Assembly (NCBI GenBank): GCA_027681045.1
Contig: JAQDCK010000006.1
Coordinates: 34,303 to 98,302, forward strand
Length of the DNA stretch: 64,000 nucleotides
Origin: Lactobacillaceae bacterium AF64-9pH9TA
GTDB lineage: Bacteria > Bacillota > Bacilli > Lactobacillales > Lactobacillaceae
Reading direction: 5' to 3'
Positions 1-64,000 of this stretch are shown here, piece after piece. Numbering within the stretch: the first letter of the stretch is position 1; each line of letters begins with the position of its first letter. A program made the position numbers and the translations under genes. The notes under the pieces are model-generated. The model made no database searches and was not told the DNA's origin. It worked only from the letters and a program-made list of their open reading frames with translations.

Positions 1-2590
1 TGATCGCCTGGTCAATATTCGGAGTCACCGCATTTGGCAAGCGGATCAATTCTTGAGCTATTTCATTTTCTTCCTTTTCAGAAACCTTATCACCATTCAT
101 TAGGTAATATTCGCCGGAAATTTCTTTAAGCAGAATAACTTCAATACTTTCCCGAATATCACGAACAGCCGCGGACGCTTGATTATCGTCGAGATTTCCT
201 TTATCCCGATTTAACCAACGATGAATCGTCAAATCTTCAACCCAATCTCTATCTTCGAGGTCATCATCTTCATCTGGATAAACCGGATCATTAATTTGAA
301 AGCTTTCCGCCTTGCTCTTTTCGCGATTACGGTCCACATTCAATTTGTCACGTGCCTCATCCAAATTTTCGACTTGGTCGTCAGTGTCATCATCGTAAAC
401 TAATTGAACCAAGCAAGAAATATCATCAGGAAGCTGAATTTTTTGTGGCAAAAAGTGTTCGGTCTTTTGCAGATAATACTTCTCATAAACAGCTTCATTG
501 GCTGGTCCATAATCATCCGTGTCTGGCTTCATTACATACAACTGCCGTTTTTCCAATCCTTTAGGACGGGAAATTTTATGCCGGTGCAGCCGGCCGGCTC
601 TTTGCAAAAGCAGGTCAATTGGTGCAATATCGGTAAACATGACATCAAAGTCAATATCCAGCGATTGTTCAAGAACTTGGGTACCGATTACGATCAGTTT
701 ATCTGGTCGCTTTCCTTTCTTGCCGATCAAGCTTTGCAACTCTTTTTCCAGCCTGGACCGATCAGTTGCCAGAAAAGCCGAATGCAAAACCAAGCACTGG
801 CAATCTTGCCCAACTAAACCGGCAAATTCTTGTGCCCTCTTAACCGTGTTAACAATAATTCCAGCGATACCACCATCTTTAATTTTATCGTTAACCTTTG
901 CTAAGACTTCTGTCGGCTCATCGTTAATGTAGCTAACCTGTAGTTCTCTAGGTTCTACTTTTGGTCCGAAATCATCATATTGATGTAATTTTTGGCCATC
1001 AAGAATGCTCAGCAACGGATATGCCTGGTTGCTTTCCCAGCCTTCATCCGCCTGCACTTCATCTTCACAATCATACTTTCCTTCAAAATAAGATTGAATT
1101 AAACTGTTTCGCTTTTCTTTCGGTAAAGTAGCCGACAGAATAACCACTGGAACATGATATGCGCCTAACCACTTCAAGGCTTTTGACAAATAACTTTGCA
1201 TGTACATATCGTAGGCATGAACTTCGTCAATGATCACAACCTTGTTACTAAAGCCAAGGTGCCGTAAGAAAAGGTGCTTCTGCTTGAGTCCCATCAAGAG
1301 CAAGTTGTCGATCGTCCCAACCGCAAAATCCGCTAAGATTGACTTCTTACCTGAAAACCAGGAGTTTACAGTAACAGTTCCTGCATCTAATTCTTCAGCT
1401 TCAATATCTTCTGCCCGCGGCAAGTCAGTATACCGAGAATTCCATTCTGCTTTACCGTGGAGCAGCTTGATATCCGGATTGATGCCCTCAATGCCAGCAA
1501 TTTTCGTCAGCCAGGAGTTAACCCGGTCAAACATTGCATTAGTAGTTGCTTGGGTTGGCAGGCCAATGTACACGCCCGTTCTGCCAGTTGCATAAGCTAA
1601 TTGCTCCGCAGCAGTGAGCGCAATCTCGGTCTTACCGATCCCCATCTCTGCTTCGATGATTACCAGACCTGGGTCAACTGCCTCCTTAACATGCTCTTCC
1701 ATAGCTGCTTGTATTTGCCGCGGCTTAAAAGAAAAATGTTGTTCATAATAATCATCAACATTTGCTACTTCTTCTGGAATCCACGCGTCATTGATTGCCC
1801 AAGTAGAAATGGCATTTTGGTAGCGGGCCTTCATATCCAAATCATTAAAGCCTTGGTCTAATCCAATCAGATTAAACATCGGTTTATTAGGGTCATTGTT
1901 CAAACAAGTACTGGAGGCTAACCAGTCAGCCATGATCAGTAACCCCTCCAGGATAACTGCTTCCGGCTGGTTAACCGGTGGTACTTCACTGATATTCTCA
2001 TATCCAGCCAGTTCCAGCCCATAATCAATCAGTTCCTTTTGAACATCTTTCCAAGGCTGCTGAATTTCTTCATCGTTATCAGCTTGGTAGTAGTTTGATG
2101 TAAAAACATCTATCTGTTCCTCTTGGTCGCCATTTTGCGGTTTGCCGTGGTGTCCGCCAACAATAGCAGCTATCGTTTCATTCAACCCTGCTCTTTCCAG
2201 TATCGCCTCACCAGCGCGAGCATGCGGTGACTTGCTGCGGCTTGGCAGACTCACGTCATTTAAGCTCTTAAAGGAATGACTAACCAATCGGTGAATCAGC
2301 TCTTCATCCAATTGATCGTCATGGTTATATGATTCCTTGGTTTGAAAAGCAGGAGTCGCCTTGCCAAGGTCGTGAATATAGCAAAGGAATAACACCAATT
2401 TTGACATTTCAGCATCGCAGATCCGAGTAGTCAGCATGCTTCTTTGTCCTTCACTTAGCCAAGAATTATAGAGCCAATGTCCAACATTCATGGTGTCCAC
2501 CAGGTGTGCCACTAATGGCAGCCAGCGCTCATCACCATCTTGGTTTGATTTCTTTCCCCATAAAGATAGGGCCTCTTTGCTTAGTTTCAT
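1..2590 (-). CDS. cas3: Type I-E CRISPR nuclease-helicase Cas3 (partial, runs off the left edge)
   Basis: Cas3 is recruited by target-bound Cascade and degrades DNA with its HD nuclease while unwinding with its SF2 helicase. The frame is open from ATG 2590 (AAGGAATT ribosome site just upstream) to position 1, 863 codons with no stop. This is nearly full length for a type I-E Cas3, so only the C-terminus is missing. I see His29 and an HDLGK motif at residues 73-77, a downstream HHG, a Walker A region MGIGKTE near residue 316, a DEVH box (IIDEVHAYD) near residue 452, and the helicase C-terminal QRAGRLHRH motif. The rest of the cas operon should lie beyond the left edge. Its leader contains a site matching the seed of the nearby mini-CRISPR, suggesting autoregulation (inference). 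Confidence 0.93.
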   Translation of the reverse strand, partial: MKLSKEALSLWGKKSNQDGDERWLPLVAHLVDTMNVGHWLYNSWLSEGQRSMLTTRICDAEMSKLVLFLCYIHDLGKATPAFQTKESYNHDDQLDEELIHRLVSHSFKSLNDVSLPSRSKSPHARAGEAILERAGLNETIAAIVGGHHGKPQNGDQEEQIDVFTSNYYQADNDEEIQQPWKDVQKELIDYGLELAGYENISEVPPVNQPEAVILEGLLIMADWLASSTCLNNDPNKPMFNLIGLDQGFNDLDMKARYQNAISTWAINDAWIPEEVANVDDYYEQHFSFKPRQIQAAMEEHVKEAVDPGLVIIEAEMGIGKTEIALTAAEQLAYATGRTGVYIGLPTQATTNAMFDRVNSWLTKIAGIEGINPDIKLLHGKAEWNSRYTDLPRAEDIEAEELDAGTVTVNSWFSGKKSILADFAVGTIDNLLLMGLKQKHLFLRHLGFSNKVVIIDEVHAYDMYMQSYLSKALKWLGAYHVPVVILSATLPKEKRNSLIQSYFEGKYDCEDEVQADEGWESNQAYPLLSILDGQKLHQYDDFGPKVEPRELQVSYINDEPTEVLAKVNDKIKDGGIAGIIVNTVKRAQEFAGLVGQDCQCLVLHSAFLATDRSRLEKELQSLIGKKGKRPDKLIVIGTQVLEQSLDIDFDVMFTDIAPIDLLLQRAGRLHRHKISRPKGLEKRQLYVMKPDTDDYGPANEAVYEKYYLQKTEHFLPQKIQLPDDISCLVQLVYDDDTDDQVENLDEARDKLNVDRNREKSKAESFQINDPVYPDEDDDLEDRDWVEDLTIHRWLNRDKGNLDDNQASAAVRDIRESIEVILLKEISGEYYLMNGDKVSEKEENEIAQELIRLPNAVTPNIDQAI

Positions 2591-2665
2591 TACAATTCCT
2601 TCAACATGTAAAAACTTTCATTCACAATTCAAATTGTACTAACTAATTTTACCATATAACCGCTT

Positions 2666-2854
2666 TCATGACTGAGGGCGTTTTGCCCACTTTTCAAGTA
2701 AAATTTGACATAATTTGTGAACTGCTTTTTCCCCATGGTAGCCGCCATTAAACGGCTTCTCGAATTGAAACTCTGGCCTTATCTTACTGAGATCGTGAAG
2801 ATAACAAGTCAAGCTTGCTAATTCCCACAAATCTGCATCCTTTGTATTCTTCAT
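2666..2854 (-). CDS. 62-aa HD-motif mini-protein resembling a Cas3 N-terminal fragment
   Basis: This short ORF sits 75 nt upstream of cas3 on the same strand. Its stretch CYLHDLSKIRPEFQ parallels CYIHDLGKATPAFQ of the neighbouring Cas3, and the preceding residues (DADLWELASL) also align with that protein. This is most simply a remnant of a second, diverged cas3 whose remainder was lost. The Gly of HDxGK is Ser, and later HD-nuclease histidines and the helicase are absent, so nuclease activity is unlikely. A GAGGA sequence 6 nt before the ATG could still allow translation. It may persist only as the leader of the cas3 transcript. The 12 nt immediately before its ATG are identical to the mini-CRISPR spacer seed. 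Alternative: a genuine small regulator. Confidence 0.55.
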   Translation of the reverse strand: MKNTKDADLWELASLTCYLHDLSKIRPEFQFEKPFNGGYHGEKAVHKLCQILLEKWAKRPQS

Positions 2855-2866
2855 ACAGTATCCTCA
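2855..2866 (-). promoter_or_regulatory. Predicted Cascade-guide target site in the cas3 operon leader
   Basis: On the minus strand this is TGAGGATACTGT, identical to the first 12 nt of the mini-CRISPR spacer at 3098-3109. It is preceded by GGAA, so the PAM position reads AA as in several type I-E systems. It lies between the ribosome site and the ATG of the 62-aa ORF and about 120 nt downstream of the predicted cas promoter. Pairing stops after 12 nt (two isolated further matches), so Cascade could bind here without licensing Cas3 cutting and act as a roadblock. The match is seen directly; the function is inferred from CreR/CreA systems. Confidence 0.6.
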
Positions 2867-2988
2867 TTCCTTCTTTATAACGCAAAACTTTTAACTCATA
2901 TGTGAGCCTTTAACAGTTGCACATCCAATATTTCAGTGAACAAAATTTACAGTTTCCTCATTCAGTAAATCATCCGTCCACAATTTGA

Positions 2989-3017
2989 ATTCTATCACGT
3001 AATATTCTATTGTGCAA
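2989..3017 (-). promoter_or_regulatory. Predicted promoter of the HD mini-ORF/cas3 operon
   Basis: Reading the minus strand, TTGCAC (3017-3012) and TAGAAT (2994-2989) are separated by 17 nt, a good sigma-A-type promoter. It is the best candidate upstream of the mini-ORF and cas3, and it lies only a few bases downstream of the terminator of the mini-CRISPR transcript. Confidence 0.5.
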
Positions 3018-3020
3018 GCC

Positions 3021-3053
3021 AAAATAAAAATGCCTTGCCAAAAGTGACAAGGC
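3021..3053 (-). terminator. Terminator of the mini-CRISPR transcript
   Basis: Minus strand GCCTTG, a 10-nt loop and CAAGGC, followed by ATTTTTATTTT. The 5' arm of the stem is formed by the last bases of the second degenerate repeat, so repeat and terminator are merged. Confidence 0.6.
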
Positions 3054-3137
3054 CCCCCACTTACGTGAGGAAATGTTATTGATCCCCATCTAGACACACA
3101 GTATCCTCAGGGTCACCCCCATTTACATGAGGACTAA
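3048..3137 (-). CRISPR. Degenerate mini-CRISPR: two type I-E-like repeats and one spacer (CreR/CreA-like)
   Basis: Repeat 1 (3137-3110, minus) contains CCTCATGTAAATGGGGGTGA and ends in CCC. Repeat 2 (3075-3048) contains CCTCACGTAAGTGGGGG and then diverges into the terminator stem. Both have the form of type I-E repeats (a core ending in GGGGGTGAtCC), and the period is 62 nt, against the usual ~61. The 34-nt spacer is 3109-3076. Its first 12 nt match a site in the cas3 leader at 2855-2866. The unit has its own extended -10 promoter and terminator, giving a predicted RNA of about 113 nt. Repeats this diverged are not a working adaptive array; the layout is that of a cas-regulating or antitoxin guide RNA. 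Confidence 0.65.
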
Positions 3138-3141
3138 AGTA

Positions 3142-3168
3142 AGTATAGCATAGAAAGCAAAGGATCAA
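3142..3168 (-). promoter_or_regulatory. Extended -10 promoter of the mini-CRISPR RNA
   Basis: The minus strand reads TGCTATACT (TATACT at 3147-3142 with the TG extension). A TTGATC at 3168-3163 is a possible short-spaced -35 (14-15 nt). Predicted initiation near 3135 would place the first base of the transcript at the start of the first degenerate repeat. Confidence 0.5.
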
Positions 3169-3366
3169 CTTTGACAATAAAACGAAAACAGCCTTCTACG
3201 GCTATAAACGAAGAGAAAACTGTCATCATATTAGTTCGTAAAAAATATAGCTTTAGGCCTGTCATCTAAGGTATCCAACTCACCCAACCTCATTGCAGTT
3301 TTTCCGCAAATTTCTCTCCCTGCTCTTTTACTTTGCTTAACTTTACAGTATAATAATAAATGTTCT

Positions 3367-3455
3367 GGAGAGTTGGCAGAGCGGTAATGCAGCGGACTCG
3401 AAATCCGCCGAACCAATGTTGAATTGGTGCGCAGGTTCAAATCCTGTACTCTCCT
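3367..3455 (+). tRNA. tRNA-Ser (anticodon CGA)
   Basis: Class II tRNA. The acceptor GGAGAGT pairs with ACTCTCC. The anticodon stem GCGGA/TCCGC encloses a CTCGAAA loop with anticodon CGA (reads UCG). A long variable arm (CCAAT/ATTGG) and the T-arm TTCAAAT follow. CCA is not encoded. The discriminator base appears to be T rather than the G usual for bacterial tRNA-Ser. A TTGCTT...TATAAT promoter lies just upstream (about 3333-3357). Confidence 0.9.
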
Positions 3456-3591
3456 TAATAAGATCAAAATGGTATACCTATGGGAAGCATTTCAAAGTAG
3501 CTAGTAGTTTTTAACTACTGGCTTTTTTCTATCCTTGTCCCAAAAATTATCTGCATCTATAGAAAATAAATGGAAAGGACATCTAAATCAA

Positions 3592-3816
3592 ATGAACGCA
3601 CTGCAAGAATATCTCGATCAAAACGGTGTCACTCGCTACCAAGTAGCCAAACAAACTGGGATTGCTAATACGACCTTAGCCAACGCCGTTAAAGAAACTA
3701 AACCCTTGTCCGGGCAAACCGTCAAAGTCATTACCGCGGTTGCACAGGCCCTGGGTAAAACGCCAGGACAAGTTCTTGATGACCTAATTGAACTTGACGA
3801 GGATAATTCAAAGTAA
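3592..3816 (+). CDS. Small XRE-type helix-turn-helix protein
   Basis: A 74-aa single-domain DNA-binding protein. The helix-turn-helix spans roughly residues 12-45 (TRYQVAKQTGIANTTLANAV), and the tail (PGQVLDDLIELDED) is typical of Cro/C1-family repressors that end after the five-helix domain. I chose ATG 3592 because the domain starts there and an AAAGGA lies 13 nt upstream; the frame is open back to 3535 but that extension is not domain-like. No toxin partner is visible beside it. A strong hairpin terminator follows at once. Target unknown; it could be an orphan antitoxin or a remnant of mobile DNA next to the tRNA. Confidence 0.75.
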   Translation: MNALQEYLDQNGVTRYQVAKQTGIANTTLANAVKETKPLSGQTVKVITAVAQALGKTPGQVLDDLIELDEDNSK

Positions 3817-3841
3817 CCATTTCTCATCTAGTTTTCCATGC

Positions 3842-3877
3842 AAAAAGTCGCTTAGAAGATCTCTAAGCGGCTTTTTT
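3842..3877. terminator. Terminator after the XRE gene
   Basis: Inverted repeat GTCGCTTAGA / TCTAAGCGGC with a 4-nt loop, flanked by A and T tracts on both sides. It can serve the XRE gene and the facing small ORF. Confidence 0.75.
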
Positions 3878-3890
3878 AGCTCCTCAGCAT

Positions 3891-4034
3891 TTAAAAAAGC
3901 TTCTTAAATATCGAATGAATTATATCGAAGAAGCCCCATATAGCAAGTACTATTAACCCGAGTATTAAGTCCCCATAGCGGTCAAGGAACCATTTCGTAA
4001 ACCAAAGAACTGCCACTACGAGGACAATAAACAA
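3891..4034 (-). CDS. Possible 47-aa small membrane protein (TTG start)
   Basis: This open frame is only found if TTG is accepted as start. The product has a hydrophobic stretch LFIVLVVAVLWF, a short polar turn (DRYGD), a second hydrophobic stretch LILGLIVLAIWGFF, and a basic tail (SIFKKLF): a two-helix hairpin layout. The ribosome site (TAGGACA) is weak. No family recognised. It could be a small toxin-like or immunity-like membrane peptide, or a chance frame. Confidence 0.35.
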   Translation of the reverse strand: MFIVLVVAVLWFTKWFLDRYGDLILGLIVLAIWGFFDIIHSIFKKLF

Positions 4035-4106
4035 TGTCCTACCACCACATTCCTTCGGCTAACTTAAAGAGGCTACTCACCACTCCCGACTAGAAATTTT
4101 TCCCTT

Positions 4107-4292
4107 TTACTCCTCAAGCATCTTTCTGCGCTCAGCAATATACTCTTCCATGAGCTCTAGATCTTCCGCGGTTGCCAGCTTCAAGATAAAGTTTTTCGCC
4201 ATTGACCGCTTAGTAATATAGGCCTTCCGCTCCTTGTTGGCCTCATCCCACTTCTTATTTGCTCTCCTTTGCGCTTCGCTTACTCTAGCCAT
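4107..4292 (-). CDS. Small conserved-looking helical protein, function unknown
   Basis: 61 aa, charged and helical: it opens MARVSEAQRRANKKWDEANK and ends EYIAERRKMLEE. ATG 4292 is preceded by AGGAGG at 7 nt, a near-perfect ribosome site that fixes the start 12 codons inside the longer open frame. The opening (SEAQRRANKKWDE...) resembles short proteins of mobile elements and plasmids that I know only as hypothetical, possibly small DNA-binding or antitoxin-like proteins. Neighbouring genes are also small and accessory. Confidence 0.6.
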   Translation of the reverse strand: MARVSEAQRRANKKWDEANKERKAYITKRSMAKNFILKLATAEDLELMEEYIAERRKMLEE

Positions 4293-4361
4293 TCCATTGC
4301 CTCCTAATAATACGTTTTCTTTCTCCAAATTATACTATCTTCCCACCCTCTTCCTCTACCT

Positions 4362-4401
4362 AAAAAAAGCGGATCAAGCCTTGCAGCCTAGTCCGCTTTT
4401 T
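4362..4401. terminator. Hairpin terminator
   Basis: AAAAAGCGGA / TCCGCTTTTT with an 18-nt loop. It lies upstream of the small 61-aa gene and so more likely ends whatever reads in from the right or left. Confidence 0.45.
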
Positions 4402-4410
4402 GCGTCTGTT

Positions 4411-4488
4411 CTAATTTTCTTCTTCCGCGATCTGCTTTTTGTATTCGCTGACGCCCTTCCAAATGGTAAAAGCCCGTAGGAAGTAATT
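4411..4488 (-). pseudogene. Possible C-terminal gene remnant
   Basis: Between a TGA and a TAG the minus strand reads NYFLRAFTIWKGVSEYKKQI followed by AEEEN and stop, which looks like the tail of a real protein but has no start. Too short to identify. Confidence 0.25.
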
Positions 4489-4503
4489 CTGTCATAAGAC
4501 GCC

Positions 4504-4533
4504 AAAAAGCCAGGACAACTTGCCCTGGCTTTA
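4504..4533 (-). terminator. Terminator of argGH
   Basis: AAAGCCAGG / CCTGGCTTT with a 9-nt loop and a following T run on the minus strand, just after the argH stop. Confidence 0.8.
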
Positions 4534-4545
4534 AAGCGATTAATC

Positions 4546-5928
4546 CTATTTTTCTTCGGCTAGCTTCTCTCTGACCTCATCAACCTGCTTTTGGACTGAA
4601 TCCGGCGTCGGTCCTCCCAAAGAAGTCCGCTTGGCCAGGCAGTTATGCAGGTCAATTGCCTGGTACAAGTCTTCATCAAACAAGTCGCTGTAGCCTTTGT
4701 AAGTTTCAAGCGGCAAGTCTTCTAAAACCGTGTCCTGGTCGATGCACAAGGCCACCAATTGCCCGGAAATATGGTAGGCATCTCTAAATGGCATCCCCTT
4801 CTTGGTCAAATAATCCGCCAAGTCCGTCGCGTTAATAAAGCCCTTCTGCGCCGCCTGGTGCATGGCCTTCTCATTAGCTTCCAAGGTCTTGATCATCGGG
4901 ATAAAAGTCTCCAGACACAGCTCAACATTGTCGATGGCGTCAAACAAGGCTTCCTTGTCTTCCTGCATGTCCTTGTTGTAGGCCAGGGGCAGTCCCTTCA
5001 AAGTCGTCAAAATCGCCATCAAGTCCCCGTAGACTCGGCCGGTCTTCCCCCGTGCCAGTTCAGCCATGTCGGGATTTTTCTTCTGCGGCATAATGGAAGA
5101 CCCAGTCGTATAAGCATCCGCCAGGCGGACAAAGTGGAATTCCCAAGATGACCACAAGATCAGCTCTTCGCTTAAGCGGGAGAGGTGCATCATCACCAGC
5201 GCCAAATCGCTTAAGTCTTCCACCACATGGTCCCGGTCGCTAACCCCGTCTAAACTGTTAGCTACCGGAGCCTTAAAACCCAATAGTTCCGCTTCATAAA
5301 CCCGGTCAATCGGATAAGTCGTCCCGGCCAAAGCACAGCTGCCAATTGGCGAATAGTTCATCCGCTCTTCCATTTGCCCGAGACGGTCTAGATCCCGCAT
5401 AAACATGTAAGCATAAGCCATCAGCTGGTGGCCAAAAGTGACCGGCTGGGCCCGCTGCAGGTGGGTATAACCCGGCATGAGGCTGGCCTTGTACTTTTCT
5501 GCCTGGTCGCAAAGAGCCGCTACCAAATCTTTTAAAAGCTGCTTGATCTGCCTGTTTTCTTCCCGCATGTACAAGCGGATATCCAGAGCCACCTGGTCGT
5601 TTCTTGACCGGGCCGTGTGCAGCATCTTCCCGTCCTGGCCGATCCGGTCAGTCAATGTTTCTTCAATGAACATATGAATGTCTTCAGCGGCCGGATCGAT
5701 TTCCAGCTTGCCGCTATTTAAGTCAGCCAAGATGCCCTCCAGGCCGGCAATGATTTTCCCGCTTGCTTCTTCAGGAATAATCCCCTGCTTGGCCAGCATC
5801 TTGGCATGGGCAATGGAGCCGGCAATGTCTTCTGGATACATTCTTTGGTCAAAACGGATGGATGAGTTGAAGTCGTCCGCGATCTGGTCAGTCTTACCGG
5901 AAGTTCTGCCGGCCCACATTTTTTTCAT
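4546..5928 (-). CDS. argH: Argininosuccinate lyase
   Basis: Splits argininosuccinate into arginine and fumarate, the last step of arginine synthesis; cytoplasmic homotetramer of the fumarase/aspartase superfamily. The 460-aa length is standard. The superfamily signature GSSIMPQKKNPD is intact around residue 280, and the N-terminal LWxGR-like start (MWAGRTSG) and TARSRNDQ near residue 105 are present. It follows argG by 35 nt and is co-transcribed with it under the T-box leader. No other arginine biosynthesis genes are in the window, so precursor supply (citrulline or ornithine) must come from elsewhere. Confidence 0.97.
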   Translation of the reverse strand: MKKMWAGRTSGKTDQIADDFNSSIRFDQRMYPEDIAGSIAHAKMLAKQGIIPEEASGKIIAGLEGILADLNSGKLEIDPAAEDIHMFIEETLTDRIGQDGKMLHTARSRNDQVALDIRLYMREENRQIKQLLKDLVAALCDQAEKYKASLMPGYTHLQRAQPVTFGHQLMAYAYMFMRDLDRLGQMEERMNYSPIGSCALAGTTYPIDRVYEAELLGFKAPVANSLDGVSDRDHVVEDLSDLALVMMHLSRLSEELILWSSWEFHFVRLADAYTTGSSIMPQKKNPDMAELARGKTGRVYGDLMAILTTLKGLPLAYNKDMQEDKEALFDAIDNVELCLETFIPMIKTLEANEKAMHQAAQKGFINATDLADYLTKKGMPFRDAYHISGQLVALCIDQDTVLEDLPLETYKGYSDLFDEDLYQAIDLHNCLAKRTSLGGPTPDSVQKQVDEVREKLAEEK

Positions 5929-5963
5929 ATCACAATCACCTAATTTAAAAAACTTGTCCCGTC

Positions 5964-7190
5964 TTACTTCTTCTTGGCATCCAGCTTGGCTTGGACCTGG
6001 ATTGGCAAGCCGAAGAGGTTGATAAAGCCCGCAGCTTCCGCCTGGTCGTAGTCTGATTCGTCAAAAGTTGCCAGTTCAGTTGAGTACAGGCTGTTTGGCG
6101 AAGTTACCCCGGCCTTGATTATGTTACCCTTGTAGAGCTTCAATTTGACCGTCCCGGTCACGCATTCCTGGGTCTTGTCCACAAAAGCGGCCAGGGCTTC
6201 TCTTAATGGGGTAAACCATTGCCCGTCGTAAACCAGTTCCCCGTAAGTAATGGCCAGTTCAGACTTCTTGTGCTGAACCTGCTTGTCCAGGGTGATGGTT
6301 TCCAGGTATTCATGGGCAAAGTAGAGAATGCTGCCGCCTGGAGTTTCATAAACCCCTCTTGACTTCATCCCGACTAAGCGGTTTTCGACCAAGTCCAAAA
6401 GGCCAATCCCGTTTTCCCCGCCGACCTTGTTCAGCTTCTCCAGCATTTCCATTAAAGGCATTTCCTGTCCGTTTAAGGCAACCGGCACGCCCTTTTCAAA
6501 GTCCAGCTGCAGGTAAGTTGGCTTGTCTGGGGCATCAAGCGGTGACACGCCCATTTCCAAAAAGCCCGGCTTTTCATAAGTTGGCTCAAGACTCGGGTCT
6601 TCCAAATCCAGCCCTTCATGGCTTAAGTGCCAGAGATTCTTATCCTTAGAGTAGTTGGTCTCCTTGCTGATCCGCAAAGGAACATTATGAGCGGTAGCAT
6701 AGTCGATTTCATCTTCTCTGGAAACCAGGTCCCATTCCCGCCAAGGAGCAATGATCGGCATGTCCGGGGCAAAGTGCTTAATCCCTAATTCAAAACGAAC
6801 TTGGTCGTTGCCCTTACCGGTTGCCCCGTGGGCAATCGCGTCAGCCCCTTCCTTAATCGCTACTTCCGCCAGGGCCTTGGCGATCAAAGGACGGGCGTTG
6901 GCCGTCCCCAGCAGGTAGCCTTCGTACTTGGCATCAGCCTTCAGACATGGCAGCAGGTAATCGTTGACATACTCTTCTTCCAAGTTGGCTACGACCAGCT
7001 TAGCCGCCCCGGAGTTCTTGGCCTTTTCTTCCAGGCCTTCCAGTTCATCCCCCTGGCCGACATTGGCTGAAACCGCGATGATTTCCGGGTTGTTGTAGTT
7101 TTCCTTTAGCCAAGGAATAATCACGGAAGTGTCCAGGCCGCCGCTGTATGCCAATACGATTTTCTTGATCTTGCTCTTGTCGATGTTCAT
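5964..7190 (-). CDS. argG: Argininosuccinate synthase
   Basis: ATP-dependent ligation of citrulline and aspartate to argininosuccinate. The 408-aa protein opens with the PP-loop [16 protein letters not shown] (residues 13-28), with further family motifs [14 protein letters not shown] and [11 protein letters not shown] 7190 is preceded by AGGAGAGA. First gene of the argGH operon; the 5' leader from about 7500 is a T-box riboswitch, so expression should rise when a cognate tRNA is uncharged. Confidence 0.97.
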
Positions 7191-7269
7191 TAATATTCTC
7201 TCCTGTAAAGTTCTAACTTGCTTTTAATCTGATCCGTTAGTCCGCCTCATTTTTATCACCTTTTCTATC

Positions 7270-7500
7270 AAAAAAGCCGCCCTTTTGCTAATTGCAAAAG
7301 GACGACTTGCTCGCGGTACCACCTTTAATTCCCAGCCATATCCGGCTGGACCCTCTTGATTCTTAACGCGAATCAAACGATGGCCGCTTCTCGGTCATTT
7401 TCCCGGCTGCGTTCCCCGCGCTGGCTCTGTTTCCTCTCAACTACGAAACTCGCTTGAAGAGTCAGGGGAGCGGGTACTACTTCCTTCGTTTAACTTGTTG
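7270..7500 (-). promoter_or_regulatory. T-box riboswitch leader of argGH (probable arginine type)
   Basis: On the minus strand the diagnostic T-box sequence AAAGGTGGTACCGCG is followed by a terminator, stem CGTCCTTTTGC / GCAAAAGGGCGGC plus T run (7270-7306). Stem I is recognised by the specifier-loop element AGTAGTA and an apical AGCGAGTTT...GTTGAGAG. A GAA-CGC-A sequence places CGC, an arginine codon, at 7411-7409 as the likely specifier (inferred). Stem III is CCAGCC/GGCTGG. Uncharged tRNA would favour the antiterminator. Confidence 0.88.
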
Positions 7501-7506
7501 GATTTA

Positions 7507-7534
7507 ATTCTAACAGGTCTCTCATTTTATGCAA
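7507..7534 (-). promoter_or_regulatory. Predicted argG promoter
   Basis: TTGCAT (7534-7529), a 16-nt spacer, and TAGAAT (7512-7507) on the minus strand. Initiation would fall just before stem I of the T-box. Confidence 0.55.
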
Positions 7535-7667
7535 GACCCTTTTACAAACTTTTTTGAATTTTTTCTGCAAAAATCCACATAAACCGCTCGCCATTTTCAC
7601 AGCAAAGCCAGCCCTGATCGCATTCATCCAAAATTTATAATATTTTTTGTTTTTTTAAACCAGTTCT

Positions 7668-7696
7668 TTGACTTGTACTAAATAATGGGGTATTCT
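7668..7696 (+). promoter_or_regulatory. Predicted promoter of the tandem LysR genes
   Basis: TTGACT at 7668-7673, a 17-nt spacer, TATTCT at 7691-7696. It lies 50 nt before the first LysR start. Confidence 0.55.
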
Positions 7697-7746
7697 TTCC
7701 TCATAATGAGAACAAGCAAAATTAATCAGAAAGACTAATACTATCC

Positions 7747-8652
7747 ATGAATACCGAAAAAATCAAAATTTTCCTTGATTTGGCAGAAAGCCTGAACTTC
7801 TCGCGGACTGCTCAAAACATGAATATTACCCAGTCGGCTGTTTCCCAGTCAATTTCTTCATTAGAGCGCTACTTAAATGTCAAGCTCTTCTACCGCAGCC
7901 GCAAAGAAGTCAATTTGACCCCGGCTGGCCAGCTCTTTTACCAGGGAATGCAGCCAATCATTACCCAGTTCAACAAGGCCGTTACTCACGCCCGGGAAGT
8001 GTCCCAGTCAGTCAATACCCTCTTAGCCATCGGTTTCTCCGGGTCCGGTTATGACCGCTATGCCATCAAGCAGTTGATCCAGGAATACCGGAAAGTCAGG
8101 CCAGAAGTCAAGATCTTCCTGGAAAACTACGACCAGCGGACCATGGTGGCCCGCTTAAAGCAGGGCTTTTGCGACGTGATCTTAACCAGACCAGAATCTA
8201 TCGACTCCGGCGTCACCTTGACTTACGAAAAGCTGCTGGAAGGCCGCTTTTATGCCGTCTGCAGTAAGAGCTACTGCTACATGGGCAATTCACCTGTGAC
8301 TTTAAAGGACCTGTCTAAAGAGCGTTTGATCTTCCTTGACAACAGCTGGTGTCTGCCCAAGCAGAACTCCCTGCAGAATGCCTTAAGCCGGGACCTGGCC
8401 AGCCTGGACTATGCCGTGGCCAACAACATGGTCGACTACACCCAGATGATTTCCGCCGGCCTGGGCATCGGCATCTGTGCTGACTTTGTCGTTGACCCCA
8501 GTGATGACCAGCTTGAGCTTTTCCCTTTGGAAGAGGAAGTTACTGATGAAATCGGCATTGTCACCTTGAAGGACCGGAAGTCACCGGCCGCCGACTTTAT
8601 CGCCTGGGTCAAAGAGCGGGGGCTGCCGGCCACCCACCCAGTCACAAAATAA
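7747..8652 (+). CDS. LysR-family transcriptional regulator (first of a tandem pair)
   Basis: 301 aa. The N-terminal winged helix-turn-helix (residues 1-60) carries the family pattern NFSRTAQNMNITQSAVSQSI. The rest is a periplasmic-binding-like effector domain with the usual C-terminal motif SAGLGIGICADFVV. The next gene has the same length, the same opening (MNTE) and the same layout, so the two arose by duplication. No adjacent metabolic gene reveals the effector; the nearest divergent unit is argGH, which is already under T-box control. Co-transcribed with the second copy (18 nt between them). Confidence 0.9.
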   Translation: MNTEKIKIFLDLAESLNFSRTAQNMNITQSAVSQSISSLERYLNVKLFYRSRKEVNLTPAGQLFYQGMQPIITQFNKAVTHAREVSQSVNTLLAIGFSGSGYDRYAIKQLIQEYRKVRPEVKIFLENYDQRTMVARLKQGFCDVILTRPESIDSGVTLTYEKLLEGRFYAVCSKSYCYMGNSPVTLKDLSKERLIFLDNSWCLPKQNSLQNALSRDLASLDYAVANNMVDYTQMISAGLGIGICADFVVDPSDDQLELFPLEEEVTDEIGIVTLKDRKSPAADFIAWVKERGLPATHPVTK

Positions 8653-8670
8653 GGAGCTGGAGAGCAAAGA

Positions 8671-9576
8671 ATGAACACAGAACACTTGGCAATTTTTATT
8701 AACCTGGCTGAAACCCTGAGCTTCTCGAGGACAGCCATGAATATGGGGGTCTCCCAGTCAGCGGTCTCCCAGACCATTTCCTCGATGGAGCGCTATATCG
8801 GGGCCGACCTTTTCTATCGGACCAGGAAGAAGGTCTCCTTAACCCCGGTTGGCAAGGCCTTTTATGAGGACATCCGCCCTGTCCACCACAATTACGTGGA
8901 CACTTTAAGGCAACTGGAAGCTCTAAACGAACAGGCCAGAGACAAGATCACTATCGGCATCAGCAATTCCCCTTACGAGATCTTTGCCTTGTCTAAAAGC
9001 ATCAAGGCCTACCAAGCGGAAAATCCCAAAGTCCAATTTTACATCGAAAGCCATAACAACCGGGACCTGGTTGCCCTCTTAAACGAAGGCGCCCTGGATA
9101 TCGTCTTCTTAAGCCAAGACTCCTTGAGTCCGAGTGCTAATGTCAAATTCAAGCCGCTTTTAACAGGCAAGTACTGTGCTGTTTTCCAGCAGGACTATGA
9201 TTTTGTCATCCGCGGATCGATCAAGCACAGCGACCTGGACAAGCAAAGAGTTATCTTCTTAAGTGACAATATCTGCACCCCTGGCCAGTACTCTTTGCAA
9301 AAGATCCTCTGGCAGGAACTCCCCCACCTCAAGGTAACTTCGGCCAACTCCATCAACGCCGCCATGCTCAGCATCAAGGCCGGCCTGGGCATCGGCATCC
9401 TGCCTAACTTCCTCTTGCCTGACCAGCTGAAGGACTTGACAGTCGTTCCCCTGTCCGGCAAAAACGAGGTCAGCTATGGCACGGCCATCCCCGAGCAGAC
9501 TATGTCTACCGCCAGCCAGGACTTTTATGACTGGCTGGAAACAGACAAATTGCCAGCCATACATAAACTGGCTTAA
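8671..9576 (+). CDS. LysR-family transcriptional regulator (second of a tandem pair)
   Basis: 301 aa, a paralogue of the gene directly upstream: recognition region SFSRTAMNMGVSQSAVSQTI, wing LFYRTRKKVSLTPVG, and effector domain ending SIKAGLGIGILPNFLL. GGAG and GAGAG ribosome-site elements precede ATG 8671. The effector domains differ more than the DNA-binding domains, which suggests related operators but different ligands, or heteromer formation (inference). Confidence 0.9.
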   Translation: MNTEHLAIFINLAETLSFSRTAMNMGVSQSAVSQTISSMERYIGADLFYRTRKKVSLTPVGKAFYEDIRPVHHNYVDTLRQLEALNEQARDKITIGISNSPYEIFALSKSIKAYQAENPKVQFYIESHNNRDLVALLNEGALDIVFLSQDSLSPSANVKFKPLLTGKYCAVFQQDYDFVIRGSIKHSDLDKQRVIFLSDNICTPGQYSLQKILWQELPHLKVTSANSINAAMLSIKAGLGIGILPNFLLPDQLKDLTVVPLSGKNEVSYGTAIPEQTMSTASQDFYDWLETDKLPAIHKLA

Positions 9577-9580
9577 ATTA

Positions 9581-9614
9581 AAAGGCTAGAAGCACTTCCG
9601 CTTCTAGCCTTTTT
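9581..9614. terminator. Bidirectional terminator
   Basis: AAAGGCTAGAAGC / GCTTCTAGCCTTTTT with a 6-nt loop, shared by the plus-strand LysR pair and the facing minus-strand three-gene operon. Confidence 0.85.
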
Positions 9615-9619
9615 GCATG

Positions 9620-10243
9620 CTATTTCAAATTTTCCTTGGCGGTCAAGGCCAGGTCCCAGGCCAGCCAATCCCCCTTGTTGTCTGAGCCCAGCCATTTGTC
9701 CAATTTTCCCAGGCTGACCCCGGTCAATTTCACCCAGGCTGCCTTAGTTAATCCCTTAGCCGCCAGGCTACCGGCCGGCACTTTTTTCAAAAAGGCCAGG
9801 TCTGCCGGATCATAGAGGGCGCTGGCCCGCAAATTGTAGGCCCGCTCTTTGACTCCCATGAAGACCAGGCTGTGTGCTATTGCCGCCAGAGGCAGACCAG
9901 TCTGCTCGCTCCATTCTTCCAAGCTGAGGCACTGGTCAATGGGCGTCGGCGCCAGCGGGAAAAAGTAGTTCTTCTTCCAGGACAAGGCCTGCTTTGGCAC
10001 TTCCTGGCCACGGTCAGCAAATTCTTCCTGCAGGAGCTTGATGTCCTGGTCGTACTGGCGGATCAGCTTGGTCTGGTAGGCCTTCAGCTTGATCAAGGTC
10101 GGCATCTTTTTCCTGAAAACAGCGGCCTGCTGGGCTGCCGTGTCAGTCAAAAGGGCCCCAAAGACAATCTGCCAGCGGCTTCTGCGCTTCTCGTCCAAAA
10201 TCTCCTTTAGTTCATCCCCGCCCAGCTGGGCCAAATCCGTCAT
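9620..10243 (-). CDS. Unrecognised 207-aa protein, third gene of the ATPase operon
   Basis: Residues 1-85 are predicted helical and charged (KLKAYQTKLIRQYDQDIKLL). Two later segments read like helix-turn-helix units: SLEEWSEQTGLPLAAIAHSL near residue 107 and KAAWVKLTGVSLGKLDKWL near residue 167. No enzyme motif, signal peptide or membrane segment is visible. The start at 10243 has GAGGG at 6-7 nt. It follows the 133-aa gene by 16 nt, so it is probably co-transcribed and functionally tied to the ATPase. Possible roles are DNA-binding or adaptor; not recognised. Confidence 0.7.
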   Translation of the reverse strand: MTDLAQLGGDELKEILDEKRRSRWQIVFGALLTDTAAQQAAVFRKKMPTLIKLKAYQTKLIRQYDQDIKLLQEEFADRGQEVPKQALSWKKNYFFPLAPTPIDQCLSLEEWSEQTGLPLAAIAHSLVFMGVKERAYNLRASALYDPADLAFLKKVPAGSLAAKGLTKAAWVKLTGVSLGKLDKWLGSDNKGDWLAWDLALTAKENLK

Positions 10244-10259
10244 TGCCGTCCCTCTTTTC

Positions 10260-10661
10260 TTAAGCCAGGGCTTCCTTCAGCGGCTTAAAACGCTCGTCGC
10301 CCGTGGAAAAATCTCTGACCAGCCATTGGAAGTCACCCTCATACTTGCAGTACAAGAAGCAGCAGGCCAGGTAGTCCCCCTGCTCTTCAGTAGCCCGGTC
10401 AAAAACTTCCGTGTCCGCGTAATTTTCCAAGACCAATTGGTCTTCATGCTCGTCCCGGTAGTAGGCCCGGCTTTCTTCCGCCGTCTTCCCCAGCCTCTTT
10501 AAGTCACCTAAATTAACCAGAGCCAGGACTTGCTCATAATCCTGGTAATTTTCCTCCAGAATCCGGCCGGCGGTTTCCAAGTCCCCGTCATGGTCCAGGA
10601 CCAGGCTGGAAACGGTATTGTCTTTTTCTTGAACGGCAATCATGCTTTGCGTGTCGGTCAT
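10260..10661 (-). CDS. Acidic 133-aa protein of the ATPase operon
   Basis: The pattern DHDGDLETAGRILEENY...VLALVNLGDLKRLG...YYRD resembles, from memory, a widespread phage- and plasmid-associated family of unknown function whose members read roughly HxDGxPxxxGxxLxxxYxD...LixLGDlSxLG followed by an RD motif. This copy is divergent: the His-x-Asp-Gly core is kept as DHDGD. Strongly acidic, no membrane segment. It sits 21 nt behind the ATPase gene and 16 nt before the 207-aa gene. Function unknown; phage ancestry of at least this gene is plausible. Confidence 0.65.
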   Translation of the reverse strand: MTDTQSMIAVQEKDNTVSSLVLDHDGDLETAGRILEENYQDYEQVLALVNLGDLKRLGKTAEESRAYYRDEHEDQLVLENYADTEVFDRATEEQGDYLACCFLYCKYEGDFQWLVRDFSTGDERFKPLKEALA

Positions 10662-10682
10662 TTTATTCTTCTTTCTAAAAAA

Positions 10683-13118
10683 TTACTTGAAAAAGCGGTC
10701 GAAGAAGCCCCGCGGCTTCTTTTCCTCGCTCTTGGCGGCTTCCGCGGCCTCCTTGGCCTGGGCCAGTTCATCCTGCAGCTTCTGGATCTGGTCGGCCTGC
10801 TTCTTCTTCTCAGCTTCTACCTGCTGCTGCTTTTCAGCCTGGGCTTCCTTTTCCGCCAAAAGCTGGGCATTCTGCTCGGTGACCTTCATCATCCGGTCCA
10901 TCATTTCGGCATTCTTTTTCAAGTATGGAGCAATGTTTTCGCCCATTCTCTGCCCCTGGACTTCCGCGGCGGCTCTGGCCTTTTCCATTTCAAAGCGCTC
11001 AGCCGCGATCCCGGTTTCCTTCTCATAGCGCTCAGTCAGCAAGTGGTTACCCTGCCAGAGGTCCATATTGGCCATCTTGACCGTCAGCCCCTGGCTGTCA
11101 AAAGTCTTGCAGATCTCAGCTGAAGCCGGCAGGTAGGCAAAGTAGCGTTTGATGTCATTGCCCTTGTTGGGGAAGACCCGGGCGGGAATCATGCATTCCG
11201 GATTGTCCCGGGTAAAGGTGATTTCCCGCAAGGTCGCCTCATCGTGCAAGAGAATGCTCCAGTTCCGCCGGCCCAAGTCCTCAACAATATTGTAATTCTT
11301 CATGTGGAAGTAGTACTTGGTTTCCGTGTTGACCAGGCCATATTCTTCGACCAGCTGCCAGAAGGCGTGCTTAACCGGGTAAAGGAAGTCGTGCTTAAGC
11401 TGCAAGTAGTCCTCGTCATCCATTTCTTCCAGCCAGCGGTCGATCTGCCGGGTCAGGTAAAGAAAGAGGGTGTTGTTCAGCCAGTGGCCGTGGTTGTCGG
11501 TATTGCCATCCAGGTATTCAAAAAAGTGGATGTCCGCGTCCGTCTTCTTGCGGAACTGGTTGCCCTGGCTGATCACGTAGCCCCTGCGGCCAACTTCAGT
11601 CAAAAGTTCGATGTCCTTGCCCTTGCTGTTCATGCTGAAAATCGCCACCGGTTCCACTCCCAGTTTCTCGCCATGCCGGTTGCTCCGCTTTTTCAAAAAG
11701 CTCTGGGCAGCGCTGGAAGAAAAGAGGGAGACTTCCGGGTCATCGATGCAGATCGGGGTGATGACCTGGTCTTCATCCATGTAGTGGTCAGTAAAGTTCC
11801 AGATATTCTTGTTAATGACCTTGGGGTTGGAGCTGTAGGCACTGACCCGGTCCTGCTTGCTCAAACTCTTGCCGGCCAGCAACTTCTTTCTGACCGCTGC
11901 CGTCATCCCGAAGAGCTTGTCCTCTGAACTGGCCTGGACGATCTCCTTGGTATTGCCGATGGTCAAGTTGGAGGCAATTTTAAGCAGGGTCGACTTGCCA
12001 GTTTCCCCCTGCCCGACCAGGCCGGCCACGATCGGGACATCTTCCACGATCCCGTTTCGCTCATCGATGGCCTGGCGGATCTTCCAGATGCTGCCGCTTT
12101 CCAAGACATACATCAAGAAGGAGAAGGCAGCCTGGGATTCATTATCCTGCTTGCGGTCCCGGTAGAAGCGGATAATGTCAAAAATTGCTGACACGTCCTG
12201 CCGGGTCGGCTTTTGAACGGCCACTGGTTCTTCCTGGTAGGAGTCGATCGCCGGCTTCTCCAGAATCGTCCCGGTTACTGGGTCTTGCAGATAAAGGGGA
12301 CGCGGATAGTGGGCCTTCTCATCCGGCAAAACAATTGCTTCACCATTTTCATTGTCCTCGCCAAAGACGATCTGACTGAGCCGCTTGCTCAATTCTTCGT
12401 CAGCCAGGATCTTTTCTCCAGTCAAATCCTCCTTGTCAATCCCGCTTTTGAAACGGAGAAGCTTAGCCGTCTTCTTGAAGGACACGCTGGCCTGGCTTTG
12501 GCCTAATTGCCCCAGCCGGGTTGCTTCTTTGAAATCCTTTAAAGGCGCTGTCGCCAGCTTGTCTGCCAAGCCGCTGACTTCCAGCAGGTACTGGGACCGA
12601 GTATCTTCTGCCTGGTTCAAATAGCCCTGGTAGATTTCTTTGTTTAAAATATCTCTGGCCTTGGCCGTCAGCTCTTTGACCAGTTGCTGGACCATGGCCC
12701 AGTCATCCCCGGTCTTATCCCCGCTGCTTAAGGCGTAAGTGGCCCCCTGTCCCCAGTAGAAGCGGTACTTGTCTTTCCCCGTCAGCAAGAAGAAGCTGCT
12801 TCCTTTTTCTGGCAAAAAGCTAACCGCCAGCCGGCCGGCAGCCAGTTTTCCCTTTAAGTCCGGGCAGTCACCATCTAAAAGGGGAAGAAGCCGGGACAGT
12901 TCGCTTGCCGCGGAGAGTTCGGGAACTTCCACATCCCCAAAAAGCAGGCAAAGGTCTGCCTGGTCAAACAATGAAGTAAATTCCCGGTCCAGCAGGGTCC
13001 AGTCAGGAGCGTCCAGGGCGGCCGTCAAAGTCCCGTATTCCTCCCCTGCTTCCTTGATGTCTTCCAGCAAGCCGTGCTGGATCAGTAACTTTCGCTGAGT
13101 ATCAATAATCCTTGCCAT
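10683..13118 (-). CDS. 811-aa P-loop ATPase with coiled-coil tail, function unknown
   Basis: The central ATPase has Walker A GQGETGKST near residue 371 and a Walker B-like ICIDDPEVSLF near residue 457, followed by SMNSKGKD and EVGRRG, which look like sensor and arginine-finger segments of an AAA+ or SF3-like module. The N-terminal ~330 residues are a separate domain; FLPEKGSSFFLL...YRFYWGQGATYAL faintly recalls a phospholipase D-like fold without its HKD residues (weak). Residues ~720-800 are a Glu/Lys/Gln-rich coiled coil ending in an amphipathic GFFDRFFK. No transmembrane segment. It leads a three-gene operon with its own promoter. Candidates: phage-derived replication-type ATPase or a defence ATPase. 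Confidence 0.75.
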   Translation of the reverse strand: MARIIDTQRKLLIQHGLLEDIKEAGEEYGTLTAALDAPDWTLLDREFTSLFDQADLCLLFGDVEVPELSAASELSRLLPLLDGDCPDLKGKLAAGRLAVSFLPEKGSSFFLLTGKDKYRFYWGQGATYALSSGDKTGDDWAMVQQLVKELTAKARDILNKEIYQGYLNQAEDTRSQYLLEVSGLADKLATAPLKDFKEATRLGQLGQSQASVSFKKTAKLLRFKSGIDKEDLTGEKILADEELSKRLSQIVFGEDNENGEAIVLPDEKAHYPRPLYLQDPVTGTILEKPAIDSYQEEPVAVQKPTRQDVSAIFDIIRFYRDRKQDNESQAAFSFLMYVLESGSIWKIRQAIDERNGIVEDVPIVAGLVGQGETGKSTLLKIASNLTIGNTKEIVQASSEDKLFGMTAAVRKKLLAGKSLSKQDRVSAYSSNPKVINKNIWNFTDHYMDEDQVITPICIDDPEVSLFSSSAAQSFLKKRSNRHGEKLGVEPVAIFSMNSKGKDIELLTEVGRRGYVISQGNQFRKKTDADIHFFEYLDGNTDNHGHWLNNTLFLYLTRQIDRWLEEMDDEDYLQLKHDFLYPVKHAFWQLVEEYGLVNTETKYYFHMKNYNIVEDLGRRNWSILLHDEATLREITFTRDNPECMIPARVFPNKGNDIKRYFAYLPASAEICKTFDSQGLTVKMANMDLWQGNHLLTERYEKETGIAAERFEMEKARAAAEVQGQRMGENIAPYLKKNAEMMDRMMKVTEQNAQLLAEKEAQAEKQQQVEAEKKKQADQIQKLQDELAQAKEAAEAAKSEEKKPRGFFDRFFK

Positions 13119-13174
13119 CTGTCTTATTTCCCATTCATGACTTTTTGCCTGCCATATTGCAGACCTTTAACAAG

Positions 13175-13183
13175 ATTATAGCA
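13175..13183 (-). promoter_or_regulatory. Extended -10 promoter of the ATPase operon
   Basis: TGCTATAAT on the minus strand (TATAAT at 13180-13175), 57 nt before ATG 13118. No good -35 at 17 nt, but the TG extension compensates. Confidence 0.5.
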
Positions 13184-13315
13184 CTATCCGGCCCGTTTTC
13201 GGTAGCGTTTACCCGCTTTACTGGCAAGATTCTGCGGATTTTTGCCAAAAGAAAGCCTGCCTGGAAAAAATAGTTTATCATGAAAAGAGAAAATAATTGA
13301 AAAGAGGAAAAAATA

Positions 13316-13990
13316 ATGACTATCTTCCAATACTTCATCCTGGGCTGGATTGGCTGCGGGATCTTCATCCTTTTTGCCTTGATCTGGCTCTTTGGCCTCA
13401 TCACCAGCCAGCACCGCCTGCGCTTTGCCTGCGACTTCTTAATGGTCGGCGCCTTGTTCGTCATGCTGATCGGCTTTGGCGGCCGGCACAAGCAAGTCCT
13501 AATCCAGGAAAAAAGGCAAGCCGCCATCGCCCTTAAGCAAAAGAATTACGAGCAAACCGGGGAAAAATTCCGTCAAAACAGCACCGACATCGCCAAGAGC
13601 ATCGATGAAGCTGCTTCCAGCGTAACCACGGCCTGGCAGGATGCCTTAAAGGCAAATCAGCAAAAGAAAAAGAAAAAGAGCAAGAAAAAGAAAAGTCCCA
13701 TCTCCCCGTCTAAGGCTGTCAGCCAGGCTTTTAAGGACGAAAAGAGCAAGCTGAATAAGAGCAAGAAAAAACTGCTTAAGCATGCTGACCTTCTGGCCCT
13801 ACTCAAGCAGTATCAGTATAAAAATGCCAAAATCAAATATGCCAGCTATAAAGAGGTCCAAAAGACTCAACTGGCCTACTATAACGCCGTCGTCAGCATC
13901 AATGGCCTAACTTTGGCCCAGTATCAAAAGCAGGTCAGCCGGGCTAAAGAAAAGTACGACCAGGCCGCTAGTGAATTAGGACCACGTTAA
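13316..13990 (+). CDS. Lysine-rich membrane-anchored protein, unknown function
   Basis: 224 aa. Two N-terminal transmembrane helices (about residues 5-28 and 40-55) are followed by a long soluble segment. A lysine block, KKKKKSKKKK near residue 117, precedes helical, charged, coiled-coil-like sequence to the C-terminus. RBS AAGAGG lies 9 nt before the ATG. The gene is divergent from the ATPase operon, and its last 15 nt overlap the 3' end of the convergent LysR gene. Not recognised; the basic tract next to a membrane anchor could bind nucleic acid or anionic lipids (inference). Confidence 0.7.
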   Translation: MTIFQYFILGWIGCGIFILFALIWLFGLITSQHRLRFACDFLMVGALFVMLIGFGGRHKQVLIQEKRQAAIALKQKNYEQTGEKFRQNSTDIAKSIDEAASSVTTAWQDALKANQQKKKKKSKKKKSPISPSKAVSQAFKDEKSKLNKSKKKLLKHADLLALLKQYQYKNAKIKYASYKEVQKTQLAYYNAVVSINGLTLAQYQKQVSRAKEKYDQAASELGPR

Positions 13991-14881
13991 GCCCCGGGTC
14001 TGGCAGAAGTCCACGATAAAGGAAGCCATCTTCTGGGCAACCTTCGGCTCTTGGGCCAGATTCCGGCTGGCCAGGCTGATGGTATAAGAAGTATCTTCCG
14101 TTATCGGCACGGCAATGGCACCAGCGGATTCGTGGTACTTGGACTTAGGCAAGAGAGCCACCCCTTCACCGATCGCCACCAGGTCAACCAGGGTCCGCAC
14201 ATCGTCAGTCACGCTGCTGATCTGGGGATGGATGTCATTTTTAGCAAAAACGTCAGCGATGATCCCGGCCAAGGCATGTTCTTCCCCAAAAGCCAGGTAA
14301 GGATACTGCTCGATCTGCTTCAAGCTGACTGACTTCTGCTTGGCCAGTTCATGGCCCGCCGGCAAGAGCAGCTCCAGCTTTCTGTGCATCATTGCTACTA
14401 AGTCAAGGCCGGCAATCTTTTCACCCGGCCGGGTAGTGACAATAGCCAGGTCCAGTTCCCCGCTTTGCAGCATGTCCAAGAGCTTGCTGGTCACCGCCCG
14501 CTTTAAATTGAAGTCGACCCGGTATTCCGGATTGACCTGCCGGTAGTCCTTGATCACATCGGTAATGAATTTATGGGCCACGATTTCAGCTACCCCGATT
14601 GACAGCTTGCCGCTTTCGCCCAGGGCCATCTCAGACAACTGCCGGCGCCCTTCCTGGATCTGCTGGACCCCGGCCTCGCTATACTCTTTGAAGACCTTGC
14701 CGTAGACCGTCAAGCGGATGTTGCGACCTTCTCTTTCAAAAAGGGGAACACCCAGTTCCTCTTCCAGTTTCTTGACCGCGTAACTCAGGGTTGGCTGGGA
14801 AATCCCCAGTTTTTCCGCTGCCTGGGCCATATACTGGGTCTCAGCCAGCTCGTTGAAGTATTCTAAGTGTTGAAAGTTCAT
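13976..14881 (-). CDS. LysR-family transcriptional regulator
   Basis: 301 aa of standard LysR length. N-terminal helix-turn-helix YMAQAAEKLGISQPTLSYAV, then LFEREGRNIRLTVYG, and a regulatory domain with GEGVALLPKSKY. The protein resembles CynR/CitR/GltC-type members, but the effector cannot be named. Starts at ATG 14881 behind GAGGAAAAAGAC. It is divergently transcribed from the LysR-like gene at 15248, across an AT-rich 366-nt region holding repeated TTTAGCA motifs. Convergent overlap of 15 nt with the 224-aa gene. Confidence 0.9.
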   Translation of the reverse strand: MNFQHLEYFNELAETQYMAQAAEKLGISQPTLSYAVKKLEEELGVPLFEREGRNIRLTVYGKVFKEYSEAGVQQIQEGRRQLSEMALGESGKLSIGVAEIVAHKFITDVIKDYRQVNPEYRVDFNLKRAVTSKLLDMLQSGELDLAIVTTRPGEKIAGLDLVAMMHRKLELLLPAGHELAKQKSVSLKQIEQYPYLAFGEEHALAGIIADVFAKNDIHPQISSVTDDVRTLVDLVAIGEGVALLPKSKYHESAGAIAVPITEDTSYTISLASRNLAQEPKVAQKMASFIVDFCQTRGLTWS

Positions 14882-14915
14882 GTCTTTTTCCTCATCGTTA
14901 AGTCTTACCTCTTAT

Positions 14916-15057
14916 TTTTGCTAAAATTTTAGTTTTTAGCAATAATTTAGCATTCTTTAAAATGTTTTTAGCATTTTTTAACTTTTTTGCCAAAATTTCC
15001 TGCTAAAAGCAGCCAACATAAGTTCGGAAATATATGATTTAGATTTCATATACCGAT
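14916..15057. promoter_or_regulatory. Repeat-rich divergent control region
   Basis: The 14882-15247 gap separates two divergent regulators. It contains iterated TTTAGCA/TGCTAAA elements (near 14918, 14936, 14946, 14967 and 15001) and a palindrome with arms TATATGA / TCATATA centred near 15041 between CGG and CCG. These look like operator arrays for a LysR-type protein; the regulator is not proven. Confidence 0.45.
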
Positions 15058-15164
15058 TTCATTCTTCTTTCTTGATCGGAAAAGTCGCATTTATCCGAAA
15101 AATCGGCAGTAATTATTTGAATTTCACCGAATATTATGTCAAAATTGAGTAAGCATGATTGGCG

Positions 15165-15192
15165 TTGACTAATAAGAAAAAGGCGCTATAAT
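15165..15192 (+). promoter_or_regulatory. Predicted promoter of the 311-aa LysR-like gene
   Basis: TTGACT (15165-15170), a 16-nt spacer, TATAAT (15187-15192), 55 nt before the start codon. Confidence 0.65.
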
Positions 15193-15247
15193 AAATATAT
15201 TGTAAAATTTATTTTGTAAATTCATTCACTTAAAAGAGAGCATTAAG

Positions 15248-16183
15248 ATGAAACAAGACGTACTTTACCAAATCTTGACCACTGCTGAAGACTGCCAGAC
15301 AGTCAGCGATATCGCTAAGAAGCTTTTCTTAAGCCAGCCATATGTCAGCCAGGTTTTGAGCAAGGCAGAAAAGAAATATAATGTCGTTCTCCTGGAAAGA
15401 AGAACCCTGCCGATCGAAGTGACTGAAGCCGGCCGGACCCTTTGTGACGGCTTAGCCAAGCTGCACAGCGACCAGATGAAGATCGAACAGGACCTGCGCC
15501 GCTTCACTGAAGAAGAGCGGTCCTACATCAAGATCGGTTTCTCCCCGATCTGGGCACCAGGCGAAAGCGGGAAGATCATCCCTGTTCTGCAAAAGCAGTT
15601 TGAAACCACCCGCTTTGAACTGATCAAGACCTTCTCCATCAACTCTGCCAAGTGTTTGATCGACAACCGGATGGTTGACATCTACCTGGGGCCGCTCCTG
15701 CGGGGGGAAAACTTAAAGAACTTCTTCCTCTTCCAGCCGCGAATCTTCTTGATCATCCCTGAAACCAGCGAGCTTTACCAAGAAGGCAAGCGGGACGTTC
15801 CGTTCAGCCAGCAGCTCTTGATGGACCTCAGCAAAGAAAAGATGGTTTCCTTAAGCGATGACTCCGGCTTCCAAAAGACTGTTGACCACCTGCTTGAAGA
15901 CCAGAACCTCTCCGTTAACAAGAGCATCAAGGTCAACGACTACGATGTCGCCTTGCAAATGGCAGTCGGTGGTTTGGGCTGGACGATAACTTTGGAATAC
16001 ATGCTGCCGAACCTGAACCCAGACCTTAAATACAACCAGGTTGAACTTCCTCGCACCTTGATCCAGTCTGACAATGGTTTGACCATCCACATGGACTCCA
16101 GCGACCGGGCAAAGGAAGTTGCCCAGGTGATGACCAGACTGATGAAGGATAACCTGATTGACCGCAAGCTGATCAAGGAATAA
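15248..16183 (+). CDS. LysR-like transcriptional regulator (divergent)
   Basis: 311 aa. The N-terminal domain has a winged-helix pattern VSDIAKKLFLSQPYVSQVL followed by NVVLLERRTLPIEVTEAGRTL, and a long C-terminal domain with the late motif MAVGGLGWTITLEYML, matching LysR architecture but without the usual opening (MxxxxLxxFxxva). This form occurs in lactobacillus LysR-like regulators of unknown effector. Codon use is highly biased and the promoter is near consensus, so expression may be substantial. Followed by a strong terminator, so it is monocistronic. Confidence 0.82.
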   Translation: MKQDVLYQILTTAEDCQTVSDIAKKLFLSQPYVSQVLSKAEKKYNVVLLERRTLPIEVTEAGRTLCDGLAKLHSDQMKIEQDLRRFTEEERSYIKIGFSPIWAPGESGKIIPVLQKQFETTRFELIKTFSINSAKCLIDNRMVDIYLGPLLRGENLKNFFLFQPRIFLIIPETSELYQEGKRDVPFSQQLLMDLSKEKMVSLSDDSGFQKTVDHLLEDQNLSVNKSIKVNDYDVALQMAVGGLGWTITLEYMLPNLNPDLKYNQVELPRTLIQSDNGLTIHMDSSDRAKEVAQVMTRLMKDNLIDRKLIKE

Positions 16184-16210
16184 GAGTAGCAATTAAAAAA
16201 TATACAGACA

Positions 16211-16238
16211 AAAAACGAGCCAGCTGGCTCGTTTTTTA
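16211..16238. terminator. Bidirectional terminator
   Basis: AAAAACGAGCC / GGCTCGTTTTTT around AGCT, between the LysR-like gene and the facing yfhO-family gene. Confidence 0.85.
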
Positions 16239-16259
16239 TTTGCATTTTACTATTAAAAA

Positions 16260-19115
16260 CTATTTTTCTTTCTTCTTGACCCGGAATTCCCGCCACCATT
16301 CTTTGTGACTAAACGCGGTATAAGCCAAGATGGCTAAAGCCGTCAAGAGTGAAACCAGCAAGCCGCTTCGCAATCCCGGTGTCCGGTAAACCAGGCGGAC
16401 GCGGTGCTTGCCTGCTGGCATTTTGAAGCCGACAAAGGCCGTGTTGGTCTTAATTACCTTGACTGCCTTGCCGTCAACCATAGCCGTCCAGCCGTTTGAA
16501 TAAGGGATGGTCGAAGTAACGATGCCGGTTTTCTTACTAGTAAAGAGGCCGGTCAGCTGGTTTTGCGCGAGTTTTAGCTGCTTGATCCCCTGCTTTTGAA
16601 TCTGCCGCACTTCTTTCGTGTACTCTTGATTCAAAGGAATTGCTACAACTTTGATCTTGAAGCGGTAGGTCCCCAGTTTTGAAGGCTGGAAGGTCAGACT
16701 ATTGGGCAGAGTCTGGTAAGTGCCCATATTCATGACCGCGCTGTCGACCAGGCGGTAAAAAGAAGTCATATCCTGGCTTCTCTGCACAATTGTTTCACTG
16801 GCCTTCTTTCCCGTTACCGTCAGCTTGTAGCTGGGGTCTGGTGACCCGGCCAAAAGGTGGTAGCGCCAGTACTTGTAGCGGGTTGCCCGCTCATTAAAGG
16901 TCTGCCCGGCCAGGTTGGCCTCCTGCTTGGCCTTCTTCAGCTCCAAATCCAGCTGCTGGCTTAAAGTGAAAGGCTGGTAGGAAATCTGGCTGATCTCGAC
17001 ATGCAGCTCGCTTTTGCCCAGTTTGGCCTTTTCTTCATCTGACAAGTGCAGCTTCAACTTGTAGCTGGCTTCAGAGTCCGTATAGGTCAATTTATTCTTG
17101 CTCAGCTTCTTGCCACTGGCATCGACCAGGCTGGCCTTGATGGTCTTGACCCCGGTCAATTTCGCGGCTTTAAGGCCAACCCCCTTGACCACCACTCCGC
17201 TAGCCAGAGCCCGCTCTTTTTGGCTCGCTGACAGTTTTTTGTAGCGGCTGGGGCTAATTGCCTTATAGCTTAGCCAAAGCAGCGGGAAGGCCTCTGTGGT
17301 CTTGTAGAGCTCGGCCTGGTAGGCAGGCTGTTGATTTTGGTCTTTTTTCTCCTTGTCGGCAGCGATCAGGTCGTAAGTCCCGGGCACCTTGCTACCGTTT
17401 ACTGAGTATTTTTGGTTAAAAATATAGCGGACGCCCAGGAAATTGTTCAATATCGTCCGGTCATCAAGCTGGTGGAAGGGAATGTTGTTGTCATACTGCA
17501 GGTTGCCCAGGTCGGTCGAAAACTGACCCAGGTACTGGTTCTGGATAGAATAGTAAGATGACACGTTGGCCAGGCCGCTGGTCAAATCGTTAAACAGCTT
17601 CTTCTGGCTGACAAACTGGTTATTTGACACCGTGTTGACCCGGTAAAAACCGGCCGACAGGATGTGATTCAAGCCGCCATAGCGGTCTTCCGCGATCTGC
17701 TCATATTCCCCCTTGACCAGCATGTTAGCCGCGAAGTTGCCGTTGTATGGAAGAGCCGCGTACAGGGCGTTAAAAGCCAAATTAGCCGCTACAGTAAGCA
17801 ATAGCACCCGCTTTAAAGCCCGTCCTTCGTTGACCAGGTAGCTGGCCCCCAGACTGAGCAAGAGGAAGATGACCGGCAAGAAGAGCTTGTAATCATTTTC
17901 CAAAAAGGACATGGCGACCAGGTAGACCAGGTAAATCCCGCTGATGGAAAAAATCAGCCGCATCTCCGTTTGACTGACTGCCTGCTTACTGACGGCTTTG
18001 ACAAAGACCATCACGCTGAAAGCAAAAGGCAGGTACAAGAGCAGGGTCCAGCGGTTTGACGCTGACATTCCTCCGTTAAAGACTGCCCCGACTGCCGGGA
18101 TCAAGAGCATGACTGCCCCTAATAACAGAGAGGCAGCGACCAGGCGGTACTTGCGCCAGTTACGAAAGAGGTAGACCAGGGCCGGCAGGATGATGCTGGC
18201 CAGACCCAAGGCTGACCAGAATATCAACTTCCAGTTATCCCCGTCAATCAGTTCCTTTGGCAAAAGCAAGTAGTAGTAGGCCGGGTAAAAGATCAAGCCA
18301 TTAGCAAACTGCGACCCGGTCCGGGTGGAGTTGACCACGGCCAAAAGTTCCGGCAAAAGCAGGCCGGCTGATTGAAGTACCGCTCCTAAACTGGCAAAGA
18401 AGAGCTTCTTAATTGTTGGCCAGAAAGGAATCTTTTCCCAATAAGCCAGTCCCCAGCGCAAAAATAGGTAGATGATCGCCCCCAGGCCCAGGACAAAGGC
18501 CAAGTAATAGTTGCTGACCAGCATCCAGACAAAGACCCCGAATAAAGGCCAAGTGCTGCCCCCTTGCAAGAGTCGCTCCAGCTGGACCACGATCAAAGGA
18601 AAAAGAATAAAGGTCGTGGTGAACATCGGCTGGGCCAGGGCCGCGTACAGCAGGTAGGCATTGACCATGTAGACACCGCTGCCAATCAAGACAACACCGT
18701 CTTTAAAGTCAAAATGGCGGGCAAAATAAACAAAGGCCAAGCCCACGCAGTAAAGGCGCAACAGCAGGATCAGCTGGTAGGCAAAGACCATGTGGCTGGT
18801 GGGAAATAAAAGGGCCAGATAGGCAAAGACGTCACCAATCGTATAGTAAGAAAAGACTGAAAACAGGTCATTGCCCAGGCCCATGGTCCAGGACCATTCA
18901 GCTGGCCCCTGGCTTAAGTGGTGCAGGAAACTGAGCACGTACTCCCGGTACTTGACCAGCAAGGGCAGGTGCTGGTTGGCTGCGTCAGTGTTCCAGATCA
19001 GGCTATGGCCAGTAACCAAGTAAGGTCCAAAAACACAGGCCGCCAAAAAGAGGAAGAAGACAGAGTACTTCCAGTAGACGGCCCGGTCACGCTTTTTGTT
19101 AAAGCTGAATTGCAA
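16260..19115 (-). CDS. yfhO: YfhO-family multi-span membrane protein
   Basis: About 951 aa. The N-terminal half has around twelve hydrophobic helices (for example FLFLAACVFGPYLVTG and LLLRLYCVGLAFVYFA), then a large extracytoplasmic region of about 430 residues and a final C-terminal helix followed by a basic tail (RVKKKEK). This matches the YfhO family, implicated in Firmicutes in adding sugars to lipoteichoic acid at the outer membrane face (family knowledge). I place the start at TTG 19115 because GGAGGG lies 6 nt before it but directly abuts the ATG at 19121. It stands alone between two terminators. Confidence 0.85.
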   Translation of the reverse strand: MQFSFNKKRDRAVYWKYSVFFLFLAACVFGPYLVTGHSLIWNTDAANQHLPLLVKYREYVLSFLHHLSQGPAEWSWTMGLGNDLFSVFSYYTIGDVFAYLALLFPTSHMVFAYQLILLLRLYCVGLAFVYFARHFDFKDGVVLIGSGVYMVNAYLLYAALAQPMFTTTFILFPLIVVQLERLLQGGSTWPLFGVFVWMLVSNYYLAFVLGLGAIIYLFLRWGLAYWEKIPFWPTIKKLFFASLGAVLQSAGLLLPELLAVVNSTRTGSQFANGLIFYPAYYYLLLPKELIDGDNWKLIFWSALGLASIILPALVYLFRNWRKYRLVAASLLLGAVMLLIPAVGAVFNGGMSASNRWTLLLYLPFAFSVMVFVKAVSKQAVSQTEMRLIFSISGIYLVYLVAMSFLENDYKLFLPVIFLLLSLGASYLVNEGRALKRVLLLTVAANLAFNALYAALPYNGNFAANMLVKGEYEQIAEDRYGGLNHILSAGFYRVNTVSNNQFVSQKKLFNDLTSGLANVSSYYSIQNQYLGQFSTDLGNLQYDNNIPFHQLDDRTILNNFLGVRYIFNQKYSVNGSKVPGTYDLIAADKEKKDQNQQPAYQAELYKTTEAFPLLWLSYKAISPSRYKKLSASQKERALASGVVVKGVGLKAAKLTGVKTIKASLVDASGKKLSKNKLTYTDSEASYKLKLHLSDEEKAKLGKSELHVEISQISYQPFTLSQQLDLELKKAKQEANLAGQTFNERATRYKYWRYHLLAGSPDPSYKLTVTGKKASETIVQRSQDMTSFYRLVDSAVMNMGTYQTLPNSLTFQPSKLGTYRFKIKVVAIPLNQEYTKEVRQIQKQGIKQLKLAQNQLTGLFTSKKTGIVTSTIPYSNGWTAMVDGKAVKVIKTNTAFVGFKMPAGKHRVRLVYRTPGLRSGLLVSLLTALAILAYTAFSHKEWWREFRVKKKEK

Positions 19116-19202
19116 AATCATCCCTCCAAAATGTTCAATGGTCTATTTTTCTATTCTACCGCTTTTCTCCCCTGCCCGCTAAAAGGCTGGAAAATATTAA
19201 AA

Positions 19203-19232
19203 AATAAAAATGACCAGCAAAAGCTGGTCATC
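19203..19232 (-). terminator. Terminator of the TPR gene
   Basis: ATGACCAGC / GCTGGTCAT with an AAAA loop and a T-rich tail on the minus strand. Confidence 0.8.
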
Positions 19233-19242
19233 ATCCAAAATT

Positions 19243-20496
19243 CTAATTTCTCAGCTGCTCGTAAAGATCCTGCATTTCCTGGTCATCTGGCACAAGCTTC
19301 AAGTACTTTTCCAGCAATTGCCGGGCCAGATCGCCTTGGGCGCTCTCCTGAGCAAAGGAGATCATCCCCCACAAGAAGGCAGGATTGGTCTGCAGGCTCT
19401 GGTAGGCCAAGAGATATTCCTGCAGGGCCTGGTCATATTTTTCCATTTCCTGGTAGGACCGGGCCATGTTCCAGTGGGCCTGCGGCTCCAGGTCGCTGTC
19501 AGCCAGAGCAGTAAACAAGGCCAGGGAGTCCGCTGCCCGTCCCTGGTCTAAGTAGAGGTCGCTCAGCAAGAGGCGGAGGCTGGAATTGTCCGGGTTGACC
19601 TCGAGGCCCCGGCGCAAGAGGTCCTCAGCATCCTCAGCCTTGCCTAATTTGGCGGCTGCCTTAGCCCCGGTCAGGTAAAGCTCTTCATCCAGCTCATTAT
19701 AGCCCAGGCCCGTCTGAGCGGCAAAGAGGGCTTCTTCTGGGTTGTCTTCTTCCTGGTAGGCCTTGGCCAGGAAAGGATAAGCGTTGACGTAGTCAGGGCT
19801 TTGCTTAATGACATCATCAAGTAAGGAGATGGCCTTGTCAAACTGGCCGGCCTCTTCCATGATTACCCCAGCTTGGTACTTGGCGTCGATGTCCAGGAGG
19901 TCTTCTTTATGGTCATTGATAAAAGCAGCTGCTTCTTCATACCGGCCCAGTTTAGCCAGGGTCTGGAAGACCCGCTGGTTAAGGTTGACTTCCCCGAACA
20001 TGTTCTGTCTTTGCCGCAAGTCCTGGTAAAGAGGCAGGGCCTGGTCGTTCAAGTCGCTCATGTAGTCCAGTTCCGCCAGGCCAAAGCTAATGGCATCTTC
20101 ATCCGGAGCCAGCTGCCGGGCCTGCTCCATCTTGGCCCGTGCCGTTTCGATCAGGCCCTCGCTTTGATAGTAGTCAGCCTGAACCAGGAGGCTTTCCAGA
20201 TAGGCATCTGAATCAGCCGGCACATTGTAAAGCAGGGTCAAGCCATCGTCCTCTGCCCCGTCATTGAGGAGGATTTCGGCCAGGTAGACCTTGAAGAGGT
20301 CTTCATTGGGAAAATCAGCGATCAAGCTGCGGTAGACTTCCTTGGCCAGGTCGGTAAAGCCCAGGTCGGTCAAGTTTTCCGCCAGAGACGCCAGGATCTC
20401 CGGATCATCGTTTTCCAGGGCCTGCTTCAAGAGGGCGCTGCTCTCGCTGAAGCGGTGACCTTGAATCGCGTCCAACAATTGTTCAGAATATGTCAT
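19243..20496 (-). CDS. Tetratricopeptide-repeat protein (YpiA-like)
   Basis: About 417 aa of helical TPR repeats from end to end; repeat signatures such as YEEAAAFINDHKEDLLDIDA, NPEEALFAAQTGLGY and KYDQALQEYLLAYQSL recur every 34 residues or so. There is no enzymatic domain or membrane segment, so it is a cytoplasmic protein-interaction scaffold. A TPR gene next to hup and der is conserved in lactobacilli (recalled context). I start at ATG 20496, six bases after AGGA; a GTG at 20508 is in frame. Partner unknown. Confidence 0.85.
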   Translation of the reverse strand: MTYSEQLLDAIQGHRFSESSALLKQALENDDPEILASLAENLTDLGFTDLAKEVYRSLIADFPNEDLFKVYLAEILLNDGAEDDGLTLLYNVPADSDAYLESLLVQADYYQSEGLIETARAKMEQARQLAPDEDAISFGLAELDYMSDLNDQALPLYQDLRQRQNMFGEVNLNQRVFQTLAKLGRYEEAAAFINDHKEDLLDIDAKYQAGVIMEEAGQFDKAISLLDDVIKQSPDYVNAYPFLAKAYQEEDNPEEALFAAQTGLGYNELDEELYLTGAKAAAKLGKAEDAEDLLRRGLEVNPDNSSLRLLLSDLYLDQGRAADSLALFTALADSDLEPQAHWNMARSYQEMEKYDQALQEYLLAYQSLQTNPAFLWGMISFAQESAQGDLARQLLEKYLKLVPDDQEMQDLYEQLRN

Positions 20497-20564
20497 CTTT
20501 GTCCTCACTTTCTGCTTACTATTGTACCGTAACTAGTCAGCTAAAAAAGTTTTTTGCCCAAACA

Positions 20565-20592
20565 AAAAAACGCCAGAAAAACCGGCGTTTCT
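20565..20592 (-). terminator. Terminator of hup
   Basis: AAACGCCGG / CTGGCGTTT with a T-rich loop and T tail on the minus strand. Confidence 0.8.
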
Positions 20593-20611
20593 TTATTTTA
20601 AAGCGCGTCAA

Positions 20612-20887
20612 TTACTTAACAGCGTCCTTAAGAGCCTTACCTGGCTTAAATGCAGGAACCTTGCTTGCTGGAATTTCAATTTCAGCACCAGTTTGTGGGT
20701 TGCGGCCCTTGCGAGCTGCACGGTCACGTACTTCGAAAGTGCCGAAGCCGATCAGTTGCACCTTTTCGCCCTTAGCCAAGTCTTCTTGGATTGCTTCGAA
20801 AACCGCGTCAACAGCTTCTGAAACGTCCTTCTTAGTCAACTTAGTCTTTGCAGCTACTTCTGAAACTAATTCTGCCTTATTTGCCAT
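20612..20887 (-). CDS. hup: DNA-binding protein HU
   Basis: Histone-like nucleoid protein that bends DNA as a dimer. The 91-aa length, opening [20 protein letters not shown], the [21 protein letters not shown] arm and the final [13 protein letters not shown] are textbook HU. Codon use is very biased, as expected for high expression. AGGAGG precedes the ATG. Its 5' leader contains two inverted repeats (listed separately). Confidence 0.98.
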
Positions 20888-20905
20888 GTGGAATTCACCT
20901 CCTAT

Positions 20906-21023
20906 AAATTAGACTCGCGTCTAATCACTTCATTTCTCTTGCAGAAATGAGGGACACTGAGCGCTTGCTGCATTCAATTAATTCCCTGCTCTCTAAAATA
21001 TCACAAGAACGTTGTCCCTACAA
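20906..21023 (-). promoter_or_regulatory. hup promoter and structured 5' leader
   Basis: A promoter TTGTAG (21023-21018), 17 nt, TATTTT (21000-20995) can be drawn. The transcript would then carry two hairpins: CATTTCT-GCAAG-AGAAATG (about 20933-20951) and ATTAGAC-GCGA-GTCTAAT (about 20908-20925), the latter just before the AGGAGG ribosome site. They could control stability or translation of this abundant protein's mRNA. Confidence 0.5.
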
Positions 21024-21090
21024 GGCTTTTAGCCCGCGGCTTAGCACTTTTTCAAGAGAATGTCACAAATTGGAAAAGAAAAGCCCGGTC

Positions 21091-22398
21091 CTACTTCCGC
21101 TTACGCGGCAGGATCTTGATCGGAGTCCCGGTGAAGTCGAAATTCTCCCGCAGCTGGTTGATCAAAAAGCGCTGGTAGGAGAAGTGCATCAGTTCTGGAT
21201 CGTTGCAGAAAACAACGAAAGTCGGCGGATTGGTCTTGACCTGGGTCATGTAGTAGACCCGGAGCCGCTTGCCCTTGACCATCGGCGCCGGCACCAAGCG
21301 GCTGGCTTCCAGAAGCAGGTCGTTTAAGACTGATGACTGGATCCGCTGGTTCTTGTTCTCGTAAACTTCCTTGACCATTTTTGGCAATTGGTCGATGTTC
21401 TTGCCAGTCTTGGCCGAAACAAAGACAATTGGGGCATAGTCCAGGTAGGAGAATTCTTCCCGGATCACCGCTTCAAAGTCCTTGCCAGATGAAGAGTCCT
21501 TCTTCGGCAAGTCCCACTTGTTGACAGCGATAATCATCCCCAGGCCCGCTTCATGGGCGTAGCCGGCCACGTGCTTGTCCTGCTCTCGGATCCCGGTGCT
21601 GGCATCCAGGACCAGGATGGCCACGTCTGACCGTTCCATGGCGCTCATGGCCCGCATGACGGAGTACTTTTCGGTCTTCTCATAGACCTTGCCCCGCCGT
21701 CTGATCCCGGCTGTGTCAACAACCCGGAACTTGGTTCCATCCTTGACGAATGGCGTGTCAATGGCGTCTCTGGTCGTTCCTTCTTCGTTGGCCACAATCA
21801 CCCGTTCTTCGCCCAACAGGCGGTTGACGATGGATGACTTGCCTACGTTTGGCCGGCCGATCACGCTGAAGGAGATAACCCCTTCTTCGGTCTTTTCGGC
21901 ATCGGCTGGGAAGTTCTTGACTACTTCGTCCAGCAGGTCACCGATCCCGGTCCCATGGGAACCGGAAACCGGGATTGGGTCACCTAAGCCTAAACTGTAG
22001 AAGTCATAGATATCGGTCCGCTGCTCAGGGTTGTCAGCCTTGTTAACAGCCAAAAGAACTGGCTTATCGGCCCGGTAGAGCAGGTGGGCAATCCGTTCGT
22101 CCAGACTGGTCACCCCCTGGCTGGCATCGGCCAGCATGACGATGACGTCGGCCTCTTCAATAGCGATTTCCGCTTGAGCCCGGATTTCTTCGTCAATCGT
22201 ACTGTCTTCCCAGGTAATCCCCCCGGTGTCGATGATGCTGAACTGGTGGCCCATCCAGCTGGCCCGAGCATAGTTCCGGTCCCGGGTCACGCCTGGCCGG
22301 TCTTCCACGATCGCCACCCGTTCATTGATAATCCGGTTGAACAGGGTTGACTTGCCCACGTTGGGCTGCCCTACGATGGCAACAATTGGTAATGGCAT
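21091..22398 (-). CDS. der: Ribosome-assembly GTPase Der (EngA)
   Basis: Two GTPase domains in tandem acting in 50S subunit maturation. G1 motifs GQPNVGKST (residue ~10) and GRPNVGKSS (~181), G3 DTGG and DTAG, G4 NKAD and NKWD, then the C-terminal KH-like domain ending [20 protein letters not shown] and the basic ILPRKRK tail. Length 435 aa is normal. GAGGTG precedes ATG 22398. It follows rpsA after a terminator. Confidence 0.97.
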
Positions 22399-22436
22399 CT
22401 TTTCACCTCTTTTGCTTTCTATTGATTATTGTCAAA

Positions 22437-22468
22437 CAAAAAGACCGACCAACGGTCGGTCTTTTTAG
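22437..22468 (-). terminator. Terminator between rpsA and der
   Basis: AAAGACCGACC / GGTCGGTCTTTTT on the minus strand. Confidence 0.85.
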
Positions 22469-22474
22469 TGCTGA

Positions 22475-23680
22475 TTAACGGTTCTTAAGTTGGTCACCGA
22501 TCATGTCACCAAGTGAGAAGCCGTTGTCGTCGTTGTTCATGTACTTGCGAGCAACTGCGTCGTTGTTTGATGAACGACGTGCGCGAGGTCTGTCGTTTGA
22601 TGAAGAAGCGTTCTCTGGATCAGCTTGCTTAATTGACAGGGAGATTCTTCTTTCACTTGGGTCAATGTTAAGAACCTTAACCTTGACCTTTTGACCTACA
22701 GTCAAGACGTCGCTTGGCTTGTCAACGTGCTTGTTGGAAATTTCTGAAACGTGTACCAAGCCTTGGATGCCGTCAGCAACTTCAACAAAGGCACCGAAGT
22801 TGGTCAAAGACTTAACTTCGCCTTCGATTACATCGCCTTCGTTCAAGCTTGAAGTAGCTTGTTCGAATGGGGATGGTTCAGTTTGCTTGATTGACAGGGA
22901 GATACGGTGACGGTCATTGTCGATGCCAATAACCTTAACCTTAACATCTTGGCCAACCTTCAAGACGTCGCTTGGCTTGTCAACGTGCTTGTATGAAATT
23001 TCGGAGATGTGTACCAAACCGTCAACGCCGCCGATATCAACGAATGAACCAAAGTTGGTCAAGCGTGATACCCGGCCTTCAACTACGTCGCCGACAACCA
23101 GTTGTGAAGCAACGTTTTCAAAGGCTTGTTCGCGTTCTTCTTCGATCAGTTCCTTGTGGGAAAGGATCAGACGGTTCTTAGCCGGGTCGATTTCAGTAAT
23201 CTTAACCTTGATAGTCTTGCCGATGTAAGGCTTAAGGTCTGAAACGAAGCGGTTTGAGATCAAGCTTGCTGGCAAGAAGCCGCGGGTGCCGACATCAACG
23301 AGCAAACCACCGCGAACTGATGAAGTAACCTTACCTTCGATAGTCTTGCCTTCTTCGAAGTCCTTTTGCAGCTTGTCGTAAGCTTCACGTTCCTTAACGC
23401 GTGTTACTGAGAAGAAAAATTCACCGTTTTCCTTGTCACCACCTGCACGACGAACTACGTAAGCCTTGAAGGTATCACCTGGCTTAACTTCGTCACGCAA
23501 GTTGACACTACGGTCGTTGGTGAAATCACGGCGAGTGATTACACCTTCAACGCCGGCGCCTTGAACACCAACGTTAATTTGGCCATCTTCAACGCTCAAA
23601 ACGTTAACGTCAACGATGTCGCCCACCTTAACTTCTTGCATTTGAGCAAGAGCATCTAAAAATTGATTGTTTTCTGACAT
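22475..23680 (-). CDS. rpsA: Ribosomal protein S1 homologue
   Basis: 401 aa with four S1 RNA-binding repeats beginning near residues 17, 108, 191 and 276; the last two share the near-identical phrase LVHVSEIS(Y/N)KHVDKPSDVL. This is the short Firmicutes form (six repeats in E. coli). The tail is serine/asparagine/arginine-rich (RPRARRSSNNDA). It helps bind mRNA to the small subunit, although essentiality varies in Gram-positives. Downstream of cmk, as is usual. Confidence 0.95.
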   Translation of the reverse strand: MSENNQFLDALAQMQEVKVGDIVDVNVLSVEDGQINVGVQGAGVEGVITRRDFTNDRSVNLRDEVKPGDTFKAYVVRRAGGDKENGEFFFSVTRVKEREAYDKLQKDFEEGKTIEGKVTSSVRGGLLVDVGTRGFLPASLISNRFVSDLKPYIGKTIKVKITEIDPAKNRLILSHKELIEEEREQAFENVASQLVVGDVVEGRVSRLTNFGSFVDIGGVDGLVHISEISYKHVDKPSDVLKVGQDVKVKVIGIDNDRHRISLSIKQTEPSPFEQATSSLNEGDVIEGEVKSLTNFGAFVEVADGIQGLVHVSEISNKHVDKPSDVLTVGQKVKVKVLNIDPSERRISLSIKQADPENASSSNDRPRARRSSNNDAVARKYMNNDDNGFSLGDMIGDQLKNR

Positions 23681-23768
23681 AAATACAAAATGCCTCCCTG
23701 TTTATTCGTTCTCTATTTTACCGAAAAATAGATGAATTTGCTACTATTTTACCAGACTTTTTTTGACT

Positions 23769-24446
23769 TTACTTGCTGGTATTTGTTTTTTTGGCAATTT
23801 CGGCCAAGATAGCGGCAACAACCTGGTCAATCGTTAAATTAGTTGAATCGATTTCGATTGCATCCGCTGCCTTCTTCAAAGGTGAAACTTCACGGTGGGA
23901 GTCAAGGTAGTCCCGCTTGGCGATATCAGCTTCGATTTCCTCAACCGTCTGCTTGGCCTCAATCCCCTTTTCCTGCCAGTCCAAAAGCCGTCTTTCTGCT
24001 CTAGACCGGGCGCTGGCAACTAAGAAGATCTTGACTTCAGCCTCAGGCAAGACCGTGGTCCCGATGTCGCGGCCGTCCATGATCACGTTGGTTGACCCAG
24101 CCAGTTTTCTTTGCAGGTCAACCATCTTGCTTCTGACCCCCGGCAGGGCTGAGACCTGGGAGACATTAGCCGTGATTTCCGGGGTCCGGATTTCCAAAGA
24201 CACGTCTTCCCCGGCTACCAGAACCTTCTGGCCGTTTTCGCCTGGCTCTAAAACGATGCCGTCTTCGTCGATCGCCTTTAAAATCCCGGCTTCATCCCCA
24301 TAGTCCAGGCCGTGCTTGCGGGCAATAAAAGTACATGCCCGGTACATGGCGCCTGTGTCGATATAAACGAATGACAGCTTATTGGCCACAATCTTGGCCA
24401 CCGTGCTCTTACCTGCTGAAGCAGGTCCATCAATTGCTACTTGCAT
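23769..24446 (-). CDS. cmk: Cytidylate kinase
   Basis: Phosphorylates CMP and dCMP with ATP. P-loop IDGPASAGKST at the very N-terminus, YIDTGAMYRA, the lid region with MDGRDIGTTVLP and SARSRAERR. I start at ATG 24446 (MQVAIDGPAS), which is the family N-terminus and gives about 225 aa; an in-frame TTG at 24479 has an AAAGGA directly before it but would add an atypical 11-residue extension. Upstream of rpsA in the conserved cmk-rpsA-der order. Confidence 0.95.
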   Translation of the reverse strand: MQVAIDGPASAGKSTVAKIVANKLSFVYIDTGAMYRACTFIARKHGLDYGDEAGILKAIDEDGIVLEPGENGQKVLVAGEDVSLEIRTPEITANVSQVSALPGVRSKMVDLQRKLAGSTNVIMDGRDIGTTVLPEAEVKIFLVASARSRAERRLLDWQEKGIEAKQTVEEIEADIAKRDYLDSHREVSPLKKAADAIEIDSTNLTIDQVVAAILAEIAKKTNTSK

Positions 24447-24498
24447 AACATCAAAATGAAGCGACTCGCATCGCTTCAATCCTTTCCAATAAATTCAG

Positions 24499-24891
24499 CT
24501 ATTTGGCTTGCTTGATCTTCAGTTTCTGACCAACTGCCAGGGTTGAGCTGGTATCCAGACCATTCTGCTCAGCCAGCTCTTCGGCGCTTATGCCGTACTT
24601 CTGGGCGATCGCGGCCCAGCTGTCGCCGGACTTGACCACGTAAGTCTTGACCTTTGGAGCAGGCTTGGCCTTGCTGGACTGCTTAGCGGCCTTTGGCTTA
24701 GTCTGTTCTTTCTTTGCTTGCGGGACGGCGTAGTCGCTTTTTTGACTGGTGACCAGCGGCACGGCCGCCAAGGCCATCATAACCACGATCAAGAGGGCCG
24801 TCCACCACGGCGCCTGCTTGTTCTTGCGCTCTTCTCTGACCGCTTGCTGGCGGGCCAGACGTGACAAGGGCTTTTGGGCATTTTGATCCAT
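24499..24891 (-). CDS. Membrane-anchored LysM-domain protein
   Basis: 130 aa: a basic cytoplasmic N-terminus (ARQQAVREERKNKQ), one transmembrane helix (ALLIVVMMALAAVPLVT, about residues 33-50), a Lys/Ala/Pro linker, and a C-terminal LysM peptidoglycan-binding domain (YVVKSGDSWAAIAQKYGIS...VGQKLKI). It resembles Bacillus YpbE in layout and position near ribU and cmk. Likely a cell-wall-binding protein without catalytic domain. AGGGGGAAG precedes the ATG. Confidence 0.88.
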   Translation of the reverse strand: MDQNAQKPLSRLARQQAVREERKNKQAPWWTALLIVVMMALAAVPLVTSQKSDYAVPQAKKEQTKPKAAKQSSKAKPAPKVKTYVVKSGDSWAAIAQKYGISAEELAEQNGLDTSSTLAVGQKLKIKQAK

Positions 24892-24939
24892 CTAGCTTCC
24901 CCCTTTAAGCTTACATTTTAACATAAAACCAGGTGCTAA

Positions 24940-24973
24940 ACGAAAAGAAAAGACTTTCCTTAGGGAAAGTCTC
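24940..24973 (-). terminator. Terminator of ribU
   Basis: AGACTTTCC-CTAA-GGAAAGTCT followed by TTTTCTTTT on the minus strand. Confidence 0.85.
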
Positions 24974-25001
24974 ATCAAAAGATTCACTTGTTTGTCAATT
25001 T

Positions 25002-25706
25002 TTAGTACTTGCTGGAAACGCTGAAGTGCTTGATCACGAATGGCTTGATGGTCTTTAAAACAGATTCAAAAAGGATGTAGACCACAACTGAGTTGATGGC
25101 CCCCTTGATCAAGTTGAATGGGACGATGATGCCCATAATGTAGCTGGCCATGCTTGGAATGTGCAGCATCTTGCCCAGGTAGGTCTGTTCAGTAAAAGTG
25201 AGCAGCTGAGCGTAGTTCATGTGCATCCCCGCTGCCTGCGGCACTGAAGTGTAGGCGTAAACCGGAGTCAAGAGGAACTGATTAGTCAATGCCATGACCA
25301 GGGTCAATGACAAAACGCCTAAGAGCAGACCCAAGGCCGGCAGCAGGTAACCCTTCAGGCTCTTTCTGTCTTCTTCCTTGACTGAGCCAGCCAGGAAGTA
25401 AAATGGCAGGGCAAAGGCCATTGAGGCCAGAAAGGCAGCCAGTTCACCGACCAGAGACGGGAGGGCAAAGCCGGCAAAGATCAAGGACAAAAGGCACTTG
25501 ACTGCGGCTACGGCCACCCCGCCGCCGATGCCAAAGATAAAGGTGGTGATGACCACGATGACGTCAGAGAAGTCCATCTTCAAAAAGCTGACACCCGGCA
25601 TGATCGGGAATTCAAACTTCATAACCACAAAGGCGATGGCCCCGATCATGGCATAAGCGAGCCAGTTACTTACTGATTTAGCTGTCCGTTTGTTAGCAGC
25701 TTCCAT
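25002..25706 (-). CDS. ribU: Riboflavin ECF transporter S component RibU
   Basis: Substrate-binding membrane subunit of an energy-coupling-factor transporter for riboflavin. 234 aa with five to six transmembrane helices, including MIGAIAFVVMKFEFPIMPG and the ribU-like loop FLKMDFSDVIVVIT. The FMN riboswitch in its leader independently supports riboflavin as the substrate. The energising EcfA/A'/T proteins are not in this window. GGAGG precedes the ATG. Confidence 0.95.
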   Translation of the reverse strand: MEAANKRTAKSVSNWLAYAMIGAIAFVVMKFEFPIMPGVSFLKMDFSDVIVVITTFIFGIGGGVAVAAVKCLLSLIFAGFALPSLVGELAAFLASMAFALPFYFLAGSVKEEDRKSLKGYLLPALGLLLGVLSLTLVMALTNQFLLTPVYAYTSVPQAAGMHMNYAQLLTFTEQTYLGKMLHIPSMASYIMGIIVPFNLIKGAINSVVVYILFESVLKTIKPFVIKHFSVSSKY

Positions 25707-25717
25707 ATTAACATACC

Positions 25718-25765
25718 TCCATTAAAAAAAGTCCGTTGCCTCGAAGAGGAACAGACCTTTCTTAG
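25718..25765 (-). terminator. Riboswitch-controlled terminator before ribU
   Basis: AGGTCTGTTCCTC / GAGGCAACGGACT around TTC, followed by seven T residues on the minus strand; it lies between the FMN aptamer and the ribU ribosome site. A palindromic AGTAAGCATGCTTACT just upstream may take part in switching. Confidence 0.75.
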
Positions 25766-25785
25766 TAAGCATGCTTACTATTCCA

Positions 25786-25900
25786 ACGTCTGCCTTCTTC
25801 CATCTAGACTATAACTATCGGTAGCTTTACAGCATTCAACCATTTGCATGGCTCGCGGACTTGCACCGCCGGTCGGGATTTACACCCTGCCCCGAAGACA
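25786..25900 (-). promoter_or_regulatory. FMN riboswitch (RFN element)
   Basis: The minus strand carries the RFN consensus segments in order: CTTCGGGGCAGGGTG, AATCCCGACCGGCGGT, AGTCCGCGAGCC, and the closing GATGGAAGAAGGCAG. FMN binding should favour the downstream terminator and shut off ribU. Confidence 0.95.
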
Positions 25901-25930
25901 ACTTATTTTATTTTTGATTACGTTTACATT

Positions 25931-26650
25931 CTAATCCACTTGCTTGAGTCTGTCAACTTCTTTGTGGTTTAATTCCCGGTACTGTCCAGATGTAAGGCCT
26001 TGCAGGTCCAGGAAGGAGTAGCGTTCTCTGGACAACTTGTCGACCAAGTGATTGACAGCCTTAAACATTTCCTTGACCTGGTGGTAGTGGCCTTCATGGA
26101 TGGTCAGCTGGACGATCTGGGTCTGGGCCCGGGGATTGGTCTTCAAGACCTTGACTTGGGCAGGCTTGGTCTTGTAGCGGCCGATCTGGACCCCCTTCTT
26201 CAGGGACTTGATTTCATCTGGCTGCAAAATGCCCTTAATCTTAGCCACGTAGACCTTATCAACTTCGTTTCTCGGGTGCATGAGCAGGTTGGCCAGCTCC
26301 CCGTCATTGGTCATCAAGAGCAGGCCGGAAGTGTCGTAGTCCAAGCGGCCAACCGGGTAAAGGCGATATGGCAAGTCAGTAAAGTAGTCGGCCACCGTCT
26401 TGCGGCCCTTGTTATCCTTAACCGCGGAGATCACGCCCCGGGGTTTGTAAAAAAGATAAGTATGGTGGCTTTCTCTTTCAATCGGCTGGTTGTCAACAAC
26501 AACTTGTTCAATTGAGCTGACCTTGGTCCCAAGCTTGGTTACCACTTGCCCATCGACTCTGACCCGGCCGGCCAGGATCATTTTTTCCGCTTCTCTTCTG
26601 GAAGCGATCCCCGCCTGGGCGATCACTTTTTGTAAACGTTCTTCCGCCAT
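25931..26650 (-). CDS. rluB: 23S rRNA pseudouridine synthase RluB
   Basis: N-terminal S4 RNA-binding domain (RLQKVIAQAGIASRREAE) and the RsuA/RluB/E/F catalytic core with the aspartate in GRLDYDTSGLLLMTNDG and the later HEGHYHQVKEMFKAV motif. 239 aa. The start ATG at 26650 shares one base with the scpB stop (TAATG), so translation is coupled. Its place after scpAB is the conserved Firmicutes arrangement. Confidence 0.95.
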   Translation of the reverse strand: MAEERLQKVIAQAGIASRREAEKMILAGRVRVDGQVVTKLGTKVSSIEQVVVDNQPIERESHHTYLFYKPRGVISAVKDNKGRKTVADYFTDLPYRLYPVGRLDYDTSGLLLMTNDGELANLLMHPRNEVDKVYVAKIKGILQPDEIKSLKKGVQIGRYKTKPAQVKVLKTNPRAQTQIVQLTIHEGHYHQVKEMFKAVNHLVDKLSRERYSFLDLQGLTSGQYRELNHKEVDRLKQVD

Positions 26651-27252
26651 TATAAATCCTCCATCTTCTGCAATGCTTCATCAGCCGTGCCGTTTTCGGC
26701 AAACAGGTCTACCTGGCCGTCGGCATCAAAGCTGCTGTCTTCAAAATTCTCAATTACCGGCAGATCCGCCAGGGACTTATAGCCAAAGTACTGGAGGAAG
26801 TAATCAGTCGTCACGTACAGCTTGGGGTGGCCCGGGGCGTCTTTAACCCCCTGGGCCTTGACTAAGCCTCGCCAGACCAGGGTCTGCAGGGCACCAGAGG
26901 AGTTAACCCCCCGGATTTCATCGATCTCGATCCGGGTGATCGGCTGCCGGTAGGCTACGATCGCCAAAATTTCCAAGGCTGACTGGCTGATATTCTTGGT
27001 CAGGTCCTTGTTGAAATAGGCTTCCACCAGATCGCTGACCTCTCCGCTGGTCGTTAATTTATATTCGTCGTTGATTTCCAAAAGCTGCAAACCGCAGTCG
27101 GGGTCGCTGGCCAGCTTTTCCTGCAGCCTTTTGGCCAGACTTTCAATTTCCAGTTCCGGCACTTGCAGCAGGTCTCGCAGCTGCTCTTTCTTGATCCCGC
27201 CGTCCCCGGCCACGTAAAGGAGGGCTTGCAGCTGGGCTATTTTACTCGTCAT
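26650..27252 (-). CDS. scpB: Condensin-complex subunit ScpB
   Basis: Winged-helix kite protein of the SMC-ScpAB chromosome-segregation complex. 200 aa with the typical [16 protein letters not shown] start and the conserved [20 protein letters not shown] and [16 protein letters not shown] segments. It overlaps scpA by 11 nt at its 5' end and rluB by one base at its 3' end. Confidence 0.96.
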
Positions 27253-27976
27253 GCTTGCTTCTTTCTATTTCCAAGTCGCCAAAGCGGCGCTTTTGCCTAA
27301 TTTTCAAGTACTGGTCCTTGGCCAGTTCCAAAATTGCCAAAAAAAGGCCAACCAGGTCGGCCAGGCTTTCCACCTGGTCAGTCAAGGCAAAAAAGCTGAC
27401 GCGGCCTTGCTGCTCTAAAACTTCCTTCAGCCAGGCAATCATTTCCTGGATCGGCCGGCCGGTCAAGGTCACCTGGGCATGGTCGTTTCTTTTCTTAAAG
27501 CGGCGCATAGCCAAAATAAAGCTGGCCGTCAGGTCCTGCTGACTGATTTTCCCTAAAGGCAGGGGCTGAACCTTGGCCCCTTCAGCCACGCTGGGCTCCT
27601 TGGCGGCCAAAACTGGTACCTCTTCATTTCTGACCTTGAAGTAGGCCGAAATCTTTTTAAAGACGGAATACTGAACCAGTTGCTCAACCAGTTCTTCCCG
27701 GGGGTCGGTAAATTCTTCTTCTGTCTCGACAAAGTCGTTTTTCGGCAGCAGATACTGGGACTTAATCCGCAGCAAAGTTGCCGCCATCACGAAATATTCC
27801 CCGGCTAGTTGCAGGTTCAGCTTCTGCATCTGCTGGAGATAGTCCAGGTACTGCTGGGTAATCCTGGCAATCGGGATGTCATAGATGTCTAATTCCTGCG
27901 ACCGAATCAGGTGGAGCAAAAGGTCCAGTGGGCCTTCAAAATTCGGCAGCTCAATGGTCATGCCTTCATTCATCAT
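27242..27976 (-). CDS. scpA: Condensin-complex kleisin ScpA
   Basis: Kleisin bridging SMC heads with ScpB. 244 aa with the family opening [26 protein letters not shown] and YLDYLQQM, and the C-terminal winged helix ([19 protein letters not shown]). Several in-frame ATGs lie at the start (27976, 27973, 27961); none has a strong ribosome site, and translation is probably coupled to the upstream gene, which overlaps by 11 nt. Confidence 0.95.
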
Positions 27977-28319
27977 TGTTCAAGTACTTCATCAAATAGG
28001 TATATTCCGGAACCGTCATTACTTTCTGCTTGCCAGCTTCCTGGGCCAGTTCCCGCATGATTTGCGAAAAATGCTCATCATCCCGAAAACCCGGTGCTAA
28101 AGACAAATAGCGCAGGACTAGGCAGCCGGCCCCGGTCTCGCAGCCCGCCAGGCCGACTATGTTTTGATCCTCGTCCCGGTAAAGGTAGAGCTGGTGGGCC
28201 GGATCTTCAGCATACAGCTGCATCTCTTCCTTCAAATTCTGCAGGTTCTTGAAATCCGGAAGATAGGACAAGAGGCCCATAGCGACTTTTTCATAATCTT
28301 TCTTATATGGTACTAGCAT
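27966..28319 (-). CDS. ribT: RibT-like GNAT acetyltransferase-fold protein
   Basis: 117 aa with a reduced GNAT-like layout: LYLYRDEDQNIVGLAGCE then VLRYLSLAPGFRDDEHFSQI, ending TYLMKYLNN. It matches RibT proteins of Firmicutes, which lie either in rib operons or, as here, between xerD and scpA. Substrate is not established. It starts at ATG 28319 with GAGGTGATC upstream and overlaps scpA. The name is used from family resemblance. Confidence 0.75.
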   Translation of the reverse strand: MLVPYKKDYEKVAMGLLSYLPDFKNLQNLKEEMQLYAEDPAHQLYLYRDEDQNIVGLAGCETGAGCLVLRYLSLAPGFRDDEHFSQIMRELAQEAGKQKVMTVPEYTYLMKYLNNDE

Positions 28320-28329
28320 ATGATCACCT

Positions 28330-29226
28330 CTAAATGCGGGGATGAGTCTTTTGGTAGACGTCCAGGATATGCTTCTGGGTCAGATTAGTATAGATCTGGG
28401 TCGTGGAAATGTCAGTATGGCCCAGGATTTCCTGGACCACCCGCAAATCCGCCCCATGCTCCAGCAAATGCGTCGCGAAGCTGTGGCGGAGGGTGTGGGG
28501 AGTCACATCCTTGGCAATGCCGGCCTGCTGGCAGTACTTCTTGATCTTCTGCCAGACGGCCTGCCGGGTCAATTGCCCGCCCCGGCTGTTCAAGAACAGG
28601 TAGTCGCTGCTCTTGCCCCGCTTTAAAAGCTGCTGGTCCCTTACAGGCAGGTAGCGCTTGATCCAGTCTAAGGCCAGGTCGCTCACTGGAATAAGCCGTT
28701 CCTTGCTCCCCTTGCCCAAGACTTTGATCAGCTGCAGGTCGGCATGGACATCGGCTAATTGCAAGTTGACCGCTTCGCTGACCCGCATCCCCGTCGCGTA
28801 AAGCAATTCCAAAAGGGCCCGGTCGCGGATCCCTAAATCCGTAGTCAGATCTGGCTGCTCTAAGAGCCGGCCCACTTCAGCCTCAGTCAAGGCCAGGGGC
28901 ATCCGCTTCTCCCGCTTGGGAGCATCAATCTGGCTCATGGGGTCCAGGGCGATCAGCTGCTGGCGGACCAGCCACTGGTAAAAGCGGCGCAGGGTCGATA
29001 CCAGCCGGCTGATGGAGCTGTTGGCCTTGCCCAAGTCCCGCTCTTTAGCTAAAAAAGCATCAATTTCCACTGCTTCCAGCGGCCAGGCGGGCATCTGCTC
29101 TTCTTTGACGTAAGCTAAAAACTCCAGCAAGTCCTGCTGGTAGGCCGCGATTGTATTCGGGCTGAGTCCCCGTTCAATCTGGCTATAGCGCAGGTAATCT
29201 TCAATTTCTTCGGCGAGCTTATTCAT
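28330..29226 (-). CDS. xerD: Tyrosine recombinase XerD
   Basis: Resolves chromosome dimers at dif together with a partner or as a pair. 298 aa: the N-terminal SAM-like core-binding domain (YLRYSQIERGLSPNTIAAYQ) and the catalytic domain with Arg in ATGMRVSEAVNL, HTLRHSFATHLLEHG, the GH of LGHTDISTTQIY and the nucleophile tyrosine in IYTNLTQKH. I start at ATG 29226, which has AAGGATGAGG upstream and overlaps the previous stop; an ATG at 29235 is also in frame. Confidence 0.94.
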   Translation of the reverse strand: MNKLAEEIEDYLRYSQIERGLSPNTIAAYQQDLLEFLAYVKEEQMPAWPLEAVEIDAFLAKERDLGKANSSISRLVSTLRRFYQWLVRQQLIALDPMSQIDAPKREKRMPLALTEAEVGRLLEQPDLTTDLGIRDRALLELLYATGMRVSEAVNLQLADVHADLQLIKVLGKGSKERLIPVSDLALDWIKRYLPVRDQQLLKRGKSSDYLFLNSRGGQLTRQAVWQKIKKYCQQAGIAKDVTPHTLRHSFATHLLEHGADLRVVQEILGHTDISTTQIYTNLTQKHILDVYQKTHPRI

Positions 29227-30097
29227 CCGCCTCATCCTTGACCAGCTTGATCGTGCCGGCTTCCTTGTCCTGGCTGACCAGGCCCCGCTTGATCAAGTTG
29301 CCTAAGGCCCGCTTGAAGGCTGACTTGGAGATGCCGAAGTAGTCCTTGATGGCCTGGGCATCGCTCTTGTCGCTAAATGGCAGAGTCTTGTCGCCCTTGC
29401 GGCGCAAAGACATCATTATCATGGCCGCGTCATCGTCAATCTCTTCAAAAGCCCGGGGCAAAACGCTCATGTTCAAGCGACCGTACTGGCTGACCCCGAT
29501 CACCCGTGCCTTGACCTCCTCACCCAGCCGCAGAGGCTGCTGCATTTGTGATTCATGGATAAAGCCCAAATAGTAGTCATTGGTCAAGACAAAGCAACCC
29601 AGGGACTTGCTGGAATATACCCGGGCCAGCAGGTTCTTGTTGACCAGGTTATTTGGGAAGCGGACGGCGATCTGTTCAAAGACATTTTCATCAGCGGCCT
29701 TGGCCCAGATCCGGTCCTTATCATCAGTTTCCAGCCGCACCAAAAGGCGGTCATCTTTTTGCGGCCAGCGGGCCGGGTCAAGTGGCAGATCGTCCAGGGA
29801 CATAACTATATCCTTATCAGGCAAGCCAATGTCCAAAAAGACTCCCAGCCCCCGCTGAACCCTGGTAACCGTGGCCCAGCCGTATTGGTCGGCCTGGGCA
29901 AAAGGCAAGAACTGGGTCATTTCCCGTTCATGTTTTTGGTTATCATAAATAAATCCCGTGATTTGCCCGCCAATTTTCGGCGTCTCTTCTTGGGTGATTT
30001 CTTCTTTCTTCAATTTGAACGTTAAGCCGTCAATCTGCACGAAATAGGCTTCAGCGTTGCTGTCAGTTATTTTACCGGTCCGGATTTCTCCAAGCAT
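29219..30097 (-). CDS. cvfB: CvfB-like S1-domain RNA-binding protein (YitL family)
   Basis: 292 aa with S1-type OB-fold modules (GWATVTRVQRGLGVFLDIGL near residue 73, KNLLARVYSSKSLGCFVLTN near 153, EEVKARVIGVSQYGRLNMSV near 197) and a C-terminal winged helix (DYFGISKSAFKRALGNLIKR). This is the architecture of CvfB of staphylococci, a regulator of virulence gene expression; in lactobacilli the role is unknown. First gene of the tightly overlapping xerD-ribT-scpAB-rluB run; GGAGGCAG precedes the ATG. Confidence 0.88.
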   Translation of the reverse strand: MLGEIRTGKITDSNAEAYFVQIDGLTFKLKKEEITQEETPKIGGQITGFIYDNQKHEREMTQFLPFAQADQYGWATVTRVQRGLGVFLDIGLPDKDIVMSLDDLPLDPARWPQKDDRLLVRLETDDKDRIWAKAADENVFEQIAVRFPNNLVNKNLLARVYSSKSLGCFVLTNDYYLGFIHESQMQQPLRLGEEVKARVIGVSQYGRLNMSVLPRAFEEIDDDAAMIMMSLRRKGDKTLPFSDKSDAQAIKDYFGISKSAFKRALGNLIKRGLVSQDKEAGTIKLVKDEADE

Positions 30098-30438
30098 AGT
30101 CTGCCTCCAACTTTACATAATTCTAATGCTAGTATACGGGAACAAAGAAAGAAAATAAAGCAGTTAACAATAGTTTTTCTGCTAGTTCGCTAATTTTTTC
30201 AATTCACGCATAGTTTTTTCTATTTTAAAGCAATTTTTGACTCAACCACCTAGCCAGCACTGTGGCAGATTAGCTTACAGACTTTTTTAAGCGGCTCAGC
30301 AGTTCAAAATTTCTCCTCTACCCTAGCTATTTTCAAGGCAGACATTAAAAGAAAGCAGGCAAACATTAGGTAAAGAAAAAGAGCTCAATCGATTGATTGA
30401 ACTCTTTCTTCTGTGGTTGTCAGACTTATAATCTTAGA
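30098..30438. other. Non-coding gap between pyk and the cvfB-like gene
   Basis: AT-rich. It holds the pyk terminator at 30378-30408 and, near 30130, a TATACT -10-like element for the cvfB operon. No ORF or RNA gene was seen in the remainder. Confidence 0.6.
30378..30408 (-). terminator. Terminator of pfkA-pyk
   Basis: AAAGAGTTCAATC / GATTGAGCTCTTT with an AATC loop and T run on the minus strand. Confidence 0.85.
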
Positions 30439-32208
30439 TTACAGGTTTGAAACTTCACCTTGGTAAATTGCGCCGCGACGTGCGTCAACAGTCAAAGTTG
30501 AGCCGTCAGCGATCTTTGAAGTTGCGTCAGCAGCACCGACAACAACTGGAATGCCGAGTGATACGCCGACAACAGCTGCGTGGCTGGTCAAGCCGGAAGC
30601 TTCAACGATCATACCGCTGGCCTTCTTGATAGCTGGCATGTAGTCCTTGTCAGTAGTCTTAGCTACCAGGATGTCGCCTTCGTGAACCTTAGCGTTGGCT
30701 TCTTCAGCGCTGTTAGCAACAACAGCCTTGCCGATAACTGAGCCAGTGCCTACGCCCAAACCTTGAGCAAGTTGGTTGCCGATGATTTGCAGCTTCATCA
30801 AGTTAGTAGTACCTGATTGGCCGAATGGTACGCCGGCAACGATGATTACCAGGTCGCCATCCTTAACGAAACCGTGTTCCTTAGCTACGCGGGCAGCTTC
30901 TTCGAACATTTCGTCAGTGTTTGAAGGTTGCTTTGCCAAAACTGGTTCAACGCCCCAAACGATACCCAATGAGTGTTGGATCTTTTCGTCGAAAGTCAAG
31001 GCAACGATGGTTGCGTCTGGACGGTACTTGGAGATCATACGAGCTGAGTAGCCGGAGCTAGTAGCAGTGATGATCGTCTTAACGCCCAATTCTTGAGCAG
31101 TGCGGACAACTGATTCACCGATAGCTTCAGTAACGTTTGAGCCCTTGTATTCTTCAAAGCGTTGCAGAGCCAGAGTGTTCCGGGTGTCCATTTGCTTTTC
31201 AGTCCGAACGTCGATGTCGTGCATAGCTTGAACTGCTTGTACTGGGTACAAACCGTTTGCTGATTCACCTGACAGCATAGTTGCGTCAGTACCGTCAAGA
31301 ACGGCGTTAGCAACGTCAGTTACTTCGGCACGGGTTGGACGTGGGTTTTCTTGCATTGAGTCCAGCATTTGAGTAGCAGTGATAACTGGCTTGCCCAAAG
31401 CGTTGCACTTCTTGATCAAAGTCTTTTGAACAAATGGCACGTTGATGAATGGGATTTCAACACCCATGTCACCACGGGCAACCATCAAACCATCTGAAAC
31501 TTGCAAGATTTCGTCGATGTTGTCAATACCTTCTTGTGATTCAATCTTTGGGAAGATCTTAACGTATGATGCGTTAGCTTCTTCGCAAAGTGCGCGAATG
31601 TCAAGAACGTCTTGAGCCTTACGTACAAATGAAGCAAAGATGAAGTTAATACCGTGCTTCAAACCAAAGCGGATGTCGTCAGTGTCCTTTTCAGTAATCC
31701 CTGGGAGGCGGATTTCAACACCTGGAGCGTTAACACCCTTCTTTGAGCCGATGACACCAGTGTTTTGAGCTTCACAAACCAATTCGCGCTTTTCTTCGTC
31801 CTTGGCCTTGATAGTCAAACCAACAGCACCGTCGTCGATCAATACAGTGCCGCCAACGTGAGTGTCGTCGAACAGACCTGGGTAGGTAACGTGGATCATG
31901 TCCTTGTTGCCGGCCTTGGTTGCGTCCATTGACACGCGGATTTCGTCACCAGTGTTGATAGTGAACTTGCCGCCTTCTTGGTCAGTGGTTCTGATTTCAG
32001 CACCCTTGGTGTCCAAAGCGATGCCCAAAAGCTTGCCAGTCTTCTTTTCAACTTCACGAACCATGTTCATTCTTGCCAAGTGTTCTTCGTGGTCACCGTG
32101 TGAGAAGTTGAAACGGAATACGTTTGCGCCTGCTTCGGCTAACTTGGTAATAGTTTCAATATCGTTTGAAGCTGGTCCTAAAGTACTAACAATCTTCGTT
32201 TTTTTCAT
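30439..32208 (-). CDS. pyk: Pyruvate kinase with C-terminal PEP-utilizer-like domain
   Basis: Transfers phosphate from phosphoenolpyruvate to ADP, the last step of glycolysis. 589 aa: the TIM-barrel and B domain (KTKIVSTLGPAS, FRFNFSHGDH, catalytic lysine in FPKIESQEG, MVARGDMGVE), the allosteric C domain, and an extra ~110-residue PEP-utilizer-like domain (GMIVEASGLTSHAAVVG...) found in bacilli and lactobacilli. The His of TSHAA corresponds to the phosphohistidine of that domain. Extremely biased codons indicate very high expression. Co-transcribed with pfkA, 39 nt upstream. Confidence 0.97.
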   Translation of the reverse strand: MKKTKIVSTLGPASNDIETITKLAEAGANVFRFNFSHGDHEEHLARMNMVREVEKKTGKLLGIALDTKGAEIRTTDQEGGKFTINTGDEIRVSMDATKAGNKDMIHVTYPGLFDDTHVGGTVLIDDGAVGLTIKAKDEEKRELVCEAQNTGVIGSKKGVNAPGVEIRLPGITEKDTDDIRFGLKHGINFIFASFVRKAQDVLDIRALCEEANASYVKIFPKIESQEGIDNIDEILQVSDGLMVARGDMGVEIPFINVPFVQKTLIKKCNALGKPVITATQMLDSMQENPRPTRAEVTDVANAVLDGTDATMLSGESANGLYPVQAVQAMHDIDVRTEKQMDTRNTLALQRFEEYKGSNVTEAIGESVVRTAQELGVKTIITATSSGYSARMISKYRPDATIVALTFDEKIQHSLGIVWGVEPVLAKQPSNTDEMFEEAARVAKEHGFVKDGDLVIIVAGVPFGQSGTTNLMKLQIIGNQLAQGLGVGTGSVIGKAVVANSAEEANAKVHEGDILVAKTTDKDYMPAIKKASGMIVEASGLTSHAAVVGVSLGIPVVVGAADATSKIADGSTLTVDARRGAIYQGEVSNL

Positions 32209-32247
32209 CTTGAAAAAATCTCCCTAAATCAAAAACTATAAAAACAA

Positions 32248-33207
32248 CTATCTTGATAAATCTGCGTTGAGCTTTAACAAGTCATAGTCACCCTTGTGAG
32301 ACTCATCAAATAAATCAAGGATGTCGTGTGAAGTAACCTTGCCGTTTTCAATGCCGACAGCCAGACCGCCCTTGCCTTCCAAAAGAAGGTGAACGGCTTC
32401 GCTGCCCAGCTTGGAAGCCAGCACCCGGTCAGAAACAGTTGGCGTGCCGCCCCGCTGCATGTGACCCAAAACATTGGCCCGGACGTCGAAGTCACCATAC
32501 TTCTTCAGTTCAGCCATGAATTGGTCAGCGGTCATTACGCCTTCAGCAACGACTACCAAACCGTGGTCCTTGCCGCTTTCCTGGGCTTGCTTGAGCCGGT
32601 TGGCGATTTCTTCAACGTCGTACGGCTTTTCAGGAATGACGATCGCGTCTGCCCCGCAGGCTACGCCAACGCGCATAGCGATGTCACCACAGTTGCGGCC
32701 CATTACGTTGACAATGAAGACCCGGTGGTGGCTGGAAGCAGTGTCACGGATCTTGTCGATCGCGTCCATTGCCGTCATGCAGGCCGTGTCATAGCCGATC
32801 GTGGCATCCGTATATGGGATGTCGTTGTCGATCGTGCCTGGCAGGCCGATTGAGTTGAAGCCGTGGCGGGTAAGCTGCAGGGCGCCATGGTAGGAACCAT
32901 CCCCACCAATAACGACAACAGCATCGATGCCGTGCTTCTTCAATTGCTCAATACCAGCCAGCTGTCCTTCTTCTTCTGCAAATTCAGGATAACGCGCAGA
33001 GTAGAGGAAGGTACCGGAAACATTGATCAAGTGGGCTACGTCTTCACTTTCCAATGGGAAAATGTCGCCCGCAACCAAACCTGCAAAACCGTATCTGATA
33101 CCGAAAACTTCCAAACCGTTCGCGATCGCGACTCTGGTTACGGCTCTTACGGCTGCATTCATACCAGGGGCGTCACCGCCGCTAGTCAAAATACCAATCC
33201 GTTTCAT
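32248..33207 (-). CDS. pfkA: 6-phosphofructokinase
   Basis: ATP-dependent phosphorylation of fructose 6-phosphate, the committing step of glycolysis. 319 aa with the ATP site [17 protein letters not shown] and GGDGSYHGA, and the catalytic [29 protein letters not shown] precedes the ATG. First gene of pfkA-pyk. A TATGAT -10 element lies in the 208-nt gap upstream. The L. delbrueckii enzyme is known to be poorly allosteric (family knowledge, not visible here). Confidence 0.97.
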
Positions 33208-33415
33208 GAATTCACCTCATCATGATTTAAATTGTGTAATATCTCACATCACATAAATCATAACATTTTTCCCGCATAAAGTCTTGTAAAATCTGGTTTA
33301 AATTCGATTTTTTCAGACTTCCGGCCTGTTAGGGCTTACAAATCCCGGCCTGGCGTTTATTATTTTTTTCACTAGGAGAGATTTTTTTAAAAAAAGCAAA
33401 TTGGTCAAGTCGTTT

Positions 33416-36400
33416 TCAGTGCAAATTTACCTGCTTCATATCCCAAATTTTGAAGTCCAGGCTCTCTCTTTGGCCTAAAGCTTCCAGCTTGAGCAGGTAG
33501 TAGTCATTTACCTGTAAATTCAAAGTTAACTTGGCCAGTTCCCCGGCAAAAAGCCAGCACCTGTAGCGGCCGGAAGAATCAGCCAGAATCAAGGTCGCCA
33601 TCTTCCGTCCCCGCTTGTCTTCCTGGTAGCGGACAGCCAAAAGCTTGGCCAGGGCCTGGCCCCTTTCTTTAACCCGGAAGTCGCCTAAGCGCTTGGTCCG
33701 GTAGTGCTGGTCAAAATAGCGCTCAAGAGCCAGGTCCTTAGGCTTGACGGTAACCGGCTTGACTTCCTCAGCCTGCTCGAGCTGCTTTAAGTCCAAAAGG
33801 CGCAAATCCTGCAAGATCAGCTGGTAGCCCCGGCTGTCCTTTTGGTCTTCTTTTTTGGCAACTTGCAGGAGGTAGACGGCGTTTTCTTTCAGAATTTGGA
33901 CAAAGCGGCGGTACTGACTGGTAAAAATGGTCACCTTCTCGCTGGTCTGTCCGTCGCTAAAGACGGCGTTGCTGCCTAATTCACCGGCCCGGGCTCCCCT
34001 CTTGACCCGCCAGTCGTTTTTCTTAATGAACTGGGCAAGCACCTGCCCGGTCTCGTTTAAGGCAAGACCAGCAAAAGGCTTGGCCCCATAACGCTTGGCC
34101 AGGGCCTGGCCGGCAATTTCAAGAGGAGATGCCGTTACGGCAAAGCCCATGGCTCTTTCTTCCATAGCCACCTTTTCTGCTGCCGTCGGCATTGGCACGT
34201 TTTCTTCCTTGGCGGCCAAAAAGTCCTGCAAGACCAGGCTCTTTTGCGCCAAGCGGGCAGTATTGAGCATGTTGCCGCAGTTGACCAAAAGACTGGCCCG
34301 GTTGGGACTGACCTGGTCAAAGAGGCCGGCTTCGATCAAGGGGACCAGCTGCTTTTCTTTCAATTCCTTGGTATCCAGCTGCCGCAAAAAAGCCGGGAAG
34401 CTGGTTACTGGCCGTTTTAGGGCCAGAAACTGGTCCAAAAAGGCCGGCGTGATCCCCATAATGTCCTTTAAGCCCAGGTAGATCCGTCCTTCAAACAAGC
34501 GGGCCTCTGCTTGGCTCAAGTTGATGTCGGGCCCCAGGACCTCAACGCCGGCCTTTCTGGCCTGGCGGATGATGGCCCCTTTTTCCTTGCCCCGGCTGGC
34601 CCGGAGCTTTTCCAAGTAGAACTCCCTTGGGAAATGGACGGACAAGAAGGCCTGCCAGTAGGCCAAAAGGGCATAGGCGACGGCGTGAGAGTGGTTGAAG
34701 CCATAGTTGGCGAAAGGCTCGATTAAGGCGTAGACTGCCTCGGCAGCTTGCCGGCTGTGTCCCTTTCTGACAGCGCCAGCGACAAACTTGCCCTTTTCTT
34801 CGGCTAAGAGGCCAGCCTGCTTTTTGGAAATCGCGTTTCGAAAGACGTCAGCCTCCGCCAGGCTAAAGCCCGCGAAAATCCGGGCCGTCTGCATGACCTG
34901 CTCCTGGTAGACGAAAATACCATAGGTCGGTCCCAGGACTTCTTTTAAGCTGGGGTCAGGATATTGAACCGGGCTGGTCCCGTTTTTCCGGGCGACGTAC
35001 AAGGGGATGCTGGCGATCGGGCCCGGCCGGTAAAGGGCCACGGCGACGGACAAGTCGTCAAAGGTCCGGGGCTGGATTTTTCTTAAGACCTTCTGCATCC
35101 CGCTGGAATTAAACTGGAAGATCTGCTGGGTCTCCCCGCGGGCAAAAAGGCGCAAGGTATCCGGATCATCCAGGGGCAGCCGGGTCAAGTCCAAGGGGCC
35201 GTTGGACTTTTGAATCTCGGTTAAAACTCCTTCCAAAAGCTCCAGATTGTCCAGGGTCAGAAAGTCGATCTTTAAGAGGCCATACTTTTCAACGTACTTT
35301 TTGGTCTGCTCGACCGTCCACAGAGGGGCTTCTTTCCCAGTCATCAGGCCAATCTGCCGGGACAGGGGCTCTTCACTGATGATCAGGCCAGGAGCGTGGG
35401 TGCCCGTGTCTTCCGGCAGCCCTTCCAGCCTTTGGGCGGTTTGATAAAGAAGGCGGGTCAAAGGACTGGCAGCAACCAGGGCCTTAAATTCAGCCTGCTG
35501 GCCAGCTTCGGCCAAAGTTTTGGCTGCCCCCATGGCCTGCTTGAGGCGGGCGATAGCCGGCAGGGTTAAGCCAAAGACCTGACCGGTCCGCTCAAGGACG
35601 CTTTTGGCCTTCATGGTCGTCAAGGCCAAAATCCGGGCCACCAGATCAGAACCCTCGCCAAAGTGGGCTTTAGCACCGTATTTTTCCTGCACGTAAGCAA
35701 AAGCCAGCTTTCGTCCACTCGTGGTAAAGTCCAGGTCGATGTCGGGCATATTTGCCCGGGCGGGGTTTAAGAAGCGCTCAAAGAGCAGGTCGTATTTTAA
35801 GGGGTCAATTTGGGTAATGCCTAAAGCATAGGCCACCAAGGACCCGGCAGCTGACCCCCGGCCCGGGCCGACCAGGGCGCCTTTTTGCCGGCAGTAATTG
35901 ACGATGTCGCCGACAATCAAAAAGTAGTCAGCAAAGCCCATCTGCTGGATGACGGTCAGTTCCTTTTGCAAGCGGGCTTGGTAAATTCCCTGCCTGAGGC
36001 CTAATTTTTCCAGGCCGGCAAAAGCCAGCTTTTCCAAATATTGGTCAGAAGACAAAGCTGTTGCTTGCGGAAAGACCGGCAGCTGGGGCTCTTTAAAAGG
36101 AATCTTAGCCTGGCAGCTGGCCGCGATCTTGCCGCTGTTGGCCAAAGCTTCTTCTAAGCCCATTTCCCGGCAGGCTTCTTCCAAGGCAGCCGCGGGCCGC
36201 AGCCAATGTGACCCCTGCCCCTCCGCCATCAAGGTCAGTTCATGCTCATCCAGAACCCGTCTTTCCTTAATGGCCTGCAGGACCTTGCAAAGAAACTGGT
36301 CGCCCGGGTCTAAGTAGCGGACGTCCTCAACAACCGTGACGGGCAAGACTGAAATTTCTGCCAGCTTTTTGACATAGGCATCATAAGCGGCCGCGGATTC

Positions 36401-36910
36401 AGCCGGGTAAACGCCTAAGTATAAGGGCAGACCTTTTGGCAAAAAGGACTGGAGCTTTTTAACATATTCCTTACCGCTGCTGCGCAGTTTATTAAGCTGG
36501 CGCAGTTCGCTGGTCGGCCCGGCAGGCACGATCACGGTCAAATCAGACAATTCGGGCAGGTCAGCTAAGCTGGGGGATGATCCAGCAAGGTCGCCAGAAG
36601 CGATATTTAAAAAGCTGGACAGGCGCATCAAGGACTGGTAGCCTTTTTGACTTTGCGCCAAAAAGACCAGGTCATATTCTGCTTCTTCCAATTCGATTCC
36701 CTTAAAACGGCCCTGCAGGCCCAAAAGGGGCTTGATGCCTACTTTTACGGCTTCCTGGTAAAAGTCGGCCAGGCCAAAAGTTACATTGATGTCCGTCAGT
36801 GCCACGGCGCTATAACCCCGCTCTTTTGCCCCCTTGACCAGGTCAGCCGTTTTCATTGGGCTGGCCAGAATGGTATTGGTCGAAATCGTCTGCAATGCTG
36901 CTATGTTCAC
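33416..36910 (-). CDS. dnaE: DNA polymerase III alpha subunit DnaE
   Basis: Error-prone-type replicative polymerase working with PolC in Gram-positives. About 1164 aa. The polymerase core is intact: GPGRGSAAGSLVAYALGIT and NMPDIDLDF with the catalytic aspartates, then the helix-hairpin-helix and a C-terminal OB fold. The N-terminal PHP domain has lost its metal ligands: the usual HxHTEYS is replaced by LQTISTNTIL and TDH reads TDI, so no proofreading is expected from it. I start at GTG 36910, eight bases after AGGG; the frame is open to GTG 36931. Upstream of pfkA but with a 208-nt gap, so probably separately transcribed. Confidence 0.95.
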   Translation of the reverse strand: MNIAALQTISTNTILASPMKTADLVKGAKERGYSAVALTDINVTFGLADFYQEAVKVGIKPLLGLQGRFKGIELEEAEYDLVFLAQSQKGYQSLMRLSSFLNIASGDLAGSSPSLADLPELSDLTVIVPAGPTSELRQLNKLRSSGKEYVKKLQSFLPKGLPLYLGVYPAESAAAYDAYVKKLAEISVLPVTVVEDVRYLDPGDQFLCKVLQAIKERRVLDEHELTLMAEGQGSHWLRPAAALEEACREMGLEEALANSGKIAASCQAKIPFKEPQLPVFPQATALSSDQYLEKLAFAGLEKLGLRQGIYQARLQKELTVIQQMGFADYFLIVGDIVNYCRQKGALVGPGRGSAAGSLVAYALGITQIDPLKYDLLFERFLNPARANMPDIDLDFTTSGRKLAFAYVQEKYGAKAHFGEGSDLVARILALTTMKAKSVLERTGQVFGLTLPAIARLKQAMGAAKTLAEAGQQAEFKALVAASPLTRLLYQTAQRLEGLPEDTGTHAPGLIISEEPLSRQIGLMTGKEAPLWTVEQTKKYVEKYGLLKIDFLTLDNLELLEGVLTEIQKSNGPLDLTRLPLDDPDTLRLFARGETQQIFQFNSSGMQKVLRKIQPRTFDDLSVAVALYRPGPIASIPLYVARKNGTSPVQYPDPSLKEVLGPTYGIFVYQEQVMQTARIFAGFSLAEADVFRNAISKKQAGLLAEEKGKFVAGAVRKGHSRQAAEAVYALIEPFANYGFNHSHAVAYALLAYWQAFLSVHFPREFYLEKLRASRGKEKGAIIRQARKAGVEVLGPDINLSQAEARLFEGRIYLGLKDIMGITPAFLDQFLALKRPVTSFPAFLRQLDTKELKEKQLVPLIEAGLFDQVSPNRASLLVNCGNMLNTARLAQKSLVLQDFLAAKEENVPMPTAAEKVAMEERAMGFAVTASPLEIAGQALAKRYGAKPFAGLALNETGQVLAQFIKKNDWRVKRGARAGELGSNAVFSDGQTSEKVTIFTSQYRRFVQILKENAVYLLQVAKKEDQKDSRGYQLILQDLRLLDLKQLEQAEEVKPVTVKPKDLALERYFDQHYRTKRLGDFRVKERGQALAKLLAVRYQEDKRGRKMATLILADSSGRYRCWLFAGELAKLTLNLQVNDYYLLKLEALGQRESLDFKIWDMKQVNLH

Positions 36911-37029
36911 CTTGCTCGCCCTGCCTTTCACTTTTTGCTAGTTATTTTAATTATAGCAAAGTCCTTTTTCCGCCAATTGAATTTGCTTGCCGATTCTGGT
37001 AAAATGCAGAGCGAAAGAAGGAAGATACT

Positions 37030-37230
37030 ATGGGACGTTACATTGTTTGCATCGTCTGGGGGATGATTTTTACTTTCATCATCGGCTTCATCGGAGCCCC
37101 TCTGACCCAGAGCACGTATAACCCTGTTACCTTGTTGATCGTCGGTGCCGTATTTGGCCTGCTGTTCTCTTTGACTATTTCAAAGATCACGGCCAAGTCA
37201 TACAAGGACGACTCCGCGTACAGCAAATAA
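37030..37230 (+). CDS. Small two-helix membrane protein, DUF2929 type
   Basis: 66 aa: two transmembrane helices (IVCIVWGMIFTFIIGFIGAP and TLLIVGAVFGLLFSLTI) and a short charged tail. It matches the DUF2929 family of Firmicutes, of unknown function. AAGGAAG precedes the ATG. It is divergent from dnaE and followed by its own terminator. Confidence 0.82.
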   Translation: MGRYIVCIVWGMIFTFIIGFIGAPLTQSTYNPVTLLIVGAVFGLLFSLTISKITAKSYKDDSAYSK

Positions 37231-37243
37231 AACAGAAGACCAC

Positions 37244-37273
37244 AGTGGCTAGCCTAACCGGCTAGCCCTTTTT
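37244..37273 (+). terminator. Terminator after the DUF2929 gene
   Basis: GGCTAG / CTAGCC hairpin with a following T run. Confidence 0.7.
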
Positions 37274-37347
37274 GTTGTAATTTTTTCTGTCCACGGGCAA
37301 AAGATGGTATGATTTACCTAGTCTAAATTTATTAAGGAAGTTGACTA

Positions 37348-38424
37348 ATGAAAGATAACCTGATCGTTTTTAAAGTAGGAACCTCCTCGCTGACCAGCCC
37401 GGCCGGCGACCTGGATCCGGAGAAGATCAAAAGAATTACCCGGCAGCTGGCCCAGCTGCACCAGGCCGGCTACAAGCTGGTCCTGGTAACTTCAGGATCC
37501 ATCGCGGCTGGCTTCCGCCGGCTCGGCTTTGACAAACGACCCAGGAAGGTGGCCGACAAGCAGGCCGCGGCCGCTGTCGGCCAGGGGCTCTTGATCGAGG
37601 AATACACCCGCAGCCTTTTGGTCCAGGGCGTGGTTTCCGCCCAGATCCTCCTGACCCAGGACGACTTTGCTGACCAGCGCCGCTACCAAAATGCCCAAAC
37701 GGCCTTGAACGTTCTTTTGAACCGGCGGGTCATCCCCATCATCAACGAAAATGATACTATCGCCATCGATGAACTGAAAGTCGGCGACAACGACACCTTG
37801 TCAGCCCAGGTAGCTTCCCTTTTAAAGGCCGACCTCCTGGTCCTTTTGACAGATGTGCCTGGCCTGTACAGCGACAACCCAAGAAAGAACCCTGATGCCC
37901 GGCCGATCCCGGTCATCAACGAGATTACCCCGCAAATTTTTGCAATGGCCGGCGGGGCTGGGTCCAGCAACGGAACCGGGGGCATGGCCACCAAGATCAA
38001 AGCCGCTGACATGGCGACCAAGTCCGGCGTCCCGGTCTTCATCTGTTCAGCAGACTCTACTGCCCTGGTTGACGCCGTTCACCAGAAGAACCAGGGGACC
38101 CTTTTTACTGCCAACGAAAATGCCTTCAACCAGAAGAAACAGTGGCTGGCCTTCTACGCCCCGGCCAAAGCCCGGGTCTACATCGACCACGGAGCCGTCC
38201 ACGCCATGGCTAGGGAAGGCTCCAGCCTCCTTATTTCCGGGATCAAACAGGTCCAGGGTAACTTTAAGAAAGATGACATCGTAGAAGTCTATAGCTTGAA
38301 GAGCAAGAAACTGATCGGCAAGGGCAAGGCCCAATTCTCCCGGCCTGTTCTGGAAGAAATTCTGGAGCAAAAGCACCCTGAAGGCATCTTCATCCACCGC
38401 GACGACTGGGTTACCACCCTTTGA
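37348..38424 (+). CDS. proB: Glutamate 5-kinase
   Basis: First enzyme of proline synthesis, phosphorylating the gamma-carboxyl of glutamate. 358 aa: amino-acid kinase domain with [15 protein letters not shown] at the N-terminus, [22 protein letters not shown] and [12 protein letters not shown], then a C-terminal PUA domain. AAGGAAG precedes the ATG. First gene of proBAC; proA begins 22 nt after its stop. Confidence 0.97.
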
Positions 38425-38446
38425 TTTGAGAAAGGAAAAAGAAAAT

Positions 38447-39694
38447 ATGACTGAAAGTTCAACTCAGCAACTGATGGACAGCCTGCTAGCAAACAAGGCG
38501 GCTGTCAACCTGGCAAATACTGCCGATAAGAACGAAGCCTTGGCCTTGATGGCTGACAGCCTGCTGGATCATGAAGCAGAGATCATGGCTGCCAACCAGC
38601 TTGACCTGGAAAAGGCCAAGGGGCAGATTCCTGACGTCATGCTGGACCGGCTCCGCCTTACCCCAGACCGCTTAGCCGGCATGGCCAGCGGCATCCGGGC
38701 CTTGATCGACCTGCCAGATCCAGTGGGTCGCCTTTTAGGCGAGCACACAGCTGACAATGGCCTTAAGATTGAAAAGCGGTCCGTGCCTTTTGGCTTGATC
38801 GGGATGATCTATGAAAGCCGGCCAAACGTCACTTCTGACGTAGCGGCCCTGGCTCTTAAGTCCGGCAATGCCGCCCTTTTGCGGTCCGGCAAGGATGCTT
38901 TTAATTCTGCTAACGCCATCATGCAGGCCTTAAAGGCGGGCTTAGCTAAAAGCAAGATCTCCCCAAAGGTGATTGAATTGGTGCAAGACACCAGCCGGCA
39001 GTCTTCCAGCGAAATGATGACGGCCCGGGGCAAGATCGACCTCTTGATCCCGCGCGGAGGCAAGGGATTGATCAGAGCGGTTGTTGACAACGCCAAAGTT
39101 CCGGTAATTGAAACCGGGACCGGGATCTGCCATATCTATGTCAACAAGGCCGCTAATTTGGACGAGGCGGTCAAGATCACGGCCAATGCCAAGATGAGCC
39201 GGCCATCAGTCTGCAACGCTGCTGAAGTCTGCCTAGTTGACCAGAAAGTTGCCGCTGACTTCCTACCTCGTTTAGCTAAAGCTTTTGCCGGCAAGGTTGA
39301 GATGCGAGCTGACGAAAGAGCCAAGGATTTTTTGCCAGAAGCTAAAGCAGCTGGCCCGGACGACTTCGACGCGGAATTTTTGGACTACATTATGGCTATC
39401 AAGGTCGTGGACGGAATTGAAGAAGCGCTTGACCACATCGCCAAGCACTCAACCCACCACAGCGAAGCCATCGTGACTGAAGACCAAGCAGCCGCTGACC
39501 GCTTTACCCAAGCCGTCGACTCAGCCTCTGTTTACGTCAACGCTTCTACCCGCTTTACCGACGGGGGTGAATTCGGCCTGGGCTGCGAACTGGGCATTTC
39601 CACCCAGAAGATGCATGCCCGGGGGCCAATGGGCTTAAACGAACTTAACAGCTACAAGTACATCGTCCGTGGCCAGGGCCAGGTCAGAGAATAG
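38447..39694 (+). CDS. proA: Glutamate-5-semialdehyde dehydrogenase
   Basis: NADPH-dependent reduction of gamma-glutamyl phosphate. About 415 aa, ALDH superfamily, with the nucleophile cysteine in [11 protein letters not shown] and the downstream [20 protein letters not shown] signature. ATG 38447 is chosen because AAAGGAAAAAG lies before it; an in-frame TTG at 38426 adds only seven residues covering that ribosome site. Confidence 0.97.
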
Positions 39695-39707
39695 CAAGGA
39701 GTTTTTT

Positions 39708-40481
39708 ATGAAAGTTGGATTTATCGGTTTAGGCAACATGGGAAGCGCGATCGCCAGAGCAGTGGCCAAGTGTGATGACGTCAGCCTGCTTTTGAGCAGC
39801 CACAACCCGGAAAAAGCCGGCAAGCTGCAGGCGGAAATCGGCGGCCAGCTCTTAGACAACGCGCAAGTTGCTGCTGAAAGCGACGTAGTCTTTTTAGGCG
39901 TCAAGCCTTACCAGGTGGCCAGCACCATCAAGGAAATTGGCGAAGGCAGCAATAACGGCAGCATCTGGATCTCCATGGCGACCGGGGTCAGCCTGGAAAC
40001 TTTGGCCAAGCTTCTGCCCGGCCACGACCTGGTCAGAATGATGCCCAACACCCCAGTAGCCATCGGCCAGGGCATGACCAGCTACACCAGCCAGAGCAGC
40101 AAGGCCAAAGATGTCTTCAAGGAATTAATGGCTCACTCCGGCAAGGTCGTGGAAATCCAGGAAGGCTTGATGGATGCCGCTACGGCAGTAGCTGGCTGCG
40201 GTCCGGCCTTCGTCTACCAGTTTATTGAAGCCCTGGGCGACGCTGGCGTGCAAAACGGCCTCTCCCGCTCCCAAGCCATTGAAATGGCCGCCCAGACGGT
40301 TTTGGGCTCAGCCCAGATGGTCCTGGCAACCGGCCAGCACCCGGCCCAGCTCAGAGATGCCGTAACTTCACCAGGCGGCTCAACCATTGCCGGCGTCGTT
40401 GAACTGGAGAAGAATGGTTTCCGCTACGCGGCCATCAGCGCAGTTAACGCGGCTCTTAAGCGGAACCAGGAATTGGGCTAA
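39708..40481 (+). CDS. proC: Pyrroline-5-carboxylate reductase
   Basis: Final step to proline. About 257 aa. N-terminal Rossmann motif VGFIGLGNMGSAIARA, MMPNTPVAIGQGM, and the signature GCGPAFVYQFIEAL...VTSPGGSTIAGV. The start is ATG 39708, behind AAGGAG, 13 nt after proA. Completing proBAC in one operon indicates proline prototrophy potential. Confidence 0.96.
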   Translation: MKVGFIGLGNMGSAIARAVAKCDDVSLLLSSHNPEKAGKLQAEIGGQLLDNAQVAAESDVVFLGVKPYQVASTIKEIGEGSNNGSIWISMATGVSLETLAKLLPGHDLVRMMPNTPVAIGQGMTSYTSQSSKAKDVFKELMAHSGKVVEIQEGLMDAATAVAGCGPAFVYQFIEALGDAGVQNGLSRSQAIEMAAQTVLGSAQMVLATGQHPAQLRDAVTSPGGSTIAGVVELEKNGFRYAAISAVNAALKRNQELG

Positions 40482-40507
40482 AGAGCTAATAAATACGATA
40501 ACAAAGA

Positions 40508-40550
40508 AATACCCACTGAAGATTTGCTTTCCTTCAGTGGGTATTTTTTC
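40508..40550 (+). terminator. Terminator of proBAC
   Basis: ATACCCACTGAAG / CTTCAGTGGGTAT followed by a T run. Confidence 0.88.
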
Positions 40551-40642
40551 GCAAGTTTAATGGCTGGTTTCTACCATGGTGTAAGATTGGTCCAGACGAT
40601 CTGCTCGATTTCCAGAATCAGCGTAGTCTCTCTGGCCCCAAG

Positions 40643-40816
40643 CTACTGCCGGTCATATTCATCTGGCAGATCAGCCTTAATCCGGCGGAAGACCTCGCCA
40701 AACTTGATGTACAACTTCTTGTGCAGGTAAGAGTAGATCGACCCTTCCAAGATCTTTTTGGACAAAGCCTTGGTTCCCAGGCCTGACTCCTTATAGACAA
40801 AGCGTTCCCGCTTTTC
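40643..40816 (-). pseudogene. Remnant of an unidentified gene (C-terminal part)
   Basis: From the UPF0340 stop leftward, one minus frame reads as plausible protein with good lactobacillus codon use: KRERFVYKESGLGTKALSKK, later LHKKLYIKFGEVFRRIKADL and DEYDRQ then stop. No start codon lies in it; a TGA is just upstream. It looks like the decayed tail of a basic protein. Not identified. Confidence 0.4.
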
Positions 40817-41378
40817 ACATCAAAGCCTGATCGTAGATAGCCCGCTGGCCGCCGACATACTTTGGCCGGCGGCGGGCACAGATGATTCTGGCCTCTCCGA
40901 TCTTGTCCAGGGAAATTCTCAGGGGAACGACCACCGGATGCAGGTGCATCCCAATCAAGGTACCGCCAATGTCAATCCCGGCTTCCCCCCGGGCAGCAAT
41001 GTCTTCTACAAGTACCGCATTTGGCATTTTCTGGTAGGCTACGGTCGCGAAGGCCCCGCCGGCATGGTTTGGCTGGGGAATGGCGTTAACCTGCTCTAAG
41101 TCATACTTTTCCATCGCTTCCCGGCTGACCACCAGGGCCCGGTTCAAGTGCTCGCAGCACTGGGCGGCCAGGAAGATCCCCTTTCCCGCCAAAACCTCGT
41201 TAATCCCCTGGTAAAGGGCTTCAGCAACATCAGTGCTGGTATTGGTGCCGATCGCCTCACCTAAGACCTCGCTTGAAGAGCAGCCAACCACGAAAAACTG
41301 GCCGGCCTTGATCCCGGATGCCTCGACAATTTCACTGACGGCCTGCTTGGCCTGCTTTTGAATTTCTGCTAAATCCAT
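40815..41378 (-). CDS. UPF0340 family protein (YwlG/TIGR01440)
   Basis: 187 aa, typical for the UPF0340 family, cytoplasmic and of unknown function. Characteristic stretches are FFVVGCSSSEVLGEAIGTNT, AAQCCEHLNRALV and DIGGTLIGMHLHPVVVPLR. GGAGG precedes the ATG. Monocistronic as far as visible, and followed by the gene remnant above with a one- to two-base overlap of frames. Confidence 0.88.
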   Translation of the reverse strand: MDLAEIQKQAKQAVSEIVEASGIKAGQFFVVGCSSSEVLGEAIGTNTSTDVAEALYQGINEVLAGKGIFLAAQCCEHLNRALVVSREAMEKYDLEQVNAIPQPNHAGGAFATVAYQKMPNAVLVEDIAARGEAGIDIGGTLIGMHLHPVVVPLRISLDKIGEARIICARRRPKYVGGQRAIYDQALM

Positions 41379-41525
41379 CTTTTTCCTCCAATCTTATTTC
41401 TTGCTTTGCTTGCTGCCTTTATTGTAACTCAGTCCGCAGATTCTGCCGCGAGCATAATCAAATCTGTTAAAATATAGAAAAAATAATAAAAATTTCTGTT
41501 CATAATTAGTGAGGTGTTGCTTCCC

Positions 41526-42185
41526 ATGCACAAGCAAAGTTTGCCGCTCAAATTTTCTTTTGTCTTTGTCGTTCTTTCAATGGCTATTTCCCTGCTCACT
41601 ACCGCCTGGCAATTAGTGCAAGGAAAGTCCAGCAGCCTGCTCCTGGTCCTTGAGACCGGGGCTGGCCTGCTCTTGGTCCTTTTGCCGGCCCTTTTAAGCA
41701 AGTGGCTTCGCTTTTACCTACCAGCTTTTTTATACTTTTTCTTCCTGGCCTTTATCTATTGCGCCATTTACCTGGGAGATGCCTACCACTTCTACTACAT
41801 CCCTTACTGGGACAAGTTCCTCCACTTGATCAGCGGGGCCTTGCTCTTCGGCCTGGCCTGGGCCATCCTGGGCTGCTTCAAGTTTAAGGAAGAGCTGCCA
41901 GCTGGCTTTTTGTGCCTGTACGGGGTGGCCTTTGCCGTCTTCTGCGGGGTCCTCTGGGAATGCTATGAGTTTACCTGTGACGGTCTTTTCGCCATGAACC
42001 TGCAGCGCTACCTGTCAGCGGGCCGGGCTCTTGCCGGCCGGGCAGCCTTAATGGACACCATGGGCGACTTGATCGCCGACCTGGCCGGCAGCTTCCTCTT
42101 CAGCTGCTGGAGCTACTGGCGGCTGAAAAACAACCGCTCCTGGCTCAAGACCTTCTTTTTCAAGAAATACAGCCCGGACGACTAG
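41526..42185 (+). CDS. YjdF/DUF2238-like integral membrane protein
   Basis: About 219 aa with six or so transmembrane helices. The polar motif YHFYYIPYWDKFLHLISGAL and, later, ECYEFTCDG and DTMGDLIADLAGS match the DUF2238/YjdF family of inner-membrane proteins of unknown function. GAGG lies 11 nt before ATG 41526; TTG 41514 is an alternative. It converges on the helicase gene, their last four bases overlapping. Confidence 0.78.
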   Translation: MHKQSLPLKFSFVFVVLSMAISLLTTAWQLVQGKSSSLLLVLETGAGLLLVLLPALLSKWLRFYLPAFLYFFFLAFIYCAIYLGDAYHFYYIPYWDKFLHLISGALLFGLAWAILGCFKFKEELPAGFLCLYGVAFAVFCGVLWECYEFTCDGLFAMNLQRYLSAGRALAGRAALMDTMGDLIADLAGSFLFSCWSYWRLKNNRSWLKTFFFKKYSPDD

Positions 42186-44089
42186 GCAAGCGTCCGCCTG
42201 ACCGCCGCCAGCAAGGCCTGCTGGGAGAGGTCTTTCTTTTTCAAACTGTCTAATACATGCCGGTCAATCGTTCCCTTCGTCAAAAGATGGTGAATGATGA
42301 CCGGCTTTTTCTGTCCCTGCCGGTAAAGGCGGCCATTCATCTGCTGGTACTGCTCCAGGCTCCAGGGCAGGGTAAACCAGATCAGGGTGTGGCCCCCTTC
42401 TTGCAGGTTAAGGCCCGCCCCGGCGCTGGCCGGCTGGACCAGCATGACCGGGATTTTGCCCTTGTTCCAGCGGCGGATCATGCCAGCTGAGCCGTCAAAA
42501 AGCTCAGCCTTGACCCCGTTTTTCTGGTAAAAGGCTAAAAGGCGGGCGGCGTCTGACTTGAAATAATAAGCTACCAGACTGGGCGTGGCCGTGTTACTGG
42601 TTAAGTAGAAGCATCTTTCTAATTTCCCGGCAAAAATCTCCTGGTAATGCACACCATCTTCTTCATAGATGGCTCCACTGGCTAATTGCCGCAAGCGACC
42701 GGCCAAAACTGCCGCGTTATCAGCAGTAATCTCCTGGCCTGGCAAGTCCAGAACCTGCTCTTTTTTCAGCTGCTGGTAGCTCTTTTTGGCCTTTGGCGGC
42801 ATTTCCACCCAATCCAGGCTCTCGGTCAGTTCCGGCAATTTCAGCCGGGTATTTTTCATGGAGATGACAATGTCATCGATGGCCTGGTAGATTTTCTCCT
42901 CACTGCCTGACAAAAGCCGCCACTTAACCGGGTGGTTGTTGACCAGCAGGGTAGGCTCAAAGTACTGCTGCCGGTAGGTCGTGATGCTCCTGCCCAGCCT
43001 TTTTCCTTGGTCCAAAAGATAAATTTGTGACCACAAATCCTGCAGGGAATTAGGTGCCGGAGTCCCGGTCAGTTCAATCAGGCGCTGGATCCGCCCCCGC
43101 ACGCTCTTTAAGGCCTTGAAGCGCTGGGAAGCCGGCGACTTGAAAGACTGGGACTCGTCAATCACCACGTTTTTAAAGAGCCAGGGGCCCAGGTCAACCA
43201 GCTTGCTGACCAGGTCCCGGCTGGCAAAATACAGCTGCCAGTCACCCTTGGCGGCTTTAGCTGCGGCATCTTCATAGAGGGCCTGGCGGCCAGCCGGAGG
43301 CAGCTGGCGGCCTTTTTCGTCGGTCAAAAATGACTGGGTCTTAAAGGGCAAGTTCCACTTATCAATCTCATCTTGCCAGGTTGACTTGGCCACAGTCTTT
43401 GGCGCGATTACCAAAATATGCCCCTTCATCCCCTCTTCCCTTAATTTGGCCAGGGCGGCCAAAGTAGTTAAGGTCTTGCCCAGGCCGATATCCAGGAAAA
43501 TCCCGCAGTAAGGATGGTCCATAATAAAGTTCATGCTGTAGAACTGGTAGTCATGCAGAGGCAAAGTCTGCCCGCCTAATTTGACTTGAGCATCGACCAT
43601 TTGGCCGGCAAAAGACTCGGTCTTTTCTTTTACTTTCTTTGCTTTTTTGGCTACTTTTACTTCTTTAACTTCTTCTGTTTTACCTGTTTTTTCTTCATTT
43701 GGCAATTTAGCAGCCATTATCACCCCGTCCAGCTGCAATTGCCAACTGCCCTTTTTCTCGACCTGGCTGAGGGTCAAGGTCACCACTTGCCCGGCCGGGA
43801 CTTCCTGGCCAAAAATCTGCTTAAGCTTGCCGCCTTCTTCCTTGGCCAGCCAGGGCAGGACCCCTTCGGCCGCCTCAAAAGATGCGATTGCTCCTGGCAC
43901 ACTTGCTTCAAAATGGCCGGATACCGGCTGCCAGTCTTTCAAGGTCACGAAAGCATAGGGCTTCTGGTGAATCGGCAGGCCGGCTAATTCTTCTGCTGCC
44001 TGCACCTGCCGCAATTCTTCGGCTGATACAAAAGAAGTCAAGTGGCTCTTGACCACTTTCCCTTGGACGCGCACATTTTCTCCAGGCAT
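42182..44089 (-). CDS. SNF2-family helicase-like ATPase with N-terminal extension
   Basis: 635 aa. The core resembles phage-type SNF2 translocases: Walker A GIFLDIGLGKTLTTLAAL near residue 197, a DESQ box (VIDESQSFKSPASQRF) near 313 instead of DEAH, TGTPAPNSLQDLWSQ, and the C-lobe WFTLPWSLEQYQQMNGRLYR with arginine finger. Unlike phage versions of about 450 aa, it has a ~170-residue N-terminal region including an OB-like domain and a lysine-rich linker (KKAKKVKEK). GGAGGTGGAG precedes the ATG. It stands alone, with no prophage genes nearby. Role unknown: DNA repair, or a domesticated phage function. Confidence 0.85.
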   Translation of the reverse strand: MPGENVRVQGKVVKSHLTSFVSAEELRQVQAAEELAGLPIHQKPYAFVTLKDWQPVSGHFEASVPGAIASFEAAEGVLPWLAKEEGGKLKQIFGQEVPAGQVVTLTLSQVEKKGSWQLQLDGVIMAAKLPNEEKTGKTEEVKEVKVAKKAKKVKEKTESFAGQMVDAQVKLGGQTLPLHDYQFYSMNFIMDHPYCGIFLDIGLGKTLTTLAALAKLREEGMKGHILVIAPKTVAKSTWQDEIDKWNLPFKTQSFLTDEKGRQLPPAGRQALYEDAAAKAAKGDWQLYFASRDLVSKLVDLGPWLFKNVVIDESQSFKSPASQRFKALKSVRGRIQRLIELTGTPAPNSLQDLWSQIYLLDQGKRLGRSITTYRQQYFEPTLLVNNHPVKWRLLSGSEEKIYQAIDDIVISMKNTRLKLPELTESLDWVEMPPKAKKSYQQLKKEQVLDLPGQEITADNAAVLAGRLRQLASGAIYEEDGVHYQEIFAGKLERCFYLTSNTATPSLVAYYFKSDAARLLAFYQKNGVKAELFDGSAGMIRRWNKGKIPVMLVQPASAGAGLNLQEGGHTLIWFTLPWSLEQYQQMNGRLYRQGQKKPVIIHHLLTKGTIDRHVLDSLKKKDLSQQALLAAVRRTLA

Positions 44090-44136
44090 ACTCCACCTCC
44101 TTAGCTGCTTTTATTTAATTATGCCACAAGGGCATG

Positions 44137-44162
44137 AAAAAAAGGCCTGACGGCCTCTTTCT
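44137..44162 (-). terminator. Terminator of the 5'-nucleotidase gene
   Basis: AAAGAGGCC-GTCA-GGCCTTTTTTT on the minus strand. Confidence 0.8.
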
Positions 44163-44175
44163 TCGTTATTCGTTA

Positions 44176-45741
44176 CTAATAGAAGCGGTAGTACTTCTTC
44201 GTGTCGACTTTGACCTCCCCTTGAGTCAGGTATTCGCTGAACATCTGGACATAGTCCTTGTCCAAGGAGAATTCGATCTTGTCCAAGCTGTATTCAGGAT
44301 AGAAACCGCCCCCGTTGGCCCGGTAGTTGTTGACGGCCAGGTGGTAGACCTGGTCATCTTGAATGTCCTGGCCCTTGAACTTCAGCTTGGTCAAGCGCTG
44401 GCCCACCGGCTTGGAGAGGTCAGCCTCGTATTCCAGTGGATAGAAGACGTCAAAGTGGTAGAGTTCCGGCTTTGGCTTCAAATAGCGGTCAATAAAGTGG
44501 ATCTTGCCGTTTTCGTCTTTTTCCAAAAAGCTGGCCGTGTGCTCTACGATGTGGCGGAGCTGCTTACCGGTCAATTTGACGCTGACCAATTGGTTGGCAT
44601 ATGGGTAGTTCAAAAGAATATCCCGCATGGTCACCGTCTTACCAAAGCCCTTGGCCACGTCATTCATCACGGCCGTAGCTGAAAGGTCGGCGTGGGTGAA
44701 GTAGAGCTGCATCTGCTGGAGCAGGTTGATGAAAGGCGCCCCTTCAATCCGCCCCTTGTTGGCATCTTCAATCGGGGCTGCCTGGTCCAGATGGGCAATT
44801 GGCTGGTCAAGCCATTTCTGGGTGGCTTTATCTAGCGGCTTAACGATTTCTTCAACTTCCGGGTCTGAATCAAAGTCCTTGGTATCGATCAATTCACTGG
44901 TCGCTTCTTTGACCTTGTAGCCTGCTTCCGTCTTTTCCAGGTCCAAAACGACTTCAGCGATCGCTTCGCCCCGGTAGCCTGGCTGCACGCAGGGCTTGCC
45001 GGACGGGCTGATCATGTTCAGTCTCCGGTGCTGGTGACCCGTCAGCATGACATCCACTTCCGGGATCTCAGTCAAAATCCGGTAGCCTTCGTTTTCCCCG
45101 TTGTGCGGTTCAGTCGCTTCCCCGCTGGCAATGTCGCTTTCAAAGCCGCCATGGTAAAGAACGGCCAGGACATCGACTTGCGGCTTGATGATCTTGGCAA
45201 AATGGGCAATCTGCTCGTAAGCTGACTTAAAGGCCAGGCCCTTGATTCGGTCAGCTGCTTCCCAGTGGGGGATGTACTGGGTGGTAATCCCCAAAACGCC
45301 AACCTTGACCCCGCTTCTTTCCAGAATCACGTAGTCCCGGCCCAGAGTCGGCACCTGGGTTTCCGCGTCCAAAATATTGCAGTTAACGAATGGAGCCTTG
45401 TTGTTGTCCACATAGTAGGCCATGTATTCCTGGCCAAAGTTGAAGTCATGGTTGCCCAGGCAGCGGACGTCGTAGCCGACCGCGTTGTAAGCAGCAGTAA
45501 AGCGGGCCAGGTTATCCAGATTCTTGCTGCCATGGGTGTAAGCAGCTAAAGGTGACCCCTGCAGGCAGTCGCCGGCATCAGTCACGATGACGTGGTCTGC
45601 CCCCCACTTGGCCTTCTCCGCCTTGATAGCGCTGGCTACCCGGCTAAGGCCGTAAGGGGCGTCGTAGTCGCCCGTGCTCTGGTAGTCAGTTGGCAGCAAG
45701 TAGCCGTGGGTGTCGCTTGAATGTAAAAAAACCAGTTTCAT
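44176..45741 (-). CDS. UshA-family metallophosphoesterase/5'-nucleotidase
   Basis: 521 aa. N-terminal calcineurin-like domain with SSDTHGYLLP (two metal ligands), DAGDCLQGSPLAAY, CLGNHDFNFG and GHQHRRLN, then a 5'-nucleotidase C-terminal substrate domain (YANQLVSVKLTGKQLRHIVE, AVNNYRANGGGFYP). Usually such enzymes are secreted or wall-anchored; here there is no signal peptide, lipobox or LPxTG, so it should be cytoplasmic, acting on nucleotides or cyclic nucleotides. Monocistronic. Confidence 0.9.
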   Translation of the reverse strand: MKLVFLHSSDTHGYLLPTDYQSTGDYDAPYGLSRVASAIKAEKAKWGADHVIVTDAGDCLQGSPLAAYTHGSKNLDNLARFTAAYNAVGYDVRCLGNHDFNFGQEYMAYYVDNNKAPFVNCNILDAETQVPTLGRDYVILERSGVKVGVLGITTQYIPHWEAADRIKGLAFKSAYEQIAHFAKIIKPQVDVLAVLYHGGFESDIASGEATEPHNGENEGYRILTEIPEVDVMLTGHQHRRLNMISPSGKPCVQPGYRGEAIAEVVLDLEKTEAGYKVKEATSELIDTKDFDSDPEVEEIVKPLDKATQKWLDQPIAHLDQAAPIEDANKGRIEGAPFINLLQQMQLYFTHADLSATAVMNDVAKGFGKTVTMRDILLNYPYANQLVSVKLTGKQLRHIVEHTASFLEKDENGKIHFIDRYLKPKPELYHFDVFYPLEYEADLSKPVGQRLTKLKFKGQDIQDDQVYHLAVNNYRANGGGFYPEYSLDKIEFSLDKDYVQMFSEYLTQGEVKVDTKKYYRFY

Positions 45742-45773
45742 TCTTCGAATTCCTCGATCCTAATTTTTGGCAT

Positions 45774-45807
45774 AAAAAAAGACACCAGAAAAAACAGGTG
45801 CCTTTTA
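45774..45807 (-). terminator. Terminator of rpmF
   Basis: GGCACCTG / CTGGTGTC-type hairpin around a T-rich loop, with a T run on the minus strand. Confidence 0.7.
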
Positions 45808-45809
45808 CA

Positions 45810-46001
45810 TTAGTCGTTATCGCTAGCGCTGTTTTCGCTGACTACTTGACGACCCTTGTAGTAACCCTTAGGGGAAACACGGTGGCTCAAACGGTATTCA
45901 CCAGTAGTTGCGTCGTAGTGCATTGCTGGCACGCTGAGCTTCAAGTGAGCGCGACGTGAACGTTTCTTTTGCTTAGAAGTATGTCTTGCAGGAACTGCCA
46001 T
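45810..46001 (-). CDS. rpmF: Ribosomal protein L32 (cysteine-free form)
   Basis: 63 aa, opening [17 protein letters not shown] then [20 protein letters not shown]. The two CxxC zinc knuckles of the Bacillus-type L32 are absent: the region reads [20 protein letters not shown]. This is the zinc-independent form. AAAGGAG precedes the ATG. Confidence 0.96.
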
Positions 46002-46111
46002 TTATAACTGATCTCCTTTATTGTAGTATCACAGTATCAGGTCGGTGACCTAAATACTCAAGTAATTAAATAATACTATTGCCTGGCAAATAAATCAAGA
46101 AAAACCTTACT

Positions 46112-46915
46112 TTATTTGCGGGAGGCAAATTCAAGTGACAATTTGTCCCCAATCACCGGGAACAAGTTGTAAAGTTTGGCCAAAGTCGCCAGGCTAACCG
46201 GTAGGTTGAGCTCACGCTTGTTTGAACCGAAGTAGTGGACTACTTCCCAGGCAACGTCGTCCGGGTCAAGCATGAAGGCCTGGACATTCTTGACGTACTT
46301 GCCGCTTGCGTCGGCAATGTTGAAGAAGTTGGTGTAAACCGGGCCTGGGTTGACGGTCATGACCTTGACGCCGAAAGGCTTAAGTTCAAGGCGCAGAACG
46401 TTGGAGAACTGGATTACGGCTGCCTTGGCGGCGCTGTAAGCCGCTGACTTGGTCGTCGGCATCTTGCCGGCCATGGAGCCAAAGTTGATGATCTGCCCGC
46501 TGCCCTGCTCCAGCATCAAGCGGCCGAAAAGCCGGGTCATGTACATCAAGCCCAAGACGTCAACCTGGAACATTTCCGTGGCGTCTTGCATGTCAGCTTC
46601 CATGAATTCCTCAAACTTGCCGAAACCAGCCGCGTTGACCAGGTAGTCGATGTGCTTGACCTTTTCCTTAACTTGGTCAAAAGCCGCTTCGATGTCGCTG
46701 GCCAGGCCCAGATCAGCCTTGACGGCGAAAGCTGCCGAAGCAGACAATTCCCGGGCTTCAGCAGCGATTTCCTCCAGCTTGTCCAGGCGGCGGGCCAGCA
46801 AAACAACCGTGGCCCCACGGCTGGCGCTTTCCAGGGCAATTGACCGGCCGATCCCGCTGCTGGCCCCGCTAATAACTACAACTTTATTGCGTAATGAATC
46901 ACTCATCTTTAACAC
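46112..46915 (-). CDS. Short-chain dehydrogenase/reductase
   Basis: Around 264-267 aa, classical SDR: cofactor motif VVISGASSGIGRSIAL, NAAGFGK, catalytic serine in INFGSMAGK and YSAAKAA. The Arg in LLARRLDK after the second strand suggests NADPH. Substrate not predictable. The start may be GTG 46915, five bases after AAAGG inside the rnz end, or ATG 46906. Coupled to rnz, an arrangement common in lactobacilli. Confidence 0.9.
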   Translation of the reverse strand: MLKMSDSLRNKVVVISGASSGIGRSIALESASRGATVVLLARRLDKLEEIAAEARELSASAAFAVKADLGLASDIEAAFDQVKEKVKHIDYLVNAAGFGKFEEFMEADMQDATEMFQVDVLGLMYMTRLFGRLMLEQGSGQIINFGSMAGKMPTTKSAAYSAAKAAVIQFSNVLRLELKPFGVKVMTVNPGPVYTNFFNIADASGKYVKNVQAFMLDPDDVAWEVVHYFGSNKRELNLPVSLATLAKLYNLFPVIGDKLSLEFASRK

Positions 46916-46916
46916 G

Positions 46917-47846
46917 TTAACCTTTCATTGGAACTATGAAGCTGTCCAGGTCCCTGGCCAGGGTCGTGGCCGGGAAAATCTCCCGGGCCTGCTTGACCAT
47001 CTGACTAGCCAGAGGGCCCACGTAGCGGGCCGAAACATGAGTCAGGTATAAATGCCCAACCTGGCAGGCGGCGGCCGTCTCAGCGGCTTGTGTGCACGTT
47101 GAGTGGTAATAATCCCTGGCCAGCTTGCCTTCACTGGCGTCAAAAGTCGCTTCATGGACCAAGACGTCAGCATGGTCAGCCAGACGGCGGATTGAAGCAG
47201 TAGACCGAGTGTCATAGATCACGGTTACTACCCGCCCCTTCTTAGCCGGACCCAGGAAGTCCTTGCCGTTTAAAACTGTGCCGTCAGCCAGCTCAACCTG
47301 CTCGCCCCTCTTTAGTTTACCAAGGAGCGGTCCGTTTGGCACTTTAAATTCTGCCAATTTATCCATTAACAGCTCACCGGCTTTGTCAGCCTCGACTACC
47401 CGGAAGCCCCAGCTGTCGATCCGGTGGTCCAGTTTTTCAGTATAGACTTCAAACCCCCGCTCGCTGACGATCTTGCCTGCTTCTTCCAGGGTAACGAATT
47501 TGATTGGATAAGAAATCTTAGTTTTTGAAATCCTGAGAGATGTCTTGACGAACTGCTCAATCCCTGCTGGCCCGTAAATAGTCAAAGGGCCCACGTCACC
47601 TTGAAAGGACCTGGTTGACAAGAGGCCCGGCAGACCGAAAATGTGGTCGCCGTGATTGTGCGAGATAAAAATCTTTGTGATTTTGCGCAAGCGGATATTG
47701 GTGCGCAGAATCTGGTGCTGGGTTGCTTCCCCGCAGTCAAAGAGCCAAATCTCGTTCAGCTCATCCAGTAGTTTTAAAGCCAGGCTCGAGACGTTCCGCA
47801 ACTTTGACGGCTGACCCGAGCAGGTGCCAAGAAATTCCAGTTCCAT
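46917..47846 (-). CDS. rnz: Ribonuclease Z
   Basis: Endonuclease maturing tRNA 3' ends; important where CCA is not encoded, as in the tRNA-Ser here. 309 aa metallo-beta-lactamase fold with FISHNHGDHIFGLPGLLSTR, VHEATFD, and the HVSARY histidine near the C-terminus. Full length for the long bacterial form. GGGAG precedes the ATG. Confidence 0.96.
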   Translation of the reverse strand: MELEFLGTCSGQPSKLRNVSSLALKLLDELNEIWLFDCGEATQHQILRTNIRLRKITKIFISHNHGDHIFGLPGLLSTRSFQGDVGPLTIYGPAGIEQFVKTSLRISKTKISYPIKFVTLEEAGKIVSERGFEVYTEKLDHRIDSWGFRVVEADKAGELLMDKLAEFKVPNGPLLGKLKRGEQVELADGTVLNGKDFLGPAKKGRVVTVIYDTRSTASIRRLADHADVLVHEATFDASEGKLARDYYHSTCTQAAETAAACQVGHLYLTHVSARYVGPLASQMVKQAREIFPATTLARDLDSFIVPMKG

Positions 47847-47883
47847 TTAACTCCCATTCTTTTTCCAAACAAATATAAAAAGG

Positions 47884-49812
47884 CTAATTCGATCCGCTGG
47901 CGCGGACCATTTCTTTGACGATATAAGTGCTGTAGTAATTTTGCCCCACATTATTCGGGTGGGTCTTGTCATCGTAAAACCAGCTAGACTGGCCGTGGGC
48001 GTAGCCATACCAGTTAATGACGGTCAGGTTCTTGTACTTCTTGGTCAAGGCCTGTAGCTGCTGGTTGACTTGGTTCTGCCAGGACCGAGTTGGCACGACG
48101 ACATTGATCCAGAAAAGCTGACGCTTAGTCCCGACAATCTGCATGATTTGCTTGACTTCGTCATCAGTAAAAGGCCCGTTGGTCCCCAGGCCAATCAAGA
48201 CATTCTCCTGCAGCTCACCTTTTTGAGCATAAGACTGAAGCAGCTGGGGGGCCACGTCGGCCTGCCGGGAAACCGTGGCGTCGATTACGGCGTGCGGCAA
48301 AAGCTGGTGCAAGATGTCACTTGAAGACGCCATGACCGAGTCGCCAATGGCTGTCACCTGCAGCTTTTGGGCGGCTTGCAAGTCAGCCTGGCTGATTCCG
48401 TACTTCTCAAATTCCTGGTTGACCTTTTTCCCGCTAATCTTATCTTCGGCCTTAGCCTTGGAAGTCTGCTTGCTCTTCTTGCTGGACGACTTCTTGGCCG
48501 CTTTCTGCGAGCTCTTGATTGATTCCAGGGCCTTCTTGTTCATCTCAGCCTGCTGCTTGGAGTTATCATTGATCTTCTTGATCAAAGCCCCGTCCTTGTT
48601 GTCAGCCTTAGCCAGCGGGGAGAAGATAATCCCGCCGCTGCCGATCAAAAAGACCAGGAAGAAGGCAGCCGTCTTCAGCCAGCTCTCGGACAGCTTGACT
48701 GGCCAGTGGAAGAGCTTGGCCAAGTTGTAGCGGATACTCTCACTGGTGTAGCGTCTTTTTTCAAAAAGCCGGTAAGTCAGTTCGCTGATCAAGAGGATCA
48801 AGACAATCTCAATTACCCGGTAAAGAATCACATGGTCAGCCAGGTCGCTGACCCGGCTTTCAAAAAAGATCATGACCGGGAACTGGTAGAGGTAGATTTC
48901 ATAGCTTCTTGACCCCAGCCAGTTAAAGACCGGGTTGGTCATCAGCCGGTTCCAGATCCCGACCGGTGCCGCGATTACGGCGGCAAAAACCGTCACGAAG
49001 AAGCTGAAAATGAACATCCCCCCATAATATGGGAAAGCCGTCTGGGCGTTCATCAAAGGCGAGAACATGAGCAAAAGCATCCCAAACAAGGTTGCCAGCC
49101 CCGTCCAGTTGAGGATCACCCCGTCTTTTTGGGTGAAGCGGTTGTCCAGTTCTTCCACAGGCCAGAGAACTGCCATAGCGCCGCCCAGGCCCAAGGAGAA
49201 GAAGCGGGTATCGGTTCCGTAGTAGATCCGGCTGGTATCCTGGCCCGGCCGGAAAAGAAGGGCCATTTCCAAGGCTGACAAGACCGACAGGCCAACCAAA
49301 ATCCAGAAAATGTTCCGCCGCTTTTTGGCGAATTTGACCAAGAGGGCCATTACTAGCGGCCAGAGCAGGTAGAACTGCCAGTCGATCGCCATCGTCCACA
49401 AGTGGGTAAAAGGCGATTCATTATTGGCAAAACGTTCAAAGTAACTCTGCCCGTTAAAAATCTGCCACCAGTTGTATACCCCCAGCAGGTTGCTAGCGAC
49501 GATCTGGTAGAGCTTATTCAAGATGTTGCGCTGAAAGAGCACGATATAAGCGCTAGTCAGCCAGAGCATGGCAATCAGCGGCGGATAAAGGCGCTTGAAG
49601 CGGCGCTGGTAAAAGGACCTAATGTCAAAATAGCCATGATTGCGGTAAGCAGCCATAATCTGGTCGGTTACCAGATAGCCGGTCAAAACCAGAAAGATCG
49701 GCACGCCCAGATAGCCGCCACCAAAGTGGTCCGGATCCAGGTGATATAAAATTACCCCGATTACGGCCAGGGCCCGCAAACCGGTATAACCAGTAATGTA
49801 TCGTTTCTTCAT
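47884..49812 (-). CDS. oatA: OatA-like membrane acyltransferase with SGNH domain
   Basis: 642 aa: an N-terminal acyltransferase-3 domain with about eleven helices (opening TGYTGLRALAVIGVILYHL), a Lys/Ser-rich linker, and an extracellular SGNH hydrolase domain with AIGDSVM, IGLGTNGPF and the catalytic DDKTHPNNVG. Such proteins O-acetylate peptidoglycan muramic acid outside the cell and give lysozyme resistance (OatA) or acetylate other wall polymers; the exact acceptor cannot be told from sequence. The ribosome site is weak. Confidence 0.87.
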   Translation of the reverse strand: MKKRYITGYTGLRALAVIGVILYHLDPDHFGGGYLGVPIFLVLTGYLVTDQIMAAYRNHGYFDIRSFYQRRFKRLYPPLIAMLWLTSAYIVLFQRNILNKLYQIVASNLLGVYNWWQIFNGQSYFERFANNESPFTHLWTMAIDWQFYLLWPLVMALLVKFAKKRRNIFWILVGLSVLSALEMALLFRPGQDTSRIYYGTDTRFFSLGLGGAMAVLWPVEELDNRFTQKDGVILNWTGLATLFGMLLLMFSPLMNAQTAFPYYGGMFIFSFFVTVFAAVIAAPVGIWNRLMTNPVFNWLGSRSYEIYLYQFPVMIFFESRVSDLADHVILYRVIEIVLILLISELTYRLFEKRRYTSESIRYNLAKLFHWPVKLSESWLKTAAFFLVFLIGSGGIIFSPLAKADNKDGALIKKINDNSKQQAEMNKKALESIKSSQKAAKKSSSKKSKQTSKAKAEDKISGKKVNQEFEKYGISQADLQAAQKLQVTAIGDSVMASSSDILHQLLPHAVIDATVSRQADVAPQLLQSYAQKGELQENVLIGLGTNGPFTDDEVKQIMQIVGTKRQLFWINVVVPTRSWQNQVNQQLQALTKKYKNLTVINWYGYAHGQSSWFYDDKTHPNNVGQNYYSTYIVKEMVRASGSN

Positions 49813-49864
49813 TTTTTAATTCTCTAACTTTCGTTTCTCTATTCTATTTTCTGCAATCTATCCC

Positions 49865-51187
49865 TTATTGCACGAATTCAAAGCTGAAGTCGCCAATGTA
49901 AACGTCGTCTCCATCGACAGCGCCTTGCGCCCGCAGTTCATCATCGACACCCATCTTCTTCAAGCGGCGGGCCAGGCGCATGATCCCGTCCTGGTGGTCC
50001 AGGTTGGTCATGGCTACCAAGCGTTCAAGCTGCTCACCGTGAATTTCAAATTCGTGGTCAGCCAGCTTTTCAACCGTGAATTCCATCTTTTCAGGTCGGT
50101 GGTACTTGTAGGTCTTAGTCTTGACCTCTTCCTTGGTCTTAACAGCAGCTTCAGCCTCTTGGGCTTCAACCTCGCTGACCAGGTCAGCCGCCCGGCTCAT
50201 CAAGCGATCAACTCCCTGGTGGGTAACGCTGGAGAGTTCGTAAACTTCCTGGTCAACCCCATGAGCGGCCAGGTCCTTTTTGAACTGGGCCAGTTTCTCA
50301 TCAGCACCTGGAATATCCATCTGGCTGGCCACGATGATTTCCCGCTTGCTGGAAAGGTCATCTTCCGTGTATGAAGCCAGTTCGTGCAAGATGGTTTCAT
50401 AGTCTTCGTAGGCATCCCGGCCGTTGTTCGGGTCCATGGACACCATGTGGAGGATAACCTTGGTTCTTTCCACGTGACGCAGGAACTGGATTCCCAGCCC
50501 TACCCCCTGGCTGGCCCCCTTAATCAGGCCCGGCAGGTCGGCCATGGAGAAGTCCCGGCCGTCTGGCAGAAGGACCATGCCCAGGTTTGGCTTCAAGGTC
50601 GTAAACTGGTAAGCAGCGATCTTTGGCTTGGCGCTGGTAACGACTGACAAAAGGGTTGACTTGCCGACAGACGGGAAGCCAACCAGACCGACGTCAGCCA
50701 GGACCTTCAATTCCAAACGCAGGGTCCGGAATTCACCTGGTTCCCCGTTTTCAGCGATTTCCGGCGCCGTGTTGACGCTGGTGGCAAAGTGGATGTTGCC
50801 CCGGCCGCCCCGGCCGCCTTTAGCCACGACCAGTTCCTGGCCGTTTTCAACCAAGTCACCGATTTCTTCACCGGTGAAAAAGTCGTAGACGGTCGTACCG
50901 ACTGGCACCTTCAGGTACAGGTCCTTGGCTGCCTTGCCGTATTGGGCCTTGATGCGGCCATTTTCGCCAGGCTCAGCCTTGAACTTGCGCCGGTAGCGGA
51001 AGTCCATCAAGGTTCTGAGACCGTTGTCGGCCACAAAGATAATGGAGCCGCCCCGGCCGCCGTCACCGCCAGCTGGTCCCCCGTTGGGCATGAATTTTTC
51101 ATGGCGGAAGGCCACCATGCCGTCCCCGCCCTTTCCGGCTTGGACTTCAATTTTAGTTTGATCAACAAATGTTGAAGGAGTTGGCAT
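49865..51187 (-). CDS. obg: GTPase Obg (CgtA)
   Basis: Ribosome-associated GTPase in 50S maturation and stress response. 440 aa: glycine-rich Obg domain ([16 protein letters not shown]), G domain with [22 protein letters not shown] and SQMDIPGAD, and the C-terminal OCT domain ([15 protein letters not shown]). The OCT domain marks the Gram-positive form. Confidence 0.96.
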
Positions 51188-51255
51188 TCTTGTTTTTACC
51201 TTTTCTTTCTTTCGTTAATTGTTACCATTTAATCATAAGCTATTTTGCCCAATAG

Positions 51256-53058
51256 CTAAAGGGAAATTTTGACTGCCTGCGCCTGGGTTAAAGTCAATCC
51301 CGCCTTACGCAGATCGTCAATAGAAGCTTCCTTGATCTTCTTTAAAGAGCCAAACTCCCGTAAAAGCTTGGTCCGGCTCTTAGGGCCGATGCCTTTGATC
51401 GAGTCCAGCCGGCTGACCAGGGAGTTTTTCGCATGGGTCTGCCGGTGAAAAGTGATGGCAAAGCGGTGAACCTCATCTTGAATCCTGGTCATTAAGTAAA
51501 AGCCTTCTGACTTTGGATCCATTGGAATCAGCTTGAAAGGCTGGCTGTTAAACGGATCACCGTACAAGAGGTGGTTGGTCCGGTGCTTGTCGTCTTTAAC
51601 CATCCCCGCTACCGGAATATCCAGGTTCAACTCGTTTCTTAAGACGTCCTCGCAGGCTTCCACCTGGATCTGCCCCCCGTCCATCAAGATCAGGTCCGGC
51701 ATTCTTTCATGCTCTTTTAAGAGCCTGCTGTAGCGGCGACGGACGACTTCCCGGGTGTTGCCGACTTCATCGGCGCTGTTTTGGTGTTCAACTTCCCCCT
51801 TCAGCTTGAACTTCCGGTAGCCGGTCTTAAAGGGTTCTCCGTCTTTAAAGACAACTAGGGCCGAGACCGGGTCCGCTCCTTGAATGTGAGAGTGGTCAAA
51901 ACTTTCAATGTATGACCCATAAGGCAGACCCAGGGCCTTGAAAATTTCTTCCTGGGCCCCCTTGGTCTTGCGCTGGCCGAGTTCCAGCAGGCGGAACTTA
52001 TCATCCAGCTTCAGCTGGGCGTTCTCTCTGGCCATTTCCATCAAAGAAGCCTTCTGCCCCCTTTGCGGGGTCCGGACCTTGATGCCGATTGCCGCGGCCA
52101 GCTCATCCTGGTCGATGCCTTTTGGCACCAGGACCTCCCTTGGCTTGACCCGGTTCTTTTGGGCGTAAAACTGGGCGATAAAGGACATGAATTCGTCTTC
52201 CGGGCCAGTTTCATCAGTCAAAGGAAACATGTGCGACTCCCGCCGCAAGAGCTTGGCCTGCCGCAAAAAGAAGACCTGGATAGAAATCCAGGACCGGTCC
52301 ACGTAATAATTGAAGATGTCTCTTTGGGTATGGTCATTGGAGATAATCTTCTGCTTTTCAACCGTTTCTTCAATATATTTGAGCTGGTCCCGGAGTTCCC
52401 CCGCCCTTTCAAATTCCAGGTCAGCTGAAGCTTGCAGCATCTTATTGGTCAAGTCTTTCTTGACCTCCTGGATGTCCCCGTTCAAAAAGCGCTTGATCTT
52501 CTTGATCTGCTCGTCATATGCGCTTTGCGGGACTTCCTTGAAGCAGCTGCCCAGGCACTGGCCCATGTGGTAGTAAAGGCAAGGCCGGCCGGTATAGCCG
52601 CTGCAGCGGCGTAAAGGGAAGACCTTCTGGATGAATTTTAAAGTCGCGCTGGCCGCGTAGACATTGGGATAAGGGCCAAAATAGTAGCCCTTGTCCTTGT
52701 AGACGATCGAGGTAAGGCGGGTCTGGGGATTTTTCTCATTGGTGATTTCAATATATGGATAGCCCGTCCCCGACTTCAGTGCCACATTGTAATAAGGCTG
52801 GTACTTTTTGATTAGGGTGATTTCCAGCAAAAAGGCTTCCTTGTCGGAGTCCACCACAATGATGTCATAATCGGCAATATTCTTGACCAGCTCGGCCCGG
52901 CGGCCCTCCTGGCTACTCTTGAAGTAAGACCGGACCCGGTTTTTCAAGTTTTTGGACTTGCCAACATAGATGACCTTGCCGTTGACGTCCTTCATCAGAT
53001 AGCAACCAGCCTTTTCCGGCAGCAATTTCAATTTGTTTTCAATCAATTGACTCGCCAT
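51256..53058 (-). CDS. uvrC: Excinuclease ABC subunit C
   Basis: Makes both incisions in nucleotide excision repair. About 600 aa: N-terminal GIY-YIG nuclease (PEKAGCYLMKDVNGKVIYVG), UVR motif region, RNase H-like nuclease domain (DLILMDGGQIQVEA), and C-terminal tandem helix-hairpin-helix (LDSIKGIGPKSRTKLL). ATG 53058 has GGGGAGG six bases upstream; the in-frame ATG at 53079 lies ahead of that site. Confidence 0.96.
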   Translation of the reverse strand: MASQLIENKLKLLPEKAGCYLMKDVNGKVIYVGKSKNLKNRVRSYFKSSQEGRRAELVKNIADYDIIVVDSDKEAFLLEITLIKKYQPYYNVALKSGTGYPYIEITNEKNPQTRLTSIVYKDKGYYFGPYPNVYAASATLKFIQKVFPLRRCSGYTGRPCLYYHMGQCLGSCFKEVPQSAYDEQIKKIKRFLNGDIQEVKKDLTNKMLQASADLEFERAGELRDQLKYIEETVEKQKIISNDHTQRDIFNYYVDRSWISIQVFFLRQAKLLRRESHMFPLTDETGPEDEFMSFIAQFYAQKNRVKPREVLVPKGIDQDELAAAIGIKVRTPQRGQKASLMEMARENAQLKLDDKFRLLELGQRKTKGAQEEIFKALGLPYGSYIESFDHSHIQGADPVSALVVFKDGEPFKTGYRKFKLKGEVEHQNSADEVGNTREVVRRRYSRLLKEHERMPDLILMDGGQIQVEACEDVLRNELNLDIPVAGMVKDDKHRTNHLLYGDPFNSQPFKLIPMDPKSEGFYLMTRIQDEVHRFAITFHRQTHAKNSLVSRLDSIKGIGPKSRTKLLREFGSLKKIKEASIDDLRKAGLTLTQAQAVKISL

Positions 53059-53262
53059 GTCTGCCTCCCCGCGATTCATTTACCGTACGATTTTATCACG
53101 AAAAGTATCATTCTAACACCGATCAGCCTATAATCGCAAAAATATTTTAATGCTTTTCCGTGACCAAACCGGGACAAAATAAGGGCCTTTTAACAATAAT
53201 CCTTTTATAGCCAGTCTTGTTCGACTTTTAGTCCAAAATAAACTTTTTTCTCGGAAAACAGC

Positions 53263-53291
53263 TGTCTTTTTTTCTCGCATCACGTATAATA
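53263..53291 (+). promoter_or_regulatory. Predicted promoter of the nucleoside hydrolase gene
   Basis: TATAAT near 53286 with a weak TGTCTT 17 nt upstream, 40 nt before the ATG. Confidence 0.45.
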
Positions 53292-53330
53292 TTATTGTTA
53301 AGAATATAGGATTTAGGAAGGTAAGATTTC

Positions 53331-54269
53331 ATGAAGAACTTCTACTTGAACCATGACAGCAACATGGATGACTTTACTTCACTTTTGCTCATGCTTTTGG
53401 CACCAGACATCAAGCTGATCGGGGTCGGGGTAACCGACGCCGACGGCTACGTTGAACCAGGCGTTTCCGCTTCCCGCAAGCTGATCGACCGCTTCAACCA
53501 GCGCGGTGACAAGCTGGAAGTGGCCAAGTCCGACTCCCGGGCAGTCCACCAGTTCCCGGAAGCCTGGAGAGTGTCAGCTTTTTCCGTAGACCACTTCCCG
53601 ATCTTGAATGAAAAAGGCACGGTTGAAACGCCAGTTGCCGCAAAGCCGGCCCACCTGGACATGATCGACAAGATCCATGCTGCTGACGGCCCGGTTACCC
53701 TGGTCTTTACCGGTCCGCTTACTGACTTGGCCCGGGCCCTGGAAATTGATCCAAGCATCCAAGACAAGATCGAAGAACTTTACTGGATGGGCGGATCTTT
53801 GAACGCCCACGGTAACGTTTATGCCCCATGCGCTGACGGGACCCAGGAATGGAATGCCTGGTGGGACCCGGAAGCCTGCAAGACGGTCTGGGACTCCAAG
53901 ATCAAGATCCAGCAGGTCGGCCTGGAATCAACCGAAGAACTGCCTCTGACCGACGAAATGCGCCAGCACTTTGCATCCAACCGCAAGTACCCGGCCTTTG
54001 AATTCCTGGGCTATGTCTACGCCCTGGTCAACTCCTTTGAAGTCGACTCAACTTACTACCTCTGGGACGTTTTGACCACCATGAGCGCCCTTTACCCGGA
54101 AATCGCCACGACCCGTAACACCAAGTCTGACGTCTACACTGACGGCGACCGGGCTGCCCGCTTCTTTGAAACTGAAAAGGGCCGGCCAATGACCCTGGTT
54201 ACTTCCGCTAACTACGACAAGTTCTGGGAACGCTTTGACGACCTGTGTGAAAAGGCCAAGCTTTTCTAA
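53331..54269 (+). CDS. Inosine-uridine-type nucleoside hydrolase
   Basis: 312 aa of the IunH family, cleaving the N-glycosidic bond of (ribo)nucleosides. The calcium-binding start is LNHDSNMDDFTSLLLML, a variant of the usual DxDxGxDDA; GPLTDLARALE and MGGSLNAHGNVYAP are further family motifs. The changed first aspartate (Asn in LNHD) is worth noting but the third and fourth acids remain. Codon use is very biased. GGAAGG precedes the ATG. Monocistronic. Confidence 0.88.
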   Translation: MKNFYLNHDSNMDDFTSLLLMLLAPDIKLIGVGVTDADGYVEPGVSASRKLIDRFNQRGDKLEVAKSDSRAVHQFPEAWRVSAFSVDHFPILNEKGTVETPVAAKPAHLDMIDKIHAADGPVTLVFTGPLTDLARALEIDPSIQDKIEELYWMGGSLNAHGNVYAPCADGTQEWNAWWDPEACKTVWDSKIKIQQVGLESTEELPLTDEMRQHFASNRKYPAFEFLGYVYALVNSFEVDSTYYLWDVLTTMSALYPEIATTRNTKSDVYTDGDRAARFFETEKGRPMTLVTSANYDKFWERFDDLCEKAKLF

Positions 54270-54292
54270 AAAATAAAACAGTAATAACGATT

Positions 54293-54328
54293 AAAACCTT
54301 CAGAAGATTTCCTTCTGAAGGTTTTTTA
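54293..54328. terminator. Bidirectional terminator
   Basis: AAACCTTCAGAAG / CTTCTGAAGGTTTTTT between the nucleoside hydrolase gene and recQ. Confidence 0.88.
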
Positions 54329-56095
54329 TCCATATTTTTTGATTACGGCCAGCATGGCCTTTCCATAGTTGGCCAGTTTGGCATCCCCGACCCCGCTGCA
54401 CTGGAGCAGCTCTTCCGGCGTTTGCGGCTTCCTGGCTGCCATATCCCGCAAAGACAAGTCGGAAAAGATGACAAATGGCGGCACTCCCCGCTTTTGGGCC
54501 AGGGCCCGGCGGGCCTTTCTGAGCTCTTCAAAGAGGACCTGGTCACCGCCTGCTTCAGTAAGTTGCTCGCTTTTGACTTCCTGGCGTCTTTTGACTCTGG
54601 CCTTGCCGTCCAAAACGTCCCAGCCCCGGTTGGTTACATGGACCAAGGGATAGCGGTCCCCCACCAGCTGCAGGTAGCCCTTTGAAACCAAGTAGTCGAC
54701 CAGGCTGCTTATATCAGCCTGCTTTTTTCCTTTGAGCAGGCCGTAGTGGACGCACTCATCAGCCCCGATCTCACTGATCTTCTTAACTTTGGACCCAGTC
54801 ACGGCCTGGGCCACGATCTTTTTGCCATAGCGGCCGTCTAAGTCATAGACCATGCCGATAATCGCCTGGGCTTCGGCCGTCACGTCCTGGAAGTCGCCGC
54901 TGTTTAAACAGTTGCTGCACTTGCCGCAGGGCGGGCAGTCCTGGCCAAAGTAGCGGACGATAAATTGCTGCAGGCACTCGTCTGTATTGGCATAGTCGCT
55001 GATCGTCTGCAGCTTTTGGTACTGGACCAGCCGGTAGGACTCATCAGCTTCAGAATTGTCGATAAACCAGCGGAACTGGCGAAGATCACTGGGGTGAAAA
55101 AGCATTACGGCCTCACTCTCCAGCCCATCCCGGCCCGCCCGGCCGGCTTCCTGGTAATAGGCCTCCAGGTTTTTGGCGCTGTTTGCGTGCAGGACAAAGC
55201 GGACATTGCTCTTGTCGATCCCCATGCCGAAAGCATTCGTAGCCACGATCAAGGGAATCCGGTCATACTGGAAGTCGTCTTGAACCTGGGCCCGCTGCTC
55301 ATTGGACATCCCGGCGTGGTAGGCGGCAACGTTAAAACCCTCCCGGCGCAAAAATTCGGTCAGCCCCTCCACCTTTTTTCGGGTGTTGGAATAAATAATG
55401 CCCGCCTCACCCCGGTGCTGCTTCAAGTAGTTGACGATATAGGCCCGGCTGTTTTTCGGCGTGTTGACCAGCTTGAAGTGGAGATTTTTTCTTTCAAAAC
55501 TGGTGATGACGAAATTCTCCTCGGAAATGTCCAACTGCTGGCCGATGTCCTCTCTGACCGCCTTGGTGGCCGTAGCTGTGAGGGCCAGAACATTGGGATG
55601 GGTATGGAGAGCATTGATCCCGTCCTTCAGCTTCCGGTAGGCCGGCCGGAAGTCATGTCCCCACTGGGAAATACAGTGGGCTTCATCGATGGCGACCAGG
55701 TTGACCTCCAAAAAGTTGAGCTGGTAGCGGAAATAGTCAATCTCCATCCGTTCCGGCGTCACGTAGAGCAGCTTAATTTTACCTTCATAGCAGGCTCTTA
55801 AGATGGGATTGACGTCTTCCTGGGCTGTGGAGCTGTTAAGTGCCGCGGCCGGTATCCCGTACTCGCGCAGGCTGTCGACTTGGTCCTTCATCAAGGAGAT
55901 CAAGGGTGAGATCACCACAGTCGTGCCGGGAATCATCAAGGCCGGGATCTGGTAGCAAAGCGACTTCCCGCCTCCGGTCGGCATGACTGCCAGGACATTT
56001 TTTCCCTGGAAAACTTTTTCAATAATTTCTTTTTGGCCCGGCCGGAAACTGTCATAGCCAAAATACTTCTTTAAGACCTGCTGTGGATCAAGCAA
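54326..56095 (-). CDS. recQ: ATP-dependent DNA helicase RecQ
   Basis: 589 aa. Helicase motifs: Walker [32 protein letters not shown], and [10 protein letters not shown]; zinc site [14 protein letters not shown] winged helix; C-terminal HRDC domain ([19 protein letters not shown]). The first codon is TTG at 56095, supported by AAAGGGGGCAGA upstream. Involved in recombination and fork repair. Confidence 0.95.
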
Positions 56096-56143
56096 GCTAT
56101 CTGCCCCCTTTAATTCGCTTTACAGTTGCTAACACTTAATGAT

Positions 56144-56171
56144 AACAAAAAAGATGCAAAAGCATCTTTTA
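56144..56171 (-). terminator. Terminator of the hydroxyacid dehydrogenase gene
   Basis: AAAAGATGC-TTTT-GCATCTTTTTT on the minus strand; it overlaps the stop codon. Confidence 0.8.
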
Positions 56172-57119
56172 GTTGACCCGGTTGACCGGCACTCCGTCGA
56201 CCAGGAAGGAGACAATATTGTGGCTGGCTTCTTTCAAGACGCTACGCCGGGACTCCCGGGTGGCGCTGCCGGCATGCGGGGTCAAAATCACATTGTCCAG
56301 CTGGCAGAATTCCTTGTTGAAGTCCGGTTCTTCTTCAAACACGTCCAGGCCCGCCCCGGCAATCTGCTTGCCCTTCAAGGCCCGCAAAAGCGCCGCTTCA
56401 TCGACCAGGCTGCCCCGGGAAGTATTGATCAAAAAGGCCGTCGGCTGCATCATGCTCAAGGCAGCTTCATCAATCACGTGGTAGGTTTCCGCCGTGGCCG
56501 GAGCGTTCAAGCTGACATAGTCGGCCTGGCTGAGCAGGTCGGCCAGGGGCACGTAGCTGACTCCCAGGGCCCGCTCTTCATCTTCCGGCAATTGGTGGCG
56601 GTTGTGGTAAAGAATGTTCATCCCGAAGGTCCGGGCATAGCTGGCCAGGGTCTTGCCGATTCTCCCCATGCCGAAGATTCCCAGGGTCTTGCCGACCGGG
56701 CTCTGTCCCTGGTTTTCGAGCAAGCCCGTGTCCAAAAAGTTCCCTTGCCGCATCTCTTGATTGTAGAGGGCCAATTTCCGGCTGAGAGCCAAAAGGAGGG
56801 TAAAGGCCATTTCTGCCGTCGGCTGCATGACGCTGGCCGGGCAGTTGGAGACGATGATCCCCTGGCTGCTGGCATAGTCCACGTCAATATGGTCATAGCC
56901 AACCCCGATCGCGGAAACGATCTTGAGCTTTTTGCCCGCGTCCAAAAGCTCCTGGTCAACTGGCAGCTTGCCAGTGATCAAGGCGTCAAAATCCCCTAGG
57001 TTAGCCAGGTACCAGTCCTTGCCGGCACCTGCCGGAGCAAAGGTCACTTTACATACTTTTTCCAATTCGGGCAGCTGCTTGACCGCCAGGCTCGCCACCA
57101 AAACTTTCGCATTTTCCAT
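56169..57119 (-). CDS. D-isomer-specific 2-hydroxyacid dehydrogenase
   Basis: About 316 aa. NAD(P)-binding motif LGIFGMGRIGKTLASYA, catalytic Arg in LINTSRGSLVDEAALL, Glu in DVFEEEP and His in LTPHAGSATRES. This is the glyoxylate/hydroxypyruvate reductase subgroup rather than the D-lactate dehydrogenase LdhA subgroup; an Arg-containing HNRH after the second strand suggests NADPH. ATG 57119 is chosen (GAGGGAG at 9 nt). It directly follows the broken amidohydrolase (one base after its stop). Confidence 0.88.
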   Translation of the reverse strand: MENAKVLVASLAVKQLPELEKVCKVTFAPAGAGKDWYLANLGDFDALITGKLPVDQELLDAGKKLKIVSAIGVGYDHIDVDYASSQGIIVSNCPASVMQPTAEMAFTLLLALSRKLALYNQEMRQGNFLDTGLLENQGQSPVGKTLGIFGMGRIGKTLASYARTFGMNILYHNRHQLPEDEERALGVSYVPLADLLSQADYVSLNAPATAETYHVIDEAALSMMQPTAFLINTSRGSLVDEAALLRALKGKQIAGAGLDVFEEEPDFNKEFCQLDNVILTPHAGSATRESRRSVLKEASHNIVSFLVDGVPVNRVN

Positions 57120-57120
57120 C

Positions 57121-57620
57121 TTAAGCATCTCCCTCAAACAGCGGATCGCGGCTGGCCTTTAAAGCCGCCACGTGGTCTGCCTTGAAATAAATTCTTTTCG
57201 CGTTGCCGTAGTATATATCTGCCAGTTCCGTTTCTGAAAAAATCCCCGAATCTTCCAGCCAAGAATAAAGCTGGCCGTAATCATTGAAAGTGGCTGACCA
57301 GGGCTCGTCGCTGCCCCATAAGAGCCTTTTGGCCCCCACGATTTCCTTGGCCAGGCCCACCGCTGCCTGGCAGAAGGATCAACGGAAAAAGCCGGGGCAA
57401 AGCGGTCCGGGGCGGCCTTGGCCACATCATGGTCAGCCAACACTTTTTCCGCGGCATCTACTCGAAAAGATTCCTCACCCCAGCCGGCTGGAAAGAGGCG
57501 GGTCTTAAAGCCGCTGTCCCAGACAACTAGGCCATTTCCCAAGGCATTGCTGCGGCCATTGCCCTTGTAGCTGGCCAAATCCCGCACCAGGTGCAAGTGG
57601 GCATCAATTTTCTTCATCAT
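57121..57620 (-). pseudogene. Broken amidohydrolase (frameshifted, internally deleted)
   Basis: The N-terminal part (start ATG 57617/57620, GGGAGACGA upstream) reads MKKIDAHLHLV with the metal-binding HxH of TIM-barrel amidohydrolases. It continues to about 57360. The C-terminal part in another frame (57360-57121) carries AKRLLWGSDEPWSATFNDYG, the family's late active-site strand, and ends LFEGDA. Together they make only about 166 residues where intact relatives have 270-300, so some middle sequence was deleted as well as a frame lost near 57360. A promoter with TATAAT and a palindromic TGAACCGCTTTCA remains upstream (57650-57680), so the downstream dehydrogenase may still use it. Confidence 0.85.
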
Positions 57621-57701
57621 TCGTCTCCCAATCTTTTTTACTAAACTCTTACCCTTATTATAGTGAAAGCGGTTCATTATAGCAAAAGTTTCAGAAAAAA
57701 A

Positions 57702-57733
57702 TAAAAGGTCTTTCACCAGGTAAAAGGCCTCTT
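57702..57733 (-). terminator. Possible terminator between coaBC and the pseudogene
   Basis: AGGCCTTTT / AAAGACCT hairpin with TTTTATTTTTTT after it on the minus strand. Confidence 0.55.
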
Positions 57734-57745
57734 ACTTCATTTCTT

Positions 57746-58945
57746 TTAATTCTTCTTTTCTGCCATCCTAGCCAAAGTCAGCTTAACCAAGCGGTCAGCT
57801 ACGGCCTGCTTGCTCATCCGCGGCCAAGGATCGATTTCCTTGCCTTGTTCCAGGATCGTTACTTGGTCCTCGTCACCGCCAAAGGCATCCCCGCTGACAT
57901 CGTTGGCCACGATCAAGTCGGCGCCTTTCTCCGCTAATTTCTGGCTGGCATTGGCCAGAAGATCGTTGGTTTCAGCCGCAAAGCCGATGACCACTTGGTC
58001 CGGCCGCTTCTTTTGGGCCATTGTCTTTAGCAGGTCTGGATTCTTGACCAGCTGCAGGGTCATTTCCTCTACCCCGGCCTGCTTCTTCAGCTTGTGGTCA
58101 GCCGCTTCTTTTGGCCGCCAGTCGCTGACGGCTGCCGCCATCAAAAGGGCGTCGGCAGCCGGGAAAAGTTCTTCCAGCTTCTCCAGCATGGCTTTAGTTG
58201 AACGGGCGGGATGGAGGTGAATCCTGGCATCTGTTGGCAGGGAAACTGAGACGTTGCCGTAAATCAAGTCCACCTCGGCCCCACTTTTGGCCGCGGCTTC
58301 TGCCAAACGGAAGCCCATCTTGCCGCTTGACCGGTTGCCGATAAAGCGGACAGGATCAATCGCCTCCAGGGTTCCCCCGGCAGTAACGACGATTCGCTTG
58401 CCTTTGGCTGGCAAGTCAAGCTGGTCATCAAGCCAGGCCAGGATCTCTTCAGCTTCCGGCATCCGGCCCTTGCCTGCATAGCCTTCAGCCAGTCTGCCCA
58501 CGGCCGGTTCCATGATCCAGTCGCCGCCCTCCTTTAACAAGCGGAGATTGCGCTGTACAGCAGGATTTGCCCACATATGGGTGTTCATTGCCGGCACGAT
58601 CAAGCGCGGGCAGTGCAAGGCCAAAAGGGTGGTTGAAACGGCATCGTCCCCGATCCCCTGGGCCAGCTTGGCCAAAATATTGGCATCAGCCGGCACGACC
58701 AGGGCCAGCTGGCTCCAGTCAGCCAGGTCAATATGGGCAATTTCTGCCTGCCGGCCTGGACTGAACAAGTCATCTAAAACCGGCCATTTCGTCAAGGCCG
58801 CCAGAGTCGCCGGACCAACAAAACGTTCACTATTGGCCGTCATCGCCACCCGGACTTCATGGCCCGCCTTCTGCAGGCCCCGGACAACGCTCACTGCCTT
58901 ATAGGCAGCTATGCCGCCAGTCATATAGACCGAAATTCTTGCCAT
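57746..58945 (-). CDS. coaBC: Bifunctional phosphopantothenoylcysteine synthetase/decarboxylase
   Basis: Two coenzyme A steps in one protein. 399 aa: the N-terminal flavoprotein decarboxylase CoaC ([18 protein letters not shown]) and the C-terminal CoaB ([42 protein letters not shown]). Full length and intact. AAGGCGAG precedes the ATG; it lies just downstream of argR. Confidence 0.95.
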
Positions 58946-58956
58946 TATCGCTCGCC

Positions 58957-59430
58957 TTAGTAGATCTTGCGTTCCTTAACGATGGCTTGTGCCCAGTCAG
59001 CAAAGCGGGTAGCTGCTTCAGCGTCCTTCAAGATAACCAAAAGAGTATCAGTCCCGGCGATCGTGCCGACCACGTCATCGTTGTCAATATCGTCAATTAA
59101 TCCTGCCAAAATTGGCGCGTAAGTCAATTTCATGCTGGTTTGAATGACAACGGTAAACTGAACGGCAGTTACAGTTGCCACCCGTTCACGGATCGCGTCT
59201 TTCAGCTGCCTTTCCCGGTTAACAGCAGCTGATGGTGCTTTAACGTAGTAGCTGCGACCGTCATCATCTGGCACCTTGCTGATGTGCAAGGCGTGAATGT
59301 CCCGGGAAATAGTAGCCTGAGTCGCGTTTGCGCCATGGGATTGCAACAAGAGCAGCAATTGTTCCTGGGTTTCAATCTTGTTGGTCTGAATCAGTTCGTA
59401 AATCAGCTGTCTTCTTTCTTTGTAGTTCAT
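58957..59430 (-). CDS. argR: Arginine repressor ArgR
   Basis: 157 aa. N-terminal winged helix (ERRQLIYELIQTNKIETQEQ and TQATISRDIHALHI) and C-terminal hexamerisation/arginine-binding domain with GTIAGTDTLLVILKD (the GTIAGDDT-type arginine site). Controls arginine genes by binding ARG boxes when arginine is present. AAGGGG precedes the ATG. A 15-nt inverted repeat upstream may be an autoregulatory operator. Confidence 0.94.
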   Translation of the reverse strand: MNYKERRQLIYELIQTNKIETQEQLLLLLQSHGANATQATISRDIHALHISKVPDDDGRSYYVKAPSAAVNRERQLKDAIRERVATVTAVQFTVVIQTSMKLTYAPILAGLIDDIDNDDVVGTIAGTDTLLVILKDAEAATRFADWAQAIVKERKIY

Positions 59431-59515
59431 AATTATTGCCCCTTAATCTTATATTTAAGCGTTTTAGATACCTTTAATTTTAGCGCACTTTTATATTTCA
59501 ATAAAGCTTTTATTT

Positions 59516-59563
59516 AATTCTTCTTGAATTATACAACTTTCTTCGATCAATTCTTCTGCAATT
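59516..59563. promoter_or_regulatory. Possible ArgR operator region
   Basis: Perfect inverted repeat AATTC-TTCTT-GAATT at 59516-59530, overlapping an ATTATA (-10-like, minus strand TATAAT), and a related AATT-rich half site pair at 59549-59563. ARG boxes are AT-rich palindromes of similar form, but the match is loose. Confidence 0.35.
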
Positions 59564-59590
59564 ATCCCTAACAACATTGACATTAGCCAA

Positions 59591-59623
59591 TAAAAAATGC
59601 CTTGAAGCAAGTTCAAGGCATTT
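59591..59623 (-). terminator. Terminator of argS
   Basis: AAATGCCTTGAA / TTCAAGGCATTTTTT on the minus strand. Confidence 0.85.
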
Positions 59624-59648
59624 AATATCATTCATGTAAAATGAAAAA

Positions 59649-61346
59649 CTACATTTCGTCTGGTGCCTTGACGTCCAGCAAGTCCAGGGCTGACTTGATG
59701 ACGTGGCTGACCGCTTGGACAACGGCCAAACGGGCCTTCTTGACATCTTCGTCAACGTCATCAACCAAAATTCTGGTGTGAGCGTAGTACTTGTTGAAGC
59801 GCTTGGCCAGTTCCAGGGCGTACTTGGCAATCGCGCTTGGGTCGTAGGTTTCCATGGCCTTTTGGATGGTGTCGGCGTAGCGGCCCATGAATGAGACCAA
59901 GTCCCATTCTTCAGCGCCGATCTTGGTCAAGTCAGCGTCTGAGAAGTCGATAATGCCGCTCTTTCTCAAGAGGCTTTCACCACGGGCCCGGGCGTATTGC
60001 ACATAAGGACCGGTTTCCCCTTCGAACTTAACGACTTCTTCCAAGTTGAAGTCGATTGGGTTGCGGCGGTAGTTCTTCAAGTCGTGGAAGACAACCGCGC
60101 CGATACCGACTTGCTTAGCAACTTCGTCAGCATTCTTCAAGCCGGCGTTCTTTTCAGAAATCTGCTTGCGGGCCAGGTCAACTGATTCGTTCAAAACGTC
60201 TTCCAGGTTGACGACGTTACCCTTTCTGGTAGACATCTTCTGGCCGTTGATGCTCATCAGACCGAAGCTGATGTGAACAATATCGTCAGCCCAGTCAAAG
60301 CCCATTTCCTTCAAGCAGGCACGCAGCTGCTGGAAGTAGACTTCCTGTTCCTGGCCAACAACGTAGATGGACTTGTAGAAGCCATAAGTCTTCTTCCGGT
60401 ACATGGCAGTTGCCAGGTCACGGGTGATGTAAGTTGAAGTCCCGTTACTCTTGATAACCATCAAAGGCGGCAGGTTGTACTTTTCAAGGTCTACGATTTC
60501 AGCACCTTGGCTCTTAACCAAGAGACCCTTTTCCCGCAGGATTTGGATTGGTTCATCCATCATTTGGGCACTGAAGGCTTCACCAGTGAAGGAGTCGAAG
60601 TGGACGTCCAGCATGCCATAAACCTTCTTGAACCGTTCCAGGGAAACTTCTCTGAACCAGCTCCACAAGCGCTTGGCTTCTTCATCGCCGTGTTCCAGCT
60701 TGGAGAACCATTCCCGGCCGTCTTCATCGTATTCCGGGTGTTCTTCAGCTTCCCGGTTGATCCGGACATAGTAAGACAAAAGGGTGTTGATTGGGTCCTT
60801 TTCGATGTCAGCGTCGTTGCCCCACATCTTGTAGGCAGCCATCATCTTCCCGAATTGAGTGCCCCAGTCACCCAGGTAGTCGATTCTGATCGGCTTGAAG
60901 CCTTCCTTGGCCAGAATGCGGGCAATAGCTTCACCGATCATGGTTGACCGCAGGTGACCCATCCCCATTGGCTTGGCAATGTTAGGTGATGAGTATTCAG
61001 TTGAAACGTTCCGGCCGTGGCCCAGGTCCCGGGCACCATAGTTTTCAGGGTCAGCCAGGATTTCCTGCAAGATGGCCGCCCCGGTCTGGCTCTTGTCCAG
61101 GAAGAAGTTGATGTATGGGCCAACTGCTTCCACCTTTTCAAAGCTAGCTTGGTCGATCTTTTCAGCCAGTTCAGCCGCGATCAGGTTTGGCGCCTTGCGC
61201 ATGGTCTTGGCTAAAGTAAAGGTTGGAAAAGCGTAATCCCCCAGCTTTTCGTCCTTTGGCCGTTCAATCTTGACGTCAATGTCTTCCAGAGACCAGTCAG
61301 GCAAAACCGTCTGTAAAGCTTCTGCAACAAGTTGTTTACCGTTCAT
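59649..61346 (-). CDS. argS: Arginyl-tRNA synthetase
   Basis: 565 aa class I synthetase. HIGH-like motif [11 protein letters not shown] near residue 125 and [10 protein letters not shown] as the KMSKS equivalent; C-terminal anticodon-binding DALR domain ([15 protein letters not shown]). A long leader separates a good promoter from the start codon. Next to argR, so regulation by arginine status is plausible. Confidence 0.96.
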
Positions 61347-61503
61347 AAAATACCTTCTTTATTTCCTATGTCTAAAAAAATTGAATAAAAATTACTCAGC
61401 GCCCGCTTGCCCCATCGCTGATGCAAATTTTAGTTCATGCTTCCTATTAATCTCATGGAGTGTGACAAAACGCTTTGTAGTCTCATTTATTTTTACTCTG
61501 TAT

Positions 61504-61533
61504 ATTATAGCAAGAGATTAGAGGCTGTGACAA
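61504..61533 (-). promoter_or_regulatory. argS promoter
   Basis: TTGTCA (61533-61528), 18 nt, TATAAT (61509-61504) on the minus strand. The ~150-nt leader to argS includes a CAGCG/CGCTG hairpin followed by a T-rich tract (about 61380-61415), possibly an attenuator; no T-box motif is present. Confidence 0.6.
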
Positions 61534-61580
61534 CAGATTTTAACAATTTCATTATACTATTTATACAGGCTGCATGCATT

Positions 61581-62495
61581 CTATGCGTTTTCCGCTTCCA
61601 TCGTCAAGCGCCCGCCCGGATACTGGCGCCTAATCAGTTCATGCACGTTCTTGATCATCTGCCTGCTTGAAGGAGCCAGCCGCTGCTGGTTTGAGGTTAC
61701 CAGGGCAATCTTCCGGTAAAAGGGAGTGCTGAAAGGCAGGATCTTGACTTCCCCCTGCATCTTCTGCAGGGCCAAAGCCGGCAGGATCCCCAGACCCAAG
61801 CCCGCTTCCACCATGGCCACGATTGACTGGTCGTCGATGGAAAAGCGAATAGCCGTTGACTTAATTGAGTAGTGGTCAAGCGCGGCCTTGGTATCCAAAT
61901 CGTAGTCGCTTTGCTGGAGGATGAAGTTGCAGTTGACCAGGTCTTCCTCACTGACGCTGTGGCCGTTTTTGACCTGGAAGTCTTTGGGGGTAATGCAGTA
62001 GATTTCGTCTTCCAGGATTTTTTCACAGCTGATCCCCTGCTCATTTTCCGGCAGCATGGTCAGGCCCAGGTCCAGCTGGCCGCTTTTCACGGCCTGGGTA
62101 ATTTCACTGAAGCCAGCCTGGCGGACTGAAATCTTGACCTGGGGATAATTTCTAGCAAAATTCCGGATTAAAGGCGGCAGCCAGTTGATGCAGGCCGAAG
62201 AGAAGGCCCCGATCCGGATCAAACCGGTGTCCAGGCCCTGGATCTGCTGGGCGACCTGCTCCAGCCGGCTCTGGTCATTGATGATTTCCTGGATCAAGGG
62301 AAGGATTTTCTCCCCATCCGGGGTTAGTTTAACCCCGTTTCTTGACCTGACAAAGACTGGAAAGCCCAGTTCGGTTTCCAGCTGGTTTACCGAGTGGCTG
62401 ATGGCCGATGGGGTCACGTTCAAGACTACGGCAGCCTTGTTGAAGGTCCCCTGGTCGATCACCGTCCGGAAGACTAGATATGGAAATGGCAGCAT
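61581..62495 (-). CDS. LysR-family transcriptional regulator
   Basis: 304 aa. Helix-turn-helix TFNKAAVVLNVTPSAISHSV, then FVRSRNGVKLTPDGEKILPL, and an effector domain with VEAGLGLGILPALAL. AGGAGGGG precedes the ATG. It is divergent from the aminotransferase at 62619, and a symmetric AAAATT/AATTTT site lies between them, so it most likely controls that gene (inference). Confidence 0.9.
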   Translation of the reverse strand: MLPFPYLVFRTVIDQGTFNKAAVVLNVTPSAISHSVNQLETELGFPVFVRSRNGVKLTPDGEKILPLIQEIINDQSRLEQVAQQIQGLDTGLIRIGAFSSACINWLPPLIRNFARNYPQVKISVRQAGFSEITQAVKSGQLDLGLTMLPENEQGISCEKILEDEIYCITPKDFQVKNGHSVSEEDLVNCNFILQQSDYDLDTKAALDHYSIKSTAIRFSIDDQSIVAMVEAGLGLGILPALALQKMQGEVKILPFSTPFYRKIALVTSNQQRLAPSSRQMIKNVHELIRRQYPGGRLTMEAENA

Positions 62496-62526
62496 TTGCC
62501 CCTCCTAACATAAAAATATTTCACCT

Positions 62527-62548
62527 AAAATTAAACAAGTTGAATTTT
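62527..62548. promoter_or_regulatory. Candidate LysR operator in the divergent promoter
   Basis: Perfect 6-nt arms AAAATT and AATTTT separated by 10 nt, containing a T-N11-A arrangement, midway between the LysR and aminotransferase starts. Confidence 0.45.
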
Positions 62549-62618
62549 ATTATTCTTACTCCAGCAATTATAATATAGTCAAAGCAGAAATGACAATATA
62601 ATTTAGGAGCAAAGAAAA

Positions 62619-63824
62619 ATGTTAAGCAAGCTTTTTGCCAAAAGAATCAAAACTCAAAATCCATCCCGCCTGCAAGGGCTCTTCCCGGAAAACAATTTTT
62701 CCGACAACATCTCCTTTGGGGGCGGCTGCCCGGACGAAAGCCTCTTCCCAAGCCAGGCTTTGCAAGCTGCTTACCAGAAGGCCGTTAACCAGGAACAGGC
62801 CCACTCCTTCCAATACCACGACGTTAAGGGGCCGGGCAACTTGCGCGACTACCTGGCAAACCGGGCAAGGCAGCAGGGAATCAAGGCTAACGCTGACGAC
62901 ATCCTGCTTACGGCTGGCGGCCAGCAAGGGATCGACCTGGTAGCTAAGCTCTTCCTGGGGGCAGGCGACGAAATGGCCGTTGAAGCACCAAGCTATGTCG
63001 GCGCCCTGGCTGCTTTTGACAATTACGAACCAGTCTACCATGAAATTCCTTTGGAAGACGACGGGGTCAACCTGGACTACTTTGAAGAAGTCCTGAAAGA
63101 GCACCCGGCAATCAAGCTCTTCTACACGGTGCCAGACTTCCACAATCCAACCGGGATCACCATGTCCCTGGTCAAGCGCCAGCACCTGGTTGACCTGGCC
63201 AACCGCTATGACTTCGTCATCTTGGAAGACACCCCTTACCGGGACCTCCGCTACCATGGGGAAAGCCTGCCAAGCATCAAGAGCTTTGACACGGAAGGCA
63301 GAGTGATTTTCCTATCCAGCTTCTCCAAGATTCTTTCCCCAGCCTTCCGTTTAGGCTGGCTGGTAGCTGGTCCGGAAATCAAGGAGCAGTTGGTCAACCT
63401 GAAATTATCAGCTGACCTGGAAGTGCCATACTTAGCTGCTGGTACCGTAGCCGCCTACCTTGCAGACAATGACCTGGACCAGCATATTAACCAGATGAAG
63501 CAGGTCTACCGGGTCAAGCTGGACGCTATGGCTAAAGCCTTAAAGACTTACCTGCCAGCTGATGCCAAGATCAGCCAGCCGGAAGGCGGCTTCTTCTTCT
63601 GGGTTGAACTGGATGATGAAATTGATACCAGACAGCTTTTGCTTAATGAAGCCGTGCCAAAAGAGCACCTCATCTACGTGCCTTCGGCCAGCTTCTATCC
63701 TAACTGGGACAAGAATAACGGCCTCCGGGTCAACTTCACCGGCTCCAGCCTCAGCCAGATCGATGAAGGAGCTGAGCGCTTAGGCAGAATCCTCAGCCCG
63801 GCCCAGCTGAAAATGGCAATCTAG
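62619..63824 (+). CDS. Class I/II PLP aminotransferase (2-aminoadipate/MocR-like core)
   Basis: 401 aa fold-type I aminotransferase. SFGGGCPDESLFPS at the start, YHDVKGPGNLRDYL, TVPDFHNPTG, the PLP lysine in SSFSKILSPAFRLGWLV and the carboxylate-binding Arg in GLRVNFTGSS. This is the subfamily of LysN-type 2-aminoadipate and broad aromatic/branched-chain aminotransferases, without a GntR DNA-binding domain. Donor and acceptor cannot be fixed. TAGGAG precedes the ATG. Divergent from a LysR regulator. Confidence 0.9.
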   Translation: MLSKLFAKRIKTQNPSRLQGLFPENNFSDNISFGGGCPDESLFPSQALQAAYQKAVNQEQAHSFQYHDVKGPGNLRDYLANRARQQGIKANADDILLTAGGQQGIDLVAKLFLGAGDEMAVEAPSYVGALAAFDNYEPVYHEIPLEDDGVNLDYFEEVLKEHPAIKLFYTVPDFHNPTGITMSLVKRQHLVDLANRYDFVILEDTPYRDLRYHGESLPSIKSFDTEGRVIFLSSFSKILSPAFRLGWLVAGPEIKEQLVNLKLSADLEVPYLAAGTVAAYLADNDLDQHINQMKQVYRVKLDAMAKALKTYLPADAKISQPEGGFFFWVELDDEIDTRQLLLNEAVPKEHLIYVPSASFYPNWDKNNGLRVNFTGSSLSQIDEGAERLGRILSPAQLKMAI

Positions 63825-63843
63825 GCAATCTAAATACTATTTG

Positions 63844-63871
63844 CAACCGTCCAAAACTTGGGCGGTTTTTT
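63844..63871 (+). terminator. Terminator of the aminotransferase gene
   Basis: AACCGTCC / GGGCGGTT with a 7-nt loop and T run. Confidence 0.82.
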
Positions 63872-63956
63872 GCAGCTAAATAACTGTTAATCTATTGTAG
63901 GCTATTTTCTGGCTAAAAAGCAATTTCTATTCTCCCAAACTACATTCTAAACGGAA

Positions 63957-63988
63957 AACAAAAAGAGCCAGACTTCCGTCTGACTCTT
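63957..63988 (-). terminator. Terminator of a gene beyond the right edge
   Basis: AGAGTCAGAC / GTCTGGCTCT around GGAA and a following TTTTTGTTTT on the minus strand; it would end a minus-strand gene starting outside the window. Confidence 0.65.
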
Positions 63989-64000
63989 GTCTCGCGCGGC

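Follow-up and report, generated by a model that had tools for sequence, protein, structure and literature searches.

A 64,000-nucleotide stretch of DNA (the window) carries a mini-CRISPR unit on its minus strand, upstream of a type I-E cas3 gene. The guide of this unit very probably leads Cascade to two AA-flanked sites in the cas3 leader and thus represses the cas operon, in a feedback loop of the CreR type. The sequence holds the unit, both sites, their PAM, and a covariation of guide and site between species that carries a Cascade-pairing footprint. A CreR-type reading had already been put forward in a preliminary description of this DNA; it is supported here with corrections, and the evidence for it is the cross-species covariation of seed and target.

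Organization of the mini-CRISPR unit

The unit is composed of a promoter, a repeat, a spacer, a second repeat, and a terminator (Table 1), and re-reading of the sequence bore out every element coordinate given for it in the preliminary description. Its predicted promoter, TATGCTATACTTACTTTAG, is common to the window, two related contigs (L129 and L130), and the Lactobacillus nasalidis locus L010, and is identical in all of them. The terminator stem overlaps the 3' end of the second repeat. The predicted RNA folds more stably than shuffled sequences (z -4.15) and forms hairpins at the two repeats and at the terminator; in the same predicted fold the guide also pairs with itself and with the handle. 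A search of the region against Rfam returned only a tRNA-Ser and one sub-threshold match overlapping that tRNA.

The array repeat of L. nasalidis is identical to psiR1 at 22 of 28 positions and to psiR2 at 19 of 28; for the array repeat of another relative, G042, the values are 19/28 and 16/28, respectively. Unrelated array repeats had been named beforehand as an observation that would speak against the unit, and the repeats of these two relatives are not of that kind; the comparison covers their arrays, the window strain's own array lying outside the window. The arrangement of a repeat-like, a spacer-like, and a second repeat-like element beside a cas operon is that of CreR.

Table 1. Features of the mini-CRISPR unit, the cas3 leader, and cas3 in window coordinates.
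Feature	Position	Strand	Basis or remark
Type I-E cas3, truncated by the window edge, 863 codons visible	1..2590	-	Pfam Cas3_HD E 2.6e-45 and other Cas3 domains
Possible second promoter P2, -10 TACAAT just before cas3	2633..2638	-	Sequence; weak
62-aa ORF like a piece of the Cas3 HD domain	2666..2854	-	Pfam Cas3_HD E 0.0028, below cut-off
Predicted proximal operator, AA-TGAGGATACTGT	2855..2868	-	Exact 12-mer of the guide start
Predicted distal operator, AA-TGAGGAAACTGT	2949..2962	-	Sole mismatch to guide nt 1-12 is nt 7
Predicted cas promoter P1, extended -10 TGA-TAGAAT (TGATAGAAT), possible -35 TGCACA from 3016	2989..2997	-	Sequence
Intrinsic terminator, 9-bp stem 3053-3032 followed by a T run	3022..3053	-	Sequence
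Degenerate repeat 2 (psiR2)	3048..3075	-	Repeat identity and hairpin fold
Spacer-like guide, 34 nt; conserved seed nt 2-6 and 8-12	3076..3109	-	Cross-species site comparison
Degenerate repeat 1 (psiR1), predicted 5' handle GTGACCC	3110..3137	-	Repeat identity and hairpin fold
Predicted mini-CRISPR promoter, extended -10 TGC-TATACT	3142..3150	-	Sequence

cas3 and its leader

The cas3 of the window is a genuine Cas3. It is the only gene of the type I-E operon in the window, and the rest of the operon lies outside. In G042 the operon comprises cas3, cse1, cse2, cas7, cas5, cas6e, cas1, and cas2, with Cse1 scoring below the curated cut-off, and the array repeats extend over ~6 kb. At the end of this operon (L145:6513-7382), Cas2e is fused to a DnaQ-like exonuclease domain.

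The 62-aa ORF in the leader has relatives of 63 aa in the protein collection, its reading frame is broken in both L129 and L130, and it is a probable remnant of a Cas3 HD domain. Predicted promoter P1 has a counterpart in L129, L130, and L. nasalidis, and the -10 element of P2 aligns with TTACAATTTAAATTGT in L. nasalidis. In addition, the palindrome ACAATTTGAATTGT and its half AATTCAAATTGT occur at window 2624-2637 and 2980-2991, near both predicted promoters, and a similar palindrome, ACAATTTAAATTGT, precedes cas3 in L. nasalidis; this element is a possible protein operator.

Two target sites for one guide

The first 12 nucleotides of the guide, TGAGGATACTGT, had been reported to recur at 2866-2855 after AA, and they do. 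The account of this match given earlier needs three amendments. The site is not the single target, since a second and better conserved one, AA-TGAGGAAACTGT, lies at 2960-2949. It is indeed situated in the cas3 leader, but it abuts the ATG of the 62-aa Cas3-HD-like ORF and not that of cas3 itself. Moreover, pairing was said to fail after position 12; nt 13 is mismatched at this proximal site, but nt 14-15 match again. The predicted register is the handle GTGACCC and one unpaired nucleotide, followed by seed nt 2-6 and 8-12.

The motif AATGAGGANACTGT occurs exactly twice in the 64 kb, both times on the coding strand of the cas3 leader. None of 100 dinucleotide shuffles of the window reached two copies, and among 20,000 dinucleotide-shuffled leaders one site was present in 2 and two sites in 0; nt 7 was allowed to vary in either test, which was decided once the sites had been seen. 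Against either site the guide matches at 16 of 34 positions, concentrated on the PAM side. As in CreR, the guide thus has a seed match beside a PAM in the cas promoter or leader region, and its complementarity is partial and far short of full length. The distal site would start ~22 nt downstream of the predicted start of the P1 transcript, whose position is itself deduced from the promoter.

Contigs L129 and L130, both from IMG/VR, carry the locus at their ends, with cas3 95-96% identical to that of the window (best segment). L. nasalidis is the nearest named relative; the first 154 residues of its Cas3 are 84% identical. The window, L129, L130, and L. nasalidis L010 all carry the same distal operator, although their guide nt 7 is T, T, C, and C, respectively. 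The proximal operator reads CGAGGATATTGT in L129 and CGAGTATACTGT in L130, with 2 of 12 positions changed in each. The distal site is thus kept in these relatives, whereas in L129 and L130 the proximal one is degraded and the adjacent HD-like ORF broken, so that 2960-2949, and not 2866-2855, probably serves as the main operator in this species. Both sites of L. nasalidis are intact: the first follows a comparable promoter, and the second covers the cas3 ribosome-binding site and ATG. The spacer of L. nasalidis differs from that of the window from nt 13 on, with the seed kept. The cas3 frame of L129 (4350-7116) is interrupted, an ORF of 722 aa being overlapped by a second one in a different frame, which reads as a frameshift or sequencing error in one strain, and L130 has a cas3 ORF of 920 aa.

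The position of the proximal site bears on a different function, in which the guide would be an antitoxin of the CreA type that silences a toxin (CreT) between the unit and cas3 and makes Cascade addictive. The anatomy is the same, a type I-E CreTA lies between cas3 and casA in Citrobacter rodentium (according to the available part of PMC12055562), and the proximal site falls at the start of the 62-aa ORF. However, this ORF looks like a fragment of the Cas3 HD domain and is broken in L129 and L130, and in L. nasalidis, L036, and L038 a site coincides with the cas3 start or immediately precedes it. A toxin-antitoxin module is considered improbable and was rejected, the only ORF seen at the operator being the Cas3-HD-like remnant; very short ORFs and toxic RNAs fall outside the scope of that look.

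A tRNA-Ser gene lies at window 3367-3455, with counterparts at ~3477-3565 in L129 and ~5006-5094 in L130. In both contigs the host cas locus is right beside the tRNA-Ser, as judged by sequence match, and lysin- and holin-like ORFs, recognized by eye, lie beyond it. As these contigs end in the cas locus there and carry the lysin- and holin-like ORFs on the opposite side, prophages probably integrate at the tRNA-Ser, a few hundred bases from the mini-CRISPR. A mobile origin of the region itself was rejected, because the two IMG/VR hits are contigs with the host cas locus at their ends; the search of the region against phages and plasmids gave no match.

Survey of the lactobacillus family

A DNA search with the whole region found one weak match in relatives, at the terminator, and the cas3 protein was therefore taken as bait. 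At E 1e-60 or better, it was detected in 24 of 75 genomes of the genus and in 73 of 397 sampled genomes of the lactobacillus family. The upstream regions analysed numbered 94, namely 93 cas3 loci and the window. From one set of 34 loci, just the three of the lactobacillus family (L002, L007, and L010) entered the unit survey. L037 and L059 were left out for want of a cas3 start. The pairs L007/L062 and L002/L065 each seem to come from a single genome, and both members were retained among the 94 regions; L060, a duplicate of L010, was dropped from the guide counts.

Units were sought with a repeat-pair detector that is blind to the guide and that returned 0 units in 282 mononucleotide-shuffled regions. 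A slightly stricter threshold gave 30 isolated units in 29 regions, hence 29 guides without L060; this strict set includes L045 and L117, which were added by hand because a spurious third repeat had hidden them. Another 11 units, the relaxed set, were hand-picked from a list. Spacers of ordinary arrays served as the control, with 631 readings from 34 loci; many arrays were read in both orientations, so the distinct spacers are fewer. The seed positions scored, nt 2-6 and 8-12, were chosen after the first species had been seen, and a plain 18-nt search provides a check free of that choice. Taken by itself, such unweighted scoring lacks the power to judge individual guides, of which 8 of 30 were at or below 5/500 shuffles.

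Guide and site change together

Fifteen of the 29 strict guides have an AA-flanked site that matches at all 10 seed positions, and the best sites of these units lie 13-276 nt before cas3 on the sense strand. The same match was reached by 2 of the 631 array-spacer readings, one of which (L095) is an artefact, a spacer that matches a truncated copy of itself. Covariation between seed and target, proposed earlier as a check, is hence positive across species. The guides differ between most species, and some close relatives share one (L040/L042; L050/L051/L053). Of the 93 other regions, 2 also hold a 10/10 site for the window guide, and these are presumably the two copies from L. nasalidis.

The other 14 strict units comprise 7 at 9/10, 5 at 8/10, 1 at 7/10, and 1 at 6/10. 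Among those at 9/10, guide and site change together in the group of L040, L042, L045, and L046; the AT-rich guides of L040 and L042 each score 9/10 also against 11 of the 93 foreign regions, and in 16 of 300 shuffles. The 9/10 sites of L048 and L052 look like chance. In the relaxed set, seven of the 11 units reach 10/10 and two reach 9/10, and the two that fail at 6/10 are L007 and L062, probably one genome. Other families of the order, sampled with 14 regions from 13 genomes, yielded 3 units, each with a 10/10 site. Two of these belong to a single genome and were detected only with relaxed thresholds; the other 11 regions were without a unit. Units without a convincing site are L047, L048, L052, L064, L087, L097, L119, L124, the far pair of L053, L007, and L062.

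The unit of L049 lies at -439 and is inverted relative to cas3, and its guide keeps a 10/10 site 46 nt before cas3, so the orientation of the unit is not needed. Regulatory spacers are often 19-24 nt long (e.g., L040, L098, L115, and L124) as against ~33 nt in arrays, so that the Cascade backbone would be shorter or the 3' handle unusual. The second array spacer at 10/10 is the terminal one of L061, the last of 19 seen; its site has AA, lies 285 nt before cas3, and is mismatched at nt 1, 7, and 13. This terminal spacer is ~330-360 nt upstream of cas3, and its matched site follows a -10-like element.

The placement of the operators also bears on the direction of the effect. The Cascade-bound guide could activate, or act on RNA or on the unit's own promoter, instead of repressing cas3; sites just upstream of the unit in L069, L079, L072, and L077 (and in L055 at 9/10) would suit an action on its own promoter. 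On the other hand, the best site precedes cas3 on the sense strand in the window as in the 15 strict 10/10 cases, and in L069 and L079 the site, immediately before the unit, comes after an extended -10 that looks strong, so that unit and cas3 may share one autoregulated cas promoter. Such an action is a little less probable again than that of an antitoxin, and repression of cas3 is preferred.

Pairing footprint of Cascade

The footprint was derived from the plain 18-nt identity search, in which neither the PAM nor the position carried weight and related species were not down-weighted. AA flanked 21 of the 29 best sites (background 0.122), and 28 of the 29 were on the cas3 sense strand. Nineteen AA sites lie within 400 nt; among them, nt 2-6, 8, 9, 11, and 12 match in every case, nt 14 in 18, and nt 10 in 15, whereas the matches fall to 6 at nt 1, 9 at nt 7, and 7 at nt 13. 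None of 20,000 permutations had so few matches at nt 1, 7, and 13, and the result was again 0/20,000 for nt 7 and 13 alone.

These free positions can be placed on the known geometry of the complex. By the available part of PMC3890593 on the 29/32 and 28/33 repeat/spacer conventions, the first spacer nucleotide after a 28-nt repeat is the last handle nucleotide of E. coli, and PMC5965380, also available in part, describes crRNA bases 6, 12, 18, 24, and 30 as flipped out. Shifted by one, bases 6, 12, and 18 become spacer nt 7, 13, and 19. Furthermore, in the mutagenesis of CreA, as far as the accessible text of PMC8501985 gives it, seed nt 1-5 and 7-11 were needed and 6 and 12 dispensable; the paired set of the lactobacilli in E. 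coli numbering is 1-5 and 7-11, equal to that of CreA. As the free nt 1, 7, and 13 are thus the handle base and flipped-out bases, the footprint is taken to indicate that selection on these operators is exerted by Cascade itself.

The same data weigh on two further explanations. The unit could be the decayed remnant of an old CRISPR array with a historical or accidental seed match, and its repeats are degenerate, with the second running into the terminator; yet guide and site covary between species with pairing, PAM, and the spacing of the free positions kept, promoter and handle are conserved, and array spacers hardly ever reach such a match, which makes a remnant very unlikely. An ordinary defensive mini-array against phages, with an incidental self match, is the least likely of all: the 34-nt length fits and Cascade could use the spacer, but a phage-targeting spacer was rejected on the absence of any match in 50,697 phage records at E 10 (a weak test for so short a query), and nt 13 onward differ from L. 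nasalidis while the seed stays.

Proposed mechanism and significance

In the CreR-type loop preferred here, the unit would be transcribed from its own promoter and Cas6e would process the RNA after psiR1, giving a guide RNA that would begin GUGACCC-UGAGGAUACUGU. The processed guide would load into Cascade, and a short R-loop at the distal site would block RNA polymerase just inside the transcript as a roadblock. A second R-loop at the proximal site would block the polymerase at the gene start. Cleavage would not be expected, because only ~12-15 positions on the PAM side pair. An excess of array crRNAs, or a shortage or inhibition of Cascade, would dilute the guide complex and let cas expression rise. 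The operators of other species, by eye, lie over the stretch upstream of an extended -10 (e.g., L098, L120, L126, and L117) or directly after a -10-like element (e.g., L040, L045, and L046).

A broader proposal, to which we give somewhat less than an even chance, is that a fast-evolving CreR thermostat is common in the type I-E systems of lactic acid bacteria, with operator and guide coevolving under the footprint of Cascade. The L. delbrueckii-like group, to which the window probably belongs, would have a twin-operator version with an in-transcript roadblock and a gene-start site, and guides could derive from the oldest array spacer, as L061 may illustrate. Dairy-type lactobacilli probably tune CRISPR defence with its own effector, which is of relevance to the phage resistance of starter cultures and to CRISPR tools that make use of native Cascade. 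Guides and operators that coevolve in pairs also form a natural data set for the minimal seed of repression by type I-E Cascade without cutting, and they make the CreR idea testable by point mutations in many species.

Comparison with known systems

The crRNA-like mini-arrays of Shmakov et al. 2023 (NAR) reportedly consist of two repeat-like elements around a spacer that partly matches cas-gene promoters. They would resemble the window unit in both the two repeat-like elements and the partial match.

Racr, the phage RNA anti-CRISPR described in the available part of PMC10651486, is likewise a stand-alone repeat-like RNA. In contrast, Racrs are solitary viral repeats acting against Cas proteins, and the window unit has two repeats and sits in a host cas locus, so it is not a solitary virus-encoded repeat. 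The CreTA of Citrobacter rodentium, from what is accessible of PMC12055562, is closer in being type I-E, with a repeat- and spacer-like guide and a PAM-flanked partial match within the cas locus; it controls a toxin between cas3 and casA, whereas the window unit lies upstream of cas3. CreA of the type I-B CreTA of Haloarcula (PMC8501985, in part) shares the psiR1-psiS-psiR2 anatomy and, after a shift by one handle nucleotide, the same seed set. CreA represses a toxin, but the predicted target of the window unit is the cas3 operon and no toxin was recognized, and repression of an adjacent toxin by the guide is not the pattern found, one of the two targets in L. nasalidis being the start of cas3.

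Among the matches listed in a literature search by title and opening abstract, such units were undescribed in Lactobacillus, which is not proof of absence. CreR is already recorded in type I-E: a review, in its available part, has CreRs acting in type I-B, I-E, and V-A (PMC13131331), and the unit is therefore not a new principle. CreR is described in general in the accessible parts of PMC12737573 and PMC12948488. The likeness to CreR, the cas-regulating RNA of Liu et al. 2023 (Cell Host Microbe), consists of a mini-CRISPR beside the cas genes, a partial match to the cas promoter region, and predicted autorepression. The window unit differs in its two predicted operators, one in the predicted transcript and one at a gene start. 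These twin operators and the array-terminal guide of L061 may be the points that are unexpected to a specialist.
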